In this document: piece after piece, positions 1 to 64,000 of the stretch
Numbering within the stretch: the first letter of the stretch is position 1
How the letters are laid out: each line of letters opens with the position of its first letter
Assembly: GCF_009741735.1 (NCBI RefSeq)
Contig: NZ_WHOH01000003.1
Coordinates: forward strand, 1 to 64,000
Reading direction: 5' to 3'
From: Lentibacillus sp. JNUCC-1
GTDB lineage: Bacteria > Bacillota > Bacilli > Bacillales > Amphibacillaceae
DNA: 64,000 nucleotides
Position numbers and translations under genes: made by a program
The notes under the pieces: model-generated
Told to the model about the DNA's origin: nothing
What the model saw: the letters and a program-made list of their open reading frames with translations, nothing else
The model's database searches: none

Positions 1-31
1 TATGATCATTGATTTACAGGGGAATTATGGC
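1..31 (-). repeat. Degenerate left-terminal CRISPR repeat
   Basis: Positions 11-31 match 21 bp of the repeat exactly. Positions 1-10 do not match the part that holds the embedded -10 promoter in all other repeats. On the minus strand this is the 3'-most repeat, so it keeps the crRNA-pairing half and has lost the promoter half. Confidence 0.75.
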
Positions 32-850
32 CTTCTCTTGCTCGGTTCTTGAGTTTCTTCAATCATATCACATCAAGATTTACAGGGGAATTATGGCTCT
101 TGATCTCGTTTAACTCACGCTTGAGATATCATATCACATCAAGATTTACAGGGGAATTATGGCCTTTCATAGATCCCACTCGTCCTTATAATATCATATC
201 ACATCAAGATTTACAGGGGAATTATGGCCAAGGATGAAGGTTATACTTGGGAAGAAATATCATATCACATCAAGATTTACAGGGGAATTATGGCGGGCGC
301 ATTGTTCAGACGCTTAAAAGGTTGATCATATCACATCAAGATTTACAGGGGAATTATGGCCCCATTGAGCGCCACCGATTGGCTTTGCTTATCATATCAC
401 ATCAAGATTTACAGGGGAATTATGGCAAATCCACGACGCACCACACGTTTTCTATTATCATATCACATCAAGATTTACAGGGGAATTATGGCCAGGCATC
501 ATGAATAATGCCTCGAATTTGATCATATCACATCAAGATTTACAGGGGAATTATGGCCTTCCCCTGATGTCTAACTATAGTATAATAATCATATCACATC
601 AAGATTTACAGGGGAATTATGGCCAGCGGAAACTAATAACAACAGTGGATTTCATCATATCACATCAAGATTTACAGGGGAATTATGGCAGCACTAGCGG
701 CGGCCAGTATATCAGCCAAATCATATCACATCAAGATTTACAGGGGAATTATGGCTTAACCAGTAGTATCTTTTGGACAACGTAATCATATCACATCAAG
801 ATTTACAGGGGAATTATGGCTTTTCCGCAGCAAGTCTTAACGTTTCATGA

Positions 851-1281
851 ATCATATCACATCAAGATTTACAGGGGAATTATGGCTCTTGATCTCGTTT
901 AACTCACGCTTGAGATATCATATCACATCAAGATTTACAGGGGAATTATGGCCTTTCATAGATCCCACTCGTCCTTATAATATCATATCACATCAAGATT
1001 TACAGGGGAATTATGGCCAAGGATGAAGGTTATACTTGGGAAGAAATATCATATCACATCAAGATTTACAGGGGAATTATGGCGGGCGCATTGTTCAGAC
1101 GCTTAAAAGGTTGATCATATCACATCAAGATTTACAGGGGAATTATGGCCCCATTGAGCGCCACCGATTGGCTTTGCTTATCATATCACATCAAGATTTA
1201 CAGGGGAATTATGGCAAATCCACGACGCACCACACGTTTTCTATTATCATATCACATCAAGATTTACAGGGGAATTATGGC
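851..1281. repeat. Duplicated six-spacer block (second copy of 62-492)
   Basis: The 431 bp at 62-492 recur without visible change at 851-1281, an offset of 789 bp. The block contains six complete spacers with their flanking repeats. Spacers on either side of the two copies differ. This is the product expected from unequal recombination between direct repeats. Confidence 0.95.
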
Positions 1282-1910
1282 CAAGAACATCTTTAACTTT
1301 TAACTCATTCAATCATATCACATCAAGATTTACAGGGGAATTATGGCAGTACCAGAGCAAGGGAAACCTTATCGGCAATCATATCACATCAAGATTTACA
1401 GGGGAATTATGGCTATATTTGTGTTTGTAAGGTTCATAGTTTCATCATATCACATCAAGATTTACAGGGGAATTATGGCGCGTTATTCGCTATGCGCTCA
1501 ACGTACCCAATCATATCACATCAAGATTTACAGGGGAATTATGGCCCGATAGAACTTGCCCCGTTGTCCGGTTAAATCATATCACATCAAGATTTACAGG
1601 GGAATTATGGCTTCTTCATTGCCTTTAGCTTGATCTGACAAATCATATCACATCAAGATTTACAGGGGAATTATGGCAAAACTTTATGAATGAAAATGGC
1701 ATTGATTATCATATCACATCAAGATTTACAGGGGAATTATGGCAGCGGCACTGCCATTCCATTCAAATTAATAAGCATATCATATCACATCAAGATTTAC
1801 AGGGGAATTATGGCCAATCCAAGACGTTTAAGTCTAAGCAATCAATCATATCACATCAAGATTTACAGGGGAATTATGGCACGACAAGAAGTCATCCAGC
1901 CCGCAATCGG

Positions 1911-1946
1911 ATCATATCACATCATGGTTCATAGTGTTTTTATGAC
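1911..1946 (-). repeat. Degenerate right-terminal CRISPR repeat retaining the promoter half
   Basis: The first 14 plus-strand bases equal the consensus and about 13 of the remaining 22 match. On the minus strand this is the 5'-most repeat; the preserved part is exactly TGATGTGATATGAT, which includes the extended -10, while the crRNA-handle half has decayed. Confidence 0.85.
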
Positions 1947-2052
1947 TGTCTTTTAGTGGTTTATTTTCGGAGGTTCTTTTATCTCATTTGCGATTCCTAA
2001 ATCCTATCACTATCTAACCCCCTTCTTTACAGAGGTTTTAAGTGACATTAAA

Positions 2053-2080
2053 TTAAACTAACTATATACTTATATATAAT
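2053..2080 (+). promoter_or_regulatory. Candidate promoter of the HipA-like/HIRAN operon
   Basis: TATAAT at 2075-2080 is preceded by a weak TTAAAC at 2053-2058 (16-bp spacing) in a very AT-rich stretch. The rest of 1947-2111 between array and gene shows no other gene; part of it may act as CRISPR flank or leader. Confidence 0.45.
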
Positions 2081-2111
2081 AATGATTTTAGTGTGAAGGG
2101 GCGATTACAAA

Positions 2112-2966
2112 ATGATTGATATTTCGCTCTGGGAACGAGACACTAAAAGTCAGGCCTCAGGTACGCGGACAAAATACTGGTTATTGGAACCAGGAACGGA
2201 TTCAGAGCATGCTGCAAAGTATCTCTTTAAAATACCTGTTGAAGGAACTGGTGGCCATTGGGCGGAATATATTGCGAGTAAAGTGGGCTCAGAACTAGGT
2301 TTTAATACGGTTGAAGTAGAATTAGCTATAAATAACGGAGTTGTGGGTACTATTTCAAAGAATTTTCGTGCCACAACTGAAGAATTTTATGAGGGTGGCG
2401 ACTTATTTTTAGCACGATTTGAAGACTTTAATCGTCACTCATTAAGGTATTATGAATTGCCTCATATTATTGATATCCTTTCTGCATATAGTTTAGAAAA
2501 GAACTTTATAGCATTTCCTTTCTTTGATGCCTTGATTGCGAATAATGACCGACATTGTGATAATTGGGGTGTTCTAAGTGGTCCTAGAGGAATACAATTA
2601 TCGCCTATTTACGATAATGGGTCTTCCCTTGGTTTTAATGAAGTCAATCTCAAAAAGAGGAATATGCTGACTGATATGCGTATGCTGGAAGGCTTTTGTA
2701 ACAGAGGGAAGTCTAGTATTGGTTTGCCAGGTAGAAAAAAGCCGAGGCATCTAGAATTATTGTCTTTTTTGTATACACACTTTCCTCATGAGGTCAGTAT
2801 AATAATGACGAAATTTGATAAATTAACCAGTGAACTGTTATTAGACATCGTTGAGGATATTCCAAGTGAAATAATGAGTGATTTAAGTAAAGATTGGGTG
2901 GTCCATCTTTTAATATATCGAAAGAAGTGGATTAAAAGCTGGTATGAAAGGAGTGTGAGGTCATGA
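2112..2966 (+). CDS. HipA-type Ser/Thr kinase core (stand-alone, HipT-like)
   Basis: A 284-aa protein with the HipA C-terminal kinase signature: an ATP-lysine segment YLFKIP (Lys40), a catalytic loop ANNDRHCDNWG (Asp146, Asn151) and a metal-binding SPIYDNG (Asp168). Full-length HipA is about 440 aa; the N-terminal subdomain is missing here and is encoded by the next gene, which overlaps by 4 nt (ATGA). That split resembles HipBST systems, but the order is kinase first and no HTH HipB-like gene is seen. The start follows an AGGGG ribosome site about 10 nt upstream. Role inferred: toxin-like or signalling protein kinase in a defence island; substrate unknown. Confidence 0.85.
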   Translation: MIDISLWERDTKSQASGTRTKYWLLEPGTDSEHAAKYLFKIPVEGTGGHWAEYIASKVGSELGFNTVEVELAINNGVVGTISKNFRATTEEFYEGGDLFLARFEDFNRHSLRYYELPHIIDILSAYSLEKNFIAFPFFDALIANNDRHCDNWGVLSGPRGIQLSPIYDNGSSLGFNEVNLKKRNMLTDMRMLEGFCNRGKSSIGLPGRKKPRHLELLSFLYTHFPHEVSIIMTKFDKLTSELLLDIVEDIPSEIMSDLSKDWVVHLLIYRKKWIKSWYERSVRS

Positions 2967-3718
2967 AAAAGAGGCCGTTTGAACTATGGTTGATCTGGCA
3001 AAACGTCGAGACGCGACAACGATACCACATTGGAAGGTTGCTTCATCAAGATGATGTTTACACTTTCTCTTATGAAAATAGCGGCTACAGAAGGAAGCTA
3101 CAAGAAGCAATGGATAATGGCTATCATCCCCATTTAGCCTTTCCTGATACGGACAAATTGTATACTTCTAGTAAACTTTTTGGTCCTTTCGCTCGGCGTT
3201 TACCTGATCCTAGGAGACCTGATTATCAACAAGTTCTAAAAGAGCTAGGTCTCTCACTTGATAGTACTGATATGGATGTCCTGAGAGCTACAGGTGGGAT
3301 GTTGGCAACCGATTCTTATGAGTTTGTTTCGCCTGTATTTGTAGAGGGCGACCATTTTGATTTAGACTTTTATGTAGCTGGCTGGCGTTATTACGATGGA
3401 GAAAATGTAATCGATCAGCTGCAAAAAGGAGATCATGTCAGATTCACCTTGGACCCTGACAACCCGGAGGATCATAAAGCAGTTGTGGTGATGACTGTAA
3501 ACGGAAAAAAACTGGGCTACATTCCTGCGTTTTACAGTGGATGGATGTTTGAAATTATTAGAAGTGAGTGTAACTATAGAGCCAGAATTGAAAGCATTCA
3601 TCCCGAAGCTGTACCACACCGAAAAGTTAACATTTCAATCGTAGGTGAGTTAAATCATCCGATTAACTTTGATAGCGTATTAAACGATAAAGAGCAATTG
3701 CGATTGGTGATGTGCTAA
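2963..3718 (+). CDS. HipA N-subdomain (HipS-like) fused to a HIRAN domain
   Basis: A 251-aa protein in two parts. Residues about 8-125 follow the HipA N-terminal subdomain: IGRLL, YTFSYE, LAFPD, FARRLPDPRRPDY and DVLRATGG align with VGEL, HTFKY, LSLPL, FDNLLPD and DLLSEIG of E. coli HipA. Residues about 136-215 look like a HIRAN domain (VAGWRYYDG, KGDHVRFTLDPDNPEDHKAV, LGYIP), a module of DNA-repair proteins such as Rad5/HLTF that binds DNA ends or stalled forks. It overlaps the kinase stop by 4 nt, so the two are translationally coupled. Inferred role: partner, antitoxin or DNA-damage sensor of the kinase. I know of no characterised example of this pairing. Confidence 0.75.
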   Translation: MKKRPFELWLIWQNVETRQRYHIGRLLHQDDVYTFSYENSGYRRKLQEAMDNGYHPHLAFPDTDKLYTSSKLFGPFARRLPDPRRPDYQQVLKELGLSLDSTDMDVLRATGGMLATDSYEFVSPVFVEGDHFDLDFYVAGWRYYDGENVIDQLQKGDHVRFTLDPDNPEDHKAVVVMTVNGKKLGYIPAFYSGWMFEIIRSECNYRARIESIHPEAVPHRKVNISIVGELNHPINFDSVLNDKEQLRLVMC

Positions 3719-3758
3719 GCAAACTAATTAGTGCTTTATAGAGGTGGAGTTGATAATA

Positions 3759-3926
3759 ATGGGGGTCTTTTGGGAGAATAAAATCGCTGAAAGGATAAAA
3801 TATGCTGACGAGAATCCTGAAGAACGTTATTCAATAGACCAAGTGATGTCAGCAGAAGAATATGAAAGTTTTCGGCGGATTGAACCAGACTCTATAGCCG
3901 ACGAAGATTTTTTTGAAGATGAGTAA
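3759..3926 (+). CDS. Small acidic protein, 56 aa, unrecognised
   Basis: The ATG at 3759 is preceded by GAGGTGG at 3741-3747; upstream GTG/TTG codons in frame overlap or crowd that site, so the ATG is preferred. The product is strongly acidic (ending DEDFFEDE) with a central segment YSIDQVMSAEEY, and has no HTH or membrane segment. It is the third gene of the kinase/HIRAN unit, 40 bp after the HIRAN gene and just before a terminator. Small acidic proteins in such positions can be antitoxins or DNA mimics, but that is speculation here. Confidence 0.65.
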   Translation: MGVFWENKIAERIKYADENPEERYSIDQVMSAEEYESFRRIEPDSIADEDFFEDE

Positions 3927-3957
3927 AGGACTGCATATATGCGGTCTTTTTCATTTT
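3927..3957 (+). terminator. Rho-independent terminator of the kinase/HIRAN operon
   Basis: An 8-bp stem GACTGCAT/ATGCGGTC (3929-3946, one G-T pair) is followed by TTTTT and a T-rich tail. It separates the kinase/HIRAN unit from the BREX operon. Confidence 0.85.
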
Positions 3958-3981
3958 GATCAACTAAATCCCACTTCTATA

Positions 3982-3990
3982 TGCTAAAAT
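3982..3990 (+). promoter_or_regulatory. Candidate extended -10 promoter of the BREX operon
   Basis: TGCTAAAAT (extended -10, hexamer TAAAAT 3985-3990) lies 41 bp before brxA. No good -35 is seen at the right distance. Confidence 0.4.
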
Positions 3991-4030
3991 AACTATAAAA
4001 CAACAATTCGGCTCAAGGGAATGGTAGAAA

Positions 4031-4642
4031 ATGACAAATCAACTGCAATATCGGTCGACCATTAAATCCCGACCATTTCTTTACATAGAAACAAAAAAGC
4101 TTGCAGAGCTGATGCTGCAGGGGTTGAATGACTTGGAGATAAAGGAGCAGGTCATCCACCAAAATATTTTCCAGGTGAAGTCTGAAACCAGGAAACGTGA
4201 TATTGCCGCAGCGGTTCGAACCAGATTGCAATCACTTGATGACTATTTGCTTGAGCGGATTGTTAAAGCACATACCAATACGAGCAAATACATCGTTTTA
4301 TATGCTATTGCTAAAACGGACCGTCTGTTCTATGAATTCTTGCTGGAAGTGATTGGTGACAAGTTTGTATATAAAGACCTCATCCTTCAGCCGGGAGATT
4401 TTAATATTTTCTTTGAGGCTAAACGCCAGCAGAGTGAACATATGGCCTATTGGAAGCCCTATACATTCTACAAGCTGCAGCAAGTATATACCCGCATACT
4501 ATATGAGGCTGGGCTGATAAAAAAAGACCACAATCAACTTGAACTCGTTGTGCCGTTTGTAGAGCCAGATGTAATTGAGCATTTACGGAAAATAGGATCA
4601 GAGCGTTTTCTTGAAGCGACAATGCAGGGGGGAACATCGTGA
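4031..4642 (+). CDS. brxA: BREX protein BrxA (DUF1819)
   Basis: A 203-aa protein of the usual BrxA size. The body has the family's features: an early RPFLYIETKKLAELM segment, a run around VKSETRKRDIAAAVRTRL and a C-terminal half rich in aromatic residues near MAYWKPYTFYKL. BrxA is a DNA-binding component of BREX phage defence. It is the first gene of the operon, with AAGGG 10 nt before the ATG. It ends in a GTGA overlap with brxB. Confidence 0.92.
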   Translation: MTNQLQYRSTIKSRPFLYIETKKLAELMLQGLNDLEIKEQVIHQNIFQVKSETRKRDIAAAVRTRLQSLDDYLLERIVKAHTNTSKYIVLYAIAKTDRLFYEFLLEVIGDKFVYKDLILQPGDFNIFFEAKRQQSEHMAYWKPYTFYKLQQVYTRILYEAGLIKKDHNQLELVVPFVEPDVIEHLRKIGSERFLEATMQGGTS

Positions 4643-5223
4643 AGACCATTCATGAAAGATTGGACGCCATCTTACCGAAAATTAAAGATCCATCATTCAG
4701 GCAAAATCGGGGATTGGGTAATGAAATCGGTTATCATATTTTTGATTACGAGCCGCAGTATGAAATGCTCGTCAGGGATCATATTGCCTATTTAAAAGAT
4801 CAAATTAACAATGATCCTTCATCTTCCCAGCGTATCACTGAATTTGACCTCTATGAAATGGTACTCGAGATTCTTGATGAAAAAGGGTACTTGGAAAAGA
4901 ATTTCGTCATGGAGGAGAAAAAAGGCAGTCAATATGTGCTCAATGCCACAAGAAAGGCGTTGCGTCTGACGCTGAACAATGATCAGATCATACGCTATAT
5001 GGCAGAACGGATTGAACCTCATGATATTGTATTCATTACAGGCATCGGGAAAGTGTTTCCAATTATCCGTTCACATGTCGTTTTGAATAACCTGCATCAT
5101 GCAGTTGGGCAAGTTCCAGTGGTGTTGTTTTTCCCAGGTCGTTATGATGGGCAGGAACTTGTCTTGTTCAATGAGATTAAAGATGACAACTATTACAGGG
5201 CTTTTCAGCTCGTAAGTGATTAA
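4639..5223 (+). CDS. brxB: BREX protein BrxB (DUF1788)
   Basis: A 194-aa protein starting at a GTG that overlaps the brxA stop by 4 nt. The sequence carries DUF1788 hallmarks such as FDYEPQYEMLVRDHI near the N terminus and ITGIGKVFPIIRSH followed by VPVVLFFPGRYDG near the C terminus. BrxB is a small BREX core protein thought to act in the complex with BrxC and PglX/PglZ. The gene is followed 19 nt later by brxC with a perfect AAAGGAGG site. Confidence 0.92.
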   Translation: MKTIHERLDAILPKIKDPSFRQNRGLGNEIGYHIFDYEPQYEMLVRDHIAYLKDQINNDPSSSQRITEFDLYEMVLEILDEKGYLEKNFVMEEKKGSQYVLNATRKALRLTLNNDQIIRYMAERIEPHDIVFITGIGKVFPIIRSHVVLNNLHHAVGQVPVVLFFPGRYDGQELVLFNEIKDDNYYRAFQLVSD

Positions 5224-5242
5224 CTTTTAAAGGAGGATCACC

Positions 5243-8200
5243 ATGCAGATTAAAGACATGTTTAAGCGGCGCATTAACAGAGATATTAAAGGCGTCATAA
5301 AGATTGGACAGGATGACGATGCGAACATGTATCAGGAGCTTGAGGAATATGTGGTGACAAATGAGCTGCATAAACATATCGGCTCCTTTTTTGAAGCGTA
5401 TGCAAAAGGCATTGAGACGCCGACGGATAAGATTGGGGTATGGATTTCCGGCTTTTTCGGATCTGGTAAATCACATTTCCTTAAAATCCTTTCTTACCTA
5501 GTGGAAAATCGCGCTGTTCAAGGCAAGCAGGCCATTGATTTTTTCGAGGATAAAATCCATGATCCAAAGACGGTTGACCATCTTAAAAAAGCAGGCAGCA
5601 TTACGACCGATGTCGTCCTGTTTGACATTGATGCTAAAAGTGAATCAGATTCAATGGCTGATAAGGAATCCATTGTTAAAGTGCTGAACAAAGTCTTTAA
5701 TGAAATGCAGGGGTTTTGCGGTGCGATTCCGTGGATTGCCGAAATTGAGCGGAACATGCAGAAAGACGGTACATACGAAACCTTCAAGAAAACATTTCAC
5801 GATATTGCCGGCACGTCTTGGGTAGAAGCACGTGAGGATTTTTATTATGAAGAAGATGCGATTATCGAAGCGCTGAGCAAGACAACACAGATGAGTGAAG
5901 CGTCTGCCCGGAATTGGTTTGAGCGAGCAGAAGAAGAATATACGATTAGTATCGAGCGTTTCGCAGGCCGCGTGAAGGAATACATAGACGACAAAGGTCC
6001 AGACCATCATGTAGCATTTTTCATTGATGAAGTGGGTCAGTATATCGGTGACAATTCCCGCGCCATGCTCAACCTGCAGACCATTGTGCATGAACTTGGG
6101 CGGCAGTGTAAGGGTAAAGCCTGGATCATTGTGACATCTCAAGAAGACATCGATTCCGTCCTGACTGTTAAAGGCAATGACTTTTCCAAGATTCAAGGGC
6201 GTTTTGACACGAAACTGAGCCTCTCCAGTGCGTTTGTCGATGAAGTGATTAAGAAGCGTATTTTAGAAAAAAACGAGCCTGGCGCCCAGACGCTTGATGA
6301 AGTGTATCGGAAGAAAAATTCGATCCTTCAAAGTGTGCTTTCATTTACCCAAGACAGTGCAGAGATGAAGACATATGCAAATGCGGATGATTTTATCGAT
6401 GTCTATCCGTTCATCCCGTATCAGTTTAACTTACTGCAGAATGTTTTTACCGGGGTGCGGATTCATGGCGCGGCAGGAAAGCACCTAGCAGAAGGTGAAC
6501 GTTCCCTGTTAAGTGCTTTTCAAGAATCAGCGATCCAGTATGGAAATGAGCAAGAAGGGACGCTTGCGCCTTTCTCAGCATTTTATGAAACGATTGAGGC
6601 GTTTCTTGATTCCAGCATTCGAACGGTGATCATCCATGCCTCACAAAATGAAAAGCTTGAGGAATTTGATATTAATGTCCTTAAACTATTGTTCCTGATT
6701 AAGTACGTGAAAGAACTGCCAGCCAACATGGAGAACATTGCAACGCTCATGATCGACCACATTGATGTTGATAAAATTGAACTCAAAAAGCGAATTGAAA
6801 CAGCGCTCATCCGTTTAACAAAACAAACCTTGATTCAGCGTAATGGTGATGCTTACATTTTCCTCACCAATGACGAACAGGATGTAAACCGCGAGATTAA
6901 ACATATGCACGTGGAAACCTCTGAAGTCGTCCAGAAAATAGGCAACGAGGTTTTTGAAGGGATCTATACAGATAGAAAATACCGTTATTCCAATAAGTAT
7001 CACTTTGCGTTCAACGCCTACATTGATGACCGGCCAGTAAGGACACAGGCAAGCGACTTGGGGGTCAGAGTGCTGACGCCGTACGCAGATGAAGCACTTG
7101 ATTTTAATGCTTCCGAACTCAAGATGGTCTCACTTCGGGAAAACAACGTCATTTTGAAGCTGCCTCAGGATACGTCCTATCTTGAGGAGATGGATGAAAT
7201 TCTGCGTATCCAGGCTTATTTAAAATTAAAAAGCGGTACAGCAGTCTCCCAGGCAGTGGAAGATATTAAAACGCGGAAGTCCCGTGAAGTAACAGAGCGG
7301 CAGGAACGCATCCGCACATTTCTGACTGAGGGCTTAAAATATGCCGAGATCTATGTTAATGGCCAGCAGATGGATATTGGACCTAAGAACCCGGTGGACA
7401 GGATAAATGATGCATTAAGAATGCTTGTCAGAGCGGAATATAACAAGCTCGATTATGTCACTGAATTTGTCGATACAGTAAAAGATTTGCAGAACTTTGT
7501 AACAGAACCGGAGCAGATGGCTCTAGAAGGTGTCAAGCAACCAAATGCCAATGCATTAAAGGAAGTGATGGTTTATATTGATCGCCTTGCAAACCGCAAT
7601 CAAAGCATGACTGTGAAAGATCTTCGTGATTACTTTTCTGCAAAACCTTATGGTTGGCTTGAACTGGATATCACAGCACTTCTGGTTCAGTTGTTCAAAT
7701 CACAAGATATCCACTTCCGGCTGAATACGAAAGAGTTGCAGCTGGACGATCCGAATCTCGTCAACTACCTGACCAAGCGGGACAATATCGATCGCGTCAT
7801 TGTGAAAAAGCGGGAACGTGTTTCCCCAATTCTCTTAAAAACAGTCCGTGATGTGAGCAAGGATCTGTTTGGCATCTCAGCCCTGCCAACAGACGAAGAC
7901 GGTTTGAGAAATCGTTTCACGGAATTGTTGCAAAGTGAACGGGAAGTACTGATCGACCTTTTGGCAAACTACCGCCAGCATGGTGTGTATTATCCTGGGG
8001 AAAATGTGCTCAGAAAAGGCAAAAAGTTGATTGATGATTTGCTGGAAATCGGGGACACGGCGACATTCTACAAAGCCGTCCGGGAAATGCGCCGCGATTT
8101 GCGAGCCTATGCCGAGGATTCCAAAGAAGTGAAAAGCTTCTTTAAGAATCAGCAAGAAAAATTTGATGAAGCGGTTAAACGGTTGCAGATTTTTGATAAA

Positions 8201-8800
8201 AACCGAACTTATGTGACAGATAAAACGATTACCCAAACGGCCCACCAAATGGAGAGAATCGTTAACAATACCCAGCCATATGACATGATCCAGGAACTTC
8301 CTGGACTGTATCAAGCGTTTGACAATCACTTTGTTGATTTGCTTGAAGAGGAATGCAAACCCGTGAAAGCATCCATCCAAGAGGATATGGCTGAAGTTGA
8401 AACAGAACTGGCCAAAGATGACGTTCTGAAAGACAAACTCTTGCTTGATTTCAGGGAAGCCTTTCGCACTTTGGAGGACCGTCTTGACCGTGTCAATGAC
8501 TTGTATGAGGCGATTGCCATGCAGGTAGAAAGCGACCGGTTGAAGGTTAGATGCATGGAAACGATCAACAGGGAGCGGGACAAACAGCACATCCCTGAGC
8601 CAGACCCAGATACGGATCAGCAAGCACCAGAAAAGCCGAAACCGAAACCTGTTCGCAAAACGAAGACCTTAAGCAAAAACATGATGATCAAAGGCACACG
8701 CACATTACAATCAAAACATGATGTCGACAATTTTGTAGAAGAACTTCGGAAGCAACTACTGGATGAGCTTGATGAAGAGACGACCATTCATTTGGTGTGA
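5243..8800 (+). CDS. brxC: BREX ATPase BrxC
   Basis: A 1185-aa protein, the usual BrxC length. A Walker A motif GFFGSGKS lies at residues 70-77 and a Walker B-like FFIDE at about 259-263 (Asp262, Glu263). The C-terminal third is charged and probably coiled, ending in a Pro/Lys linker (about residues 1120-1140) before a short tail. BrxC is the AAA+-like ATPase of BREX, needed for host methylation and phage exclusion. AAAGGAGG precedes the ATG. No frame damage is seen. Confidence 0.95.
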   Translation: MQIKDMFKRRINRDIKGVIKIGQDDDANMYQELEEYVVTNELHKHIGSFFEAYAKGIETPTDKIGVWISGFFGSGKSHFLKILSYLVENRAVQGKQAIDFFEDKIHDPKTVDHLKKAGSITTDVVLFDIDAKSESDSMADKESIVKVLNKVFNEMQGFCGAIPWIAEIERNMQKDGTYETFKKTFHDIAGTSWVEAREDFYYEEDAIIEALSKTTQMSEASARNWFERAEEEYTISIERFAGRVKEYIDDKGPDHHVAFFIDEVGQYIGDNSRAMLNLQTIVHELGRQCKGKAWIIVTSQEDIDSVLTVKGNDFSKIQGRFDTKLSLSSAFVDEVIKKRILEKNEPGAQTLDEVYRKKNSILQSVLSFTQDSAEMKTYANADDFIDVYPFIPYQFNLLQNVFTGVRIHGAAGKHLAEGERSLLSAFQESAIQYGNEQEGTLAPFSAFYETIEAFLDSSIRTVIIHASQNEKLEEFDINVLKLLFLIKYVKELPANMENIATLMIDHIDVDKIELKKRIETALIRLTKQTLIQRNGDAYIFLTNDEQDVNREIKHMHVETSEVVQKIGNEVFEGIYTDRKYRYSNKYHFAFNAYIDDRPVRTQASDLGVRVLTPYADEALDFNASELKMVSLRENNVILKLPQDTSYLEEMDEILRIQAYLKLKSGTAVSQAVEDIKTRKSREVTERQERIRTFLTEGLKYAEIYVNGQQMDIGPKNPVDRINDALRMLVRAEYNKLDYVTEFVDTVKDLQNFVTEPEQMALEGVKQPNANALKEVMVYIDRLANRNQSMTVKDLRDYFSAKPYGWLELDITALLVQLFKSQDIHFRLNTKELQLDDPNLVNYLTKRDNIDRVIVKKRERVSPILLKTVRDVSKDLFGISALPTDEDGLRNRFTELLQSEREVLIDLLANYRQHGVYYPGENVLRKGKKLIDDLLEIGDTATFYKAVREMRRDLRAYAEDSKEVKSFFKNQQEKFDEAVKRLQIFDKNRTYVTDKTITQTAHQMERIVNNTQPYDMIQELPGLYQAFDNHFVDLLEEECKPVKASIQEDMAEVETELAKDDVLKDKLLLDFREAFRTLEDRLDRVNDLYEAIAMQVESDRLKVRCMETINRERDKQHIPEPDPDTDQQAPEKPKPKPVRKTKTLSKNMMIKGTRTLQSKHDVDNFVEELRKQLLDELDEETTIHLV

Positions 8801-8805
8801 ATCGG

Positions 8806-8837
8806 AACAGACGGGTCTTTGTGATGACCTGTCTGTT
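8806..8837 (+). other. Intercistronic hairpin between brxC and pglX
   Basis: AACAGACGGGTC and GACCTGTCTGTT form a 12-bp stem with one G-T pair and an 8-nt loop. No T-run follows; a ribosome site for pglX comes 9 nt later. It may stabilise or partly attenuate the operon mRNA. Confidence 0.65.
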
Positions 8838-8860
8838 GCCATAAAAAGGAGGAATGCAGT

Positions 8861-11800
8861 ATGAACAAAGGTGCGATAAAGCGTTTTGCCACCACGGCCC
8901 GACGAAAACTGATTGCGGACGTGGGTCAGAAAGCGTTTGAACTCGGCATCTCGCCTGATCATGTGAAGGAAGCGGAGATCTATGAAGACGGGTTTATGAT
9001 CAACGGCCAGTTCTATAGTCAGCCTGAAATACGCCGGCGGGACAGACTAATTAATGAGATTGAGCAAAAAGGGTATGGCCAGGTGATTGATGAAGTGGCC
9101 TATACGTGGTTTAACCGGTTTATTGCCTTACGGTACATGGAAGTGAATGATTATCTGCCGAGCGGGATTAGAATCCTCTCTTCAATCGAACCTGATAAAA
9201 AGCTGCCAGATGCTTTGAGTGAGGTCATGCTGTTAATCGATGACCTCGGCCTTGATGAAGAAACAGTTTTTGGCCTTCAGGACGTGAATGATGATGAAGG
9301 CTTGTTCAAATACATATTGGTTAAACAATGCAACCAGCTCGGTGAATGGATGCCGGTCATGTTTGAAGAAATTGCTGATTACACAGAACTTCTTCTCCCA
9401 GGTAATTTGCTTGCCGACACGTCTGTGATCCGGGATATGGTGTCATTGATTGAAGAAGATGACTGGACAAAGGAAGTCGAAATCATCGGGTGGCTGTATC
9501 AGTACTATATTTCCGAGAAGAAGGATGACGTCTTTGCAGCCCTCCGGAAAAATAAAAAAATCACGAAGGAGAACATTCCGGCCGCAACAGAATTGTTTAC
9601 GCCAAGGTGGATCGTTCAGTATATGGTCGATAATTCCCTGGGCCGCCTATGGTTGGAATCCCATAAAGACGAAGCGTTCAAGCAGACACTGCCCTATTAC
9701 CTTGAAAGCGCAGACCAGCCAGAAAATGTTAAAGTTCGTCTGCAGGACATGAAGGATTCAAACCTTGATCCGACATCGATCACCTTCCTCGACCCATGCA
9801 TGGGATCGGGTCATATCCTTGTCTACGCCTTTGAAGTTCTGTTCGACATTTACAAATCAGTAGGCTACCGTGAGCAGGATATCCCACATTTGATCCTAGA
9901 GCACAATCTCTATGGCCTTGACATCGATCCACGTGCCGGTCAGCTCGCCTATTTTGCCGTGCTGATGAAAGCCATGCAATATAATTACCGTTTGTTCGAA
10001 CGTCCAATCAAGACAAACCTGTATTGGATTGAAGAAAGCAACACCCTGACCGAAGATGATATAGACGTTTTTGCAGGAGAATCAGGTCTGAAAAACGATG
10101 CTGCATTACTCGTACAGACCTTCAAGGATGCAAAGTTATATGGTTCTGCTGTCATCATGCCTGATTTGGATCTTTCTGGTTTAAGAGAGCGACTCGATGA
10201 ATTGAAGCAAGGGCAGGGAGATGACATGTTTTCCATTGCCTTTCAGGAAGAAAAGATTGAGTTGGTTGAACAACTGATTAATCAGGCAGAGGTTATTACG
10301 CGTCAGTATCAAGCCGTTGTAACCAACCCGCCGTATATGGGCCGTAAAGGTATGAACGCCGAACTGACGACGTATTTAAGGAAGCATTATAAGGATTCGA
10401 GTGCTGATTTATACGCCGTCTTTATGGAAGTAGCCAGCCGAGCTGTAAAAGATAATGGGTTTATAGGCTTAATCAACCAGCACTCATGGATGTTCTTATC
10501 ATCATTTGAGAAACTGCGCGAAAAAATGCTCAAATCTCACCAGATCTATTCCATGGCACACCTTGGCACACGCGCCTTTGCAGAAATCGGCGGAGAAGTC
10601 GTACAAACGACAGCCTTTGTCTTGCGGAAAAAGGTCATACCAAAATTTGTTGCGACGTTTGTAAGGTTGGTAGATGTGAATAATGCTGAGGGAAAGATGG
10701 AACGGTTCTTTGATAAGAGTCTAAGGTATGAACGGACACAGAATGGATTTTCGGATATACCTGGATCACCTGTGGCTTATTGGGCGAGTGAGCGGGTTAG
10801 AAATATATTTAAAAATGAAAAATTACTGCAAGATATAGCAGAACCAAAAGCAGGATTATCTACTGGTAACAATTTATTGTTTCAAAGGGTATGGACAGAA
10901 GTAGATATTTTAAAAATTGGATTTAGATATAAATCAGACAGTGATACAACAGATTTAAAATTTAAATGGTTTCCTTGTGAAAGTGGGGGAGATTACAGGA
11001 AATGGTATGGAAATAGCAATGTAATTTTAAACTGGTTTGACAATGGAACAGATATTAAGAACTTTAGAGATAAGCAAGGAAAACAAAGGTCGGCAGTTCG
11101 TAATTCAATGTACTATTTTCAAGCAGGGCTTACCTGGAATAAATTGAGTTCTAGTAAATTTTCAATAAAACTTAAAAGAGATGATTCGATATTTGATGAC
11201 ACGAGCAGGTCTGCTTTTCCTATCAATAGATCTCAAACTAAATATTTACTGGCAATGTTGATATCAAAACTATCTACATACTTTATTTCTTACTTGAATC
11301 CAACTCTTAGCTTTACTAATAACGATATTAAGAGAATTCCAGTTGTACTATGTAAGGGCGATCTGTTAAAGCGTGTTAATTCAATAACTGATAATAGCAT
11401 TTCGATTTCCAAATCCGATTGGGACTCTTTCGAAACCTCATGGGATTTCAAAAAACATCCGTTCCTTGAATTCCAAAACGGAGCAGCAAAGCTATACGAG
11501 GCGTTTGATAATTGGGCGTATGAGGCAGATGGACGATTCTGTCAGTTGAAAGAGAATGAAGAGGAATTGAATCGTATTTTCATTGAATTATACGGTCTGG
11601 AGGATGAGTTGACACCGGATGTGCCGGATGAAGAAGTGACGGTGAACAAAGCTGATCAGGAAAGAGACGTCAAATCATTCTTGTCCTATGCTGTTGGAGT
11701 TATGTTTGGTCGTTATTCACTGGATGAAGAGGGTCTTGCATTTGCTGGAGGCACATTTGACCCGGATCAATATCACACATTTCAACCCGATCAGGAGAAT

Positions 11801-12418
11801 GTCATTCCGATAACAGATGATGTGTATTTTGAAGACGATATTGTCACACGGCTGATCACGATTCTCAAATTGACGTTTGGGGAAGAAGATCTTGAGGCAA
11901 ACCTGGACTTTATCGCAGACACGCTGAAAAAGCGTGGGAGCGAAACATCAAGGCAACGAATTCGTCGTTATTTCTTGAAAGAATTTTACAAAGACCATGT
12001 CAGAACCTATCAAAAACGGCCCATCTACTGGCAGTTTGAGAGTGGAAAACAGGACGGGTTTAAGGCGCTCGTGTACTTACATCGGTATGATCCGGGCTTG
12101 GTGGCACGTGTCCGTACACAATATCTTCATGCCCAGCAGCGGAAGTACGAGGATGAGATCCGCCGGCGTGACGATGTGCTCGAATCCGATGCATCACGTC
12201 CGGACAAGACTCGTGCCGCCAAAGAGAAAGAGAAACTGCAAAAACAACTGCAAGAATGCCGACAGTACGATGAAATCATCGCACACGTCGCAAACCAGGC
12301 CATTGATCTCGATCTTGACGACGGCGTCAAAGGTAACTACGCCAAATTTCAAAATATCCAAGTCCCACAAGGAGAAGGCAAAAAACCTCTCCAAGCCAAC
12401 CTGTTAACGAAAATTTAA
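8861..12418 (+). CDS. pglX: BREX adenine-N6 DNA methyltransferase PglX
   Basis: A 1185-aa protein. The SAM-binding motif DPCMGSGH begins at Asp311 and the catalytic NPPY motif lies at residues 489-492, giving an N6-adenine methyltransferase that marks host DNA at the BREX site. Residues about 640-860 (10790-11440) are visibly more AT-rich than the flanks and hold the expected target-recognition region, with high divergence in codon use. This suggests that this segment was exchanged by recombination. AAAAGGAGG precedes the ATG. The C terminus is intact. Confidence 0.95.
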   Translation: MNKGAIKRFATTARRKLIADVGQKAFELGISPDHVKEAEIYEDGFMINGQFYSQPEIRRRDRLINEIEQKGYGQVIDEVAYTWFNRFIALRYMEVNDYLPSGIRILSSIEPDKKLPDALSEVMLLIDDLGLDEETVFGLQDVNDDEGLFKYILVKQCNQLGEWMPVMFEEIADYTELLLPGNLLADTSVIRDMVSLIEEDDWTKEVEIIGWLYQYYISEKKDDVFAALRKNKKITKENIPAATELFTPRWIVQYMVDNSLGRLWLESHKDEAFKQTLPYYLESADQPENVKVRLQDMKDSNLDPTSITFLDPCMGSGHILVYAFEVLFDIYKSVGYREQDIPHLILEHNLYGLDIDPRAGQLAYFAVLMKAMQYNYRLFERPIKTNLYWIEESNTLTEDDIDVFAGESGLKNDAALLVQTFKDAKLYGSAVIMPDLDLSGLRERLDELKQGQGDDMFSIAFQEEKIELVEQLINQAEVITRQYQAVVTNPPYMGRKGMNAELTTYLRKHYKDSSADLYAVFMEVASRAVKDNGFIGLINQHSWMFLSSFEKLREKMLKSHQIYSMAHLGTRAFAEIGGEVVQTTAFVLRKKVIPKFVATFVRLVDVNNAEGKMERFFDKSLRYERTQNGFSDIPGSPVAYWASERVRNIFKNEKLLQDIAEPKAGLSTGNNLLFQRVWTEVDILKIGFRYKSDSDTTDLKFKWFPCESGGDYRKWYGNSNVILNWFDNGTDIKNFRDKQGKQRSAVRNSMYYFQAGLTWNKLSSSKFSIKLKRDDSIFDDTSRSAFPINRSQTKYLLAMLISKLSTYFISYLNPTLSFTNNDIKRIPVVLCKGDLLKRVNSITDNSISISKSDWDSFETSWDFKKHPFLEFQNGAAKLYEAFDNWAYEADGRFCQLKENEEELNRIFIELYGLEDELTPDVPDEEVTVNKADQERDVKSFLSYAVGVMFGRYSLDEEGLAFAGGTFDPDQYHTFQPDQENVIPITDDVYFEDDIVTRLITILKLTFGEEDLEANLDFIADTLKKRGSETSRQRIRRYFLKEFYKDHVRTYQKRPIYWQFESGKQDGFKALVYLHRYDPGLVARVRTQYLHAQQRKYEDEIRRRDDVLESDASRPDKTRAAKEKEKLQKQLQECRQYDEIIAHVANQAIDLDLDDGVKGNYAKFQNIQVPQGEGKKPLQANLLTKI

Positions 12419-12639
12419 TCGTTTAAAATTGTATTTAAATATTATGGCAGGATATTTTTGTGTTTGTTATAGAAGAAAGATGCTTGCTTACCAGCAGTGG
12501 AAATATACGGAGACACCAGTGGGAGGAAAAGATTTGTCCCAAATGATCCTAAGACCATTATCTAGGAACATCACGCAGCGTCCAACCATTTGGCATAAGA
12601 TGCAGGTTAACTTATTTATGAAATAGGCGCACATACTAA

Positions 12640-12767
12640 GTTACCTGGAACGGAAGGCGGCGACTCCAGCGGGAACAGCACGAGTCCGAAGACCCCGCAG
12701 AGGTGGTCTTCCTCGAGGAGGCTGAGGCCGTGCCCGCGGAAAGCGACCGCCTGCAGTGAAAGGTAAC
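12640..12767. repeat. Bacillaceae palindromic intergenic repeat in the BREX operon
   Basis: This 128-bp element begins GTTACCT and ends AGGTAAC, with GC-rich inner parts such as GAGTCCGAAGACCCCGCAG and GAGGAGGCTGAGGC. It is related, in opposite orientation, to copies at 35629-35809 and 53793-53918, and in the same orientation to the copy split by an IS at 54102-55801. It accounts for most of the unusually long gap 12419-12855 between pglX and pglZ. The remainder of that gap shows no convincing gene; a 65-codon reading frame at 12429-12626 has no ribosome site. Confidence 0.85.
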
Positions 12768-12855
12768 GGCGTTATGACCGGTTGTTTGCTTAAAGAACCT
12801 TTAGAATAAATAGGCTTAAAATAAAGCCTAAGCATAATATACAAGGAGGGCAGTC

Positions 12856-15399
12856 ATGAATTTATCCGAAACACAGCGCGTATTGGCAGATTTTTTCCAA
12901 AAAGAACTGACTCATAACAAGAAACGCCATCTCGTCTTCTGGTATGACGAGAGCGGCGAATTCGCTGAAGACATCGAACAGATCGACATCCCAGGCGTCC
13001 GCAAGTGGATCATTCGAAAAGACAATTTGTTCGCAACGAAATACGAACTTGAAAAGCGCGATCCTGACTCTCATTTCTTGCTATACGCCAATATGCCAAA
13101 ACCGATACCGCGAGAGGACTGGCTGTATGATCAATTTTGCATGGGACAGGAATTCGCGACAGACAAGATCACGGTCATTATGCGCGAGTTGGGCCTTACT
13201 GACGACGCCCTTAGAGAAACGTTTAAAACGTTTCAGTCATTTTTTAACAACAAGGAACGGCTCAGGGCCTTCCGCAAATATGATGTGCATGATTGGACGG
13301 AAGAGGCCATTGAACTAACGGTTCTTGCTGCTCTGACTAAGAGCAAGACAAATACCATCGATGATATTATCAAAGCCCTCATGCATGAACATTCAGAGGA
13401 TAGGACTCAGCTGTGGGAAGTTATGGATAAATATGCCGGGTCAGATGTGTTTTGGCAGTTGGTTGAAAAATACTATGGCTATATGTATCCTGACAAGTCA
13501 CTTGAAAGTCTTGCTTTGTCTTTTATCATGACATACATGGCAGAAGCAGCCGAGATGATTGAAGTGCCTCAAACATGGAAACCATTCATTAGCGGCCGGA
13601 CCGCCAATGTGGTTGTGTTCATGGATCAGTGGATGAATCACCGTGAAGATCGTCATGTGTACGACAAAGTGGCCGGACAATTGGAACGGCACATTGATAT
13701 GGAAGCATTGCTCGCACAATGGGACGTGCGTGAACGTTTGGCATTTGATGCTTTCCGTATATTCGATAGAACGACGATTGATTATGTGGTTCATCAGCTG
13801 ATATCGGGCATGACGTATTTCAAAGCATATGCTGACATGCTTGAAAAGCGCCGGCACAGTCATTGGTATTCTGAGTTCGAACAGGAATATGGGGCGTTAT
13901 CGGGGGCTATAGAGCTGTTACAGCTCGTTCATGAGGAACTTGCATACATCCCTGAAATGACAGGTTTTGATCTTTTTACCACGTATGAGAAAAATTATTA
14001 TCGGCTTGATACGGCTTACCGAAAATTTTACGTGCATTACGACAGGGTAAAAGATAAGGATGATTTACTTGGTCTGCGCGATTATGTTGAAAAGGTCTAC
14101 ACCAACCAATTTATGAATGAGCTTGCTATTAAGTGGGCCCATGCGCTTGAAGCAACGGAGAAGGAAGGATGGCCGATTCCTGGCATTTCCCAGCAAGGTG
14201 ATTTTTACAGGGATTGGGTGATGCCGTATCAGCATAACAATGAGCGTGTGTTTGTCATTATTTCCGATGCACTTCGCTTTGAGGTGGCGAAAGAGGTCAT
14301 GAATGCGTTAAACCATGAAAGAAAGGCGTCTACGGAGCTCAAAGCAATGCAGGGTGTCCTGCCGTCATTCACAGCGCTTGGAATGGCCGCACTTTTGCCA
14401 CATAACACGCTGGCGCTGACTGAAGACGGCAAAGTACTTGCAGACGGTAATAGCACGGTAGGTCTGAAGAACCGTGAAATGCTTTTGCAAACAAGGACGC
14501 CTGAAGCTATGGCCATATCATTTGATGAGGTTGTCGAAATGAATCGTGGCATGATGCGTGAGGCGTTCCAGGGGAAAAAGATGATCTATATTTATCATAA
14601 TGTGATCGATGCTACTGGAGACAATGCCTCGACAGAGCAAGATGTTTTTCAGGCAGCGGAAACGGCGGTTGATGACATTACACAGCTCGTTAACCAGCTG
14701 GTGGTGAATCTAAGTGTCTCCAACGTCCTAATTACGGCTGACCATGGTTTTATTTACCAGAGGGACAACATCGCCGAAAGCCAGAAGACACCGCGTTATA
14801 AGGGGGAGTCGTTACTGTTAAAGCGCCGGTTTATGTTGACGGACGGGCCTATTAATGTGGAAGAGACGCTGTCATATGAGATGAACCAAACAAATGGGGG
14901 CAAACCCTTATTCATTACGGTTCCCAAAGGCATAAACCGCTTCCCGATTCAGGGGGCAGGAGCGAATTTTGTTCATGGGGGTGCCATGCTGCAAGAAATT
15001 GTCGTTCCGGTGATTAAATTTAAAAACGATCGCAGCCGTTCTGATGAGAATGCGGTGAAACAGGTCATTGTCCGTTTGACGACACCTACCCGGAAAATTA
15101 CGCATGAAGTGACCTACCTGACTTTCCTGCAAACCGAACGTGTTGATGATAAACGTCGGCCATTAAGATTAAATGCTTATTTTGTTGATGAAGCTGGTAT
15201 GCGTGTTTCCAATGAAAATGTGATCATCGCCGACCGGACAGCAAATCACCCAGCTGAGCGCACATTCCGTGAGAAGTTCGTGTTTAAACGGATGAACTAT
15301 GACAAACGTAAAACCTATACACTTGTACTGGAAGATGAAGAAGACAAAGCAGGTGCTGCTTACGAACGCTATTCGTTTACGATTGATATAATTGGGTAG
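12856..15399 (+). CDS. pglZ: BREX phosphatase-fold protein PglZ
   Basis: An 847-aa protein with the PglZ alkaline-phosphatase-like fold in its second half: the metal-binding segment VIISDALRFEVAKEV (Asp471) and TADHGFIYQRD (Asp629, His630). PglZ associates with PglX and is essential for BREX. CAAGGAGGG precedes the ATG. In known type 1 operons brxL follows; here the next gene is an aldo/keto reductase 45 bp downstream, so the locus stops at pglZ. Confidence 0.95.
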   Translation: MNLSETQRVLADFFQKELTHNKKRHLVFWYDESGEFAEDIEQIDIPGVRKWIIRKDNLFATKYELEKRDPDSHFLLYANMPKPIPREDWLYDQFCMGQEFATDKITVIMRELGLTDDALRETFKTFQSFFNNKERLRAFRKYDVHDWTEEAIELTVLAALTKSKTNTIDDIIKALMHEHSEDRTQLWEVMDKYAGSDVFWQLVEKYYGYMYPDKSLESLALSFIMTYMAEAAEMIEVPQTWKPFISGRTANVVVFMDQWMNHREDRHVYDKVAGQLERHIDMEALLAQWDVRERLAFDAFRIFDRTTIDYVVHQLISGMTYFKAYADMLEKRRHSHWYSEFEQEYGALSGAIELLQLVHEELAYIPEMTGFDLFTTYEKNYYRLDTAYRKFYVHYDRVKDKDDLLGLRDYVEKVYTNQFMNELAIKWAHALEATEKEGWPIPGISQQGDFYRDWVMPYQHNNERVFVIISDALRFEVAKEVMNALNHERKASTELKAMQGVLPSFTALGMAALLPHNTLALTEDGKVLADGNSTVGLKNREMLLQTRTPEAMAISFDEVVEMNRGMMREAFQGKKMIYIYHNVIDATGDNASTEQDVFQAAETAVDDITQLVNQLVVNLSVSNVLITADHGFIYQRDNIAESQKTPRYKGESLLLKRRFMLTDGPINVEETLSYEMNQTNGGKPLFITVPKGINRFPIQGAGANFVHGGAMLQEIVVPVIKFKNDRSRSDENAVKQVIVRLTTPTRKITHEVTYLTFLQTERVDDKRRPLRLNAYFVDEAGMRVSNENVIIADRTANHPAERTFREKFVFKRMNYDKRKTYTLVLEDEEDKAGAAYERYSFTIDIIG

Positions 15400-15444
15400 A
15401 AGAAAGTATACGAAACAGAGACTAGCAAAAGGGAGGTCAATGAT

Positions 15445-16269
15445 ATGCAATACGTAACATTAAATAACGGTGTAAAGATGCCGCAGCTTGGGTTTGGCGT
15501 TTGGCAGGTAGAAGACACGCAGGCTGAGTCGGCTGTTGCAAAGGCGCTTGAGACTGGTTACCGGTCCATTGACACGGCAAAAGTTTATGGTAATGAAGCA
15601 GGTGTTGGACGGGCGATTGCACAAAGCGGTATTCCGCGTGAAGAACTTTTTGTGACGACGAAAGTCTGGAATGCGGACCATGGCTATGAAGAGACGCTGG
15701 CTGCTTTTGAAGCGAGTCTTGAGCGGCTCGGGCTCGATTATGTGGATTTGTATTTGATTCATTGGCCAACGCCTCAGTTTGGGCAGTATATTGAGACTTA
15801 CAGAGCATTAGAAAAACTGTATCAGGATGGGCGCGCGAAAGCGATTGGCGTGTGTAATTTTAATGTGGAACATCTGGAACGCTTGCTGGAGGAGTGCGAT
15901 GTGGTGCCTGCTGTAAATCAGGTAGAATGTCATCCATACTTGCAGCAGAGAAAGCTTAAGCAATTTTGCAGTGAGCACGAAATTCATCTTGAAGCCTACA
16001 GTCCACTTATGACAGGGGGCGCTGTGCTTGAAGATGCGGTCATCGGTGAGATTGCGCGTGAGCATGGAAAGACGGCAGCCCAGGTGATTTTGCGCTGGCA
16101 TTTGCAATATGGCAATATTGTTATTCCAAAATCCGTCACACCTGTACGGATTGAGGAGAATTTTGAGGTCTTTGACTTTGAACTGAGAGTGGACGCGCTT
16201 GATAAAATCGCGGATCTTAACCGTAATGAGCGAAAAGGTCACGAACCGAATAACATGAATATACGCTAG
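15445..16269 (+). CDS. Aldo/keto reductase (YvgN/YtbE-like)
   Basis: A 274-aa NADPH-dependent reductase of the AKR superfamily. The family marks are GFGVWQV at the start, the catalytic DTAKVYGNE (Asp/Tyr), TTKVWN with the active-site Lys, and YLIHWP with the active-site His. The C terminus has IPKSVTPVRIEENFEVF for the NADPH phosphate. Relatives reduce glyoxals and other aldehydes. GGGAGG precedes the ATG. It lies 45 bp after pglZ but is a common chromosomal gene and probably marks the island edge. Confidence 0.9.
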   Translation: MQYVTLNNGVKMPQLGFGVWQVEDTQAESAVAKALETGYRSIDTAKVYGNEAGVGRAIAQSGIPREELFVTTKVWNADHGYEETLAAFEASLERLGLDYVDLYLIHWPTPQFGQYIETYRALEKLYQDGRAKAIGVCNFNVEHLERLLEECDVVPAVNQVECHPYLQQRKLKQFCSEHEIHLEAYSPLMTGGAVLEDAVIGEIAREHGKTAAQVILRWHLQYGNIVIPKSVTPVRIEENFEVFDFELRVDALDKIADLNRNERKGHEPNNMNIR

Positions 16270-16304
16270 ATGGAGAGGTTATGTATGCTGCACAGCATAC
16301 ACGT

Positions 16305-16847
16305 TTACTCCCCAAAAACACGTTTTACAGCTTTTTGAAAATCATGAAAAAACCCAGGTCTGTCTTCTGAAGCCAGGCCTTTTTCCATGTTCATGGCAAT
16401 GGATTCGTTGTACCACTTTTGCTCATCAAAGCCAGCGTTAAAGTGGCGCCATACATTGTCACCTTGCTCGCTTAATTCTTTTTCCAGTTCAAGAAGATTA
16501 TCGAGCTTGTCCGCTACGATGAGATACTTTACCTCTTTACTGGCAGTACGGATCGTGTCGATGGTGTGCTGTTTCCGCTCATGCCATGATTTGGATTTAT
16601 CTTCTGTATGGGCAGCCACAATCTGGGCAATGTGTTCTCCAAAGTGTTCAGTTATATCTTCTATTTCAACAAGGGTATCTTCAACGACATCATGCAAGTA
16701 GCCGGCACAAATCACTTCCTCAGAACAGCCGGATGCTTCCAGCCGCTCAGCCACACGAATCGGGTGGGTGATATAAGGTTCCGCACTGCTTTTTCTTGTC
16801 TGGCCGTCATGTGCTTTTGCAGCAAATGCTTTAGCGTGTGCTTTCAT
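16305..16847 (-). CDS. HD-domain hydrolase (SpoT/MESH1-like)
   Basis: A 180-aa protein with an HD metal site: ITHPIRVAERL, LHDVVEDT and ADKLDNLLELE fit the (p)ppGpp hydrolase-like HD family. It has no synthetase domain, so it could be a small alarmone hydrolase or another phosphohydrolase. The C-terminal about 60 residues are not recognised. It is transcribed convergently with the aldo/keto reductase and divergently from the SDR gene. Ribosome site AAAGGAG lies just upstream of the ATG. Confidence 0.8.
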   Translation of the reverse strand: MKAHAKAFAAKAHDGQTRKSSAEPYITHPIRVAERLEASGCSEEVICAGYLHDVVEDTLVEIEDITEHFGEHIAQIVAAHTEDKSKSWHERKQHTIDTIRTASKEVKYLIVADKLDNLLELEKELSEQGDNVWRHFNAGFDEQKWYNESIAMNMEKGLASEDRPGFFHDFQKAVKRVFGE

Positions 16848-16938
16848 AATAAAGACTCCTTTCGTGTTGGGGTATAAAGTCTATATTAACATAATGGAAA
16901 GGAAGATACCTTATCTGAAAACTTTATCTTGCTCATCG

Positions 16939-16967
16939 TTGAACAATTTCAGGATATAAGGTAAAAT
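16939..16967 (+). promoter_or_regulatory. SigA-type promoter of the SDR gene
   Basis: TTGAAC (16939-16944), 17-bp spacer and TAAAAT (16962-16967), 30 bp before the start codon. Confidence 0.75.
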
Positions 16968-16997
16968 ATAAGTATCACACATTGGAGGTGCTTGTTG

Positions 16998-17756
16998 ATG
17001 AAACTGAAAGACAAAGTTGCAGTTATAACAGGTGCAGGTTCAGGTATGGGAGAAGCCATCGCGTTATTATATGCCAAGGAAGGTGCTAAGGTTGTTGCAG
17101 CGGACTTAAATGCTGACACCGCAGAAAAAGTGGCTGATGACATCAAAGCTGCTGGTGGTGAGGCCACTGCAGTTACTGCAAACGTCGCTAAAGAAGACGA
17201 TGTGCAGAAGATGATTGACACTGCCGTTGAAAAGTATGGAACGGTTGACATTCTGGTCAATAACGCTGGCATAATGGACAATTTCGTACCTGCAGGCAAT
17301 GTAACAGATGATCTTTGGAATCGCATCTTGGATGTCAACTTGACTTCGGTCATGCGCGCAACACGTAAAGTCTTGCCGATCTTTTTGGAAAAAGAAGGCG
17401 GCGTTATCATCAACAACACGTCATCCGGAGGGCTTTATGGTTCACGATCAGGCGCAGCGTATACGGCTTCTAAACATGCCGTAACCGGATTTACGAAAAA
17501 CGTGGCTTTTATGTATGCAGAAAAAGGCATCCGTTGTAATGCCATTGCGCCAGGCGGTGTCGATACAAATATCAACACATCGATCGATAATCCAGATGAA
17601 TTTGGCATGAGTCGGGTGATGAGCGGTGCCAATAACACACCTCGCAGCGGTAAACCGGAAGAAATTGCAACCATTGCGTTATTCCTCGCTTCAGGTGATT
17701 CCAGTTTCGTTAATGGCGTCAGCATTGAAGCGGATGGCGGTTGGACCGCTTATTAA
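16998..17756 (+). CDS. Short-chain dehydrogenase/reductase
   Basis: A 252-aa classical SDR. TGAGSGMG near residues 10-17 binds the nucleotide, NNAG follows in the fold core, and the catalytic Ser/Tyr-x3-Lys appears as NTSSGG and YTASK. FabG and glucose-dehydrogenase families share this plan, so the substrate cannot be named. The ATG at 16998 is chosen over two in-frame TTG codons because GGAGG lies 9 nt upstream. It has its own promoter and a terminator at 17784. Confidence 0.88.
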   Translation: MKLKDKVAVITGAGSGMGEAIALLYAKEGAKVVAADLNADTAEKVADDIKAAGGEATAVTANVAKEDDVQKMIDTAVEKYGTVDILVNNAGIMDNFVPAGNVTDDLWNRILDVNLTSVMRATRKVLPIFLEKEGGVIINNTSSGGLYGSRSGAAYTASKHAVTGFTKNVAFMYAEKGIRCNAIAPGGVDTNINTSIDNPDEFGMSRVMSGANNTPRSGKPEEIATIALFLASGDSSFVNGVSIEADGGWTAY

Positions 17757-17783
17757 TCGACAGCATATAGCTTGGGAAAAATG

Positions 17784-17819
17784 GCCGCGGCGCTCTCTTA
17801 CCGCGGCTTCTAATTTTTC
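17784..17819 (+). terminator. Terminator after the SDR gene
   Basis: GCCGCGG/CCGCGGC stem (17784-17807) with a 10-nt loop, followed by TTCTAATTTTT. Confidence 0.7.
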
Positions 17820-17894
17820 TAATCAATATCCTTCCATATCGATTCAAAAAAAGATAAAGTAGAGGTAGTTGACAATGATGAAAGGTGTGCTCAT

Positions 17895-18950
17895 ATGACT
17901 CAAGAGATTAACAAACGCAAAACGGAACATATACGGCTTTGTCTGACGGAAAATGTGGAAGGCGTCAATAAATCAACTGGATTGGAAGGCATCTCGTTTA
18001 TACATAATGCGCTGCCGGACGTGAATTTTTCTGAAATCGACTTAAGTACGTCTTTTCTTGGCAAAACGCTCAAGGCCCCGTTTTTAGTCAGCTCAATGAC
18101 GGGCGGCTCCGAACTGGCGACAACGATCAATCGCAATTTGGCTCAGGCAGCTGAAGAAAAAGGCTGGGTCATGGCGCTGGGTTCGACACGTGCGTTCGTT
18201 GAAAGTGATGCCCACCGTGATTCATTTGCTGTCAGGGACTTGGCTCCAACAGTTCCGTTGATTGCCAATCTTGGGGCGGTTCAGTTGAATTACGGTTACG
18301 GTGTTGAAGAATGCCAGACCATTATTGATAAAACCGGTGCAGACTCACTCGTGCTGCATTTGAACAGTCTGCAGGAAGTGGTGCAGGACGGCGGGGATCT
18401 GAACTTTGCCGGCCTCTTATCCAAGATTGAAAAGATCTGCTCAGCCCTTGATGTACCAGTGGGTGCGAAAGAAGTCGGCTTTGGGATTGATGGAACTGTC
18501 GCCAAGGATTTATTTGAGGCTGGCATTTCCTATGTTGATGTTGCTGGTGCTGGGGGGACGTCATGGAGCCAAGTTGAAAAAATGCGCTCGGAAGATCCAT
18601 TAAGAAAAGCAGCGGCAGAAGCATTTAACAGCTGGGGCATTCCAACAAAAGATTGCATCGTATCGGTCAAAAATCATATCGACGGCATTCCGGTTGTAGC
18701 GAGCGGCGGTATGAAAACGGGTCTCGATGCCGCCAAGGCGATTACAATTGGCGCGGACGTCGTCGGTTTTGCCCGGCTGCTTCTTGAAGCCGCAACTGAA
18801 TCGGTAGAAAAAGTTGTTGCAGTGATGGACCAAATTGAATTTGAATTGAAAATGGCGATGTTCGGCATTGGAGCGGGAACATTGCAAGAATTAAAAGACA
18901 CCCGTCGAGTGGAAATAATGGGAAGATCTTTGCTGGAAGAAAAAAGCTGA
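17895..18950 (+). CDS. fni: Type 2 isopentenyl-diphosphate delta-isomerase
   Basis: A 351-aa FMN-dependent IDI-2, which interconverts IPP and DMAPP for isoprenoid synthesis. The sequence shows the family's KTEHIRLCL N-terminal segment, FLVSSMTGG, MALGSTRAF, IANLGAVQLNYG, LHLNSLQE, VAGAGGTSW and VASGGMKTG, the FMN and phosphate-binding parts of a TIM barrel. GAAAGGTG lies 7-8 nt before the ATG. A strong terminator follows, so it is probably expressed alone. Confidence 0.95.
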   Translation: MTQEINKRKTEHIRLCLTENVEGVNKSTGLEGISFIHNALPDVNFSEIDLSTSFLGKTLKAPFLVSSMTGGSELATTINRNLAQAAEEKGWVMALGSTRAFVESDAHRDSFAVRDLAPTVPLIANLGAVQLNYGYGVEECQTIIDKTGADSLVLHLNSLQEVVQDGGDLNFAGLLSKIEKICSALDVPVGAKEVGFGIDGTVAKDLFEAGISYVDVAGAGGTSWSQVEKMRSEDPLRKAAAEAFNSWGIPTKDCIVSVKNHIDGIPVVASGGMKTGLDAAKAITIGADVVGFARLLLEAATESVEKVVAVMDQIEFELKMAMFGIGAGTLQELKDTRRVEIMGRSLLEEKS

Positions 18951-18975
18951 GGCCTGTGCGCTTCAGCTTTTTTTA
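18941..18975 (+). terminator. Terminator of fni
   Basis: AAAAAGCTGA...TCAGCTTTTTTT hairpin overlapping the fni stop codon. Confidence 0.85.
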
Positions 18976-19031
18976 ATTCATACTCTAATCTGTTGTTGGG
19001 ATACTACCTAATGACGGAAAGGAGTATGATT

Positions 19032-19894
19032 ATGGATCAACAGTATATGCAAGAAGGAAAAGACAGTAAATTTATCCCGATGACCTCTATTATGAGCGGT
19101 GTGGAGAAGGAGGTCACTGAAGATATTTCCTACTACACTGATCAAATTGCTAACGTCATTATGATTGGAGCCCCAGATGGCAATGGCTGGGTGCTGGCAG
19201 ATGCAGGGTTGCCGTACGGTGCAAAGCAAATTAAACGTGCTGCTGCCGAGCGATTTGGTGAAGGGGTGCCGCCACAGGCCATTATTTTGACGCATGGCCA
19301 TTTTGATCATGTTGGAAGTCTTGTGGAATTGCTTGATGAGTGGGACGTGCCAGTGTATGCGCATGAATTGGAAATGCCTTATTTAACCGGAGAAAAAAGT
19401 TATCCGATACCAGATGGTTCAGTAGAAGGGGGCTTTTGGCAAAAATATCCCCAATGTATCCGAATGATCCAATTGATCTTGGAGATTCGGTCCGCGTTCT
19501 GCCATCCGATCATTCCGTACCAGAACTACCCGGGTGGAGATGGGTGCACACGCCAGGTCACTCACCAGGCCATGTGTCTTACTTTCGTGAAGATGACCGT
19601 GTGCTGATTGCAGGGGATGCATTTATTACAGTGCGCCAGGATTCTTTCTATAATGTTCTGATACAGAAAGAAGAGCTCAACGGCCCGCCGCGTTATTTAA
19701 CCACAGATTGGAAGGCGGCTAAGCAATCCGTTGAAAAGCTGGCAGCATTAACGCCTGAGGTCGTCATAACCGGGCATGGAGTTGCGGTGCGGGGTCAACA
19801 TCTGAAATCGGGATTGAAAGAACTCGTGAAAAACTTTGACGATGTGGCAGTCCCTGATTATGGACGTTTTGTTGATAAACAAAATCACCATTAA
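19032..19894 (+). pseudogene. Metallo-beta-lactamase-fold hydrolase, frameshifted
   Basis: Two frames together give one protein of about 287 aa. The first part ends near 19430 and contains THGHFDHVG (the HxHxDH zinc motif). The second, in the -1 frame, has HTPGHSPGH, IAGDAF and ITGHG, the rest of the metal site. Adding one G to the G5 run at 19428-19432 restores VEGGLLAKISP through the junction. No other damage is seen, so a sequencing error is as likely as a true pseudogene. The start at 19032 is chosen because AAAGGAG lies 7 nt upstream. The substrate is unknown. Confidence 0.8.
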
Positions 19895-19987
19895 ATGCGT
19901 GAGTAGATACATTTCCTGCATAAGCACAATATTTTTTGAAAAGGCGACTTTATGCTAAAATGACAGTCAGAAAAGAGGTGCTTATGA

Positions 19988-20638
19988 ATGAAAGTAGAAG
20001 TATGGTCTGATTTTGTCTGTCCGTTTTGCTATATGGGCAAACGCAATCTTGAAACAGCTTTGGAGCAAGCGCCTGAGCTCGATGACGTGACCATTGAATA
20101 TAAAAGTTATCAACTTGACCCAAATTCTGAAATTGCTCCAGGCAAAAGCATGCACGAAGCTCTAGCGGAGAAATTCAATACAACTATAGACGAAGCGCGC
20201 CAAATGAATGCGCAAATTGCCGCACAAGCAAAAGAAGTCGGATTGAATTATGATATGGACGGCATGCAGCCTGCAAATACACTTGATGCTCATCGTCTGG
20301 CCAAATATGCTGAAAAGCACGGAAAAGGGCCGGAGATGGCCGAGCGGTTGCTAAGTGCTTATTTTACTGAAGCTGAGCTGATCAGTGATCACAACACTTT
20401 GGCAAGATTAGCTGCTGAAGTTGGGCTTGATCCCGAAGAAGTGCTTACAATGCTGAAATCTGATAAGTTCACGTCAAAAGTGCATGCGGATCAGCTGACT
20501 GCCCGCGAAATCGGTGTACAAGGCGTGCCTTTCTTTGTATTCAATGAAAAATACGCGCTATCAGGTGTACAGCCGGCAGATGTTTTTCAAGAAGTGATTA
20601 ATACTGTTATGGAAGAAGAAAAAAAGAGCCTAAGTTGA
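19988..20638 (+). CDS. DsbA-family thiol oxidoreductase (FrnE-like)
   Basis: A 216-aa cytosolic thioredoxin-fold protein with the redox motif CPFC at residues 11-14 and the cis-Pro region GVQGVPFFVF. It lacks a signal peptide, so it is a FrnE-type intracellular oxidoreductase or isomerase. The reading frame stops just after an A7 run (20619-20625). In the -1 frame a further 29 or so residues are open to 20712, ending with a cysteine pair CTDDSC like the C-terminal tail of relatives; the true protein may be about 240 aa. An extended -10 (TGCTAAAAT, 19953-19961) lies upstream. Confidence 0.88.
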   Translation: MKVEVWSDFVCPFCYMGKRNLETALEQAPELDDVTIEYKSYQLDPNSEIAPGKSMHEALAEKFNTTIDEARQMNAQIAAQAKEVGLNYDMDGMQPANTLDAHRLAKYAEKHGKGPEMAERLLSAYFTEAELISDHNTLARLAAEVGLDPEEVLTMLKSDKFTSKVHADQLTAREIGVQGVPFFVFNEKYALSGVQPADVFQEVINTVMEEEKKSLS

Positions 20639-20712
20639 AATCCATGAACCCTGAGTCATCGAAAACAACTTATTGCACTGATGACAGCTGTGAAGTCGAA
20701 AAGGAAGAATAG
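20619..20712 (+). other. Out-of-frame C-terminal extension of the DsbA-like gene
   Basis: From the A AAA AAG heptamer at 20619-20626 a -1 frame runs open through KSMNPESSKTTYCTDDSC to a TAG at 20710-20712. It is joined to the main protein either by programmed slippage or by correcting a one-base loss. If translated separately from the ATG at 20644 it would be a 22-aa peptide without a ribosome site. Confidence 0.6.
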
Positions 20713-20727
20713 TTTTTGTAAAATTAT

Positions 20728-20766
20728 TGGCCAGTACTCCGGGAAGGGAGTGCTGGTCTTTTTTAT
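20728..20766 (+). terminator. Terminator after the DsbA-like gene
   Basis: GGCCAGTACTCC and GGAGTGCTGGTC form a 12-bp stem with G-T pairs, followed by TTTTTT. Confidence 0.85.
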
Positions 20767-20777
20767 GCGTGCGAAAT

Positions 20778-20877
20778 AACCGCCGTTCAGGCCGAGAAAC
20801 CGCCGCTCGTGCGTAGGAACCGCCGTTCAGGCTGAGAAACCGCCGCACGCGCGCAATAACCGCCGCTCAAAGTGAGA
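20778..20877. repeat. Five diverged 20-bp tandem repeats
   Basis: Units start at 20778, 20798, 20818, 20838 and 20858, each beginning AACCGCCG and then varying. The region is GC-rich against an AT-rich background, and lies between a terminator and the Fur-controlled promoter. The 20-bp period equals that of the array at 43671. Confidence 0.85.
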
Positions 20878-20946
20878 AGTCACCCCTCGTAGCTCCACCG
20901 CCTCCCCCCATTTCAAAGCTTTTTCAATAAAAACGCCTTTTGTCTA

Positions 20947-20975
20947 TTGCAGACCCCTCGCCCATATGCTATACT
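20947..20975 (+). promoter_or_regulatory. SigA promoter of yclNOPQ
   Basis: TTGCAG (20947-20952), 17-bp spacer, TATACT (20970-20975). The predicted start near 20982 is followed directly by the Fur box. Confidence 0.75.
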
Positions 20976-20990
20976 CTAAACTGAGTTAAT

Positions 20991-21009
20991 TGATAATGAA
21001 TCTCATTCT
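20991..21009. promoter_or_regulatory. Fur box candidate
   Basis: TGATAATGAATCTCATTCT contains the inverted halves AATGA and TCATT around ATC and matches the Bacillus Fur pattern. It sits just downstream of the -10, where binding would block transcription of an iron-siderophore importer. Confidence 0.75.
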
Positions 21010-21071
21010 TAATTAGACTCAGTTTTACTTTAAACATATTATTAATAGTTGTTGAGGATGGTTGTTAGTCT

Positions 21072-22025
21072 ATGAAAATACGATATTTGGCTCCAATATT
21101 GATCATTCTTTCTGTTATATCGGTTTTCATAGGTGTATCCAATGTCTCACCGCTTGACATGTTTCATCTCACCGATACTCAGAAGCAGGTAATTCTGGTC
21201 AGCCGGATTCCGCGGTTGCTGAGCATTTTAATTGCAGGCATGAGCATGAGCATTTGCGGTTTGATTATGCAGCAGCTGTCACGTAATAAATTCGTTTCTC
21301 CTACAACGGCAGGGACAATGGACTCGGCCCGGCTTGGAATTCTGGTCGCACTCATGGTGTTTACATCAGCGACTCCATTGCAAAAAATTCTCATCTCATT
21401 TTTGTTTGCGCTCGCAGGAACATTTATCTTCATGAAGATTTTGGAAAAGATCAAGTTTAAAGATGCGGTCTTCATTCCGCTGGTCGGGCTGATGTTTGGG
21501 AATATCATCAGTTCCATTGCGACCTTCTTTGCATACAGAAATGACTTAATTCAGAACATGTCCTCGTGGATGCAGGGCGATTTTTCAATGATTATGAGCG
21601 GCAACTATGAAATTATGTACATCAGCATTCCGATTCTCATTTTTGCATATGTCTATGCCAATAAATTCACCATAGCCGGCATGGGAGAGGATTTTTCCAA
21701 AAACTTGGGGCTGAATTACAGGCAAGTTGTCAATCTGGGTTTGATGATCGTGGCACTGGTTACGGCATCAGTCGTACTGACAGTCGGGGTTATTCCGTTT
21801 CTCGGTTTGATCATCCCGAACATCGTCACGATTTATCAGGGGGACCATTTAAAGAAGAGCCTGATTCACACAGCACTGCTTGGTGCAATCTTCGTGCTGA
21901 TCTGTGACATCCTTGGGCGACTGGTTATTTATCCGTACGAAATTCCAATCAGTTTGACTGTTGGTGTCATCGGGAGCGCCATCTTTATGTACCTGCTCAT
22001 TAGGAGACGGAAGTATGGGTTATAA
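21072..22025 (+). CDS. yclN: Siderophore ABC transporter permease (YclN-like)
   Basis: A 317-aa FecCD-family membrane permease with about nine hydrophobic segments, the family RIPRLLSILIAGMSMSICGL segment and GVIPFLGLIIPNIV, the coupling-helix region facing the ATPase. Gene order permease-permease-ATPase-lipoprotein equals B. subtilis yclNOPQ, a petrobactin importer; substrate by analogy only. It follows a promoter with a Fur box, so it is expected to be induced by iron lack. It overlaps yclO by 11 nt. Confidence 0.88.
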   Translation: MKIRYLAPILIILSVISVFIGVSNVSPLDMFHLTDTQKQVILVSRIPRLLSILIAGMSMSICGLIMQQLSRNKFVSPTTAGTMDSARLGILVALMVFTSATPLQKILISFLFALAGTFIFMKILEKIKFKDAVFIPLVGLMFGNIISSIATFFAYRNDLIQNMSSWMQGDFSMIMSGNYEIMYISIPILIFAYVYANKFTIAGMGEDFSKNLGLNYRQVVNLGLMIVALVTASVVLTVGVIPFLGLIIPNIVTIYQGDHLKKSLIHTALLGAIFVLICDILGRLVIYPYEIPISLTVGVIGSAIFMYLLIRRRKYGL

Positions 22026-22965
22026 GAAAAAAACAATCGCGCTTGTCGTGATCACCGTTGCACTCGCCTTTCTTTATATATTTTATGACTTAACCGGCAA
22101 TATTGACTACATACTCCCGAAACGCATCATTAAAGTAGTTGCCATTATTTTGACTGGCGGGGCGATCGCCTTTTCGACAACGATATTCATGACCATTACG
22201 AACAATCGGATTCTGACCCCGAGCGTCTTGGGACTTGACTCACTTTATATGCTGATTCAAACCGTAATCATCTTTGTTTTTGGCTCACGGTCTCTTGTGA
22301 TGATGCATGGGGAAATCAATTATTTGTTATCAATCGTTATTATGGTACTCTTCTCACTGCTTTTGTACCAATTTTTGTTCCGCGGGGAAGGCAATAACGT
22401 TTACTTCCTTCTGTTGATCGGGATCATTCTTGGAACTTTTTTCAGCAGCTTCACTTCATTTATGCAGGTTCTGATCGATCCTAATGAGTTCATGATCGCA
22501 CAGGATAGGATGTTTGCAAGTATTAACAACGTCAACACCGATCTTGTTTACTTATCAATCGGGTTGGTATTCCTTGTAACACTCTATTTTATCAGGTTTT
22601 ATAAGTATCTGGATGTCATGCAGTTGGGCCGGGATCAGGCTATTAATTTGGGAGTGCCGTATGACCGAGTCGTAAAACACTTGCTGATTATCGTGGCGGT
22701 GCTCATCTCAGTTTCCACAGCACTAATCGGCCCGATTACATTTCTCGGTTTGCTTGTGGTCAACGTCGCTTATGAATTTATGAAGACTTATCGGCACTTC
22801 TATTTGATCATCGGTTCGGTCTGCATCAGCATCATCGCACTTATAGGCGGTCAGTTTATCGTTGAGAAGATCTTTACGTTCCATACAACGATCAGCGTGA
22901 TTATTAACTTTGTCGGTGGTATTTACTTCATCTATCTTTTGTTAAAGGAGAATAAGTCATGGTAG
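22015..22965 (+). CDS. yclO: Siderophore ABC transporter permease (YclO-like)
   Basis: A 316-aa FecCD-type permease, the second membrane subunit of the importer. The ATG at 22015 lies inside the end of yclN, with GGAGACGG just before it; in-frame GTG codons further up have no ribosome site. Membrane segments alternate through the length, and ALIGPITFLGLLVVN near residue 240 is the ATPase contact loop. It overlaps yclP by 7 nt, so the genes are translationally coupled. Confidence 0.88.
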   Translation: MGYKKKTIALVVITVALAFLYIFYDLTGNIDYILPKRIIKVVAIILTGGAIAFSTTIFMTITNNRILTPSVLGLDSLYMLIQTVIIFVFGSRSLVMMHGEINYLLSIVIMVLFSLLLYQFLFRGEGNNVYFLLLIGIILGTFFSSFTSFMQVLIDPNEFMIAQDRMFASINNVNTDLVYLSIGLVFLVTLYFIRFYKYLDVMQLGRDQAINLGVPYDRVVKHLLIIVAVLISVSTALIGPITFLGLLVVNVAYEFMKTYRHFYLIIGSVCISIIALIGGQFIVEKIFTFHTTISVIINFVGGIYFIYLLLKENKSW

Positions 22966-23714
22966 ATATTAAAAACGTATTTAAATCGTTCAATGAGAAA
23001 CCGGTGATTGAGGATGTTTCAGTGTCGATTGAAAAAGGGACGATCACCTCGTTTATCGGTCCGAATGGGGCGGGGAAAAGTACGTTGATCTCTATGGTCA
23101 GCCGGCTGATCTCCAAAGATAACGGGGACATATCGATTGATGGCAAGGATATTATGAAAACAAAAAACAACGAGCTCGCCAAGAAAATTTCGATCCTTAA
23201 ACAATCTAATGCGATTAACTTAAAATTAACGGTACGTGAACTCGTTGCCTTTGGACGCTTCCCGTATTCACAGGGAAAGCTGACCACTCAGGACGAAAAG
23301 AAAATCGACGAAGCCATCGATTATATGGAATTGCACGAGATGGAGAATAAGTATTTGGATCAATTAAGTGGTGGTCAGCGGCAGCGGGCACATATTGCAA
23401 TGGTCATTGCTCAGGATACCGAATACATCATGCTTGACGAACCGCTGAACAACTTGGATATGCGCCATTCCGTGCAGATTATGAAGACCTTAAGACGCCT
23501 TGTTGATGAACTTGGCAAAACAGTCATCATCGTCATTCACGACATCAACTTTGCTTCCTGTTATTCCGATAACATCGTCGCTCTTAAAGACGGCAGAATC
23601 ATCAAACAAGGAAGAGCCTGTGATGTGATTGACGAGTGTGTCCTGAAAGACATTTATGATATGGACATTGATATCAAGCATGTCGATAACAAACGCATTT
23701 GCGTATATTTTTAA
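22959..23714 (+). CDS. yclP: Siderophore ABC transporter ATPase (YclP-like)
   Basis: A 251-aa ABC ATPase. The Walker A GPNGAGKST lies at about residues 34-42, the signature LSGGQRQRAHIA at about 134-145, Walker B YIMLDEP follows and the switch histidine is in VIIVIHDINFA. It energises the YclN/YclO permease pair. The start overlaps yclO, with AAGGAGAA upstream. A 277-bp gap then separates it from the lipoprotein gene. Confidence 0.92.
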   Translation: MVDIKNVFKSFNEKPVIEDVSVSIEKGTITSFIGPNGAGKSTLISMVSRLISKDNGDISIDGKDIMKTKNNELAKKISILKQSNAINLKLTVRELVAFGRFPYSQGKLTTQDEKKIDEAIDYMELHEMENKYLDQLSGGQRQRAHIAMVIAQDTEYIMLDEPLNNLDMRHSVQIMKTLRRLVDELGKTVIIVIHDINFASCYSDNIVALKDGRIIKQGRACDVIDECVLKDIYDMDIDIKHVDNKRICVYF

Positions 23715-23888
23715 TCCCTGGCAGGCACAGACATCGGGTTTCTGGCAAAAAAAGGGGTCCCAGCGAGATGGTCATAGCCGCACAGCTCAAATCCATCCCA
23801 ATGGAACCTTCATAACCTAGTGTAACCTATTTTAAAGAGAAGGTAAATAAAGTCGTTTCGTTCAATCATACACGGGAGGTGACAGTTC

Positions 23889-23957
23889 TTGAATAAGAAC
23901 AAAAACGATTTACACACACATGAATTGTCTGAACCCGATAGTGCACATAACCAGTGA
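23889..23957 (+). CDS. Possible 22-aa small ORF upstream of yclQ
   Basis: A TTG start has a strong GGGAGGTG site (23874-23881) 7 nt upstream and encodes a hydrophilic peptide beginning MNKNKNDLHTHEL and ending in a TGA, 34 bp before yclQ. It is not recognised. It could be a leader peptide or the remnant of a gene. The rest of 23715-23991 shows no other feature. Confidence 0.35.
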   Translation: MNKNKNDLHTHELSEPDSAHNQ

Positions 23958-23991
23958 TCATATATTCTAAAAGAAAAGGGAGTTTTCATAG

Positions 23992-25005
23992 ATGAAAAAA
24001 CTTATTTTGACAGTATTACTTGTAAGTCTCGCATTCTTCGTGGTGGCTTGTGGAAATTCAGATAATAAAGATGCCGAGGATACAACATCAGGCAATGACA
24101 ATACAGCAGAGGAAGCCAACAACAGTTCAGACAATGCAGCAAATAACGCTGACCAAGAAGAGACATCCGGCACGCTGACTGTTGAGCACGAATTAGGAGA
24201 AACCGATGTTCCTGTCAATCCGGAGAAAGTTGTGGTCTTTGACCTTGGTATCCTTGATACAGTTGATAAATTAGGCATTGAAGTAGCAGGTTTGCCACAA
24301 AAGATTCTGCCTGAATACCTGGAGAAGTATGGTTCTGACGACTATGCCAATGTGGGAAGTCTAAAAGAGCCTGATTTTGAGAAGATCTCTGAAATCGACC
24401 CTGATCTGATTATCATTTCCGGCCGTCAGTCTTCCGTGTATGATCAATTGAGTGAATTGGCTCCGACCGTTTATTTGGGTGTTGACTCGACGCGCTATAT
24501 GGACTCCTTTAAAGAAAATATGCAGACTGTAGGGAAGATTTTTGACAAGGAAGATGAGATTCAAGAAGAACTTGATACGATTGACCAGTCTATTGCTGAT
24601 CTAAATGAAAAAGCTGAACAATCAGATGAAAACGGTCTTGTACTCTTGGCCAACGACGACAAAATCAGTGCATACGGTTCAAACTCACGTTTCGGCATCA
24701 TTCATGATGTGTTTGGTGTGAAGCCTGCTGATGAAGACATTGAGGCTTCAACGCATGGCATGAACGTCTCGTTTGAATATGTGATGGAACAAAATCCGGA
24801 CAAATTGTACGTGATCGACAGAACAGCTGCCATCAGTGATGATACAGCAGCCAAGCAAATTGTAGAAAACCAGCTTGTTCAAAATACCGATGCTTATAAA
24901 AATGATGATATTACTTACTTGAGCCCAGACGTCTGGTATCTGTCAGGCGGCGGACTGCAGTCCGTCAGCATGATGATTGACGAAGTAGCAGCCAGCTTTA
25001 AATAA
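23992..25005 (+). CDS. yclQ: Siderophore-binding lipoprotein (YclQ-like)
   Basis: A 337-aa substrate-binding lipoprotein. The signal peptide ends in the lipobox VVAC (Cys20), then follows an Asn/Asp/Glu-rich linker to about residue 60. The mature part is a FepB/TroA-type domain with VNPEKVVVFDLGILD, EPDFEKISEIDPDLIIISGR and a C-terminal LSPDVWYLSGGG. It delivers ferric siderophore to YclNOP at the outer face of the membrane. AAAAGGGAG precedes the ATG. A terminator follows. Confidence 0.9.
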   Translation: MKKLILTVLLVSLAFFVVACGNSDNKDAEDTTSGNDNTAEEANNSSDNAANNADQEETSGTLTVEHELGETDVPVNPEKVVVFDLGILDTVDKLGIEVAGLPQKILPEYLEKYGSDDYANVGSLKEPDFEKISEIDPDLIIISGRQSSVYDQLSELAPTVYLGVDSTRYMDSFKENMQTVGKIFDKEDEIQEELDTIDQSIADLNEKAEQSDENGLVLLANDDKISAYGSNSRFGIIHDVFGVKPADEDIEASTHGMNVSFEYVMEQNPDKLYVIDRTAAISDDTAAKQIVENQLVQNTDAYKNDDITYLSPDVWYLSGGGLQSVSMMIDEVAASFK

Positions 25006-25020
25006 TATAGCTTTTCGAAT

Positions 25021-25060
25021 AAAAGCAGTCCACGCCCCCCCTGTGGACTGCTTTCGTTTC
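25021..25060 (+). terminator. Terminator of yclQ
   Basis: A perfect 12-bp stem AAAGCAGTCCAC/GTGGACTGCTTT (25022-25054) followed by a T-rich tail. Confidence 0.85.
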
Positions 25061-25175
25061 GTCCAGCTCCAACGCTTACCCCCGAGTCATAGCAAGAACG
25101 CTACGTGGCAAAGGTCGCCACTAGACGTTCTTGCTTATGATTTTCGGGGTTGACCAAGGCGTTTCCGCTTTTGTT
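25061..25175. repeat. Intergenic hairpin repeat, copy 1 (GTCCAGCTCCAACGC type)
   Basis: This 115-bp element starts GTCCAGCTCCAACGC and ends AAGGCGTTTCCGCTTTTGTT, with inner inverted arms AGCAAGAACG/CGTTCTTGCT. A second copy of about 85-90% visible identity lies at 48006-48122. It has no coding capacity and is of a type common in Bacillaceae. Confidence 0.85.
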
Positions 25176-25251
25176 TTGTACGTTCCTTGATTTTCTATCG
25201 GGTCATGTGTTTGAATAAAGAGACACCATTTTGAAATGAGGTTTATCAGTG

Positions 25252-25962
25252 ATGAAAAAGTGGATCATAACGTTGCTTGTCTCTGTGCTTCTTGTAGTGC
25301 TTGCTGCCTGTGGGGACGATGAAGCAAACAATGACAACGCGTCAGAAAACAATAATGAAACTGTTACGAAAGAAGACCCTGTTGAGATCAGTGAGGAAGA
25401 AAAAATGGATCCATCTGAAACGGTTGTCAAGATCAATGAAGAGGAGATAAAAGGTGAAGCCTACAACGCTATATATGCTCAGGTTAAAACATTATATGGA
25501 GCGAATATTAAAGAAAAGTCCCAGTTGAAAGAGCTGACACTGGACCTTCTGACACAGCAGGAACTGATTAATCAAGAGGCTGAAGAACTTGGTATTGAAG
25601 TAACCGAGGATGAAGTGGAAAAAGAATTAAACGCCTATAAAGAACAGCAGCCGGAGAAATTCCAATCCACTCTGGAACGGTTTCAGCTGAGTGAAGCAGC
25701 TTTAAAAGACCAGTTAAGAGATGACCTTATTCGCGAAAAATATATTGAAGACCAATTTGATATTAATGTAACAGAAGATGACGTCAAAACGTTTTATGAA
25801 CAACAGTTCAAAGAGAATCAAGAAGGAGACGTCCCAGAGTTTGAGGAGGTCCGTGAAAGATTGAAAGAGGGCTTAATCAAGCAGGAAGAACAGAGCAAAG
25901 TTCAGAAACGGGTAAAGGAACTTAAAGAACAGGCTGATATAGAAGTTTTAATAGAAGCCTGA
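25252..25962 (+). CDS. SurA_N-domain lipoprotein (PrsA/SurA-like chaperone)
   Basis: A 236-aa secreted lipoprotein: signal peptide with lipobox LAAC, then an acidic Asn/Glu linker. The rest, from about residue 60, is a helical SurA N-terminal-type chaperone domain (VVKINEEEIKGEAYNAIYAQVK, LTQQELINQEAEELGIEVTEDEVE). No PpiC parvulin domain is seen, so isomerase activity is unlikely. ATG 25252 is used; a GTG directly before it is also possible with GAGG at 25238. A terminator follows. Confidence 0.82.
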   Translation: MKKWIITLLVSVLLVVLAACGDDEANNDNASENNNETVTKEDPVEISEEEKMDPSETVVKINEEEIKGEAYNAIYAQVKTLYGANIKEKSQLKELTLDLLTQQELINQEAEELGIEVTEDEVEKELNAYKEQQPEKFQSTLERFQLSEAALKDQLRDDLIREKYIEDQFDINVTEDDVKTFYEQQFKENQEGDVPEFEEVRERLKEGLIKQEEQSKVQKRVKELKEQADIEVLIEA

Positions 25963-25969
25963 GATACGG

Positions 25970-26007
25970 CACACAACGCCACATGAAGCTGGCGTTGTGT
26001 GTTTTTT
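25970..26007 (+). terminator. Terminator of the SurA-like gene
   Basis: CACACAACGCCA/TGGCGTTGTGTG perfect 12-bp stem followed by TTTTTT. Confidence 0.9.
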
Positions 26008-26141
26008 GTAACGGATTTGTTAAATGGGCATAATATAATTTAACCTGCATAAACACCATTTCCCCGGGTGTTAAAAGACATCTCGTGTTATAATGATGAA
26101 AGACTTCTGTGTATTGAATTCAACTAAAGGAATGATTGATC

Positions 26142-27089
26142 GTGGCTGATAAAATTTTACAAGAACTGATCGGTTTGGTCGGCAAAGATAATGTAACGGC
26201 CGATAAACCGTTAAAAAATCATACATATACGAGGCTTGGCGGAAATGCGGATTATTTTGTTACGCCGGATTCTTATGAACAGGTGCAAGCGATTGTTCGA
26301 TTTTCCAATCGGCGGGAGGTGCCGTTCACCTTATTGGGGAATGGTTCCAATCTGATCATTAAAGATGGCGGGATTCGTGGGATTGTTTTATACCCCGGCA
26401 AACTTGCCAGCATTCAAACAGCAGATACAACGATTATTGCTCAAAGCGGTGCTCGCATTATTGATGCATCCCGTGAAGCCTTAAGCCATTCACTTTCTGG
26501 CCTGGAGTTTGCGTGTGGAATTCCAGGATCTGTGGGTGGTGCACTCTTTATGAACGCTGGCGCATATGGTGGCGAAATTAAAGATGTCCTGAAAGAAGCG
26601 GTAGTCGTTGACCGTGAAGGGAATCTGCTGACTTTGACACCTGAAGACCTTGATTTGTCCTACCGTACGAGTAACATTCCTGAGAAAGGATATATTGTTC
26701 TTGAAGCAACATTTCGTTTGGAACCAGGTGACTATAGACATATCAAGGCGATTATGGATGACCTCACATATAAACGGGAATCCAAACAGCCCCTTGAATA
26801 TCCGTCTTGTGGCAGTGTGTTTAAACGTCCGCCGGGATATTTTGCCGGAAAACTGATTCAGGATAGTGAACTTCAGGGACAGCAGGTAGGCGGAGCTGAA
26901 GTGAGCACCAAGCATGCCGGTTTTATCGTGAACAAAAACAACGCGACAGCTGAAGAATACATTGGACTGATTGAGCATGTTCAGAGAACGGTTATGGATC
27001 GTTTCGGTGTAAAACTGGAGCGGGAAGTGAAAATTATCGGAGAAGATCCGGAGAAAGAAATGACGCAAGTGCTCAGCAATAAGCTGTAA
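26142..27089 (+). CDS. murB: UDP-N-acetylenolpyruvoylglucosamine reductase MurB
   Basis: A 315-aa FAD enzyme that makes UDP-MurNAc for peptidoglycan. FAD-binding NHTYTRLGGNADYF and LLGNGSNLIIKDGG lie near the N terminus, GIPGSVGGALFMNAGAYGGE in the middle, and YPSCGSVFKRPP with HAGFIVN near the end, as in the type IIa family. The GTG at 26142 is chosen because AAAGGA lies 10 nt upstream; the TTG at 26136 is too close. An IS1182-family element sits 3 bp after the stop codon. Confidence 0.95.
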   Translation: MADKILQELIGLVGKDNVTADKPLKNHTYTRLGGNADYFVTPDSYEQVQAIVRFSNRREVPFTLLGNGSNLIIKDGGIRGIVLYPGKLASIQTADTTIIAQSGARIIDASREALSHSLSGLEFACGIPGSVGGALFMNAGAYGGEIKDVLKEAVVVDREGNLLTLTPEDLDLSYRTSNIPEKGYIVLEATFRLEPGDYRHIKAIMDDLTYKRESKQPLEYPSCGSVFKRPPGYFAGKLIQDSELQGQQVGGAEVSTKHAGFIVNKNNATAEEYIGLIEHVQRTVMDRFGVKLEREVKIIGEDPEKEMTQVLSNKL

Positions 27090-28776
27090 GCAAAAAATGA
27101 GGCTGGGACATAACTAGCCTTAAATGAAAGAAAAAGCATTTGATTGCCGTTTTTTGGTGATCAAATGCTTTTTTGTCCTTGCCTTTTTGATTGTGTGGAA
27201 TCTGCCCGTTCTCCATGGCAGTGTATTTCCTCAAGTTCACTGCCATTAATACAAAACCCATTTCGTTTTTCACCCTCTCTTTTCCCCTGACGGAGAAACG
27301 TGTGAACGCTAAATTAGCCTTCAGAAATCCGAAGACTGGCTCCACGTCGATCTTTCGTTTGCCGTAAATCTCACCAGTTTTCTCCTCTGAAAGCTTCTCA
27401 CGGATATATGCTTTTTGATGCTCCCATGTTTCATTGATATACAGTCTACGGTTACTTCCTTCTTTTGCCTTTGTACACTGAGCACGCAGGGGACAATCGG
27501 AACAATCTTCGCATTCATATACCTTAAAGTGGCGCACGAATCCATACCTGTCTTTTCTTGACGAAGTGTGGCTGAACCAGAGCCTGCGGCCATTCGGGCA
27601 AGTAAATGTGCCTGCTTCCTCATCATATGCCCAATTGGCTGTGTTGAAAGGGTCATCTTTAAATTTCCTTTTCTTCTCTTTGCGGTACTGATTGTAAGTG
27701 ATCAAAGGAGTGCAACCGCGGTTCTCCACCACATCCATGTAGTTTTGCTCACTGCCATAACCGGCATCCGCCACAATATATTCAGGCAGTTCGAAGAAGT
27801 GCTTTTCGATTGTATTCAGGAAAGGGATGAAGGTGCGCGTATCCGTCGGATTTGGAAAAATGTCATAGGCGAGCGCATACTGACCTTCAGTTGCGACTTG
27901 TATATTATAGCCGGCCTTGAGCTGGCCATTTTTCATATGATCGTCTTTCATGCGCATAAAGGTGGCATCATGGTCGGTTTTGGAATAGCTGTTCCGGTTG
28001 CCGAAGATCTCCATGTCTGTACGGTATTTCTCCTTGCGCTCTACAAAGTCCCGGAATTGCTTACGGTACTGCTTTGGTTCCTTGCGCTCTGAACGCAGCT
28101 CTTTCCGTGCAGCTGCATCCTCAGTTGACTCAATCTTCTCATCATATGCTTGGACTGTTTCATCCAAACGCTCAATAATGCTGGACAGTTCCTGTTCAGA
28201 AAGTTCGTCCGAACTTTCCCGTTTAATCTCCGGGATGATTTCCTTTTCCAAGAGCTCCTCATACATGCGGTTCGATCGTTCAACCAAACCAGCGCTGTAT
28301 CGCTCAACCGACTTTTTCCAGACGAAGGTGTACTTGTTTGCGTTCGCTTCAAGTTTCGTACCATCTATGAAAATCGCTTCTTCCTCAATCTGTTTCTCCT
28401 CGACAAGCTTACACCGGAACTGTACAAAGCACTGGCGCAATAATTCTTTTACTTCAGGGTGGACCCGGAAACGATTGATAGTGCGGTAACTCGGCTCATA
28501 ACCCTGCGCTAACCACATCATACGTACACTGTCTTTCAACAAGCTTTCGATCTTTCGTCCGGAGAAAACAGACTGCGTGTAGGCACACAGAATAATTTTA
28601 AGCATCATGCGCGGGTGGTAGGCAGGACAGCCTGTCGCACGCGAAAAACTTGCGAAGGCTTCATCGGGAATCGATTCTGTTAGTTCGTTCACAGCGTAGG
28701 CAATATCATTTTTATCCAATTTCATTTCCATATCGAGCGGCAAAACAACCTGATTCATGTTATAATGTTTAAACAT
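27073..28776 (-). CDS. IS1182-family transposase
   Basis: A 567-aa DDE transposase with the family plan: an N-terminal AYTQSVFSGRKIESLL region, IDGTKLEANANKYTF with the first Asp, YIVADAGYGSEQNY with the second, a CEDCSDCPLRAQCTKA cysteine cluster and the RKIDVEPVFGFLKANLAF Glu region. It looks complete. The last residues are read through the inverted repeat (VMSQPHF) into murB, and its TGA (27073-27075) lies inside the murB coding region. Several reading frames opposite it are shadows. Confidence 0.93.
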   Translation of the reverse strand: MFKHYNMNQVVLPLDMEMKLDKNDIAYAVNELTESIPDEAFASFSRATGCPAYHPRMMLKIILCAYTQSVFSGRKIESLLKDSVRMMWLAQGYEPSYRTINRFRVHPEVKELLRQCFVQFRCKLVEEKQIEEEAIFIDGTKLEANANKYTFVWKKSVERYSAGLVERSNRMYEELLEKEIIPEIKRESSDELSEQELSSIIERLDETVQAYDEKIESTEDAAARKELRSERKEPKQYRKQFRDFVERKEKYRTDMEIFGNRNSYSKTDHDATFMRMKDDHMKNGQLKAGYNIQVATEGQYALAYDIFPNPTDTRTFIPFLNTIEKHFFELPEYIVADAGYGSEQNYMDVVENRGCTPLITYNQYRKEKKRKFKDDPFNTANWAYDEEAGTFTCPNGRRLWFSHTSSRKDRYGFVRHFKVYECEDCSDCPLRAQCTKAKEGSNRRLYINETWEHQKAYIREKLSEEKTGEIYGKRKIDVEPVFGFLKANLAFTRFSVRGKERVKNEMGFVLMAVNLRKYTAMENGQIPHNQKGKDKKAFDHQKTAIKCFFFHLRLVMSQPHFLLTAYC

Positions 28777-28932
28777 AGGGAAACCTCCTCTGATTAGGTT
28801 GTGGTGACTTTAATTTTAGCAGAAGGTTTCCCTATTTTCATGTTTAAAATGGTAAAAAAACGGATCCGAAGGAGATTTCCTCAGGATCCGTTCTTTTTTC
28901 GTTTACTGGGGTTTTGTCCCAGCCTCATTTTT
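27093..28932 (-). mobile_element. IS1182-family insertion sequence
   Basis: The 18-bp arms AAAAATGAGGCTGGGACA (27093-27110) and its complement (28915-28932) flank a single transposase gene. The element fills the space between murB and ehuA, about 1.84 kb. No target duplication is obvious. A hairpin with T-runs on both sides at 28859-28899 insulates the right end. Confidence 0.88.
28859..28899. terminator. Bidirectional terminator at the IS right end
   Basis: AACGGATCC/GGATCCGTT stem with T-runs on both outer sides. It would stop outside transcription from entering the transposase gene. Confidence 0.7.
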
Positions 28933-28937
28933 ATATG

Positions 28938-29756
28938 TTATCCAAGGAAGCGGTGCAGGAATTCCTGCAGGCGTTCGTTTTTAGGGTTTTCGATGACTTC
29001 ACTTGGTGGGCCTTCCTCAGCAATGACACCCTCATCCAAGAATAGCACACGGTCTGCAACATCAATGGCAAATTCCATTTCATGTGTGACAAGGACCATG
29101 GCCATTTCACCTTCTTCAGCAATATCGCGGATGACTTCAAGCACTTCACCGACAAGTTCGGGATCAAGGGCTGATGTCACCTCATCAAACAACATGACTT
29201 TAGGGCGCATGACCAATGCACGTGCCATGGCTACACGCTGTTTCTGACCGCCTGAAAGCTGGTTGGGATAGTTATCAAGCTTATCACCCAGACCCACCTT
29301 TTCAAGCATCTGTATTGAGAGCTCTTTGGCTTCCTTCTTCTCTACTTTTTGAACATGAATAGGCCCCGTCATACAATTTTCCAAGATGGTCATATGAGGG
29401 AACAGATTGAAGTGCTGAAATACCATGCCAATGTCGCCGCGGACTTCACGAAGATGCTTTTCATTAGCTGGCACGAGTTCACCATTCTTCTCCATCTGCC
29501 ACAAATTCTTGCCATCCACAATAATGTGGCCGGATGTCGGCTCTTCAAGTGTCATTAACATACGGATGATTGTTGTTTTCCCAGACCCACTTGGTCCAAT
29601 AACGGCTACTTTTTCACCTGGCAAAATATCCAGGTCAATTCCTTTTAATACTTCGACGTCGCCGAATGATTTATGCACGTCTTGATAATTGACAATGGGT
29701 TTAGCGCCATTGACGACATGAGATTTTTTGTCTTCGCTTGCAACCGTATCTGCCAT
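28938..29756 (-). CDS. ehuA: Ectoine/hydroxyectoine ABC transporter ATPase
   Basis: A 272-aa polar-amino-acid-type ABC ATPase. Walker [11 protein letters not shown]-loop region [15 protein letters not shown], signature [15 protein letters not shown] and Walker [15 protein letters not shown] are in order, followed by the switch histidine in LVTHEME. It is the last gene of ehuBCDA; its ATG overlaps the ehuD stop (TAATG). Substrate assignment rests on the ehuB product. Energises osmoprotectant uptake. Confidence 0.85.
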
Positions 29757-30484
29757 TATGAAACAGCTCCTTTCGATTCTTTAAGTGGTTTTTTGCCATT
29801 TGGTGACTTTTTATCAAATCTGTAGTTGACCTTCTTTTCAAGCTGTTTAACGAGCAAGGCTGATGGGTAGCTCAACAGAAGGAATAAGAGTGCAACAACC
29901 GTGTAGGCTTCCAGAAATCTGAAGTTTGCTTGACCAAAGTCATCCGCAAGATGAAGAATGCCTACCACACCGATCACTGCCGCGAGTGGCACTTCTTTAA
30001 ATAGAATGATCAAGTAGTTCCCCAGCATTGGAATGGTCGGGGGGATCGCTTGTGGCAAAATAATCTTCGTCCATTTTTGTCTTGTTGAAAAATTGAGTGC
30101 CGTCGATGCTTCCCATTGCCCCTTGTCGACGCCTTCAATACCAGAACGATATACTTCACTGATATAGGTACTGAAGTGAATGCCAAGGCCGATTACAGCA
30201 CTTGTAAACGGACTGAGAGTTGCGCCAATATACGGGACTTCCGGCCATGCATAATAAATGAAATACAATTGTACCAGAGGTGGCGTTGACCGAATAAATT
30301 CCATTACCCACGTGACGACCCAATTAAAAGCCTTATTGGGAACGCGCTTCAGAAATGTCCAGCCGAAACCGAACACAAGTGCAAAGATATAACATACAAT
30401 TGTGAGTGATAATGTGACCCAAATCCCTTTTGCAACAAAGGGCAGGGCTTCAAAGAATAATTCGCCTTTCCAATTCCAATCCAT
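29756..30484 (-). CDS. ehuD: Ectoine/hydroxyectoine ABC transporter permease EhuD
   Basis: A 242-aa membrane permease of the HisM family with about five membrane segments and the ATPase-contact loop [22 protein letters not shown] (EAA motif). [19 protein letters not shown] is the typical family start. It overlaps ehuC by one base (TAATG) and ehuA similarly, which points to coupled translation of a 1:1:1 complex. Confidence 0.83.
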
Positions 30485-31152
30485 TAACTAGCCACCCCTT
30501 TCTTAGAGATTTCTTCCATTTTACGTGTCAGGAAGATCAGAGGCAGCGCAATGATGAAGTAAAATATAAGCACCATTAAAAAGACAAGCGGTGTCATGGA
30601 AATATCACTGAATCTAAACCGGTCTCCATAATAAAGAATATCTTTCATTCCAATTAACGACACAAGTGACGTTGCCTTAATCATTTGAATCAAATAGTTT
30701 CCAAACTCAGGAAGCATCATTCTTACAGCCTGCGGGAAAACCACAAGCCGCATGCGCTGAAAACGCGACATGTTGAGAGCAGTAGCTGCTTCACGCTGCC
30801 CTTGTGCCACCGATTCAATTGACCCGCGCACAACCTCAGCCATATAAGCGCCGTAGTTTAAGGAAATTGCCAGCACACCTGCCAGGTAATTACTGCCTAG
30901 ATCAAAATTGAATAACATTGGCAGCGCATAGTACAACAAGAATAATTGAACGATTAGAGATGTACCACGGAATATTTCAATATAAAATCTGGTGATCAAG
31001 CGGAGAACAATGTTGTTTGAAAGCAGGCAAAATCCGGCAATGAACGCCATTAAGTAGCCCACGACAATGGATCCGAGAAGAACTGTTATGGTGATTTTTA
31101 CCCCTTGAAACAAAACGGGAAAAATATCTATTAAAGCACTCATGTTACTCAC
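30484..31152 (-). CDS. ehuC: Ectoine/hydroxyectoine ABC transporter permease EhuC
   Basis: A 222-aa HisM-family permease with membrane segments throughout, IEIFRGTSLIVQLFLLYYALP and the EAA loop REAATALNMSRFQRMRLVVFPQA. It is separated from the binding-protein gene by 92 bp with an inverted repeat, and is coupled to ehuD by a one-base overlap. Together EhuC and EhuD form the membrane channel. Confidence 0.83.
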   Translation of the reverse strand: MSNMSALIDIFPVLFQGVKITITVLLGSIVVGYLMAFIAGFCLLSNNIVLRLITRFYIEIFRGTSLIVQLFLLYYALPMLFNFDLGSNYLAGVLAISLNYGAYMAEVVRGSIESVAQGQREAATALNMSRFQRMRLVVFPQAVRMMLPEFGNYLIQMIKATSLVSLIGMKDILYYGDRFRFSDISMTPLVFLMVLIFYFIIALPLIFLTRKMEEISKKGVAS

Positions 31153-31171
31153 CCTCTCTAAAATAAAATAA

Positions 31172-31201
31172 GGTCTGACTCCCGGCCGTGGGAGCCAGAC
31201 C
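31172..31201 (-). terminator. Hairpin between ehuB and ehuC (attenuating)
   Basis: GGTCTGACTCCC and GGGAGCCAGACC pair (one mismatch). On the minus strand TTATTTTATTTTAG follows, a weak T-tract. Such sites let the binding protein be made in excess over the permeases. Confidence 0.6.
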
Positions 31202-31244
31202 CTATGGAGTCAAATTGCAAATACATACTGACATACAGCCAGTT

Positions 31245-32135
31245 TTAGTCTTCGTAAACTTCCCCGCTGCAGACAGACTCAGTCGTAATGCTCGGGTCGA
31301 CAGAGTTCCCTTCTGCGCTGAAGTAGTTGTCTTCAAGCAGTTCGCCAACAGTTCCATCTTCTTTAAGTTCTTTCAGCTTTTCGTTATAGGCTTCAAGTAA
31401 ATCAGTATGATCCTGTTGGAAGGCAGCTGCGCCGTAACTAGGGACGCCTTCGATATTAGGCTGCTCAAAGTCTTCAACGAATTCGAGGTTGTCGTTATCC
31501 GCTGATTCGAGTGCCATTTTCACCGTCATCTCTGTGCCTGTTGTTGCATCAGCACGACCTGATGAAACAGCAGAGAAGCTAGCTGGAATATCTGGTACAC
31601 TTTGAATTTGTCCTTCGTCAACGCCTTCTGTTTGGACATAATCATTCTCCGTGGCACCAGCCATAATGGCAACAGAGACATCTGGATTTTCTGCAATATC
31701 TTTATAGCTTTTTAGGTTTAGAGGGTTGCCTTTTTCAACGATTAACCCTTCACCATATTTCATTTCCGGTTCACCGAATGCGACGTTTTCACACCGTTTA
31801 GGCATAATTGCCATACCCGCTGTAATCGCATCGAACTTTCCAGCGTTCAAACCTGATACAAGACTGTCAAACTCAGACAAGTGACCTTCGACTTCTTCGA
31901 TACCAAGTTCTTTAAATACAGCTTTTGCGATATCAACCGCTGCACCTTTCAGTTCTCCATCTTCCTCATATGCATACGGTTTTTCGTCTGCGAAACCAAC
32001 CGTTACTTTGCCGGCTTCTTTCAGTTCATCCAATTTGCTGGATGACCCTTCTGCATCGGCATCATCGTTTGATCCACATGCAGCCAGTGCAATCATGGAC
32101 AAAATTAAGACTGAAGTAAGTAATAACTTCTTCAT
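31245..32135 (-). CDS. ehuB: Ectoine/hydroxyectoine-binding lipoprotein EhuB
   Basis: A 296-aa substrate-binding lipoprotein with signal peptide and lipobox LAAC (Cys20). The mature domain is SBP family 3, and ADEKPYAYEEDGELKGAAVD, LSEFDSLVSGLNAGKFDAIT and AGMAIMPKRCENVAF are the marks of EhuB proteins (PERC/KRC motif). It would capture ectoines or hydroxyectoine for uptake, fitting a halotolerant host. AAAGGGAGG precedes the ATG. A good minus-strand promoter lies at 32239-32267. Confidence 0.85.
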   Translation of the reverse strand: MKKLLLTSVLILSMIALAACGSNDDADAEGSSSKLDELKEAGKVTVGFADEKPYAYEEDGELKGAAVDIAKAVFKELGIEEVEGHLSEFDSLVSGLNAGKFDAITAGMAIMPKRCENVAFGEPEMKYGEGLIVEKGNPLNLKSYKDIAENPDVSVAIMAGATENDYVQTEGVDEGQIQSVPDIPASFSAVSSGRADATTGTEMTVKMALESADNDNLEFVEDFEQPNIEGVPSYGAAAFQQDHTDLLEAYNEKLKELKEDGTVGELLEDNYFSAEGNSVDPSITTESVCSGEVYED

Positions 32136-32238
32136 TTAAAAAAATGACCTCCCTTTGTTTTAAACCAGTTTGTCGGCTTTATTTGCAGCTTATATTTATT
32201 TGGCATGCAAAAACCGCGCCTCAAACAGGCATACTATA

Positions 32239-32267
32239 ATAGTACCGATATATAAAATCTCATTCAA
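32239..32267 (-). promoter_or_regulatory. Candidate promoter of ehuBCDA
   Basis: On the minus strand TTGAAT, 17-bp spacer, TACTAT; about 105 bp before ehuB. The rest of the divergent region 32136-32508 is AT-rich without further recognisable sites. Confidence 0.55.
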
Positions 32268-32508
32268 ACTCGAGATTTTTAGATAATTTGAAATTAATAT
32301 TGATATATCCAAATCTCAGGAGTTAAGCGCTTGTTTACCAATAATTGCTGTGACATCTTCTGATTTGCTCGTATATACTTTAAAAAAGGTTGTTTAGAAT
32401 TCCTGAACGTAGGTAATTGGTCTGAAAAACATCAGTTTATCGACCTTTTCCCTTGCTTCATGATAAAATAACGATAATTAAACATAAAGATTTTATGGAG
32501 GTGTAACA

Positions 32509-32667
32509 ATGGGCTTTTACACGATGGTCGTCATGATCGCTGTGATTACCATATTCGTTCTGGGGTTGTCTCTTTTAACCATTTCAAAAGGTTATGCACA
32601 CAAACATACAATTGATCCACTGCCTGATGATTCTCCGAGTAACAAAAAAGACAATGAGGGGCTGTAA
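32509..32667 (+). CDS. ytzI: YtzI-like small membrane protein
   Basis: A 52-aa protein: one membrane helix in residues 5-25, then KGYAHKHTIDPLPDD and a charged tail. The pattern of a short single-span protein with a HKHTIDPLP segment fits the YtzI family; the identity is moderate. GGAGGTG lies 6 nt before the ATG and the stop codon is directly followed by the plsY ATG, so both are co-translated. Function unknown. Confidence 0.7.
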   Translation: MGFYTMVVMIAVITIFVLGLSLLTISKGYAHKHTIDPLPDDSPSNKKDNEGL

Positions 32668-33291
32668 ATGGACATTCTCTTAATCATATTAATCGGTTAT
32701 CTGTTTGGAAGTATCCATGGCTCGCAAATTATTGGCAAACTCAGGAAGGTCGATATCAAAGGGACTGGATTGAAAAATGCCGGCGCCTCCAACACAACGA
32801 TGCTGTTGGGCTGGAAATATGGCATTGTTGTCGCATTGATTGATATATTAAAAGGGACTGCGGCAGTCTTGCTTGTTCAGTATTTGTTACCTTCGTTCAA
32901 TGTGTCAGATAGTATGGGCGCGTTCTTCATTTACCTAAGTGCTCTGTCTGTGGTGGTTGGTCACAATTTCCCTTTCACCATGCGTTTCCAGGGCGGCAAG
33001 GGGACGGCATCGGCTGTTGGTGTCATGTTTGCCATTCATTGGCAGCTTGCGCTCGTCTGTATCGGATTTTTACTCATCGGTACATTTGTCTCGAGCTATC
33101 TTGTACTCGGTGTGTTATTGATGTATGCTGCTTTTCTTGCCGGTACGTTTCTGTTGTATGGGCTCTGGCCAACCATGATTGCACTCATTTTATTTTTACT
33201 AAGCCTATATATGCATATGGAAAATTATCAACGTATTTATTATAAACAGGAAAAGAAGGTCTTCAGTTTTTTTACAAAACGTGTCGATTAA
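32668..33291 (+). CDS. plsY: Glycerol-3-phosphate acyltransferase PlsY
   Basis: A 207-aa integral membrane enzyme that moves an acyl group from acyl-phosphate to glycerol-3-phosphate, the first step of phospholipid synthesis. The three PlsY motifs are present: GSIHGSQIIGK, GLKNAGASNT and GHNFPFTMRFQGGKGTAS. The first motif has IHGS where typical PlsY has IPxx, so it may be a second, diverged paralogue. It begins immediately after the small membrane protein gene. Confidence 0.88.
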   Translation: MDILLIILIGYLFGSIHGSQIIGKLRKVDIKGTGLKNAGASNTTMLLGWKYGIVVALIDILKGTAAVLLVQYLLPSFNVSDSMGAFFIYLSALSVVVGHNFPFTMRFQGGKGTASAVGVMFAIHWQLALVCIGFLLIGTFVSSYLVLGVLLMYAAFLAGTFLLYGLWPTMIALILFLLSLYMHMENYQRIYYKQEKKVFSFFTKRVD

Positions 33292-33311
33292 AGGAATTTA
33301 GGTGAAAAGAT

Positions 33312-33797
33312 ATGATCGATGTCATAATATGGATCCTTATTATTGCGATGTTCGTACTGAGTTTTGTCGGAATTCTATACCCGATTATTCCGTCTGTACT
33401 TGTGCTGTGGATTGGCTTTGTGCTGTATCATTTTGGCATTAATGGAGATGAGCTTGGTTTCTTGTTCTGGTCTGTCATGGTTGTGTTTACAGTCATTTTG
33501 ATCGGTGCAGACATCATCGCTAACAGTTATTTTGTGAAAAAGTTTGGCGGCAGCAAGTGGGGCGAGCGCCTGGCAGGTGTAGCCGTCATAGTTGGTTCAT
33601 TTATTTACCCGCCTTTTGGCATACTAGTGGTGCCGTTTGTTGTAGTGTTGGTTGTGGAAATGGTTCAGAAACGGACACTCCAGGAAGCTTTTCGCGCTTC
33701 GATTGGATCACTGATAGGGTTTCTGAGCGGGGCCCTGGCGAAAGTCGTGGTACAATTTATCATGATCATCGCGTTTTTTCTGGGGATTATATTTTAG
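33312..33797 (+). CDS. DUF456 membrane protein
   Basis: A 161-aa protein with about four hydrophobic segments and the DUF456 features GILYPIIPSVLVLWIG and KWGERLAGVAVIVGSFIYPPFG. Its function is unknown. It lies 20 bp after plsY and just before pdxK, so the three may share a transcript. The ATG at 33312 has a weak purine-rich site. Confidence 0.8.
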   Translation: MIDVIIWILIIAMFVLSFVGILYPIIPSVLVLWIGFVLYHFGINGDELGFLFWSVMVVFTVILIGADIIANSYFVKKFGGSKWGERLAGVAVIVGSFIYPPFGILVVPFVVVLVVEMVQKRTLQEAFRASIGSLIGFLSGALAKVVVQFIMIIAFFLGIIF

Positions 33798-33818
33798 GTG
33801 ACAAAGGAGTATGTTTGT

Positions 33819-34652
33819 ATGAAGCCAGCTCGTGTATTGACGATTGCAGGGTCTGCCGCCGGTGGCAGCGCCGGGATTCAGGCCGATTTGAAAACTTTTC
33901 AGGAACTTGATGTATATGGAATGAGTGTGGTCACGGCAATTGTTGGCCGCCATCCAAGAACACATAAAAACGTCCATCCTCAAACATGGGAAGCAATTGA
34001 AGCACAGTTTGCGACTGCTTTAGACCAGGTGGGTGTTGACGCCATGAAAACAGGGATGCTTTTTTCCAAAGATGTAATTGAAAAAACAGCTGACATGGTG
34101 GCTGGTTCAGACATTCAGGACATTGTAGTCGATCCGGTCATGGTGGGAAAGCTTGATTCCAAGCTTTTGGCTGATGATGCGATTGATGCTTTGGTGGACA
34201 AGCTCTTTCCTATGGCAACAATTATTACACCGAATATGCCTGAAGCATCGATTTTGCTTAATGATCGCCCGCTCAAAACGGTGGATGATCTGAAACAGGC
34301 CGCGGTCGATTTGCATAAACTCGGACCGGCGCATGTTCTGGTTAAGGGAGGGCGACTCGAAGGCCCGGCTGTTGACATTCTTTATAATGGAGAAGACATG
34401 ACCATGTTCGAAGCACCGCGTATTGATACTTTGAATACAAGTGGGGCGGGATGCAGCTATTCAGCGGCCATTACGGCTTACATGGCTAAGGGTGAAAGTG
34501 TGCAGGCTGCCGTCCATAAGGCAAAAGAATACATTACCGCAGCTATTGATCACAGCTTCACCTATACGGATAAAGTGGGCCCGACGTATCATGCGGCCAG
34601 ACGGCTGTTTGGGTCCTCGCATTCACTCAAGGTTGAAGCGACCTCCCTTTAA
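33819..34652 (+). CDS. pdxK: Pyridoxine/pyridoxal kinase (ThiD-like PdxK)
   Basis: A 277-aa ribokinase-fold kinase. AGSAAGGSAGIQADLKTFQ near the N terminus, TGMLFSKDVIE, DPVMVGKLDSKLL and the catalytic NTSGAGCSYSAAI near residue 205-220 (anion hole and Asp replaced by Cys in GAGC, as in the B. subtilis PdxK) suggest pyridoxal kinase rather than HMP-phosphate kinase. ATG 33819 has AAAGGAG 9 nt upstream; a GTG at 33798 would include that site. Confidence 0.83.
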   Translation: MKPARVLTIAGSAAGGSAGIQADLKTFQELDVYGMSVVTAIVGRHPRTHKNVHPQTWEAIEAQFATALDQVGVDAMKTGMLFSKDVIEKTADMVAGSDIQDIVVDPVMVGKLDSKLLADDAIDALVDKLFPMATIITPNMPEASILLNDRPLKTVDDLKQAAVDLHKLGPAHVLVKGGRLEGPAVDILYNGEDMTMFEAPRIDTLNTSGAGCSYSAAITAYMAKGESVQAAVHKAKEYITAAIDHSFTYTDKVGPTYHAARRLFGSSHSLKVEATSL

Positions 34653-34733
34653 AGCTGGGCTATATTTTCAGTGGGCGCTTAAGTTTGCTATAATGGTAAG
34701 AAAAGGGTTTCACAATTATAGGGGGGCTAACTT

Positions 34734-35285
34734 ATGGGGAAACGTGCACTGTTGAACATTGATTACACGATTGATTTTGTAGCAGAAGATGGCAATTTGA
34801 CATGCGGTGAGCCTGGTCAGAAGCTGGAAGAGAGCATTGCCCGGATTACCGAAGATTTTATCGAAGCCGGCGACGAGGTGTTTTTTGCCATCGATGCCCA
34901 TGTTGAAGGAGATGATCTGCACCCAGAGTCCAAGTTGTTTCCACCGCATAATATAATTGGAACGAGCGGGCGTGAGTTATATGGAAGACTGGCAGATGTT
35001 TATGAAAACAATAAACATCTGTCACATGTCCATTATTTTGACAAAACACGGTACAGTGCCTTTGTCGGAACGGAGCTCGAACTTAAACTGCGAGAACGAG
35101 GCATTACGGAACTCCATCTTGTTGGCGTCTGTACCGATATTTGTATCCTGCATACAGCGGTTGACGCCTATAACAAGGGCTTTGATATTGTCGTGCATAA
35201 AAACGGTGTGGCCAGCTTTAATGCCGCCGGTCATGACTGGGCGCTTGGGCATTTTGAAGCGACGCTGGGCGGGAAAGTCGTCTAA
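34734..35285 (+). CDS. pncA: Nicotinamidase PncA
   Basis: A 183-aa cysteine hydrolase of the isochorismatase superfamily. The catalytic triad is seen as Asp in NIDYTIDF, Lys in FDKTRYSAF and Cys in GVCTDICILHTAVDAY. HPESKLFPPHNI provides the metal site. The sequence follows B. subtilis PncA closely over its length. It turns nicotinamide into nicotinate for NAD salvage. GGGGGG-rich ribosome site lies upstream, and TATAAT at 34689-34694 is a likely -10. Confidence 0.92.
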   Translation: MGKRALLNIDYTIDFVAEDGNLTCGEPGQKLEESIARITEDFIEAGDEVFFAIDAHVEGDDLHPESKLFPPHNIIGTSGRELYGRLADVYENNKHLSHVHYFDKTRYSAFVGTELELKLRERGITELHLVGVCTDICILHTAVDAYNKGFDIVVHKNGVASFNAAGHDWALGHFEATLGGKVV

Positions 35286-35290
35286 AAAAG

Positions 35291-35321
35291 AAGCCGGGCA
35301 CCAGTCCCGGCTTGACTTTAC
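35291..35321 (+). terminator. Weak terminator after pncA
   Basis: AAGCCGGG/CCCGGCTT perfect 8-bp stem with a 7-nt loop but only a sparse T-tail. Confidence 0.5.
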
Positions 35322-35354
35322 TGCTTGAACGTTTTATATTTAAAGGGATTATAT

Positions 35355-35608
35355 TAGAAACGATGACGAGGAGCAGTACATTCAATTGTCTTTTTAAGAG
35401 AGGAAGTGGCCGGTGCAAATTTCCAAAGACAAGAATTGGAACCCACCTCATGAGTTCGCCGTCGGAAGGGTATGCCTGAAAGACGTGCGCGGTACATGAC
35501 CGTTATCATGCCAAGTGTGTAGTCTGACGTGTGTGGAGCGTTCAGTCTGCAAACAAGGGTGGTACCACCAGTCAACCTCGGTCCCTTTTCGGGCGGAGGA
35601 TTTTTTGT
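35355..35608 (+). promoter_or_regulatory. T-box riboswitch (proline) upstream of proS
   Basis: The region has a Stem I (about 35360-35465), the conserved T-box AAGGGTGGTACCACC at 35555-35569 and a terminator CCTCGGTCCC/GGGCGGAGG with TTTTTT at 35576-35606. A CCC followed by A at 35442-35445 fits a proline specifier codon, though the exact register is not certain. Uncharged tRNA-Pro would favour the antiterminator and turn on proS. Confidence 0.88.
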
Positions 35609-35628
35609 GTTTAAAAGTTGCTAAAAAG

Positions 35629-35809
35629 ACCGCTCCGGGAAAATACTACGCTTTCCGTGGGCGCTGCTGAGCCTCGGGCCCACAGGACGTGGGTCATGAA
35701 GGCGTTGCGACAGGACGTCGCGAAATTAGCCTTCCATTCCCCAGTACCGCACTCCGGGGTCTCATCGAGGCTATTCCTCCCACAGGAGTCTCCGTATTTT
35801 CCCTCCGCT
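35629..35809. repeat. Palindromic intergenic repeat between T-box and proS
   Basis: Related to 53793-53918 (CTTTCCGTGGGCGCTGCTGAGCC, ACAGGAGTCTCCGTATTTTCC) but with about 60 bp of extra sequence inside. It separates the T-box terminator from the proS start by about 260 bp. Confidence 0.8.
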
Positions 35810-35873
35810 AATATGCTCTTAACACAACTTGTGCTAAGTTGATTTAATATAAGAATACAAAGAGGTGTTGTTG

Positions 35874-37313
35874 GTGAGTAAGAAGAATAAGCAGTTTGTT
35901 GAGAAGGTTACCGCGATGGAGGATGATTTTGCTCAGTGGTATACGGATGTTGTAAAGCAGGCAGAGCTCGTTGATTATGGCCCTGTGCGCGGAACGATGA
36001 TCATCAAGCCATACGGATTTGCCATTTGGGAGAATGTGCGTGATGAACTGGACCGTCAGTTTAAAGAAACGGGTCACTCCAATGTTTCTTTTCCTTTGTT
36101 TATCCCTGAAAGCATGCTTCAAAAGGAGAAAGATCATATAGAGGGATTTGCGCCTGAAGTAGCTTGGGTGACGCATGGCGGTGAAGAAGAGCTGGCGGAA
36201 CGGATTTGTGTGCGTCCGACGTCAGAGGTTTTGTTTGCCGAGTATTATGCTAAAAACATCAATTCTTATCGTGACCTGCCGAAGCTTTATAACCAGTGGA
36301 GCAACGTGGTTCGTTGGGAAAAAACGACGCGCCCGTTCCTGCGCTCACTTGAATTCCATTGGCAGGAAGGTCATACATGTCACGCGACTGGCGAGGAAGC
36401 GGAAGAGGAAACGCGCCGTATGCTCGATATATATGCCGATGTTTGTGAGAACTATCTTGCCATTCCGGTTATTAAAGGCCGTAAAACGGAGAGTGAGAAA
36501 TTTGCCGGGGCTGAGTACACGTTGACAATCGAAGCTTTGATGCATGATGGTCGCGCATTGCAATCAGGCACGTCCCACTACTTTGGAACAGGATTCGCCG
36601 AGGCGTTTGATATCCGTTTTCTTGATGAGAATGGCGAGCAGACCCCTGTTCATCAGACGTCATGGGGGATGTCAACACGGATCATGGGTGGCTTGATTAT
36701 GGTTCATGGGGACAATCGCGGGTTGGTGATCCCACCGCGTATTGCGCCGACTCAAGCGATGATTGTTCCGGTTGCTCAGCATAAAGAAGGGGTGCTTGAC
36801 AAGGCCTATGATCTGCGTGATCAGCTGCAAGAGGTCGCCCGTGTAGATATTGATGCGAGCGATAAAATGCCGGGCTGGAAATTTAATGAGTATGAAATGA
36901 AGGGCATGCCTGTCCGGATTGAGCTCGGACCAAAAGATATTGAAAAGGATCAAGTCGTATTGGTTCGCCGTGACACAGGGGAGAAAGAATTTGTTCCAAT
37001 GGATGAAGTGAAGAACCGCTTGACAGGTCTATTGGAAGAGATTCAGCAAAATCTGTACGATCAAGCTTTGGCGCACCGTGCTGAGAAGACATTTGTCGCA
37101 ACGACTTATGATGAATTCAAACAAACAATTGATGAAAAAGGCGGCTTTGTGAAGGCAATGTGGTGTGGCGACGAAGCTTGTGAAGATCAGATTAAAGAAG
37201 ACACAGGCGCCACCTCACGCTGCAAACCATTTGAAGAAGAAAAAGTAGCAGACACATGCATCTGCTGCGGTAAAAAAGCCCAAGACCTAGTGTACTGGGC
37301 CAAAGCCTACTAA
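35874..37313 (+). CDS. proS: Prolyl-tRNA synthetase, archaeal/eukaryotic type
   Basis: A 479-aa class II synthetase without the long editing insertion of bacterial ProRS, and with a C-terminal zinc-binding domain (WCGDEACED...[18 protein letters not shown]). Class II motif 2 is seen in the [21 protein letters not shown] stretch and motif 3 in [14 protein letters not shown]. Bacilli often carry this form as a T-box-controlled second ProRS tied to high proline demand. The GTG at 35874 has AGAGG 8 nt upstream; GTG/TTG codons just before it overlap that site. Confidence 0.93.
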
Positions 37314-37376
37314 CAACGGTGCCACAACCACAGTGGTGCCTGTCACTTCCCGGTTTTTGTCGAAAGGTGTCATAAG

Positions 37377-37408
37377 AAAAACGAGCGCTTTGTGAGCGCT
37401 CGTTTTTT
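37377..37408. terminator. Bidirectional terminator between proS and glutathione peroxidase
   Basis: AAAAACGAGCGCT and AGCGCTCGTTTTTT form a long stem with T-runs on both strands. Confidence 0.85.
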
Positions 37409-37880
37409 ATAATGCTTTTTCTACGTCGGCCTTGAGGTCTTCTGGTTTGGTCTTTGGTGCATAACGCTCTATGACATTGCCATCGCGGTTGACGAGAAAT
37501 TTTGTAAAGTTCCATTTAATTTGTTTGGTTAAAACGCCTTTTGCTTCGTTTGTCAGGTACTTAAATAGTGGGTCGGCATCAGCGCCATTAACGTTAACTT
37601 TACTGAACATCGGAAATGAGACGCCATAATTAAGTTGACAGAAGTCAGCAATTTCTTCATCTGAGCCAGGATCTTGATTGGCAAATTGGTTACAAGGAAA
37701 ACCTAGCACGGTGAACCCCTGGTCTTTATAGTCGTTATATAGCTGCTCCAAACCCTCGAATTGAGGGGTGAATCCACATTTACTTGCTGTATTGACAATT
37801 AACAAAACATCTCCCTTATAATCAGAGAGAGACTGCTCACTACCGTCCATTTTCTTAACAGAAAAATCATGAACATTCAT
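37407..37880 (-). CDS. Glutathione peroxidase-family thiol peroxidase
   Basis: A 157-aa peroxidase, probably thioredoxin-dependent as in other Gram-positives. Peroxidatic Cys35 is in [11 protein letters not shown], Cys63 in GFPCNQF, and the WNFTKFLV tetrad Trp/Asn is near residue 127. GGAGG lies 9 nt before the ATG at 37880; an upstream TTG frame overlaps that site. It is similar to BsaA. Convergent with proS. Confidence 0.9.
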
Positions 37881-37935
37881 TAAAATCAACCTCCTCTACC
37901 CAAAACTACTAAAAACCCCCTTCAAAGTCAAAACA

Positions 37936-38014
37936 GGTGCCTGTCACTTCCCGATTTCTGTCGAACATCATGATAACGACAGGTTTCGACATTTTTCGGG
38001 GAGTGACAGGCACC
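37936..38014. repeat. Palindromic GGTGCCTGTCAC element
   Basis: GGTGCCTGTCACTTCCCG and its complement enclose about 40 bp with inner arms TGTCGAA/TTTCGACA. Other members are a half copy at 37335-37362 and a full copy at 39095-39171. All are in gaps between genes. Confidence 0.85.
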
Positions 38015-38023
38015 TTATATGAA

Positions 38024-38995
38024 TTACTGTTTGACTTTATTTTCTTCTTCGATTACTTGGAGGCGCTGTTCAATTTCTTCAGCACTCAAGCCGTGTTCTT
38101 TAACATACATGTTGCGCGGGCTTACTCGGCATTCATGTGTGCAGCCGCGCATATATTTATGCTCGTTTTCTTCTGAGGATAGGATCTGTTTGTTACAGTC
38201 GGGATTGGCGCAGTTCACATAACGCTCACACGGTTGCCCGTCAAAGTAGTCTTTGCCGACAACGACGTGTTCTTTTTGGTTGATCGGCACGGATATTCGC
38301 TCGTCAAACACATAGCATTTACCGTCCCAAAGCTCTCCTTGAACTTCAGGATCTTTACCATATGTGACAATACCGCCGTTTAGCTGGGCTACATCTTCAA
38401 ACCCTGCTTTAATCATCCAGCCGGTAAACTTTTCACAACGGATGCCACCGGTACAATAGGTCAACACGCGTTTACCTTCTATCAGATCGCGGTTCTCCTC
38501 CACCCATTCAGGCAGGTCGCGAAATGTTTCAATGTCTGGCCGAATCGCACCCCTGAAATGCCCGAGGTCATATTCATAGTCATTTCGCGTATCGAGAATG
38601 ACCGTGTTCTCATCTTTCATAGCCTCATAAAATGCCTTTGGATCAAGATGCTCCCCTGTAATTTCCCGGGGATCGTGGTCGTCCTCAAGCCGTAATGTTA
38701 CCAGCTCAGAGCGCGCTCGACAATGCATCTTCTTAAACGCGTGTCCGTCATGCGGATCCACTTTAAATACAATGCCATCAAATGCAGGATCCTGTTCCAT
38801 AGCTGCCATATAGGCATTTGTCTGTTCAATCGTTCCTGAAACAGTCCCGTTAATGCCTTCTTGGGCAACGAGAATACGGCCCTTGAGCTCAAGTTCTTTA
38901 CAGAATTCGAGATGCTCAGCGGCAAATGTTTCCGGATCCTCGATGGTTGTATAATGATAATACAACAATACTTGATAATCTTTCTTTTCCTCCAT
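38024..38995 (-). CDS. trhO: tRNA uridine(34) hydroxylase TrhO (rhodanese family)
   Basis: A 323-aa protein of the YceA/YbfQ family: an N-terminal acylphosphatase-like domain ([28 protein letters not shown]), a rhodanese domain about residues 130-225 with the active-site loop [11 protein letters not shown], and a C-terminal cysteine-rich tail ([15 protein letters not shown]). Known members hydroxylate uridine 34 of tRNAs using oxygen. GGAGG-like site precedes the ATG. Its end is directly next to a palindromic repeat. Confidence 0.9.
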
Positions 38996-39094
38996 GGTTC
39001 ATAACCACCTGTCCATCTATATTTGCAAGATATAAATGAAGGTGAACTTATAGTAAGATACATCTTGCACAAAAAACATTATAACAATTTCTGC

Positions 39095-39171
39095 GGTGCC
39101 TGTCACTCCCCGGAATTTGTCGAATTGTCCGAGCATTATCCTTCGACATAATTCGGGAAGTGACAGGCACC
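39095..39171. repeat. Palindromic GGTGCCTGTCAC element, second full copy
   Basis: GGTGCCTGTCACTCCCCG ... AGTGACAGGCACC with inner arms TTTGTCGAA/TTCGACATAA. It lies between trhO and the penicillin-acylase gene. Confidence 0.85.
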
Positions 39172-39188
39172 ATCAAGGCACCATCATT

Positions 39189-39198
39189 GTGATATAAT
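39189..39198 (+). promoter_or_regulatory. Extended -10 of the penicillin-acylase gene
   Basis: TGTGATATAAT-like sequence with TATAAT at 39193-39198, just after the palindromic repeat and 31 bp before the start codon. No clear -35. Confidence 0.45.
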
Positions 39199-39228
39199 GA
39201 TGGAAAATATTGAAAAAAGGGGAGGGGT

Positions 39229-41619
39229 ATGATGGAAGAGCGTGTAATTGGTGTGGAGCGAGAGCCTGTTAAGGGGCGGCGGTGGTTGAAGTGGCTATTG
39301 GTGATTTTGGGAGTTTTATTGGTTGTGATAGCGGGTGGTGTTATTTTTGGGAAGTCATACATAAATAAGTCCCTTCCGCAGCTTGAAGGAGAAATTCATC
39401 TCCCGGGGTTACAGGAAAATGTATCCGTTAACACAGATCCAAATGGCGTTCCTCATATACAAGCAGCCAATGACCATGATTTGTATATGGCTCAAGGCTA
39501 TGTGCAGGCTCAGAATCGCATATTTCAAATGGAATTGTCACGACGTCAGGCTTCGGGTACGTTAAGCGAAGTTGTCGGGGCAGATGCAATCGATCAGGAC
39601 AAATACTTCCGGACACTTGGTTTAAGAAGAGCTGCCGAGGCGTCCTATGATCTGTATTCGGAGGAAGCAAAAGCTGTTTTGAATGCGTTTGCAGATGGGG
39701 TGAATGCATACATTAAGGAAGCAACCGAGGCAAACACCTTGCCAGTTGAATTTACTCTAATGGGGATTGAACCGACGGAATGGACTGTGATTGACTCTCT
39801 AACCATTGGAAAATATATGGCGTTTGACCTTGGTGGACACTGGGAGCGCCAGGCGTTTAACTATTATGCTTTGCAGCATTTTCCGGAAGATAAAGCACTT
39901 GAATTATTCCCGCGTTATCCTGAGGAAAAGCCTACCATAATTGGTGATGGTGAGCTTGATATCGCTGCAAGCTTTGATAAGGCTGTCATCCCCCATGACT
40001 TCAACGGCAGTAACAATTGGGCCGTCAGTGGTGAAAAGACCAAAAGCGGGATGCCCCTTCTGGCAGACGATCCGCATCTCGGACTGGCTACCCCTTCTAT
40101 CTGGGTTCAAATGGTCCTAGAAACAGGTGACATGAAAGTAGACGGGGTTATTTTTGCTGGTATTCCAGGAATCATTTTAGGACACAACAATCATGTTGCC
40201 TGGGGTGTCACCAATGTTGGTCCCGATGTTCAGCAACTTTATATAGAAAAACAAAACCCGGACAACGCTGATGAATATTTGTTTGAAGATAAATGGGAAA
40301 AAGCTGAAATAATCGATGAACCCATCCACGTGAAAGATGGTGACACTATTGATTACGAGGTTGCGGAAACGCGACACGGACCAATTTTAAGTGAATTCAC
40401 CAAGAATAGCGGGAGAGGTGAAGTCATGTCACTCCGGTGGACGGCTCTTGATCCCACAACAGAACTTGAAGCTATCTTAGAAATTAACCGTGCGACAGAT
40501 TGGAATGAATTTGAAACAGGACTAGAAAAGTTCCTCTCCCCAGCGCAGAATTTTGTGTTTGCGGCAAAAGACGGAACGATTGCTTATAAAGCAAACGGTA
40601 ATATCCCGATTTACGAATCAGCCGACGATGCCCTCCTTCCACTGCCGGGATGGGAGGCTGACAAGGAATGGCAGGGGTTTATTCCATTCGATGAACTGCC
40701 CAGGGTGGTCAATCCCGAAAAAGGCTTTATCGCTACGGCAAATAACAAGATCGTCGGGGACGATTATCCTTACCATATCAGTAACGTCTGGGCCCAGCCG
40801 TATCGTTATGAGCGTATTGCTGAGGTGCTGGACTCAGGGGAAGATTTAACAGTGCAAGACATGCAAAACCTGCAGATGGATGCAACCAATCTGCAAGCGC
40901 GGGAATTTGTGCCATTGTTTGAACAAGAGTTAGTAGATGTTTCGTTGACGGATGAGGCCGAGCAAGCATTGAAGCAGTTAAAGAACTGGGATTTTGTTGA
41001 TGACAAAGATGAAGCAGCCCCCTTAATCTTTCATCATTGGTACAGTGAATTGGAAGATTTGATTTATGGCCAACAGATTCAGCAGACCATGATGGAAATG
41101 TTTAGTGTGAAAGGCCAAACGACGGACGAACTGCTAAGGACCGCTTTTAACGGGGGAAATTCAATTTGGATTGAAGAAGCAGGGGGGATTGAAGATATTC
41201 TACAGCGCTCCTTGGAAAAAACGGTCACAGATTTGGCAGATGATTATGGTAAGGATATAGAAGATTGGGTTTGGGGCGACTACCACCAGGTCCAGTTTAA
41301 ACATCCGCTCTCAGGTGTGAATCCAATCTTGGCTTACTTTTTCAATAATAAAAAACCGCTACCTGTAGACGGCAGCAGTGTGACCCCAATGGCAGCGGCT
41401 TATAAAAGCAAGACCGGCGAGGTAAATCATGGCGCATCATGGCGTTTCGTCATTGACACAGCAAACCTTGATACCGGCTATCATATCGTCGGCCCTGGTC
41501 AATTCGGTCATTTCCGAAGTGAGTGGTATGATGACCAAGTCGAGGACTGGGTTGAAGGACATTATCATGAAACCACATTTAACACACATGAGGGGAAAAA
41601 ACTTAAATTGGTCCCTTAA
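39229..41619 (+). CDS. Penicillin acylase family protein (membrane-anchored)
   Basis: A 796-aa Ntn-hydrolase precursor. A basic cytoplasmic start is followed by one membrane segment (about residues 20-42). The alpha-part has PNGVPHIQAANDHDLYMAQGY and AQNRIFQMEL; the predicted self-cleavage site precedes Ser261 in NGSNNWAVSG, the nucleophile of the beta-chain. Later HNNHVAWGVTN and GGNSIWIEEAGG fit the family. Members cleave penicillins, N-acyl-homoserine lactones or other amides; the substrate is unknown. ATG 39232 is an alternative start. AAGGGGAGG lies upstream. Confidence 0.87.
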   Translation: MMEERVIGVEREPVKGRRWLKWLLVILGVLLVVIAGGVIFGKSYINKSLPQLEGEIHLPGLQENVSVNTDPNGVPHIQAANDHDLYMAQGYVQAQNRIFQMELSRRQASGTLSEVVGADAIDQDKYFRTLGLRRAAEASYDLYSEEAKAVLNAFADGVNAYIKEATEANTLPVEFTLMGIEPTEWTVIDSLTIGKYMAFDLGGHWERQAFNYYALQHFPEDKALELFPRYPEEKPTIIGDGELDIAASFDKAVIPHDFNGSNNWAVSGEKTKSGMPLLADDPHLGLATPSIWVQMVLETGDMKVDGVIFAGIPGIILGHNNHVAWGVTNVGPDVQQLYIEKQNPDNADEYLFEDKWEKAEIIDEPIHVKDGDTIDYEVAETRHGPILSEFTKNSGRGEVMSLRWTALDPTTELEAILEINRATDWNEFETGLEKFLSPAQNFVFAAKDGTIAYKANGNIPIYESADDALLPLPGWEADKEWQGFIPFDELPRVVNPEKGFIATANNKIVGDDYPYHISNVWAQPYRYERIAEVLDSGEDLTVQDMQNLQMDATNLQAREFVPLFEQELVDVSLTDEAEQALKQLKNWDFVDDKDEAAPLIFHHWYSELEDLIYGQQIQQTMMEMFSVKGQTTDELLRTAFNGGNSIWIEEAGGIEDILQRSLEKTVTDLADDYGKDIEDWVWGDYHQVQFKHPLSGVNPILAYFFNNKKPLPVDGSSVTPMAAAYKSKTGEVNHGASWRFVIDTANLDTGYHIVGPGQFGHFRSEWYDDQVEDWVEGHYHETTFNTHEGKKLKLVP

Positions 41620-41627
41620 AAACATGA

Positions 41628-41664
41628 AAAACGAGGCACCCTGTTATACCAGGGCGCCTCGTTT
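41628..41664. terminator. Bidirectional terminator
   Basis: AACGAGGCACCCTG and CAGGGCGCCTCGTTT pair around a short loop between convergent genes. Confidence 0.8.
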
Positions 41665-41671
41665 GCTGTGA

Positions 41672-43557
41672 TTATAATTTCTTAAGTTCGTTAATCAATT
41701 CTTTTTCTCCATCCCAAAGATATGAATTTTCATCTGCATATGCGATCGCTTCATTTTTGTCTCCGGAACCGATTTTGTCAGGTGGCACAAGTGGTATTTT
41801 CTTGCGTCCAATTAAATATTCTTTTACATGCGGATTGAATGTGTTTGCTTCTTTGAGCAATGAGCGTGTTGTGTTGGTCATGCCTTTTGTAAAATATGAA
41901 ATGAGCACTTTGTTAAATAAAAATGCTGCGGAAGTTTCACTCTCATATTGTTTAAGAAGCTGTTTAGCCGCATCAAAACGTTCTCCTTCAATATATAAGG
42001 TCAGCAAGTCATATCTTACACCCTGATTGTCGTTCGGATTTAGCTCCAGCATTTCCTCGAATTCCTGAATGGCGCGCTCGGTATCGCCTAAAAGGTCGAT
42101 TACTTTTGCCAATGCTGCCTTGACACGCATGTAAGGCCTGGTTTCAATCATACTCCAGAAATGTCCTTTGTTTTCCTCGAAAAATTCGGGGCCAAGATCC
42201 TTTTTCCCGGCTTCAATGCCCTTTAAAAGCAACTCATACTGTTTAACAAGTGATGTCTGATCTTCTGCCATAAGGAAATAAGCATCTGGACTGTTGGGGT
42301 ACAACTTAAAAGCTTCCTCGATCAGCTTTTGGCGTTTTTCTCCGGAAGTTTGGGCGGCCTCATACAGCTTGTCCTGGGCCTTGTCCCGATCGGTATGTGA
42401 TTGAGCTACAATCTCATCCTGGTTTTGCAGAAGATGATTGAGAAACGCGTTAACTTCTTCCTCAGTTTCAAATTCCTGTTCACTCAACATCTGTTGAATG
42501 TTGTTCATCATCTGTTCCATTCCCATCCTGGGGTCTGCTGACTGCTGTTCATTATCCAGATCCATTTCGGATAATTCCTCACCAATGGCCTCATCAATTT
42601 TCCGTACGTTTTGGGAGATGGTCGAAGCAGAGGTGTCATATTCTTCTGCCAGCTCCTTCTGCGTCATTGGTGGTTCCAGGTCCTGAGTTAAATAATCTAG
42701 TGTCGCAGCGTATGGTCCCGCTTTTCTTATGAGAGGGTCTTTGAGTTCACAGTATTGATACCATAGAAAAGCGCCAAAGTTGATCGCTTCGTCACTTGCT
42801 GATTTAGTTCGCATGTGCTGTTCATAAAGCTGGAAAACAGCCAGGTGGACAGGATTGTCAAATGAGGCATCTGTACGTTCTTCTGACTCATCTACCAACA
42901 AGGCTTCTCCCAAAAACGCCGGAAAATCATGCACAAACTGGTTGTTGCGATGATAATCAACAGCCAAATCTGAGATATAGTGCAAATCCTCCGGAAACAT
43001 GAGAGGTGAAACAAAAAACTTATAGTAGTTTGTATAAGGGAATAAAAAACCAATTGCATACATATTATCTGTGAGTTCCGGTTCATATACCGTAAAGGAC
43101 TCATTTGATATGAGATCAACTGCTTGGACATAGTCGTCCTTCGCCTCAGATATTTTGTAAATACCCGGCTTCGTATGGCGCCATTGGTCGAACAAATCTC
43201 TAACACGAGGCAATTTGATTTTTGATTTTTGCTTCGTGGAAAAGGCCTCGAAAATGGTGTTTCCACCTTGGACAGATGGCGTACCATGCAAAATATGCCA
43301 CAAAGTAACCCCAGTGAAAACGCATCGATGGAAGCCTCGTCGACATCATGGATGGCTGGAAGATGCTGACTCACAACGCTATTTAACTCATCTTCATAAT
43401 TATGAAAGGCATAAGTAGCAAGCGCCGACTCCAAATTGTCCAGCTCTACATTGTAGCGCTCAGTATTAAAAGGTATAACATTAGAAGCACCACAGCATTT
43501 TTTATACTTTTTGCCGCTCCCACACGGACAAGGATCATTTCGATTAATTTTAGCCAT
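41672..43557 (-). pseudogene. SEC-C zinc motif/TPR protein, frameshifted
   Basis: The N-terminal SEC-C motif [19 protein letters not shown] (residues 5-23) binds zinc. The rest, in another frame from about 43303, is a 543-residue protein with TPR-like helices near the C terminus (RAIQEFEEMLELNPNDNQG) and an HTH-like segment QKELAEEYDTSASTISQNV. The frames meet at a T4 run on the minus strand (43317-43320). One added T gives [13 protein letters not shown] and rejoins them into about 628 aa. A sequencing error is likely. Function is unknown; SEC-C modules occur in SecA and in regulatory proteins. Confidence 0.8.
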
Positions 43558-43670
43558 CTTACCGCCACCTTTAAAAAGTGTATAGTATCATTATGTATAA
43601 TATCTCAGTATGATTCAAGCATTGTCCCGTTTATACGCTTAATTATAGGCGCGAAGGAAGAAAATTTCTT

Positions 43671-43970
43671 CCGAGCGCCGATATCCCAGCCCGAGCGCCG
43701 ATATCCCAGCCCGAGCGCCGATATCCCAGCCCGAGCGCCGATATCCCAGCCCGAGCGCCGATATCCCAGCCCGAGCGCCGATATCCCAGCCCGAGCGCCG
43801 ATATCCCAGCCCGAGCGCCGATATCCCAGCCCGAGCGCCGATATCCCAGCCCGAGCGCCGATATCCCAGCCCGAGCGCCGATATCCCAGCCCGAGCGCCG
43901 ATATCCCAGCCCGAGCGCCGATATCCCAGCCCGAGCGCCGATATCCCAGCCCGAGCGCCGATATCCCAGC
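43671..43970. repeat. Perfect 20-bp tandem repeat, 15 copies
   Basis: The unit CCGAGCGCCGATATCCCAGC is repeated 15 times without a single difference from 43671 to 43970. It contains the palindrome GATATC. Open reading frames across it on both strands are artefacts of the repeat, since 20 is not a multiple of three. The rest of 43558-44042 shows nothing else. Confidence 0.98.
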
Positions 43971-44042
43971 CCGCCTAGCATCATCCTCTTTTATCCATTA
44001 AAATCATCTTTTTCTTTTTTGTAAAAAAACTTCTTAAAATGC

Positions 44043-44071
44043 TTGCAATTGCCCCTGATTTAGAGTAAAGT
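44043..44071 (+). promoter_or_regulatory. Promoter of the cold-shock gene
   Basis: TTGCAA (44043-44048), 17-bp spacer, TAAAGT (44066-44071). It gives a leader of about 110 nt, as usual for cold-shock mRNAs. Confidence 0.7.
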
Positions 44072-44188
44072 AGTCCTTAGCAAAAGAAAATTGAAGTGCC
44101 GTAATACTTTACGATCTCTTATCAAGGTGAAGTTAAAGTATTCATGTTTCAATTACTTTGCAAGCTTTTGAATAAGGAGGTCGTAAAC

Positions 44189-44386
44189 ATGAATGGTAAA
44201 GTAAAATGGTTCAACGCAGAAAAAGGTTTTGGTTTCATCGAGCGTGAAGATGGTGACGATGTATTCGTACACTTCTCAGCTATCCAAGATGAAGGTTTCA
44301 AAACTCTTGAAGAAGGCCAGGATGTTGAATTCGAAATCGTCGAAGGCAACCGCGGTCCACAAGCTGCTAACGTTGTTAAACTATAA
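44189..44386 (+). CDS. Cold-shock protein (CspA family)
   Basis: A 65-aa OB-fold RNA/DNA-binding protein with RNP1 KGFGFIE and RNP2 VFVHFSAI, the usual size. It acts as an RNA chaperone. ATG 44189 has TAAGGAGG 9 nt upstream; a longer frame has no ribosome site. The long leader may regulate translation with temperature. A terminator follows at once. Confidence 0.95.
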
Positions 44387-44396
44387 TTTAACCTAT

Positions 44397-44436
44397 AAAA
44401 GCCTGTCTTCTGTTAATCGGAAGGCAGGCTTTTTCC
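44397..44436 (+). terminator. Terminator of the cold-shock gene
   Basis: AAAGCCTGTCTTC/GAAGGCAGGCTTTTT hairpin. Confidence 0.9.
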
Positions 44437-44469
44437 GTATAATCAGAAACTAAAAAGGAGACCAAAAGC

Positions 44470-45162
44470 ATGACAGCAAACTTCAACTGGCGCCACCAAA
44501 CAGAAAAGTCCTGGAATCAAATGGCCCCGTCCTGGCACGAGCGAAGCAAGCAGATGTGGGATCACGGAAGCAGAAAAGACATCATTCCGTTTATAAAAAA
44601 ACACTCCCAATCAGATGAAAAAATGCTCGATATCGGTGCAGGGGACGGTTATGGTTCATATAAATTGCATCAATCAGGCTACAAGGTAACAGGAATGGAC
44701 CTTTCATCTGAAATGGTGCGTCTGGCAACTCAATCACATGAAGATATCGCATTTCAGCAAGGGGATGTGAATGACTTGCCCTTTGAACCGGAAACGTTCG
44801 ATGCGATCATGTGCATCAACGTGCTTGAGTGGACGGAACAACCGCTGCACGCTCTGAATGAAATTGCACGAGTTTTAAAGTCAGAGGGACGCTTATTCGC
44901 CGGTATTCTCGGCCCGACAGCTGCCCCTCGGCGGCACAGTTATCCCAGGCTGGAAGGCCAATCGGTTATTTGTAATACAATGATGCCATGGGAGTTCCAG
45001 CAACTTGCCACAGAACATGGTTTTATGTATGAAAATGGTATGGGTGTGTTTAAAAAGGACGTGGATCAAAAAATGCAGAATGCGCTGCCGCTCGACCTCC
45101 AGCAGGCTCTGACCTTTATGTGGGTGTTTTCACTAAGAAAGCGAGGGAATAAATATGAATGA
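44470..45162 (+). CDS. Class I SAM-dependent methyltransferase
   Basis: A 230-aa protein with SAM motif I LDIGAGDGYGSYKL, an acidic-loop motif VTGMDLSSEM and motif NDLPFEPETFDAIMCINVLEW. UbiE/methylase-type fold; the acceptor is unknown. AAAAGGAG precedes the ATG. It overlaps the next gene by 8 nt. Confidence 0.87.
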   Translation: MTANFNWRHQTEKSWNQMAPSWHERSKQMWDHGSRKDIIPFIKKHSQSDEKMLDIGAGDGYGSYKLHQSGYKVTGMDLSSEMVRLATQSHEDIAFQQGDVNDLPFEPETFDAIMCINVLEWTEQPLHALNEIARVLKSEGRLFAGILGPTAAPRRHSYPRLEGQSVICNTMMPWEFQQLATEHGFMYENGMGVFKKDVDQKMQNALPLDLQQALTFMWVFSLRKRGNKYE

Positions 45163-45475
45163 TCAATCAAGGGAAAATCATATTATTGAAAACTATCAAA
45201 ACGACGAGAAGATGATGATTCTGATTTATGCCCAGTGGTGTATCAATAATGACCTCGATCCAGAGGCACTATACAAAGCGGCCTACCCGCACCAGCCTAA
45301 TAATAACGCTTTGACCGAGGCCCTTGAACTTACGATTCCCCGAAAAGAATCTGACCCTATTTCGAACGAGACCGTTATAGGCGCGCTTCAGCTTTTTGGT
45401 AATGACGATCTCGCATTCACCGTCCAGCAAAAAATCGATCAATTGAACAGTGAAAAACGATCACATCTCAAATAA
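45155..45475 (+). CDS. Uncharacterised small protein, 106 aa
   Basis: A hydrophilic, mostly helical protein with no membrane segment or recognised motif; QWCINNDLDPEALYKAAYPHQ is its most characteristic part. It is coupled to the methyltransferase by an 8-nt overlap. The 3' end overlaps the convergent dehydrogenase gene by 15 nt. Function unknown. Confidence 0.7.
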   Translation: MNDQSRENHIIENYQNDEKMMILIYAQWCINNDLDPEALYKAAYPHQPNNNALTEALELTIPRKESDPISNETVIGALQLFGNDDLAFTVQQKIDQLNSEKRSHLK

Positions 45476-46341
45476 TTTAATCAATGCTTGTGTGCCGCTG
45501 TCTTCCTCGCCAAGTTCAGCCAATTGCTTGTATAAATCAAGCGATAACTCCAGTCCGGGGGTTGCCAGACCCATTTCACGTGCCGATTCAATGGCGATGG
45601 TCATGTCCTTGATAAAATGTTTGACATAAAATCCTGGAGCATCGTCGCCTTTAATCATGCGCGGTGCCAGGTTTGACAACGACCAGCTCCCGGCTGCCCC
45701 TGTTGTGATGCTGTCCAGTACGCGAGTAGGGTCAAGGCCCGCCTTCTTTGCATAAACAATGGCTTCACAGACACCAATCATGTTTGATGCAATGGTGATC
45801 TGATTACAGAGCTTAGTGTGTTGGCCCGCACCGGATTTCCCTTGGTGAATAATATTTTCTCCCATTAATTGAAACAGCGGAAGAATCGTCTCGAAATCTT
45901 CCCGCTCCCCACCAGCCATTATGGAAAGCTTCCCATTTCTTGCACCAATATCTCCACCTGAAACGGGCGCATCAATCGCGTGACACCCTCGTTCTTTTGC
46001 CTGTTGAAAAATAGCTTCAGCCAGAGCAGGCTTTGAAGTTGTCATGTCGATTAAATAAGCGTCTTTTTTGGCATGTGCCAAAATGCCTTCTTTACCAAAA
46101 TAGACGGACTCCACATCAGATGGATATCCAACCATCGTAATCAGAACGTCAACTTTCTCTGCCAATTCGCGAACAGAAGGCTGCCATACAGCCCTTTATT
46201 CAATAAAGGTTTTGCCTTTTCTTGTGTACGGGTATAGATATGTATTGGATAACCATCTTCCAGAAGATGCTCTGCCATTGATTTTCCCATCACGCCTGTT
46301 CCAATAAATCCAATAACCGTATCTTTCGTGATTTTTACCAA
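45461..46341 (-). pseudogene. 3-hydroxyisobutyrate dehydrogenase-like (YkwC), frameshifted
   Basis: The NAD site GFIGTGVMGKSMAEHLL lies in the first frame and the remainder (VSGGDIGARNGKLSIMAGG, the catalytic-lysine helix KLCNQI, IKDMTIAIE) in the second. The frames meet at a G3 run on the minus strand (46192-46194): one added G gives NKGAVWQPSVRELAEKVD and a whole protein of about 293 aa. The start is a TTG at 46341 with AAGGAGCGGG upstream. Probably intact in the real genome. Confidence 0.8.
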
Positions 46342-46449
46342 ATAGACCCGCTCCTTTTTATAAAGATGCAATATCTTTCTTAAGCATAGCGGGTATAATG
46401 ACACGTGACAATATGTTTGCTAAAATTAACGAAAAAAAGGCGTGATGAT

Positions 46450-46896
46450 ATGGAATGGCATTTGAAGACATTTGAAGAATTGACGACAAGTGAATTATAC
46501 AAAATCATGAAGGCGAGGACAGATGTGTTTGTCGTGGAGCAAACATGTCCATACCCTGAACTGGACGATTATGATCAGCCGGCACTTCACCTCTATTCTG
46601 AAGAAAACGGGCGCATTGCGGTATATGTTCGCCTGCTTCCGTCAAACAGCCGATATGCCGAAGCATCTATTGGAAGGGTACTTGTAACACAACCGTTCAG
46701 GGGAAAGGGATATGCCAGATCTATTATGAACAAAGCCATCACTTATATTACAAGCGAATGGCAGGAACAAACGATTAAACTTCAAGCACAAAAGTACTTG
46801 CAAGGCTTTTACGAATCACTTGGTTTTGAACAAATTTCAGACGTGTATATAGAGGATGATATTCCGCATATTGATATGATTTGGCAACAGAAGTAA
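46450..46896 (+). CDS. GNAT acetyltransferase (ElaA-like)
   Basis: A 148-aa N-acetyltransferase of the ElaA type: RTDVFVVEQTCPYPELDDYD near the N terminus and the acetyl-CoA loop IGRVLVTQPFRGKGYARSIM. The ATG at 46450 has AAAGG 9 nt upstream. The substrate is unknown. Divergent from the dehydrogenase gene. Confidence 0.88.
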   Translation: MEWHLKTFEELTTSELYKIMKARTDVFVVEQTCPYPELDDYDQPALHLYSEENGRIAVYVRLLPSNSRYAEASIGRVLVTQPFRGKGYARSIMNKAITYITSEWQEQTIKLQAQKYLQGFYESLGFEQISDVYIEDDIPHIDMIWQQK

Positions 46897-46964
46897 CGCA
46901 TTATTTTGAGCGACTGGCAAATAGTAGGACTAGCAACGACGCTTTATAATGGAGGCTGATTTTC

Positions 46965-47636
46965 ATGTTAACTAAAGAACAATTAACTGAAAGCAAGCAA
47001 CGACTGCAGAAACGCAAAAAAGAACTGCAGGAACAGTTAGAGGACCATTTCGGAAAACCGTATGAGCAGAACAAAGAAACAACGGGCGAATTATCCAACT
47101 ATGATAACCACCCAGGTGATCACGGAACAGAGTTGTTCGAACAGCAAAAAGATCTCGCTCTTAATGAACATGCAGAAACTGAATTGGAACAAATTGATGA
47201 AGCACTGCAGGCAATAGACAAAGGCACTTATGGGGTTTGTGCCGTATGCGGAAAAGACATCCCTTATGAAAGACTAGAGGCTGTCCCCACTGCTTTAACT
47301 TGTGTAGACCATGCTGGTGACACCATTTATGAAAGCAGCCGTCCTGTGGAAGAAGAGGTGATCAGTCCTAACATCAACCCTGAGATTGAAGAAGAGCAGG
47401 TGGAATATGATGCAGAGGATGCTTGGCAGGAAGTCGCCAGGTACGGAACAAGTGAAACACCTTCCGATTTCTACGAGGACAAAGAAGACTATGATGAGAT
47501 GTATCCAAACAGTGATGAAGAAACAGGGGGCACAGAGAACCCTGAGGAGTTCCTCTCGTCTGACATTGAGGGGGATTACTCCGGTGTCACCCCTAACCAT
47601 AAGAAATATGAAGAGGATTATGACAAACATCGGTAG
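46965..47636 (+). CDS. yteA: YteA-like DksA/TraR zinc-finger protein
   Basis: A 223-aa protein with an N-terminal coiled region and the DksA-type zinc finger CAVCGKDIPYERLEAVPTALTC about residues 91-112, then a long acidic tail. YNNHPGDHGTELFEQQKD-type sequence (here YDNHPGDHGTE) is the YteA family mark. It is a regulator linked to sporulating Bacilli; exact role unclear. GGAGG lies 9 nt before the ATG. Confidence 0.88.
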   Translation: MLTKEQLTESKQRLQKRKKELQEQLEDHFGKPYEQNKETTGELSNYDNHPGDHGTELFEQQKDLALNEHAETELEQIDEALQAIDKGTYGVCAVCGKDIPYERLEAVPTALTCVDHAGDTIYESSRPVEEEVISPNINPEIEEEQVEYDAEDAWQEVARYGTSETPSDFYEDKEDYDEMYPNSDEETGGTENPEEFLSSDIEGDYSGVTPNHKKYEEDYDKHR

Positions 47637-47695
47637 CTTAAATTTGGAACCTGCCCCCATCTTTATCCGTAAAAGAACAAAGGGGGAATAAACAT

Positions 47696-47905
47696 ATGAA
47701 TGAACAAAAAGGCTGCATCAAATGCGGCAGTACAGAAGCAGGCACAAAGGATGTGTCCATGACAGGATCAGGACTTTCAAAAATGTTCGATGTCCAGCAT
47801 AATCAATTCACAGTAGTTTACTGTGAAAACTGTGGTTACTCGGAATTCTATAACCGCAATAGCTCAACTGGCAGCAATATATTTGACCTGTTTTTCGGTG
47901 GCTAA
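47696..47905 (+). CDS. Small zinc-ribbon protein
   Basis: A 69-aa protein with two Cys pairs (CIKCG and CENCG) that form a zinc ribbon, of the kind annotated as a nucleic-acid-binding protein (COG3478). It ends FDLFFGG. AGGGGG precedes the ATG. It lies 59 bp after yteA and is followed by a strong terminator, so it may share that transcript. Confidence 0.8.
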   Translation: MNEQKGCIKCGSTEAGTKDVSMTGSGLSKMFDVQHNQFTVVYCENCGYSEFYNRNSSTGSNIFDLFFGG

Positions 47906-47910
47906 AAAAT

Positions 47911-47948
47911 AAAGCATTTCTCGCTTTCAAACGAGAAATGCTTTTTTA
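47911..47948 (+). terminator. Terminator of the zinc-ribbon gene
   Basis: AAAGCATTTCTCG/CGAGAAATGCTTTTTT perfect stem. Confidence 0.93.
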
Positions 47949-48005
47949 ATTTGCTTAGGAAATTATAAAATATCCGAGCTGTTCATAAACATTGCCAAAG
48001 GCCAC

Positions 48006-48122
48006 GTCCAGCTCCAACGCCTACCCCCTCGAGTCATAAGCAAGAACGTTTCGTGGCAAAGACCGCCACTACACGTTCTTGCTTATGATTTTCGGGGGTG
48101 AGCAAGGCGTTTCCGCTTTTGT
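48006..48122. repeat. Intergenic hairpin repeat, copy 2 (GTCCAGCTCCAACGC type)
   Basis: Matches 25061-25175 over its length, including the arms GCAAGAACG/CGTTCTTGC and the end GGCGTTTCCGCTTTTGTT. Confidence 0.85.
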
Positions 48123-48135
48123 TCTGTTATATATA

Positions 48136-48172
48136 AAAAACAGACTGCCAGGGAGGAAGCAGTCTGTTTGTG
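48136..48172 (-). terminator. Terminator of htrA
   Basis: AAACAGACTGC/GCAGTCTGTTT stem just after the htrA stop, with a T-run on the minus strand. Confidence 0.8.
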
Positions 48173-48181
48173 ACTGCCGGA

Positions 48182-49546
48182 TTATTCCTGGCGTTGATCT
48201 AATTTCAGTTCAACGTTTTCTGGTTTGCCATTACGGTAAACCTCCATCTTAACAGTGTCACCAATGTTGGTTTCTCTGTATAGATAGGTGCGCAGATCCA
48301 CTACATTTTTAACATCGTTGCCACCGATCTTGGTAATCACATCAAACTGCTGAAGATCTGCTTTTGCAGCAGGGGAACCTTTCTGAACCTGTGCAATCAC
48401 AACTCCGCTTTCCATATCTTCGGGAAGTTGGATATTACCGCGGTATTGGGCTGGTACCTGGTTGATCGGAACCATCGAAATACCGATAAATGGCCGGGCA
48501 ACTTCACCTTTTGTTTCAAGCTGTTCCATGATAGGCAGTGCTGTATCTATTGGAATGGCGAAACTCATGCCTTCCACTGTTTGCTGGGCAATTTTCATGG
48601 AGTTAATACCGATAACTTCGCCTTTTTCATTGACAAGTGCACCACCGCTGTTGCCAGGGTTAACGGCAGCGTCTGTCTGAATGACTTCTGAGACCCAGTC
48701 AGGCTGTCTGTCTCCGTTTGTATCCACACTTACAGATCTGTTCAAGCCGCTGATAATGCCTTTGGTCAATGAATTGGCGAATTCCATGCCGAGCGGGTTT
48801 CCGATTGCAAGAACCGTCTCTCCAACCTTCAGATTACTGGAAGATCCAATTTTGGCCACTGTATCGACTTGAGCGCCATCGATTTCCAGAATGGCAAGGT
48901 CTGTCAAACTGTCTGTGCCAAGAACCTTTGCATCGATGCGTTTTTCGTCATTAAGGACGACTTCCACTTCTTCGGCTTTGTCAACGACATGGTCGTTTGT
49001 GACAACATAGGCTTTGCCGTCTTCCTTCTTATAAATGATTCCAGATCCTGTGCCTGCTTCTTGACTTTGTGTCCAAATATCCTGTTGCTGTAAATTGAGG
49101 ACACCGACAACAGCATCTGCTGCCTCATCGACGCCTGAAGCTACATCTGAGCCATCAGAGACGGTTTTAACGATGTTCGGTTTGTCTGAACCCGAAGTTT
49201 GAGTCGATTCAGAGTTGCTATCTGTACCTTGTTCTGCAATGGTGATTCCCGGAATTAAATTGTTCATAAGCAGAAGCAGTACCAGTGCTACCGAAACTAG
49301 CCCGCCGACAAAACCGCCAAAGAACCCGGCCCCTGCACCCGATTTCTTTTTTTGAGGCTTTTGGGGGCGGTTGCTGACATAAACCGTTTCCCGATCAGGT
49401 GCTGATTGTTCATTTTGAGCTTCCGTTGTTGATTCCTCTGTGCGCGTTTCTTCTGAATTATGTTCGTTATAATTATCAGTTGGATGGCTGAAGTCGTCCC
49501 TCTGAGATCTGTTGTTTTTGTTTTCTTGATCATCGTTATAATCCAT
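48182..49546 (-). CDS. htrA: HtrA-like membrane-anchored serine protease
   Basis: A 454-aa quality-control protease. A long charged, disordered N-terminal tail (1-70) is followed by a membrane anchor (about 73-95), a trypsin-like domain with His186 (NDHVVD), Asp216 (TDLAILEI) and Ser300 (GNSGGA), and one PDZ domain (about 355-450). It degrades misfolded exported proteins. It is divergent from cssRS, which controls htrA in B. subtilis under secretion stress. Confidence 0.92.
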   Translation of the reverse strand: MDYNDDQENKNNRSQRDDFSHPTDNYNEHNSEETRTEESTTEAQNEQSAPDRETVYVSNRPQKPQKKKSGAGAGFFGGFVGGLVSVALVLLLLMNNLIPGITIAEQGTDSNSESTQTSGSDKPNIVKTVSDGSDVASGVDEAADAVVGVLNLQQQDIWTQSQEAGTGSGIIYKKEDGKAYVVTNDHVVDKAEEVEVVLNDEKRIDAKVLGTDSLTDLAILEIDGAQVDTVAKIGSSSNLKVGETVLAIGNPLGMEFANSLTKGIISGLNRSVSVDTNGDRQPDWVSEVIQTDAAVNPGNSGGALVNEKGEVIGINSMKIAQQTVEGMSFAIPIDTALPIMEQLETKGEVARPFIGISMVPINQVPAQYRGNIQLPEDMESGVVIAQVQKGSPAAKADLQQFDVITKIGGNDVKNVVDLRTYLYRETNIGDTVKMEVYRNGKPENVELKLDQRQE

Positions 49547-49656
49547 ATTTAATCACTCCCACTTTCTTTATTACACATTTCATGATATCTAAAACATTTG
49601 GCACGCCTTTGGTATAAATATGTAAAAACGATGGAAACGCCTTTTTGTTGTCGGGG

Positions 49657-49676
49657 GTTGTAAAGTTGTGTAAAAA
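49657..49676. promoter_or_regulatory. Candidate CssR-binding direct repeat
   Basis: TGTAAA at 49659 and 49669 are exactly 10 bp apart, and another TGTAAA lies at 49621. One-helical-turn direct repeats are typical of OmpR-type regulators. It sits in the divergent htrA-cssR region (49547-49709). Confidence 0.35.
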
Positions 49677-49709
49677 TAGAAGAAACGACAATACAGGAGG
49701 ATTCGTACG

Positions 49710-50396
49710 ATGAAAAAACAAATTGGCATCGTTGAAGATGATCCAAACATTGGAAACATCGTGTCTGCCTATCTAAAGAAGGAGGGCTTTGACGTCAGTC
49801 TGTCACAATCGGCAGAAGCGGCATGGACCCTGTGGGAAACGAATCCCCCTGATATGTGGATACTCGATATTATGCTGCCGGGTATGGATGGCTATGAGTT
49901 TTGCAAACGCGTTCGGCAGTCCAGTGAAATTCCCATTATTATTATATCCGCTAAAGACGAAGAAATTGACAAAATCCTTGGTCTTGAACTGGGCGGGGAC
50001 GACTATATGACTAAGCCGTTCAGTCCGAGAGAACTTGTCGCGCGGGTCAAACGATTATTTAAACGCACCCAGGCAACTGCTTCTTCATCAGATTCTGAAG
50101 GAGAAAAAGTTTCCGCTGGTCCTTTGGTCATTGATTTAAACGAACGACTGGTGTTTTGGTACGATGAAGAGATCGAAATGACAACAAAAGAGTTTGATTT
50201 GCTCACATTGTTTGCTGAACATCCCAACAGGGCCTATTCTAGGGAAGAATTGCTATATAAGGTGTGGGGGTCTGATTACTTTGGAAGCGACCGGGCTGTG
50301 GATGATCTTGTGAAACGGCTGCGCAAGAAGCTTCCTGAGGTGACACTTGAAACGGTGTGGGGTTACGGGTACCGGCTCAGAAGCGAAGAGGACTAG
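49710..50396 (+). CDS. cssR: Response regulator CssR (OmpR family)
   Basis: A 228-aa regulator. The receiver domain has phospho-acceptor Asp53 in WILDIMLPGMDGY, acidic DD at residues 10-11 and Lys in YMTKPF. The C-terminal winged helix shows SREELLYKVWGSDYFGSDRAVDDLVKRLRKKL, close to B. subtilis CssR (KVWGHDYFGTDRVVDDL). It is expected to activate htrA and itself. ACAGGAGG precedes the ATG. It is 3 bp from cssS. Confidence 0.87.
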   Translation: MKKQIGIVEDDPNIGNIVSAYLKKEGFDVSLSQSAEAAWTLWETNPPDMWILDIMLPGMDGYEFCKRVRQSSEIPIIIISAKDEEIDKILGLELGGDDYMTKPFSPRELVARVKRLFKRTQATASSSDSEGEKVSAGPLVIDLNERLVFWYDEEIEMTTKEFDLLTLFAEHPNRAYSREELLYKVWGSDYFGSDRAVDDLVKRLRKKLPEVTLETVWGYGYRLRSEED

Positions 50397-50399
50397 CCT

Positions 50400-51758
50400 G
50401 TGAAATTGAAATATCAGTTGAATCTGGCTTTTACCACATTGCTCCTCGTGATCTTGACAGTGACTGGATTTGTTATTTATTCAATGATTCTTGATACGCT
50501 TGTGGAAGATGAACAAAGACAGTTGAAGCAAAAGGGCGAAATACTCGTTAATATTTTGAATCAGCAGTATGACAGTCGTAATGTACAGGCCTTCAGCGAT
50601 TTTTTGGAATCCCAGGACTTGCAGCTATTTTTATATGACCGAACGTATAACCGCATCCTTTATACCTCACTGCCAAGGGAAGTGGCGCAGGGCGTGGTTT
50701 CAAATAATGACATTCAAGCCTCTGAGGAAACGCTGTGGACCTACGACGGAAGCACATTTGTCACATCGCGCATCCGGTTTTATCCGGCGGAATCAGGTCT
50801 TGAACTGATTTTGCTTACACCGATGACAGATCTTCAAGCTGTTCAGCAAAATTTTATTGAACAGCTTATGATAGTATTTCTCATTGGTGCTGCTGTGGCT
50901 ATTGCTTTGAGTTATTACTTAACCAACAAGCTTGTTACGCCGCTTACAAAACTCAAGCTCGAACTGAAGAAAATTGAAAAGCGTCAGTTTGACGAGATTA
51001 AACCCATTGAAGCCACAGGGGAAATAAAAGAGGTTGAGAACAGCGTCCATGACATGGCTGATGCACTTCATAAGTATATGGCCTCCCAGCAGGCGTTTTT
51101 CCAAAATGCGAGTCATGAGCTGAAGACCCCGCTGATGTCCATTCAAGGTTATGCAGAGGGAATCCGTGATGGTATTTTTGATGAAACAGATACGGAAAAG
51201 GGTCTTGATGTGATGGTTATGGAAGTAAAGCGGCTGAAGAAGATTATTAATGAAATGATTTTATTGGCCAAGCTGGATAGCGAGCCATCCATTTATGAAC
51301 AAGATCTTGTAGATGTAAAAGAATTACTCGTCCAGGCGATCGACCGGACCAAACCGCTCGCCCATGAGCAAGGAATAGATGTTCAGCTTTATGCAGACAC
51401 TGAGACAACGATCTATGTGGACGGTGAGAAGTTTCTCAGGGCCCTATTAAATCTGTTAACCAATGGCATTCGACATGGAAAAGCTCACGTTCGACTGACG
51501 CTTTCCAAGTCAGAAGAAGACGTATGGATTACGATTGAAGATGACGGAGAAGGTATACCAGAAGACCTCATTCAGCATATTTTCCAGCGGTTTGTCAAAG
51601 GGAAAACAGGTGAGACCGGTCTCGGGTTGTCGATTGCCCGTGCCATCGTGGAACAGTCCGGGGGCAAGATCACAGCTGGACAATCTGAATTGGGAGGAGC
51701 AGCGTTCACGATTACACTGCATAAACATCATCCAAGTGATAAAATTAATGGCTCTTGA
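50400..51758 (+). CDS. cssS: Sensor histidine kinase CssS
   Basis: A 452-aa membrane kinase: membrane segment about 8-30, extracellular sensor to about 150, second segment about 152-172, HAMP, then HisKA with His239 in NASHELKTPL, and HATPase with NLLTNGIRHG, DDGEGIP and GETGLGLSIAR. It starts at GTG 50400, 3 bp after cssR. Paired by neighbourhood with CssR; senses secretion or heat stress. Confidence 0.87.
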   Translation: MKLKYQLNLAFTTLLLVILTVTGFVIYSMILDTLVEDEQRQLKQKGEILVNILNQQYDSRNVQAFSDFLESQDLQLFLYDRTYNRILYTSLPREVAQGVVSNNDIQASEETLWTYDGSTFVTSRIRFYPAESGLELILLTPMTDLQAVQQNFIEQLMIVFLIGAAVAIALSYYLTNKLVTPLTKLKLELKKIEKRQFDEIKPIEATGEIKEVENSVHDMADALHKYMASQQAFFQNASHELKTPLMSIQGYAEGIRDGIFDETDTEKGLDVMVMEVKRLKKIINEMILLAKLDSEPSIYEQDLVDVKELLVQAIDRTKPLAHEQGIDVQLYADTETTIYVDGEKFLRALLNLLTNGIRHGKAHVRLTLSKSEEDVWITIEDDGEGIPEDLIQHIFQRFVKGKTGETGLGLSIARAIVEQSGGKITAGQSELGGAAFTITLHKHHPSDKINGS

Positions 51759-51783
51759 AATGTCTATATCATTGTGATATAAT
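51755..51783 (+). promoter_or_regulatory. SigA promoter of typA
   Basis: TTGAAA (51755-51760), 17-bp spacer, TATAAT (51778-51783); a near-consensus promoter overlapping the end of cssS. Confidence 0.85.
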
Positions 51784-51826
51784 TGGATGGTTTTAGTGCA
51801 AGTTTTACACGAAGGAGCGTACTTGA

Positions 51827-53662
51827 ATGCAATTAAGAGAAGACATTCGCAATATCGCCATTATCGCACACGTTGACCACGGAAAAACGACATTGGTCGA
51901 CCAGCTGCTGAAATATTCCGGGACCTTCCGGGCAAATGAACACGTCGATGAACGTGCCATGGACTCCGGAGACATTGAACGGGAACGCGGCATTACGATT
52001 TTGGCCAAAAACACAGCGATTCATTATAAAGATACAACGATTAATATTCTTGATACTCCAGGACACGCAGATTTTGGCGGCGAAGTTGAACGGATTATGA
52101 AAATGGTTGACGGCGTATTGCTCGTTGTCGACGCCTATGAAGGCACCATGCCGCAAACCCGCTTTGTGCTTAAAAAAGCGCTTGAACAGAAATTAACCCC
52201 TGTTGTGGTGCTGAACAAAGTAGACCGTCCAAACGCTCGTCCTGAAGAAGTCATTGATGAAGTACTTGATTTGTTTATTGAACTCGGAGCAGACGATGAA
52301 CAGTTGGAATTCCCAGTTGTATACACGTCAGCATTGAACGGCACATCGTCATATGAACCGGAGATCGAAGCACAGACGGAATCAATGGATCCGATTTTCA
52401 CAACTATCCTTGATCATATACCAGCACCTCCGGACAACCATGAGGAACCGTTGCAATTTCAGATTACCTTGCTGGATTACAACGAATATGTCGGCCGTGT
52501 CGGCATTGGTCGTGTCTTCCGCGGTAAGATCAGTGTCGGGCAGCAGGTTGTATTGTTGAAAAAAGACGGCACAACCAAGTCATTCCGAATCAGTAAATTG
52601 TTTGGGTTTATCGGATTGAAACGGACGGAAATCCAAGAAGCCAAGGCTGGCGATATAATTGCCGTTGCAGGGCTTGAAGACATCAACGTTGGAGAAACAG
52701 TTTGTCCGGCAGATCATCCGGAACCGCTTCCGATGCTCAGAATTGATGAACCAACCCTGCAAATGACTTTTCTTGTGAACAACAGTCCGTTTGCCGGTCG
52801 CGAAGGTAAATATTTAACCTCTCGTAAAATTGAGGAACGTTTAATGACACAGCTTGAGACAGATGTCAGTCTGCGGGTAGATCCGACAGAATCACCTGAC
52901 GCATGGATCGTTTCCGGCCGTGGTGAATTACATTTGTCCATATTAATTGAGAATATGCGCCGTGAAGGCTATGAGTTGCAGCTGTCGAAACCGAAAGTTA
53001 TTCTTAAAGAGGTCGACGGTGTTCTATGTGAGCCAATGGAGCGCGTACAGGTCGACGTGCCTGAAGAATACACAGGTGCTGTCATGGAAACCCTTGGTGA
53101 AAGAAAAGGGGAAATGCTCGACATGGTCAATCAGGGAAATGGCCAGGTCCGTCTCGAATTCAAGGTGCCATCACGCGGCTTAATCGGCTACACAACAGAG
53201 TTCATGTCTCATACAAGAGGTTATGGTATCTTAAACCACACGTTTGATGCGTATGAGCCGGTTGTTAAAGGTCAGGTCGGCGGCAGACGTCAGGGTGTAC
53301 TCGTTGCGCTTGAAAAGGGGAAGGCTTCCACTTACGGTATCATGCAGCTTGAAGACCGTGGTGTCATTTTTGTTGAACCTGGTACAGAGATTTACTCAGG
53401 CATGATTGTTGGCGAACATAACCGGGAAAATGATTTGACCGTTAATATTACAAAAGAAAAGCATTTAACCAACGTTCGTTCTGCAACCAAAGATCAAACA
53501 GCCACTATCAAGTCAACACGTAAAATGTCACTTGAAGAAGCTCTGCAGTATCTTGACGACGACGAATATTGTGAAGTTACACCAGAAACCGTTCGTCTGC
53601 GCAAAAAGATTCTGAACAAAAACGAACGTGAAAAAGCCGCTAAAAAAGCGAAAACAAACTAA
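51827..53662 (+). CDS. typA: Ribosome-associated GTPase TypA/BipA
   Basis: A 611-aa translation-factor GTPase. G1 [10 protein letters not shown]2/switch [12 protein letters not shown]3 DTPGHADF, G4 NKVDR and G5 SAL lie in the first 180 residues; EF-G-like domains follow, with the C-terminal [20 protein letters not shown]. It acts in ribosome assembly and stress/cold growth. AAGGAG precedes the ATG. Own promoter and terminator. Confidence 0.96.
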
Positions 53663-53670
53663 CCAACTTA

Positions 53671-53710
53671 AAAACGGCAAAAGACATTCATGTGCTTTTG
53701 CCGTTTTTTT
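53671..53710 (+). terminator. Terminator of typA
   Basis: AAAACGGCAAAAG/CTTTTGCCGTTTTTTT stem. Confidence 0.93.
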
Positions 53711-53792
53711 AACTCCTTTTTCATTCAACTTGTTACTTGAGCACAATATCCGTAGACTGTGAACTAAGCGAGGACGTTATGACTGCCTCGTC

Positions 53793-53918
53793 CACCGATC
53801 TCCGGGAAAACACTGCGCTTTCCATGGGCGCTGCTGAGCCTCCTCGCGCTGCGCGCTGTGGGGTCTCACCGAGGCTTTTGCTCCCATAGGAGTCTCCGTG
53901 TTTTCCCGGAGATCGGTG
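53793..53918. repeat. Palindromic intergenic repeat with 21-bp perfect arms
   Basis: The 126-bp element is bounded by a perfect 21-bp inverted repeat that begins CACCGATCTCCGGG (arms 53793-53813 and 53898-53918). Inside are CTTTCCATGGGCGCTGCTGAGCC and GTGGGGTCTCACCGAGGC, shared with 35629-35809. The remaining intergenic DNA 53919-54101 shows no gene. Confidence 0.9.
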
Positions 53919-54205
53919 AAAATAAGTATTATACATTTTAATTGAGCACGTAATTTTCCACGATAAAAATTAGGTGTATTTAAAGCGAAAAAGTTATACT
54001 ACAGGAACGAGACGCAATGTTAATGCAGGACAGGACTGATTGAGAGAGTGTAATGGTTCAAATGCAATTATGTACAGAGCAGTCCAAGCCATATTATTAA
54101 ATAGGGTGATTGAAGCGAAGGACAGTCGACTCCTGCGGGAATAGCATGAGTCCGAAGACCCCGCAGTGAGCGGTCTTTGCGAACGAGGAGGCTGAGGCCA
54201 TGCCC

Positions 54206-55755
54206 CATAGCCGTCAAGCTAAGCAGGATATTTTAAAACCCAAAAAGTTATCCGTTATTCTGACATTATAAATGGAATAATTTGGAGGTATTACGGATGG
54301 CTAAGCAATATTATTTTGACTCGTTTGTGAAAAGTGTGCTCGATATTTTATCAATATCTGAACTTCGCAATGTTGCTCAAGAAACAGGTTTCGTACAACG
54401 ATTGAAGAAGATCAAGCCGGAAGATTTCTTAAGTATATGTGCCTTCTTACATGAAAAAGTTGGTACGGAGGGATTAGGGCAACTCTGTGCCTCCCTTTCT
54501 CGTGAATCAGACATATCCATATCTAAACAAGCCTTACATCAACGATTAGACGAGAAAGGAGTAGCTTTTTTAAAGCAGGTTTTTATGCAGTTAGCGGAGA
54601 AACAACAGATGTTGTCGTTACCTTCTCCATCTGATTATCCATTTTCTCGGATCCGCATCTTAGATGGCACGTCCTTTCAAGTAAAGAAGAAATCCCCGAG
54701 CTATTGGGATGGAGTAAAAATCCAATTAGAGTATGAGCTGTATCAAGGGAATTTTTTGCATACGTTGTTCTATGGACCGAGAGACAGTGATCACGATGCT
54801 GCTGAAGAATTGGCAGATACAATAGAAGAAGGGGACCTTGTCCTGCGTGACCTCGGCTATTTCTCGGGAGAACACTTTAAAAAAATAGATCAAGCCGGAG
54901 GCTTTTATATTACTCGCGTTCCTGCCAATATGACCTATTGGACTTTGGATGACAAGCAACGAAAAATCCAAATAAAGCCTGAAGAAGATGCTATGCACCT
55001 AGCCCCAGGCGAGATAAAGGATTATGGGTTCGTTCAATTAGGTGTTAAGGGAAAAAACACATTCCATGCACGTGTAGTCGTACAACGGTTAACTGAGGAG
55101 CAACAAAAACAGAGAGATACCTATTTAAAAGAAAGAAGACGGAAAGGGGGGTATACCCAATCCGCCAACAAGAAGAATCATATCCAAATCCTTGCCACAA
55201 ATATAACACAAGAAGAAATGGATGAGCAAACCTTGTATCCTATCTATTCCTTGCGTTGGCAAGTGGAGATTCTCTTTAAAACATGGAAATCACTATTTGA
55301 AATTGATGATGTGCAGGCAATGAATACTGACCGCTTTTACTGTCATTTGTATGGGACTTTAATTCATATTCTTCTTTCATCGATGATAACTTTTCAGTGT
55401 CGTTACAGCCTTTACGAAAGGTATCAACTAGAAGGGAGTGAGTACAAATGTATCAACCATGCGAGAAACGCAATAGTAGAGACGAAGGGGTATTCACTCT
55501 ATCACCTTTCTTCTTTGAAAGCTCTAATTGATAATATTTACCAGAACATATACCGGCATGGAAGGAAAGATCACCGTTGTCGACATAAAAGTCCTTTTGA
55601 TGTCTTAAACATTGCATATAAGGAGCACTTCCGTGCCGCGTAAGTAAAAATGTAAAGATGAAAGCAAGCACCCAAAAAGAATATGAAATAGGCTGGAAAA
55701 ATATGTTTGTATTTTCATTGCGCTATACTACTTTTTTCTTAGCTTGACGGCTATG
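54206..55755 (+). mobile_element. IS231-like (IS4 family) insertion sequence
   Basis: Perfect 18-bp inverted ends CATAGCCGTCAAGCTAAG (54206-54223; complement at 55738-55755) flank one transposase gene. The 10-bp target GGCCATGCCC is duplicated at 54196-54205 and 55756-55765. Size 1550 bp. Intact ends and duplication suggest a recent insertion. Confidence 0.95.
54297..55643 (+). CDS. IS4-family (IS231-like) transposase
   Basis: A 448-aa DDE transposase. First Asp in RILDGTSFQV, second in LVLRDLGYFSGEHF, and the Y(2)R(3)E(6)K signature in YSLRWQVEILFKTWKS. The ATG at 54297 has GGAGG at 54284-54288; an in-frame TTG upstream overlaps that site. It looks complete. Confidence 0.94.
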   Translation: MAKQYYFDSFVKSVLDILSISELRNVAQETGFVQRLKKIKPEDFLSICAFLHEKVGTEGLGQLCASLSRESDISISKQALHQRLDEKGVAFLKQVFMQLAEKQQMLSLPSPSDYPFSRIRILDGTSFQVKKKSPSYWDGVKIQLEYELYQGNFLHTLFYGPRDSDHDAAEELADTIEEGDLVLRDLGYFSGEHFKKIDQAGGFYITRVPANMTYWTLDDKQRKIQIKPEEDAMHLAPGEIKDYGFVQLGVKGKNTFHARVVVQRLTEEQQKQRDTYLKERRRKGGYTQSANKKNHIQILATNITQEEMDEQTLYPIYSLRWQVEILFKTWKSLFEIDDVQAMNTDRFYCHLYGTLIHILLSSMITFQCRYSLYERYQLEGSEYKCINHARNAIVETKGYSLYHLSSLKALIDNIYQNIYRHGRKDHRCRHKSPFDVLNIAYKEHFRAA

Positions 55756-55950
55756 GGCCATGCCCGCGGAAAGCGAACTGTCCGTAGCGGAAATCACCCT
55801 ACGCTTGTCACGCACATTGACTTGTCTTTTCACTTAACAGCCAGAACGAGTTTTCTATACGTCGCAGTTTGTGTCAATTGTTCCTTAGTGTTATAACTAA
55901 AAAAGCAGTAAGTTATGGAAAAAAGTTTTTGGTAAAGGAGAGTGACAGGG

Positions 55951-56229
55951 ATGCGAAGGTGGTTTAAACGGGTATGGTTTTTGCTTCGGTTTCATAAGTC
56001 TGTGCCGTTTTTAATCGACTATTTCAAATCCGGGGAAGTGGGTCTGTTTAAAAAGGTTATATCCATTTTGTTGATTGCGGGATATGCCATATTCCCCTTT
56101 GACATTATACCGGACTGGCTTTTTGTATTTGGCTTCCTGGATGATGTCGCTGTTGCAGCCTGGATCCTGCAATATATTGTTAAAAAAGCACCTCAGCCAC
56201 TTCGAGAAAAACATGGTTTGAACAAATAG
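55951..56229 (+). CDS. DUF1232 (YkvA-like) membrane protein
   Basis: A 92-aa protein with two short hydrophobic segments and the DUF1232 pattern GYAIFPFDIIPDWLFVFGFLDD. Function unknown. ATG 55951 has AAAGGAG 11 nt upstream; the nearer GTG is too close. It lies between the IS and the ars operon and probably has its own transcript. Confidence 0.82.
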   Translation: MRRWFKRVWFLLRFHKSVPFLIDYFKSGEVGLFKKVISILLIAGYAIFPFDIIPDWLFVFGFLDDVAVAAWILQYIVKKAPQPLREKHGLNK

Positions 56230-56276
56230 AAGCTGCTCAGTGCAAATTCTTGCATTGAGCGGTAAATTTTTATACG

Positions 56277-56300
56277 ATATATAAGCAAATGCTTATATAT
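56277..56300. promoter_or_regulatory. ArsR operator
   Basis: A perfect 11-2-11 inverted repeat, ATATATAAGCA and TGCTTATATAT around AA, ends 13 bp before the arsR start. It has the layout of ArsR/SmtB operators. Confidence 0.85.
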
Positions 56301-56312
56301 TGGGGTGAAGTG

Positions 56313-56645
56313 ATGCTGGAAACGAAACCTTCTAGGGATGAAATTATTATGTTGTTTAAACTGCTGAGTTCTGATGCGCGTCTGTCGATTATGAAGCTGT
56401 TGCAAAGGCAGGAGTGCTGTGTATGTGAATTAACAGCTGCCCTTGAAATGACGCAGCCCGCCATTAGTCAGCATCTGAAAAAACTTAGAGAAGGCGGTCT
56501 TATTATAGAAGAGCGTCGCGGGCAGTGGATCTATTACCAAATGAATCAATCAAGCCCATTGCACCAAGTGCTCACCGTTCTGCTGAATGAGGTGCCTGAA
56601 AGTGAGCGTCAGATTGAAAAGATGGAAACAAATGCTCAATGCTGA
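56313..56645 (+). CDS. arsR: Arsenic-responsive repressor ArsR
   Basis: A 110-aa winged-helix repressor. The arsenite-sensing cysteines are in ECCVCEL (Cys35, Cys36, Cys38), followed by the recognition helix MTQPAISQHLKKL. It represses the ars genes until arsenite or antimonite binds. ATG 56313 is chosen with GGGGTG upstream. A perfect operator lies directly before the gene, so it is probably self-regulated. Confidence 0.93.
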   Translation: MLETKPSRDEIIMLFKLLSSDARLSIMKLLQRQECCVCELTAALEMTQPAISQHLKKLREGGLIIEERRGQWIYYQMNQSSPLHQVLTVLLNEVPESERQIEKMETNAQC

Positions 56646-56696
56646 CTGATAAACGCTTCAACCAAGCAAAGACATAACAACCAGGGGGATTTCGTT

Positions 56697-57995
56697 TTGG
56701 ATAGCATGACTTTTTTAGCACTGGGAATATTCATTATTACACTCGTTTTAATTATATGGCAGCCCAAAGGTCTTGGTATCGGCTATACTGCAATCGGCGG
56801 GGCGATCATTGCGTTGTTGTTTAATGTTGTGACAATTGGAGATGTTGTTGATGTGACGGGTATTGTTTGGAATGCCACCCTTGCTTTTGTGGCCATCATC
56901 ATTATTTCTCTAATTTTGGATGACATCGGGTTTTTTGAATGGGCAGCCCTTCATATGGCACGTATGGCTAATGGGCACGGTCTACGCATGTTTATTTACA
57001 TATCTTTACTTGGTGCCGTTGTTGCGGCTTTATTCGCCAACGATGGTGCGGCACTTATTCTGACACCTATCGTTCTTGCGATGGTGCGCGCACTAAAATT
57101 CAAAGATGCACTTATCTTACCGTATATCATGGCAAGTGGTTTTATCGCCGATACGACTTCTTTGCCGTTTATCGTGAGTAATCTTGTGAATATCGTCTCT
57201 GCAGACTTTTTTGATATCGGTTTTCTGGAATATGCATCACGTATGATCATTCCAAATCTGTTTTCACTTATCGCAAGTATTACGGTACTATATCTCTTTT
57301 TCCGGAAAGATATTCCGAATAATTATGATGCCAAAGAGCTGAAAAACCCGCAAGAAGCTATACGTGATCTGCGGATGTTTCGTCTGTCATGGGTCGTTTT
57401 AGGGGTGCTGCTTGCAGGTTACTTTGCCAGTGAATTTATTGCAGTACCGGTTTCAGTTATTGCTGGAGCTGTGGCCATTATATTTCTGCTGCTCGCTCAG
57501 AATAGCCCTGCTGTCCAGACAGCACAGGTGGTCAGAAACGCACCATGGGCCATTGTGTTTTTTTCAGTGGGAATGTATGTAGTCGTCTACGGTCTGCGCA
57601 ATGCCGGCTTAACGGATTTGCTCGCCCAAGTCATTGAATACGGAGTCTCTGGAGGGTTATTTGCCGGCACTATGCTGATGGGCTTTCTTGCCGCCATTCT
57701 GTCATCCATTATGAATAATATGCCGACAGTGATGATTGATGCCCTTGCGATTGCGGATACACAAACGACTGGCACAATGAAAGACGCGTTGATATATGCG
57801 AACGTGATCGGTAGTGACCTTGGTCCGAAAATCACTCCGATTGGATCGCTGGCGACACTATTATGGTTGCATGTTTTGAAAACAAAAGGCGTGTATATCT
57901 CTTGGGGATATTATTTCAAAGTCGGCATCATCCTGACGATACCGACCTTGTTTATAACACTTGCCGGTTTGTATATCACAATGCTGATGTTTTAA
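56697..57995 (+). CDS. arsB: Arsenite efflux pump ArsB
   Basis: A 432-aa membrane protein with about 11-12 hydrophobic segments. [35 protein letters not shown] and [21 protein letters not shown] are typical ArsB/NhaD-like motifs. It exports arsenite and antimonite. The TTG start at 56697 has AGGGGG 8 nt upstream, better placed than the ATG at 56706. Confidence 0.93.
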
Positions 57996-58007
57996 GGAGG
58001 GGGTTCT

Positions 58008-58424
58008 ATGACGCATAAACCGATTATATATTTTTTGTGCACTGGAAATTCTTGTCGAAGCCAGATGGCAGAAGGATTTGGCAAAAAATATCTTGGGGAA
58101 GAGTGGGACGTGAGAAGTGCCGGGATTGAGGCACACGGTTTAAATCCGAAAGCCGTTAAGGTCATGGCTGAGAAGGATGTGGATATATCTCGTCAAGCAT
58201 CGTCTGTTATCCATCCGGATATTTTACAGCAGGTAGAGCTTGTCGTAACCTTATGCGGCGACGCAAAAGACAACTGTCCAATGACACCGCCACATGTCAA
58301 CAAAGCGCACTGGGGGTTTCCGGACCCTGCCAAAGCCACAGGCACAGAGGCTGAAAAATGGTGTGCTTTCCAAGACGTCCGAGATCAAATTGAAGCACGC
58401 ATCAAAGCATTTGCAATGTCATAA
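58008..58424 (+). CDS. arsC: Arsenate reductase ArsC, thioredoxin-coupled
   Basis: A 138-aa low-molecular-weight phosphatase-fold reductase. P-loop CTGNSCRS begins at Cys11; the redox relay cysteines are Cys83 and Cys90 in [10 protein letters not shown], as in B. subtilis/pI258 ArsC. It reduces arsenate to arsenite for ArsB. AAGGAGGG precedes the ATG, 12 bp after arsB. Confidence 0.95.
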
Positions 58425-58451
58425 TCCCAGTTTTAATAAAGAAATCAAAGA

Positions 58452-58488
58452 AAAAGGAACCGAGTGTGTTTGCACTGGTTCCTTTTGT
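58452..58488 (+). terminator. Terminator of arsC, target of the intron
   Basis: GGAACCGAGTG and CACTGGTTCC pair (one bulge), followed by TTTTGT. The group IIC intron starts at the next base. Confidence 0.8.
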
Positions 58489-60368
58489 GTGTGCCAGGCA
58501 TGCGCACACTCTATAGGGTTAAAGTCCCGAATCGTGAAGGCAGTAGTAGCGATTAGCCAAGGACAAGGGTGTCCAGAGAAATCTGGAATCTGAAGGAAGT
58601 CTGCGGCAAATCTCCGCCCGAGGAACACGAACTTCATAAGGCTAGATGTACTTGGACGAGGCTGCACAACAAGCCAAAACCCATACTGCCAAAGGGTGCA
58701 TAAAGTAGATGAAGCGGGGACATGGGGAGGAAGGGTGTGTGCTTACCCTGGGAGGTCTGGCAGAAATGCACAACCCATTGTGTAACTGAGTACGTAAGTA
58801 CTCACTGAACTGTCAGAAGTCAGCAGACGCCATAGTAATGGGGATATCTAGAGTTCCCATGAAGGGCTGAATCATTTAAGGAGAATTGTCGCTTCGCGTA
58901 CGCAACACTTGATGAAGCAGAAACATATATCCTTCCTAATGGAGGAAACGGTGAATTCCGTGGGGGACATTAGAAGGGCTGAAAGTGATTGCCACACAAG
59001 AGGAGAGAACAATTCACGCAGGAGTTGGATATCATGTTGGATCGAATTCTATCACGGGAAAACTTAATAAACGCACTAAAACGCGTTGAACGTAATAAAG
59101 GCAGTCATGGTGTAGATGGAATGCCCGTACAAAACCTACGAGCGCATGTCATGAAACATTGGACAAGCCTGCGAAAAGAAATCCAAGAGGGGTCTTATCG
59201 TCCTCAACCTGTCCGTCGTGTCGAAATCCCGAAACCAAACGGCGGGAAGAGGAAGTTAGGCATCCCAACCGTGTTGGATAGATTCATCCAACAAGCAATT
59301 GCACAAGTTCTCACTGAAGAATACGACTCAACGTTCTCGAAACACAGTTATGGATTTAGACCAAACAAGCGAGGACATGATGCCGTAAGAGAAGCAAGGC
59401 AATACATGAAAGAAGGCTACCGTTGGGTCGTTGACATGGACCTAGAGAAATTCTTCGATAAAGTCAACCACGATCGTTTGATGCGCACATTGAACAAACG
59501 TATTGAGGACCCACATCTATTGAAGCTGATTCGAAGATACCTGCAGGCAGGTATTATGGAAGAGGGTTTAGTGCGTCCTAATACAGAAGGAGCTCCGCAA
59601 GGTGGTCCGCTCAGTCCACTACTTTCCAATATCGTCTTAGATGAGTTGGACAAGGAATTGGAGAAAAGAGGACTCCGTTTCGTCCGCTATGCGGACGACT
59701 GTAATATATACGTCAAATCAAGACGTGCAGGGTTGCGTGTAATGGAAAATATTACACAATTTATTGAAAGTAAACTCAAGCTGAAGGTCAACGTAGAGAA
59801 AAGTGCGGTGGATCGCCCATGGAGACGTAAATTTCTGGGGTTTTCCTTCACGTTTCACAAAGATCACCCGAAAATCCGGATACCCAAAGAGAGTATCAAA
59901 CGCTTCAAACAACGTGTCCGGGCTCTTACATCCAGAAGAAAATCCATGAATATGACAGATAGAATCGAGAAACTCAATCGATATTTGGTGGGCTGGCTTG
60001 GTTATTATCAACTGGCAGAAACGCCAACCACATTCAACAAACTGGATGCCTGGATTCGAAGAAGACTGCGAATGATTAGGTGGAAAGAATGGAAGCTAGT
60101 CAAAACGAAGTACAAGAATCTTGTGAAATACGGCGTGAAGAAAGAGAAAGCGTGGGAATGGGCCAACACAAGAAAGGCTTATTGGCGGATTGCCAAAAGC
60201 CCCATCTTGCATAAAGCCCTTGGTGACCAATACTGGTCAATCCAAGGGCTTAAGAGTCTGCTTAAACGATATCAAACGTTGCGTTGGACTTATATGAAAC
60301 CGCCGTATACGGAACCGTACGTACGGTGGTGTGAGAGGTCGGGGGTTAGTCACCCCCTCCTACTCGAT
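58489..60368 (+). mobile_element. Group IIC intron with reverse transcriptase
   Basis: The 5' end GTGTGCCAGGCATG and the following CTATAGGGTTAAAGTCCCGAA, GGAATCTGAAGGAAG and GAGGAACACGAACTTCAT closely follow the O. iheyensis group IIC intron. Domain V is at about 60298-60331 (ACCGCCGTA/TACGGTGGT stem) and domain VI at 60337-60368 with GGGGG/CCCCC and end CTACTCGAT. It lies directly after a terminator stem, the usual IIC target. Confidence 0.9.
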
Positions 60369-60380
60369 CATACCAATTAA
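58989..60380 (+). CDS. ltrA: Group II intron reverse transcriptase/maturase
   Basis: A 463-aa intron-encoded protein: RT motifs with NKGSHGVDGM, GFRPNKRGHDAV, VDMDLEKFFDKVNHDRL, GAPQGGPLSPLLSNI and the active site RYADD (about residue 234), then the X/maturase domain WLGYYQLAETPTTFNKLDAWIRRRLR. No endonuclease domain, as in class C. It starts at TTG 58989 with AAGGG upstream. The C-terminal about 28 residues are read through domains V and VI, and the stop is 12 bp past the intron end. Confidence 0.93.
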   Translation: MPHKRREQFTQELDIMLDRILSRENLINALKRVERNKGSHGVDGMPVQNLRAHVMKHWTSLRKEIQEGSYRPQPVRRVEIPKPNGGKRKLGIPTVLDRFIQQAIAQVLTEEYDSTFSKHSYGFRPNKRGHDAVREARQYMKEGYRWVVDMDLEKFFDKVNHDRLMRTLNKRIEDPHLLKLIRRYLQAGIMEEGLVRPNTEGAPQGGPLSPLLSNIVLDELDKELEKRGLRFVRYADDCNIYVKSRRAGLRVMENITQFIESKLKLKVNVEKSAVDRPWRRKFLGFSFTFHKDHPKIRIPKESIKRFKQRVRALTSRRKSMNMTDRIEKLNRYLVGWLGYYQLAETPTTFNKLDAWIRRRLRMIRWKEWKLVKTKYKNLVKYGVKKEKAWEWANTRKAYWRIAKSPILHKALGDQYWSIQGLKSLLKRYQTLRWTYMKPPYTEPYVRWCERSGVSHPLLLDHTN

Positions 60381-60381
60381 C

Positions 60382-61377
60382 TTACTGTCCTGCTACGTCG
60401 CGTTTCGTGAAAAACGTCCAAGACAATGCCAGGAAGATGACGTAATAGACGAGGAGCACCGTGATTGAAAAGCCAAGCGACATGCCTTCAAAGGGAATGT
60501 GGCCGCCTTTTTCATAGATTTCCAGGTTTGTATTGGCAAACAGGATATATTTTGCCCAGTTGTAATCAGACAGGAACATAACCAGTGTGTTCCCGGAAAA
60601 CATGAGAAAGACTGCTGTTCCAATCGCAAGCGCACTGTTTCTGAATACAGAGGAGATCATAAAAGCGAACGTGCCCATCATCACGAGATTAATCAGCTTG
60701 AAGCCGTAACCTGATAAAATACTGGTAAACACATTAATCTCTTTAAACTCTGAATCCATTGCCATGATATCAACAGGGACTACAATTTCGGGGCTCAGCC
60801 CGTTTAGGCCAAATAAGACAGCACCGACCAGGAATGAAAATACGAGCACAAATATCAGAGTGAAAAATGCGAATAACAGAACCGAGGCGTATTTTGATAA
60901 TAAAACCTGGCTGCGTGAGATCGGCCTGATCAGTAAGAGTTTAATCGTTCCCCACCTGAATTCATTCGCCACAATTCCTGCTGCTACGATAATCGTTAAC
61001 AAGCTTACAAGAGAGGACAGCGCTTTGTTCTCAAGCACGAACTGCATCGCCCCGTACCCTTCCGGCTGAACATCGTTCTCAAGGTGATAGTTATTCTTGG
61101 CGACCCGGCTCATATCCGGACCGATAATAAAGGCATCTTCATTTTCTTCTAATTTTTTCTGGTATTCTTCGTTTTCCTTATGAAGTTGTTCATTTTCTTC
61201 CTGCATCACTTGCCGCCAGTCGTCACCAGTGTATTCTGTATCCAGATCAGCAAAAACTTTCGTTATGACCCCAGATGCGAGGATGATGAGTGCAAGTAAG
61301 ATATACATCACCCAAGTGGATTTACGTATGTATATTTTGAATTCTTCATTGAACATCATTTTAAAAAATCTACTCAA
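60382..61377 (-). CDS. ABC-2 type transporter permease
   Basis: A 331-aa membrane protein with an N-terminal membrane segment, a coiled extracellular loop rich in Glu/Lys (about residues 50-90), and five more segments in the second half. IVANEFRWGTIKLLLIRPISR is the ABC-2 permease motif. The start is a TTG at 61377 overlapping the ATPase stop, with GGGGAG 8 nt upstream. Exported substrate unknown; BcrB/NatB-like. Confidence 0.82.
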   Translation of the reverse strand: MSRFFKMMFNEEFKIYIRKSTWVMYILLALIILASGVITKVFADLDTEYTGDDWRQVMQEENEQLHKENEEYQKKLEENEDAFIIGPDMSRVAKNNYHLENDVQPEGYGAMQFVLENKALSSLVSLLTIIVAAGIVANEFRWGTIKLLLIRPISRSQVLLSKYASVLLFAFFTLIFVLVFSFLVGAVLFGLNGLSPEIVVPVDIMAMDSEFKEINVFTSILSGYGFKLINLVMMGTFAFMISSVFRNSALAIGTAVFLMFSGNTLVMFLSDYNWAKYILFANTNLEIYEKGGHIPFEGMSLGFSITVLLVYYVIFLALSWTFFTKRDVAGQ

Positions 61378-62287
61378 TCGTATTCTCCCCAATCAAATCA
61401 AAGAATTTATCTTCCAGTGACCCGTTTGACATGTTCACCTGGTAGATATCGATGTCGTTTGCTACAAGCTTTTTTATGATTACGGGCATCCGGTCTTTCT
61501 CGCAATTGAAGGAGAGTAAGCCATCTTTTACGTTTGTCTCCAGTTCCAAATCCGTTCTCAACAGTTCCAACGCTTGTTCAGTGGGAAGAACCTCAAGAGA
61601 AAACGTCTTCTGTGCGTTTTCTTCCTCACCCTGAACATATTGTGTTGTAATCATTTCACCATTTTTAATGATGCCGATGCGATCACACATGAGTTCAATT
61701 TCCGATAGCAGGTGACTGGAAATAATAACAGCAACCTCTTCTTCCTCTGCCAGCCTTCTGATGTATTTACGAATCTCGCGTATACCAGCCGGGTCAAGTC
61801 CATTTGTTGGTTCATCGAGAATCAAGATGGATGGTTTATGCAATAGTGCCTGGGCTATCCCGAGTCGTTGTCGCATCCCCAGTGAGTAGCGTCCGACCTT
61901 TTCTTTAATCGGCTTTTCCATGCCCAGCAGCCGCACAACGTCCATAATTCTTTCATCTGTAATGCCTGGGATCATACGGGCGAAATGTTTTAGATTTTGC
62001 CAGCCGCTCATAAACGGGTAAAGTTCAGGATTTTCGACAATCGCACCAACTTCACGGATGGCTTCCTTAAAATTTGTTTTAATGCTTTTTCCAAGGATTC
62101 GCACGTCACCTTCAGAAATTTTCATTAACCCGACCATCATACGGATTGTCGTTGTTTTGCCAGCACCGTTTGGGCCGATAAAACCAAATACTTCCCCTTT
62201 GTTGATTGTAAAAGACAGATCTTTAATAATGTGTTTGCTGCCGATGGTTTTGTTGACCTTCATTAATTCCATCGCTGTTTGTGTCAT
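61370..62287 (-). CDS. ABC transporter ATPase (BcrA/NatA-like)
   Basis: A 305-aa ATPase. Walker A GPNGAGKTTT, signature YSLGMRQRLGIAQAL (LSGGQ variant typical of BcrA), Walker B ILILDEPTNGLDP and switch His in IISSHLLSEIE. The C-terminal about 80 residues are the family's extra domain. It partners with the permease that overlaps it. GGGGGAG precedes the ATG. Bacitracin or other peptide export is possible. Confidence 0.88.
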   Translation of the reverse strand: MTQTAMELMKVNKTIGSKHIIKDLSFTINKGEVFGFIGPNGAGKTTTIRMMVGLMKISEGDVRILGKSIKTNFKEAIREVGAIVENPELYPFMSGWQNLKHFARMIPGITDERIMDVVRLLGMEKPIKEKVGRYSLGMRQRLGIAQALLHKPSILILDEPTNGLDPAGIREIRKYIRRLAEEEEVAVIISSHLLSEIELMCDRIGIIKNGEMITTQYVQGEEENAQKTFSLEVLPTEQALELLRTDLELETNVKDGLLSFNCEKDRMPVIIKKLVANDIDIYQVNMSNGSLEDKFFDLIGENTIE

Positions 62288-62375
62288 CTTTGCTCCCCCA
62301 TTTCTGTATCGCTTACCTTCTACGGATTACATTCAAATTAGTTTCAATAATGTAGAACTATGACCAGATCATAAC

Positions 62376-62409
62376 ACAAAAAACACCACTCCATCACCTG
62401 GAGTGGTGT
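62376..62409 (-). terminator. Terminator of the YfhE-like gene
   Basis: ACACCACTCCA/TGGAGTGGTGT perfect 11-bp stem; on the minus strand TTTTTTGTGTT follows. Confidence 0.85.
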
Positions 62410-62430
62410 ACTTAAGTGGGTCATATGTGC

Positions 62431-62577
62431 TTATCTGTTTTCACTTTTGGCATCTTTAACACGTTCGCGCCGGTAGCCTGCTGCGATGTCCGCATGCTTA
62501 AACTCTCGTGCGTAGTGGACTTCCTGTGCGTCTGAAAGTTGTTTGTTTTTTGTAGGTTGATATTGTGCTTTAGCCAT
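62431..62577 (-). CDS. Small YfhE-like protein, 48 aa
   Basis: A 48-aa hydrophilic protein, MAKAQYQPTKN..., with LSDAQEVHYAREFKHADIAAGY, a pattern like the YfhE family of Bacilli; identity is moderate. Function unknown. GGGTGAG lies just before the ATG. A perfect terminator follows on the same strand, which supports a real gene. Confidence 0.7.
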   Translation of the reverse strand: MAKAQYQPTKNKQLSDAQEVHYAREFKHADIAAGYRRERVKDAKSENR

Positions 62578-62708
62578 AATCTCACCCGCTTTTAAATAGA
62601 ATAGGTTATATATAGGTGTTCCACTTAAAGAGATACGCTAAACATGTTATTTAAAATTCATTTCACTCCATGTATACTAATAGGTAATAAAGAGAGGGGT
62701 GGATCGTG

Positions 62709-63824
62709 ATGCGGGAAGTTGTAATTATAGATGGATGCCGGACACCTGTTGCGAAACGGAAAGGTGCCCTTGCGGATTGGCGGCCGGATGACTTGGCTGC
62801 ATTGATTTTAAAAGAACTTATAAAACGGACAGGTGTGGGCAAACAAGATGTAGAAGATGTCATTATGGGTTGTGTGACACAAATAGGAGAACAAGGCGGC
62901 AATATTGCCAGAGCAGCGTCTTTAATCGCTGGCTTCCCCGTACATGTGCCTGGCGTAACAATTGACAGGCAGTGCGGTTCCAGTCAGCAAGCTGTCCACT
63001 TTGCCGCACAGGCAATTGCTTCAGGTGATATGGACATCGTGATCGCAGGTGGTGTAGAAAGTATGACACGCAGTTCAATGGGGTCAAACCTGGCAAAGTC
63101 GAGTCCCTTGCTAACAGATCAATATGAGATCGTCAATCAGGGTATTTCGGCAGAGAAAATTGCTGACAAGTGGAACCTTTCCAGGACAGAACTTGATGCC
63201 TATGCCTATTCAAGTCATGAACGGGCGCTCAACGCCATGAAAGCAGGATATTTCAATGGTGAAATGGTCGGTGTGAATGACTTCAGTGCGGATGAAGGTC
63301 CAAGAAATGACACATCTTTAGCTGCGCTTGGAAATTTACGGCCTGTTTTTAAAGAAGACGGTAAAATCACAGCTGGCAATGCCAGTCAAATGAGTGATGG
63401 GGCCAGTGCAGTTCTTGTCATGTCCCGTGAAAAAGCGGATGAATTGGGCTTAACGCCTAAAGCGCGCATTGTCGCTCGAACAGTTGTCGGTTCTGACCCA
63501 ACGCTTATGCTGACAGGTCCAATAGCTGCGACAGAGCAGGTGCTCAAACGTACGGGACTCGACATTGAAGATATCGACCTGTATGAGGTGAATGAAGCTT
63601 TTGCTTCTGTTCCGCTTGCATGGCTGGCTGACACAGGAGCAGATCCGGCCAAATTAAATGTCAATGGCGGTGCGATTGCGCTCGGCCATCCGCTGGGTGC
63701 TACTGGTACAAAATTGCTTGTCTCGTTATTGTATGAATTAGAGCGAAGAGGTGGGCGTTACGGGCTTCTCGCCATCTGTGAAGGCATGGGAACTGCCAAT
63801 GCGACCATTATAGAACGCTTATAA
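62709..63824 (+). CDS. Acetyl-CoA C-acyltransferase (thiolase)
   Basis: A 371-aa thiolase. Nucleophile Cys89 in RQCGSSQQA, His in NEAFASVPLAW/GGAIALGHPLGATG and Cys in CEGMGTANATI form the catalytic set. It cleaves 3-ketoacyl-CoA or condenses acetyl-CoA. Some relatives are about 390 aa, so it is slightly short (a gap after SPLLTDQYEIVNQG). GAGAGGGG lies 9 nt before ATG 62709. No fad neighbour is seen. Confidence 0.9.
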   Translation: MREVVIIDGCRTPVAKRKGALADWRPDDLAALILKELIKRTGVGKQDVEDVIMGCVTQIGEQGGNIARAASLIAGFPVHVPGVTIDRQCGSSQQAVHFAAQAIASGDMDIVIAGGVESMTRSSMGSNLAKSSPLLTDQYEIVNQGISAEKIADKWNLSRTELDAYAYSSHERALNAMKAGYFNGEMVGVNDFSADEGPRNDTSLAALGNLRPVFKEDGKITAGNASQMSDGASAVLVMSREKADELGLTPKARIVARTVVGSDPTLMLTGPIAATEQVLKRTGLDIEDIDLYEVNEAFASVPLAWLADTGADPAKLNVNGGAIALGHPLGATGTKLLVSLLYELERRGGRYGLLAICEGMGTANATIIERL

Positions 63825-63914
63825 CAAAGATGACGAGACCTGGGTTAAAAGAAACGTTTTTTCAAACGACACGTCTAATGGGCATAAAGAACATCAAAGA
63901 GAGGTCTCGTGATT

Positions 63915-64000
63915 ATGTATAAAAAGTATGGCTACAATTGGCTGGCATTTTAATTGTTGTTTTGCTTCTGGCTGCTTGCTCTGAGACGGAAGAAGCAGAC
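63915..64000 (+). pseudogene. Lipoprotein start, frameshifted and cut by the window end
   Basis: The ATG at 63915 with AGAGAGG upstream leads into a stop after 12 codons, but the other frame reads LAGILIVVLLLAACSETEEAD, a signal peptide with lipobox LAAC. Adding one A to the A5 run at 63921-63925 joins them (MYKKVWLQLAG...). The rest is beyond the window. Confidence 0.6.

Follow-up and report, generated by a model that had tools for sequence, protein, structure and literature searches.

A hipIN locus in Lentibacillus sp. JNUCC-1 and the one-sided loss of its kinase gene in related genomes

The locus and its neighbours

The window, i.e. the whole 64,000-nt stretch of Lentibacillus sp. JNUCC-1 DNA that was analysed (contig NZ_WHOH01000003.1), carried near its start two genes on the forward strand, hipI (2112..2966), encoding a 284-aa HipA-type core kinase without N-subdomain 1, and hipN (2963..3718), encoding a 251-aa protein with a HipS-like N-terminal half and a C-terminal HIRAN domain, a probable antitoxin. 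The two ORFs shared 4 nt (ATGA). Together with a small acidic ORF of 55 aa (3759..3926, forward strand) they were bracketed by a promoter-like site (GTGACA-17-TATACT, 2042..2070, forward strand, matching 10 of 12 consensus positions) and, 3′ of the acidic ORF, an intrinsic terminator (3925..3950, forward strand) with an 11-pair stem followed by a T run (fold z −4.21). Promoter-like sites in the region were not above chance (6, vs a mean of 8.7 in shuffled sequences).

Upstream, a CRISPR array of 29 repeat copies occupied positions 1-1930 of the window. The contig begins at base 1 and 2.1 kb exists 5′ of hipI; in this available 2.1 kb no gene for a helix-turn-helix (HTH) protein was seen on inspection of the ORFs alone, because the ORFs in 1-1930 read through CRISPR repeats. 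Segments 53-352 and 842-1141 of the array were 99% identical, reflecting either a duplicated spacer block or an assembly fault near the contig start. Elsewhere in the same genome (991803-991929 of contig C1), a decayed second hipIN copy retained 72% DNA identity over the end of hipI and the start of hipN; it covered HipN residues 2-43, with frames broken.

The earlier note on this DNA, made from its letters alone, had counted the acidic gene as a member of the unit and given it 56 aa; from the ATG at 3759 its length was 55 aa (the search query started one codon before the ATG and so had 56), and it was not found at the other hipIN loci searched. Eleven related hipIN loci gave no match at E 0.01, and among loci L015-L042, searched at E 1, only the window's own copy matched. 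It was found in 1 of the 159 genomes of a family sample, its own, and had matches in 4 of the 397 genomes of an order sample, its own included. At three loci (L044, L049 and L050, from two order-sample genomes and a Planococcus plasmid) the ORF matched the last ~50 residues of ~120-aa antitoxin-like proteins, each encoded immediately 5′ of another small gene. By Pfam, two of the three upstream proteins resembled PhdYeFM (E 1.8e-6 and 5.3e-5, both below the cut-off) and the third had no match; of the downstream proteins one matched ParE (above the cut-off), one Gp49 (below it) and one nothing. The downstream proteins were 39-48% mutually identical and therefore were all probably ParE/RelE-like toxins. 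The Planococcus plasmid match was weak alone (E 0.01), acquiring meaning only with the two more of that kind, and a third further order-sample match (L051), located in a different kind of ORF (581 aa), was left out. A profile score of E 2.6e-12 for the acidic ORF was inflated, the three profile sequences having been picked as its own matches; neither their colinear placement at the C-terminus nor the relatedness of the genes behind them had been a ground for selection.

Judged by these alignments, the acidic ORF resembles the tail by which a Phd/YefM-like antitoxin binds its toxin, with the DNA-binding part missing. No toxin gene of the type partnered with Phd/YefM lay beside it, and a search for such a toxin in the genome itself found nothing, an uninformative result. 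It lies between hipN and the terminator and is probably in one transcription unit with hipIN. This position would favour a system of three genes with the acidic protein as its third component, e.g. a DNA mimic or a second antitoxin; its absence from the other hipIN loci searched and from the other 158 family genomes, and its resemblance to the tail of unrelated Phd/YefM-like antitoxins, make such a system highly improbable. Apparently, the conserved hipIN unit does not include this ORF.

Downstream, BREX genes brxA, brxB, brxC, pglX and pglZ followed on the same strand (4031..15399), the first four recognized by Pfam and PADLOC, and a PglZ domain was found in 12856-15399 (Pfam, E 2.4e-58). A gap of ~437 bases separated pglX from pglZ. 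In place of brxL, an aldo/keto reductase gene (Pfam) followed the operon, and no match to the BrxL ATPase was found in the whole genome (96.6% completeness). Since brxA begins on the common strand 0.3 kb after hipN and 0.1 kb after the acidic ORF, hipIN might be thought an accessory module of this BREX system, but the terminator lies between the two. Among the 159 family genomes, BrxC occurred in 14 and the HipN model matched in 21 (some of these being fragments or HIRAN-only), and the two coincided in 2 genomes vs 1.85 expected if independent. In one of these two the HipN was fragmentary and far from BREX, so that adjacency was confined to the window's genome (1/21). A tblastn search with the window's proteins detected no BREX genes at the 11 related hipIN loci, within flanks of at most 10 kb, several of them ending at contig edges. 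An accessory role in BREX has next to no probability on this evidence, and BREX looks like a neighbour of hipIN, not a partner. Against described hipIN loci, the acidic ORF and the BREX neighbour are local extras of the window.

Identity of the gene pair and its two proteins

The pair of a kinase gene and a HipS-like/HIRAN gene was, with near certainty, a hipIN module. This unit had been put forward in the earlier note as undescribed; its layout is not new and was already described by Gerdes, Baerentsen and Brodersen in 2021 as hipIN, in which the gene for a short kinase precedes hipN, encoding a HipS-like plus HIRAN putative antitoxin (PMC8262856); in their scheme such kinases fall in the HipI subclades of main clade XI. 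Gene order, a short kinase without N-subdomain 1 and a downstream HipN with a HIRAN domain and, less clearly, a HipS-like half were shared, and no difference was found in the features compared. Both proteins also matched, nearly full length, the component models of PADLOC PDC-M03, a phage defence candidate that is a predicted system only (HipI vs PDC-M03A, E 4.8e-110; HipN vs PDC-M03B, E 1e-118). Neither the name PDC-M03 nor experimental work on hipIN was found in the literature searched, most subscription papers and bioRxiv preprints lying outside its reach. A 2025 paper reports that roughly one in three of the diDNase genes analysed adjoins HipA and HIRAN genes (PMC11706625).

Three related systems were compared. 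HipBST of E. coli O127 and Legionella likewise has its kinase core separate from a HipS partner, which is its antitoxin (PMC10627512), but it has an HTH gene, hipB, in the operon and a kinase gene placed after its partners (PMC8262856, PMC10627512), and it has no HIRAN. In the window the kinase came first and no HTH gene was seen, so that the unit was not of the hipBST type, in agreement with the earlier note. HipL has kinase, HipS-like part and HIRAN in identical order but all in one protein, whereas hipJS has a related kinase with a HipS-like antitoxin downstream and no HIRAN (PMC8262856). At four loci (L185, L191, L202 and L203), small proteins directly 3′ of kinases weakly matched HipN-profile residues 71-120 (E 0.002-0.007); these are possible hipJS modules, a HipS match being as expected for antitoxins of the hipJS type.

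HipI matched Pfam HipA_C with 37.7 bits (E 2.2e-9), above the 30.5-bit cut-off; the view of a HipA split in two was upheld. An alignment of 31 full-length pairs was made, comprising 28 from genomes (the window's included), two from phages and one from a plasmid. The catalytic residues named beforehand (Lys40, Asp146, Asn151 and Asp168) were present and identical in 31/31 kinases, as was Lys21. Ser16, directly before Gly17 of the Gly-rich loop region, was Ser in 22/31 and, on the analogy of HipT, may be an autophosphorylation site (PMC10627512). Related solved structures found with the family profile included CtkA (E 1.4e-32), Legionella HipT (2.9e-9) and HipA (6.9e-7). The alignments for structure prediction were shallow and the models of HipI (mean pLDDT 65, pTM 0.70) and HipN (mean pLDDT 63, pTM 0.50) only moderate; therefore no conclusion on fold was drawn from them.

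In HipN, the HipS-like region (residues 21-112; 3023..3298, forward strand) matched Pfam Couple_hipA with 17.7 bits (E 0.0052), below the 22.5-bit cut-off. At E ≤ 0.01 this family was matched by 14 of 32 HipN proteins and missed by 18. The HipN profile aligned colinearly with N-terminal residues 4-68 of HipA from E. coli K-12, at an hhalign P of 0.0019 and a probability of only 14%, and among solved structures the 32-sequence profile matched neither HipA nor HipS chains. The HipS-like assignment is thus weak for the single sequence, with some support from the family. The HIRAN domain (residues 133-230; 3359..3652, forward strand) was clear (Pfam, E 7.5e-20) and was matched in 32/32 aligned HipN proteins, a set gathered with a model that includes HIRAN. 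By family profile, structures matched by the HIRAN half included those of lp_0118, an uncharacterised protein (E 1.9e-10), and of the HLTF HIRAN (E 3e-7). Of the fusion proposed earlier, the HIRAN part was accordingly matched to structure by sequence profile, and the HipS-like part remains weak.

Asp170 and Gly185 of HipN were identical in 31/31 and Arg142 was Arg in 27/31. When HLTF Tyr72 and Tyr93 (taken from PMC4666394) were put on the HipN alignment by their 21-residue spacing, Tyr143 fell at Tyr72 (Tyr in 20, His in 10 and Phe in 1 of 31) and Glu169 occupied the position of Tyr93, a HIRAN stacking residue (Tyr in 7/31). The stacking pair was only half kept, and therefore DNA binding by HipN may differ from that of HLTF or be weak; HIRAN is retained, with a DNA contact that does not look like a copy of HLTF's.

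Loss of the kinase gene across genomes

Gerdes et al. retained full-length kinases only, by their own criterion (PMC8262856). Here, the order sample (397 genomes) and the family sample (159), which overlap, were both searched with HipN and kinase models. Stop-to-stop pieces were scored against profiles built from intact sequences, and a gene was called intact if one frame covered 95% of the profile. At 56 distinct places, both genes were intact in 27 (the window's included), which confirmed that the pair recurs in other genomes; the kinase was broken or absent beside an intact HipN in 19, both were broken in 10 and the reverse was seen in none. The 19 losses, which include two (G030 and G152) with only one end of the kinase missing (89% covered) and some single-stop kinases that could be sequencing errors, fell in 14 genera, and their lesions differed (frame splits, stops, a missing 5′ part, only a 3′ end, kinase not found). 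A two-sided sign test gave 3.8e-6, or 1.2e-4 when each of the 14 genera was counted once. Three of the places with both intact (one in G377, two in G399) shared one HipN sequence and entered the count separately. Where no kinase match was obtained (two places), no kinase-matching frame lay upstream of HipN: one had a 378-codon frame not matching the kinase profile, and the other nothing longer than 112 codons within 1.6 kb.

Both models were run on the same genomes, and therefore any intact HipI lacking a HipN should have come to light, HipI being defined by a strong profile match that kinases drifted after HipN loss could escape. Weak matches stood outside the 56-place count, namely 25 + 3 rows for the HipN model (26 distinct places) and 19 for the kinase. 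By the family profile none of the 19 weak kinase places had a full-length HipI, all being fragments or matching other HipA-like kinases in part. Among 15 weak HipN places looked at, 14 were HIRAN-only or fragments and one no longer matched, none having an adjoining HipI; the remaining 11 of the 26 include the decayed copy in the window's own genome (L002). The 11 related loci had been found by HipN alone and also stood outside the count unless the place was sampled as well; among them L007 and L011 had a broken kinase with an intact HipN, and L014 had both broken. In G043, a short frame (L200:2536-2949) matched both the beginning of the kinase and the end of HIRAN and is probably the scar of a hipIN deletion.

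Pairwise dN/dS was 0.09-0.23 in eight pairs that included one or two orphan HipN genes vs 0.08-0.18 in four intact pairs, values that cannot date the kinase loss. The ranges are similar, and therefore orphan HipN is not visibly relaxed in selection; HipN may have a job beyond restraining its kinase. That the kinase is expendable alone while HipN was never lost beside a working kinase fits the toxin/antitoxin prediction. This one-sided loss hints, in quantitative terms, at HipN being the antitoxin of HipI, and it strengthens the assignment proposed by Gerdes et al., which we regard as probable.

The decay also bears on a reading of HipI as a non-toxic kinase signalling DNA damage or replication forks, with HipN as its regulatory subunit. 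In its favour is the HLTF HIRAN, which works in fork remodelling (PMC4666394). The patchy distribution (21/159 family genomes), the frequent decay with one-sided kinase loss, and carriage by phages speak against it, and we consider it very unlikely.

Phage carriage and the predicted mode of action

The kinase alignment, used to scan viral contigs, picked out 34 loci, among which identical scores marked likely duplicates (L152/L153; L158/L159/L176; L170/L171). HipN lay beside the kinase in 28 and in one ORF with it in three, hence at 31 of the 34, which from an independent set gives further support to the toxin-antitoxin reading. The other three comprised a two-frame kinase with an intact HipN, a locus cut by the contig edge, and one without HipN (L184), whose kinase was distant. 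In annotated phages, HipN relatives were found in 6 of 50,697 records, four of them from Vibrio, and the pair adjoined an integrase gene in two of the three phage records inspected (one Clostridioides and one Vibrio phage). HipN-relative matches occurred in 8 of 72,556 plasmid records. In the L009 prophage the pair was flanked by a phage helicase/primase gene on one side and by HNH plus terminase genes on the other (replication/packaging), and an HNH gene was likewise downstream of the pair in L006.

Taking the sequence comparisons together (the identities of both genes, the kinase residues, the tight gene coupling and the one-sided kinase loss), we infer a mode of action that includes inhibition by the HipS-like half, toxicity, a kinase target, gating by HIRAN and a role in defence. 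HipI would be a serine/threonine kinase harmful to its own cell, most likely through phosphorylation of a translation component. The HipS-like half of HipN would replace the missing N-subdomain of the kinase, bind HipI and keep it inactive; it should hold HipI because HipS blocks the active site of HipT in HipBST (PMC10627512). The HIRAN half would probably recognise DNA ends or single-stranded DNA (phage ends, replication intermediates or damage), and HipN loosened or repositioned by DNA-bound HIRAN would let the kinase act, so that growth stops or the infection aborts. A prophage-borne hipIN would in addition stabilise or protect its prophage.

Release of the kinase by DNA binding of HIRAN is a natural guess and is owed to Gerdes et al., who proposed that HIRAN recognises phage DNA ends or replication intermediates and the kinase is then activated, with abortive infection as the role of hipIN (PMC8262856). 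The guess of a kinase gated by DNA damage or phage forks, made earlier from the window alone, coincides with their proposal. Overall, the best explanation is probably a toxic kinase HipI held by HipN; HIRAN may sense DNA, and the module probably serves in phage defence or in the maintenance of prophages. HIRAN as the sensor that triggers release is a more tentative part of this explanation. If HIRAN does gate the kinase, DNA structure itself would be the direct trigger of a toxin-antitoxin system.

The main rival is a simple addiction module that persists through stabilising prophages and islands, in which HIRAN is a DNA anchor, allowing HipN to bind DNA for autoregulation or localisation only, with no sensing of phage or damage. 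Carriage by phages and a prophage beside integrase or packaging genes would suit it, as would the one-sided kinase loss and the half-kept stacking pair. On the other hand, HIRAN domains studied so far are described as binders of DNA ends, which suits sensing better than operator binding (PMC8262856), and HIRAN was kept throughout the aligned HipN proteins, though these were collected with a HIRAN-containing model. We give the addiction module a minor share of the probability. A further reading couples two proposals, that HIRAN binds phage ends or single-stranded DNA and so frees the kinase, and that hosts keep orphan HipN against the kinase of an incoming hipIN phage; because hipIN rides on phages, orphan HipN would then be kept as anti-addiction or immunity factors. 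This combination we hold to be unlikely. Returning to HipN as the antitoxin of HipI, the phage-borne hipIN copies and the orphan HipN genes make that question directly approachable.

Fusions were also encountered among viral sequences. On three viral contigs (L173, L181 and L182) the kinase and HipN regions lay in a single ORF as HipL-like fusions. In Escherichia phage 899 (L047:5110-6669), the third phage record inspected, a HipN match fell within one 1560-nt CDS, which suggests a putative kinase-HipN fusion.
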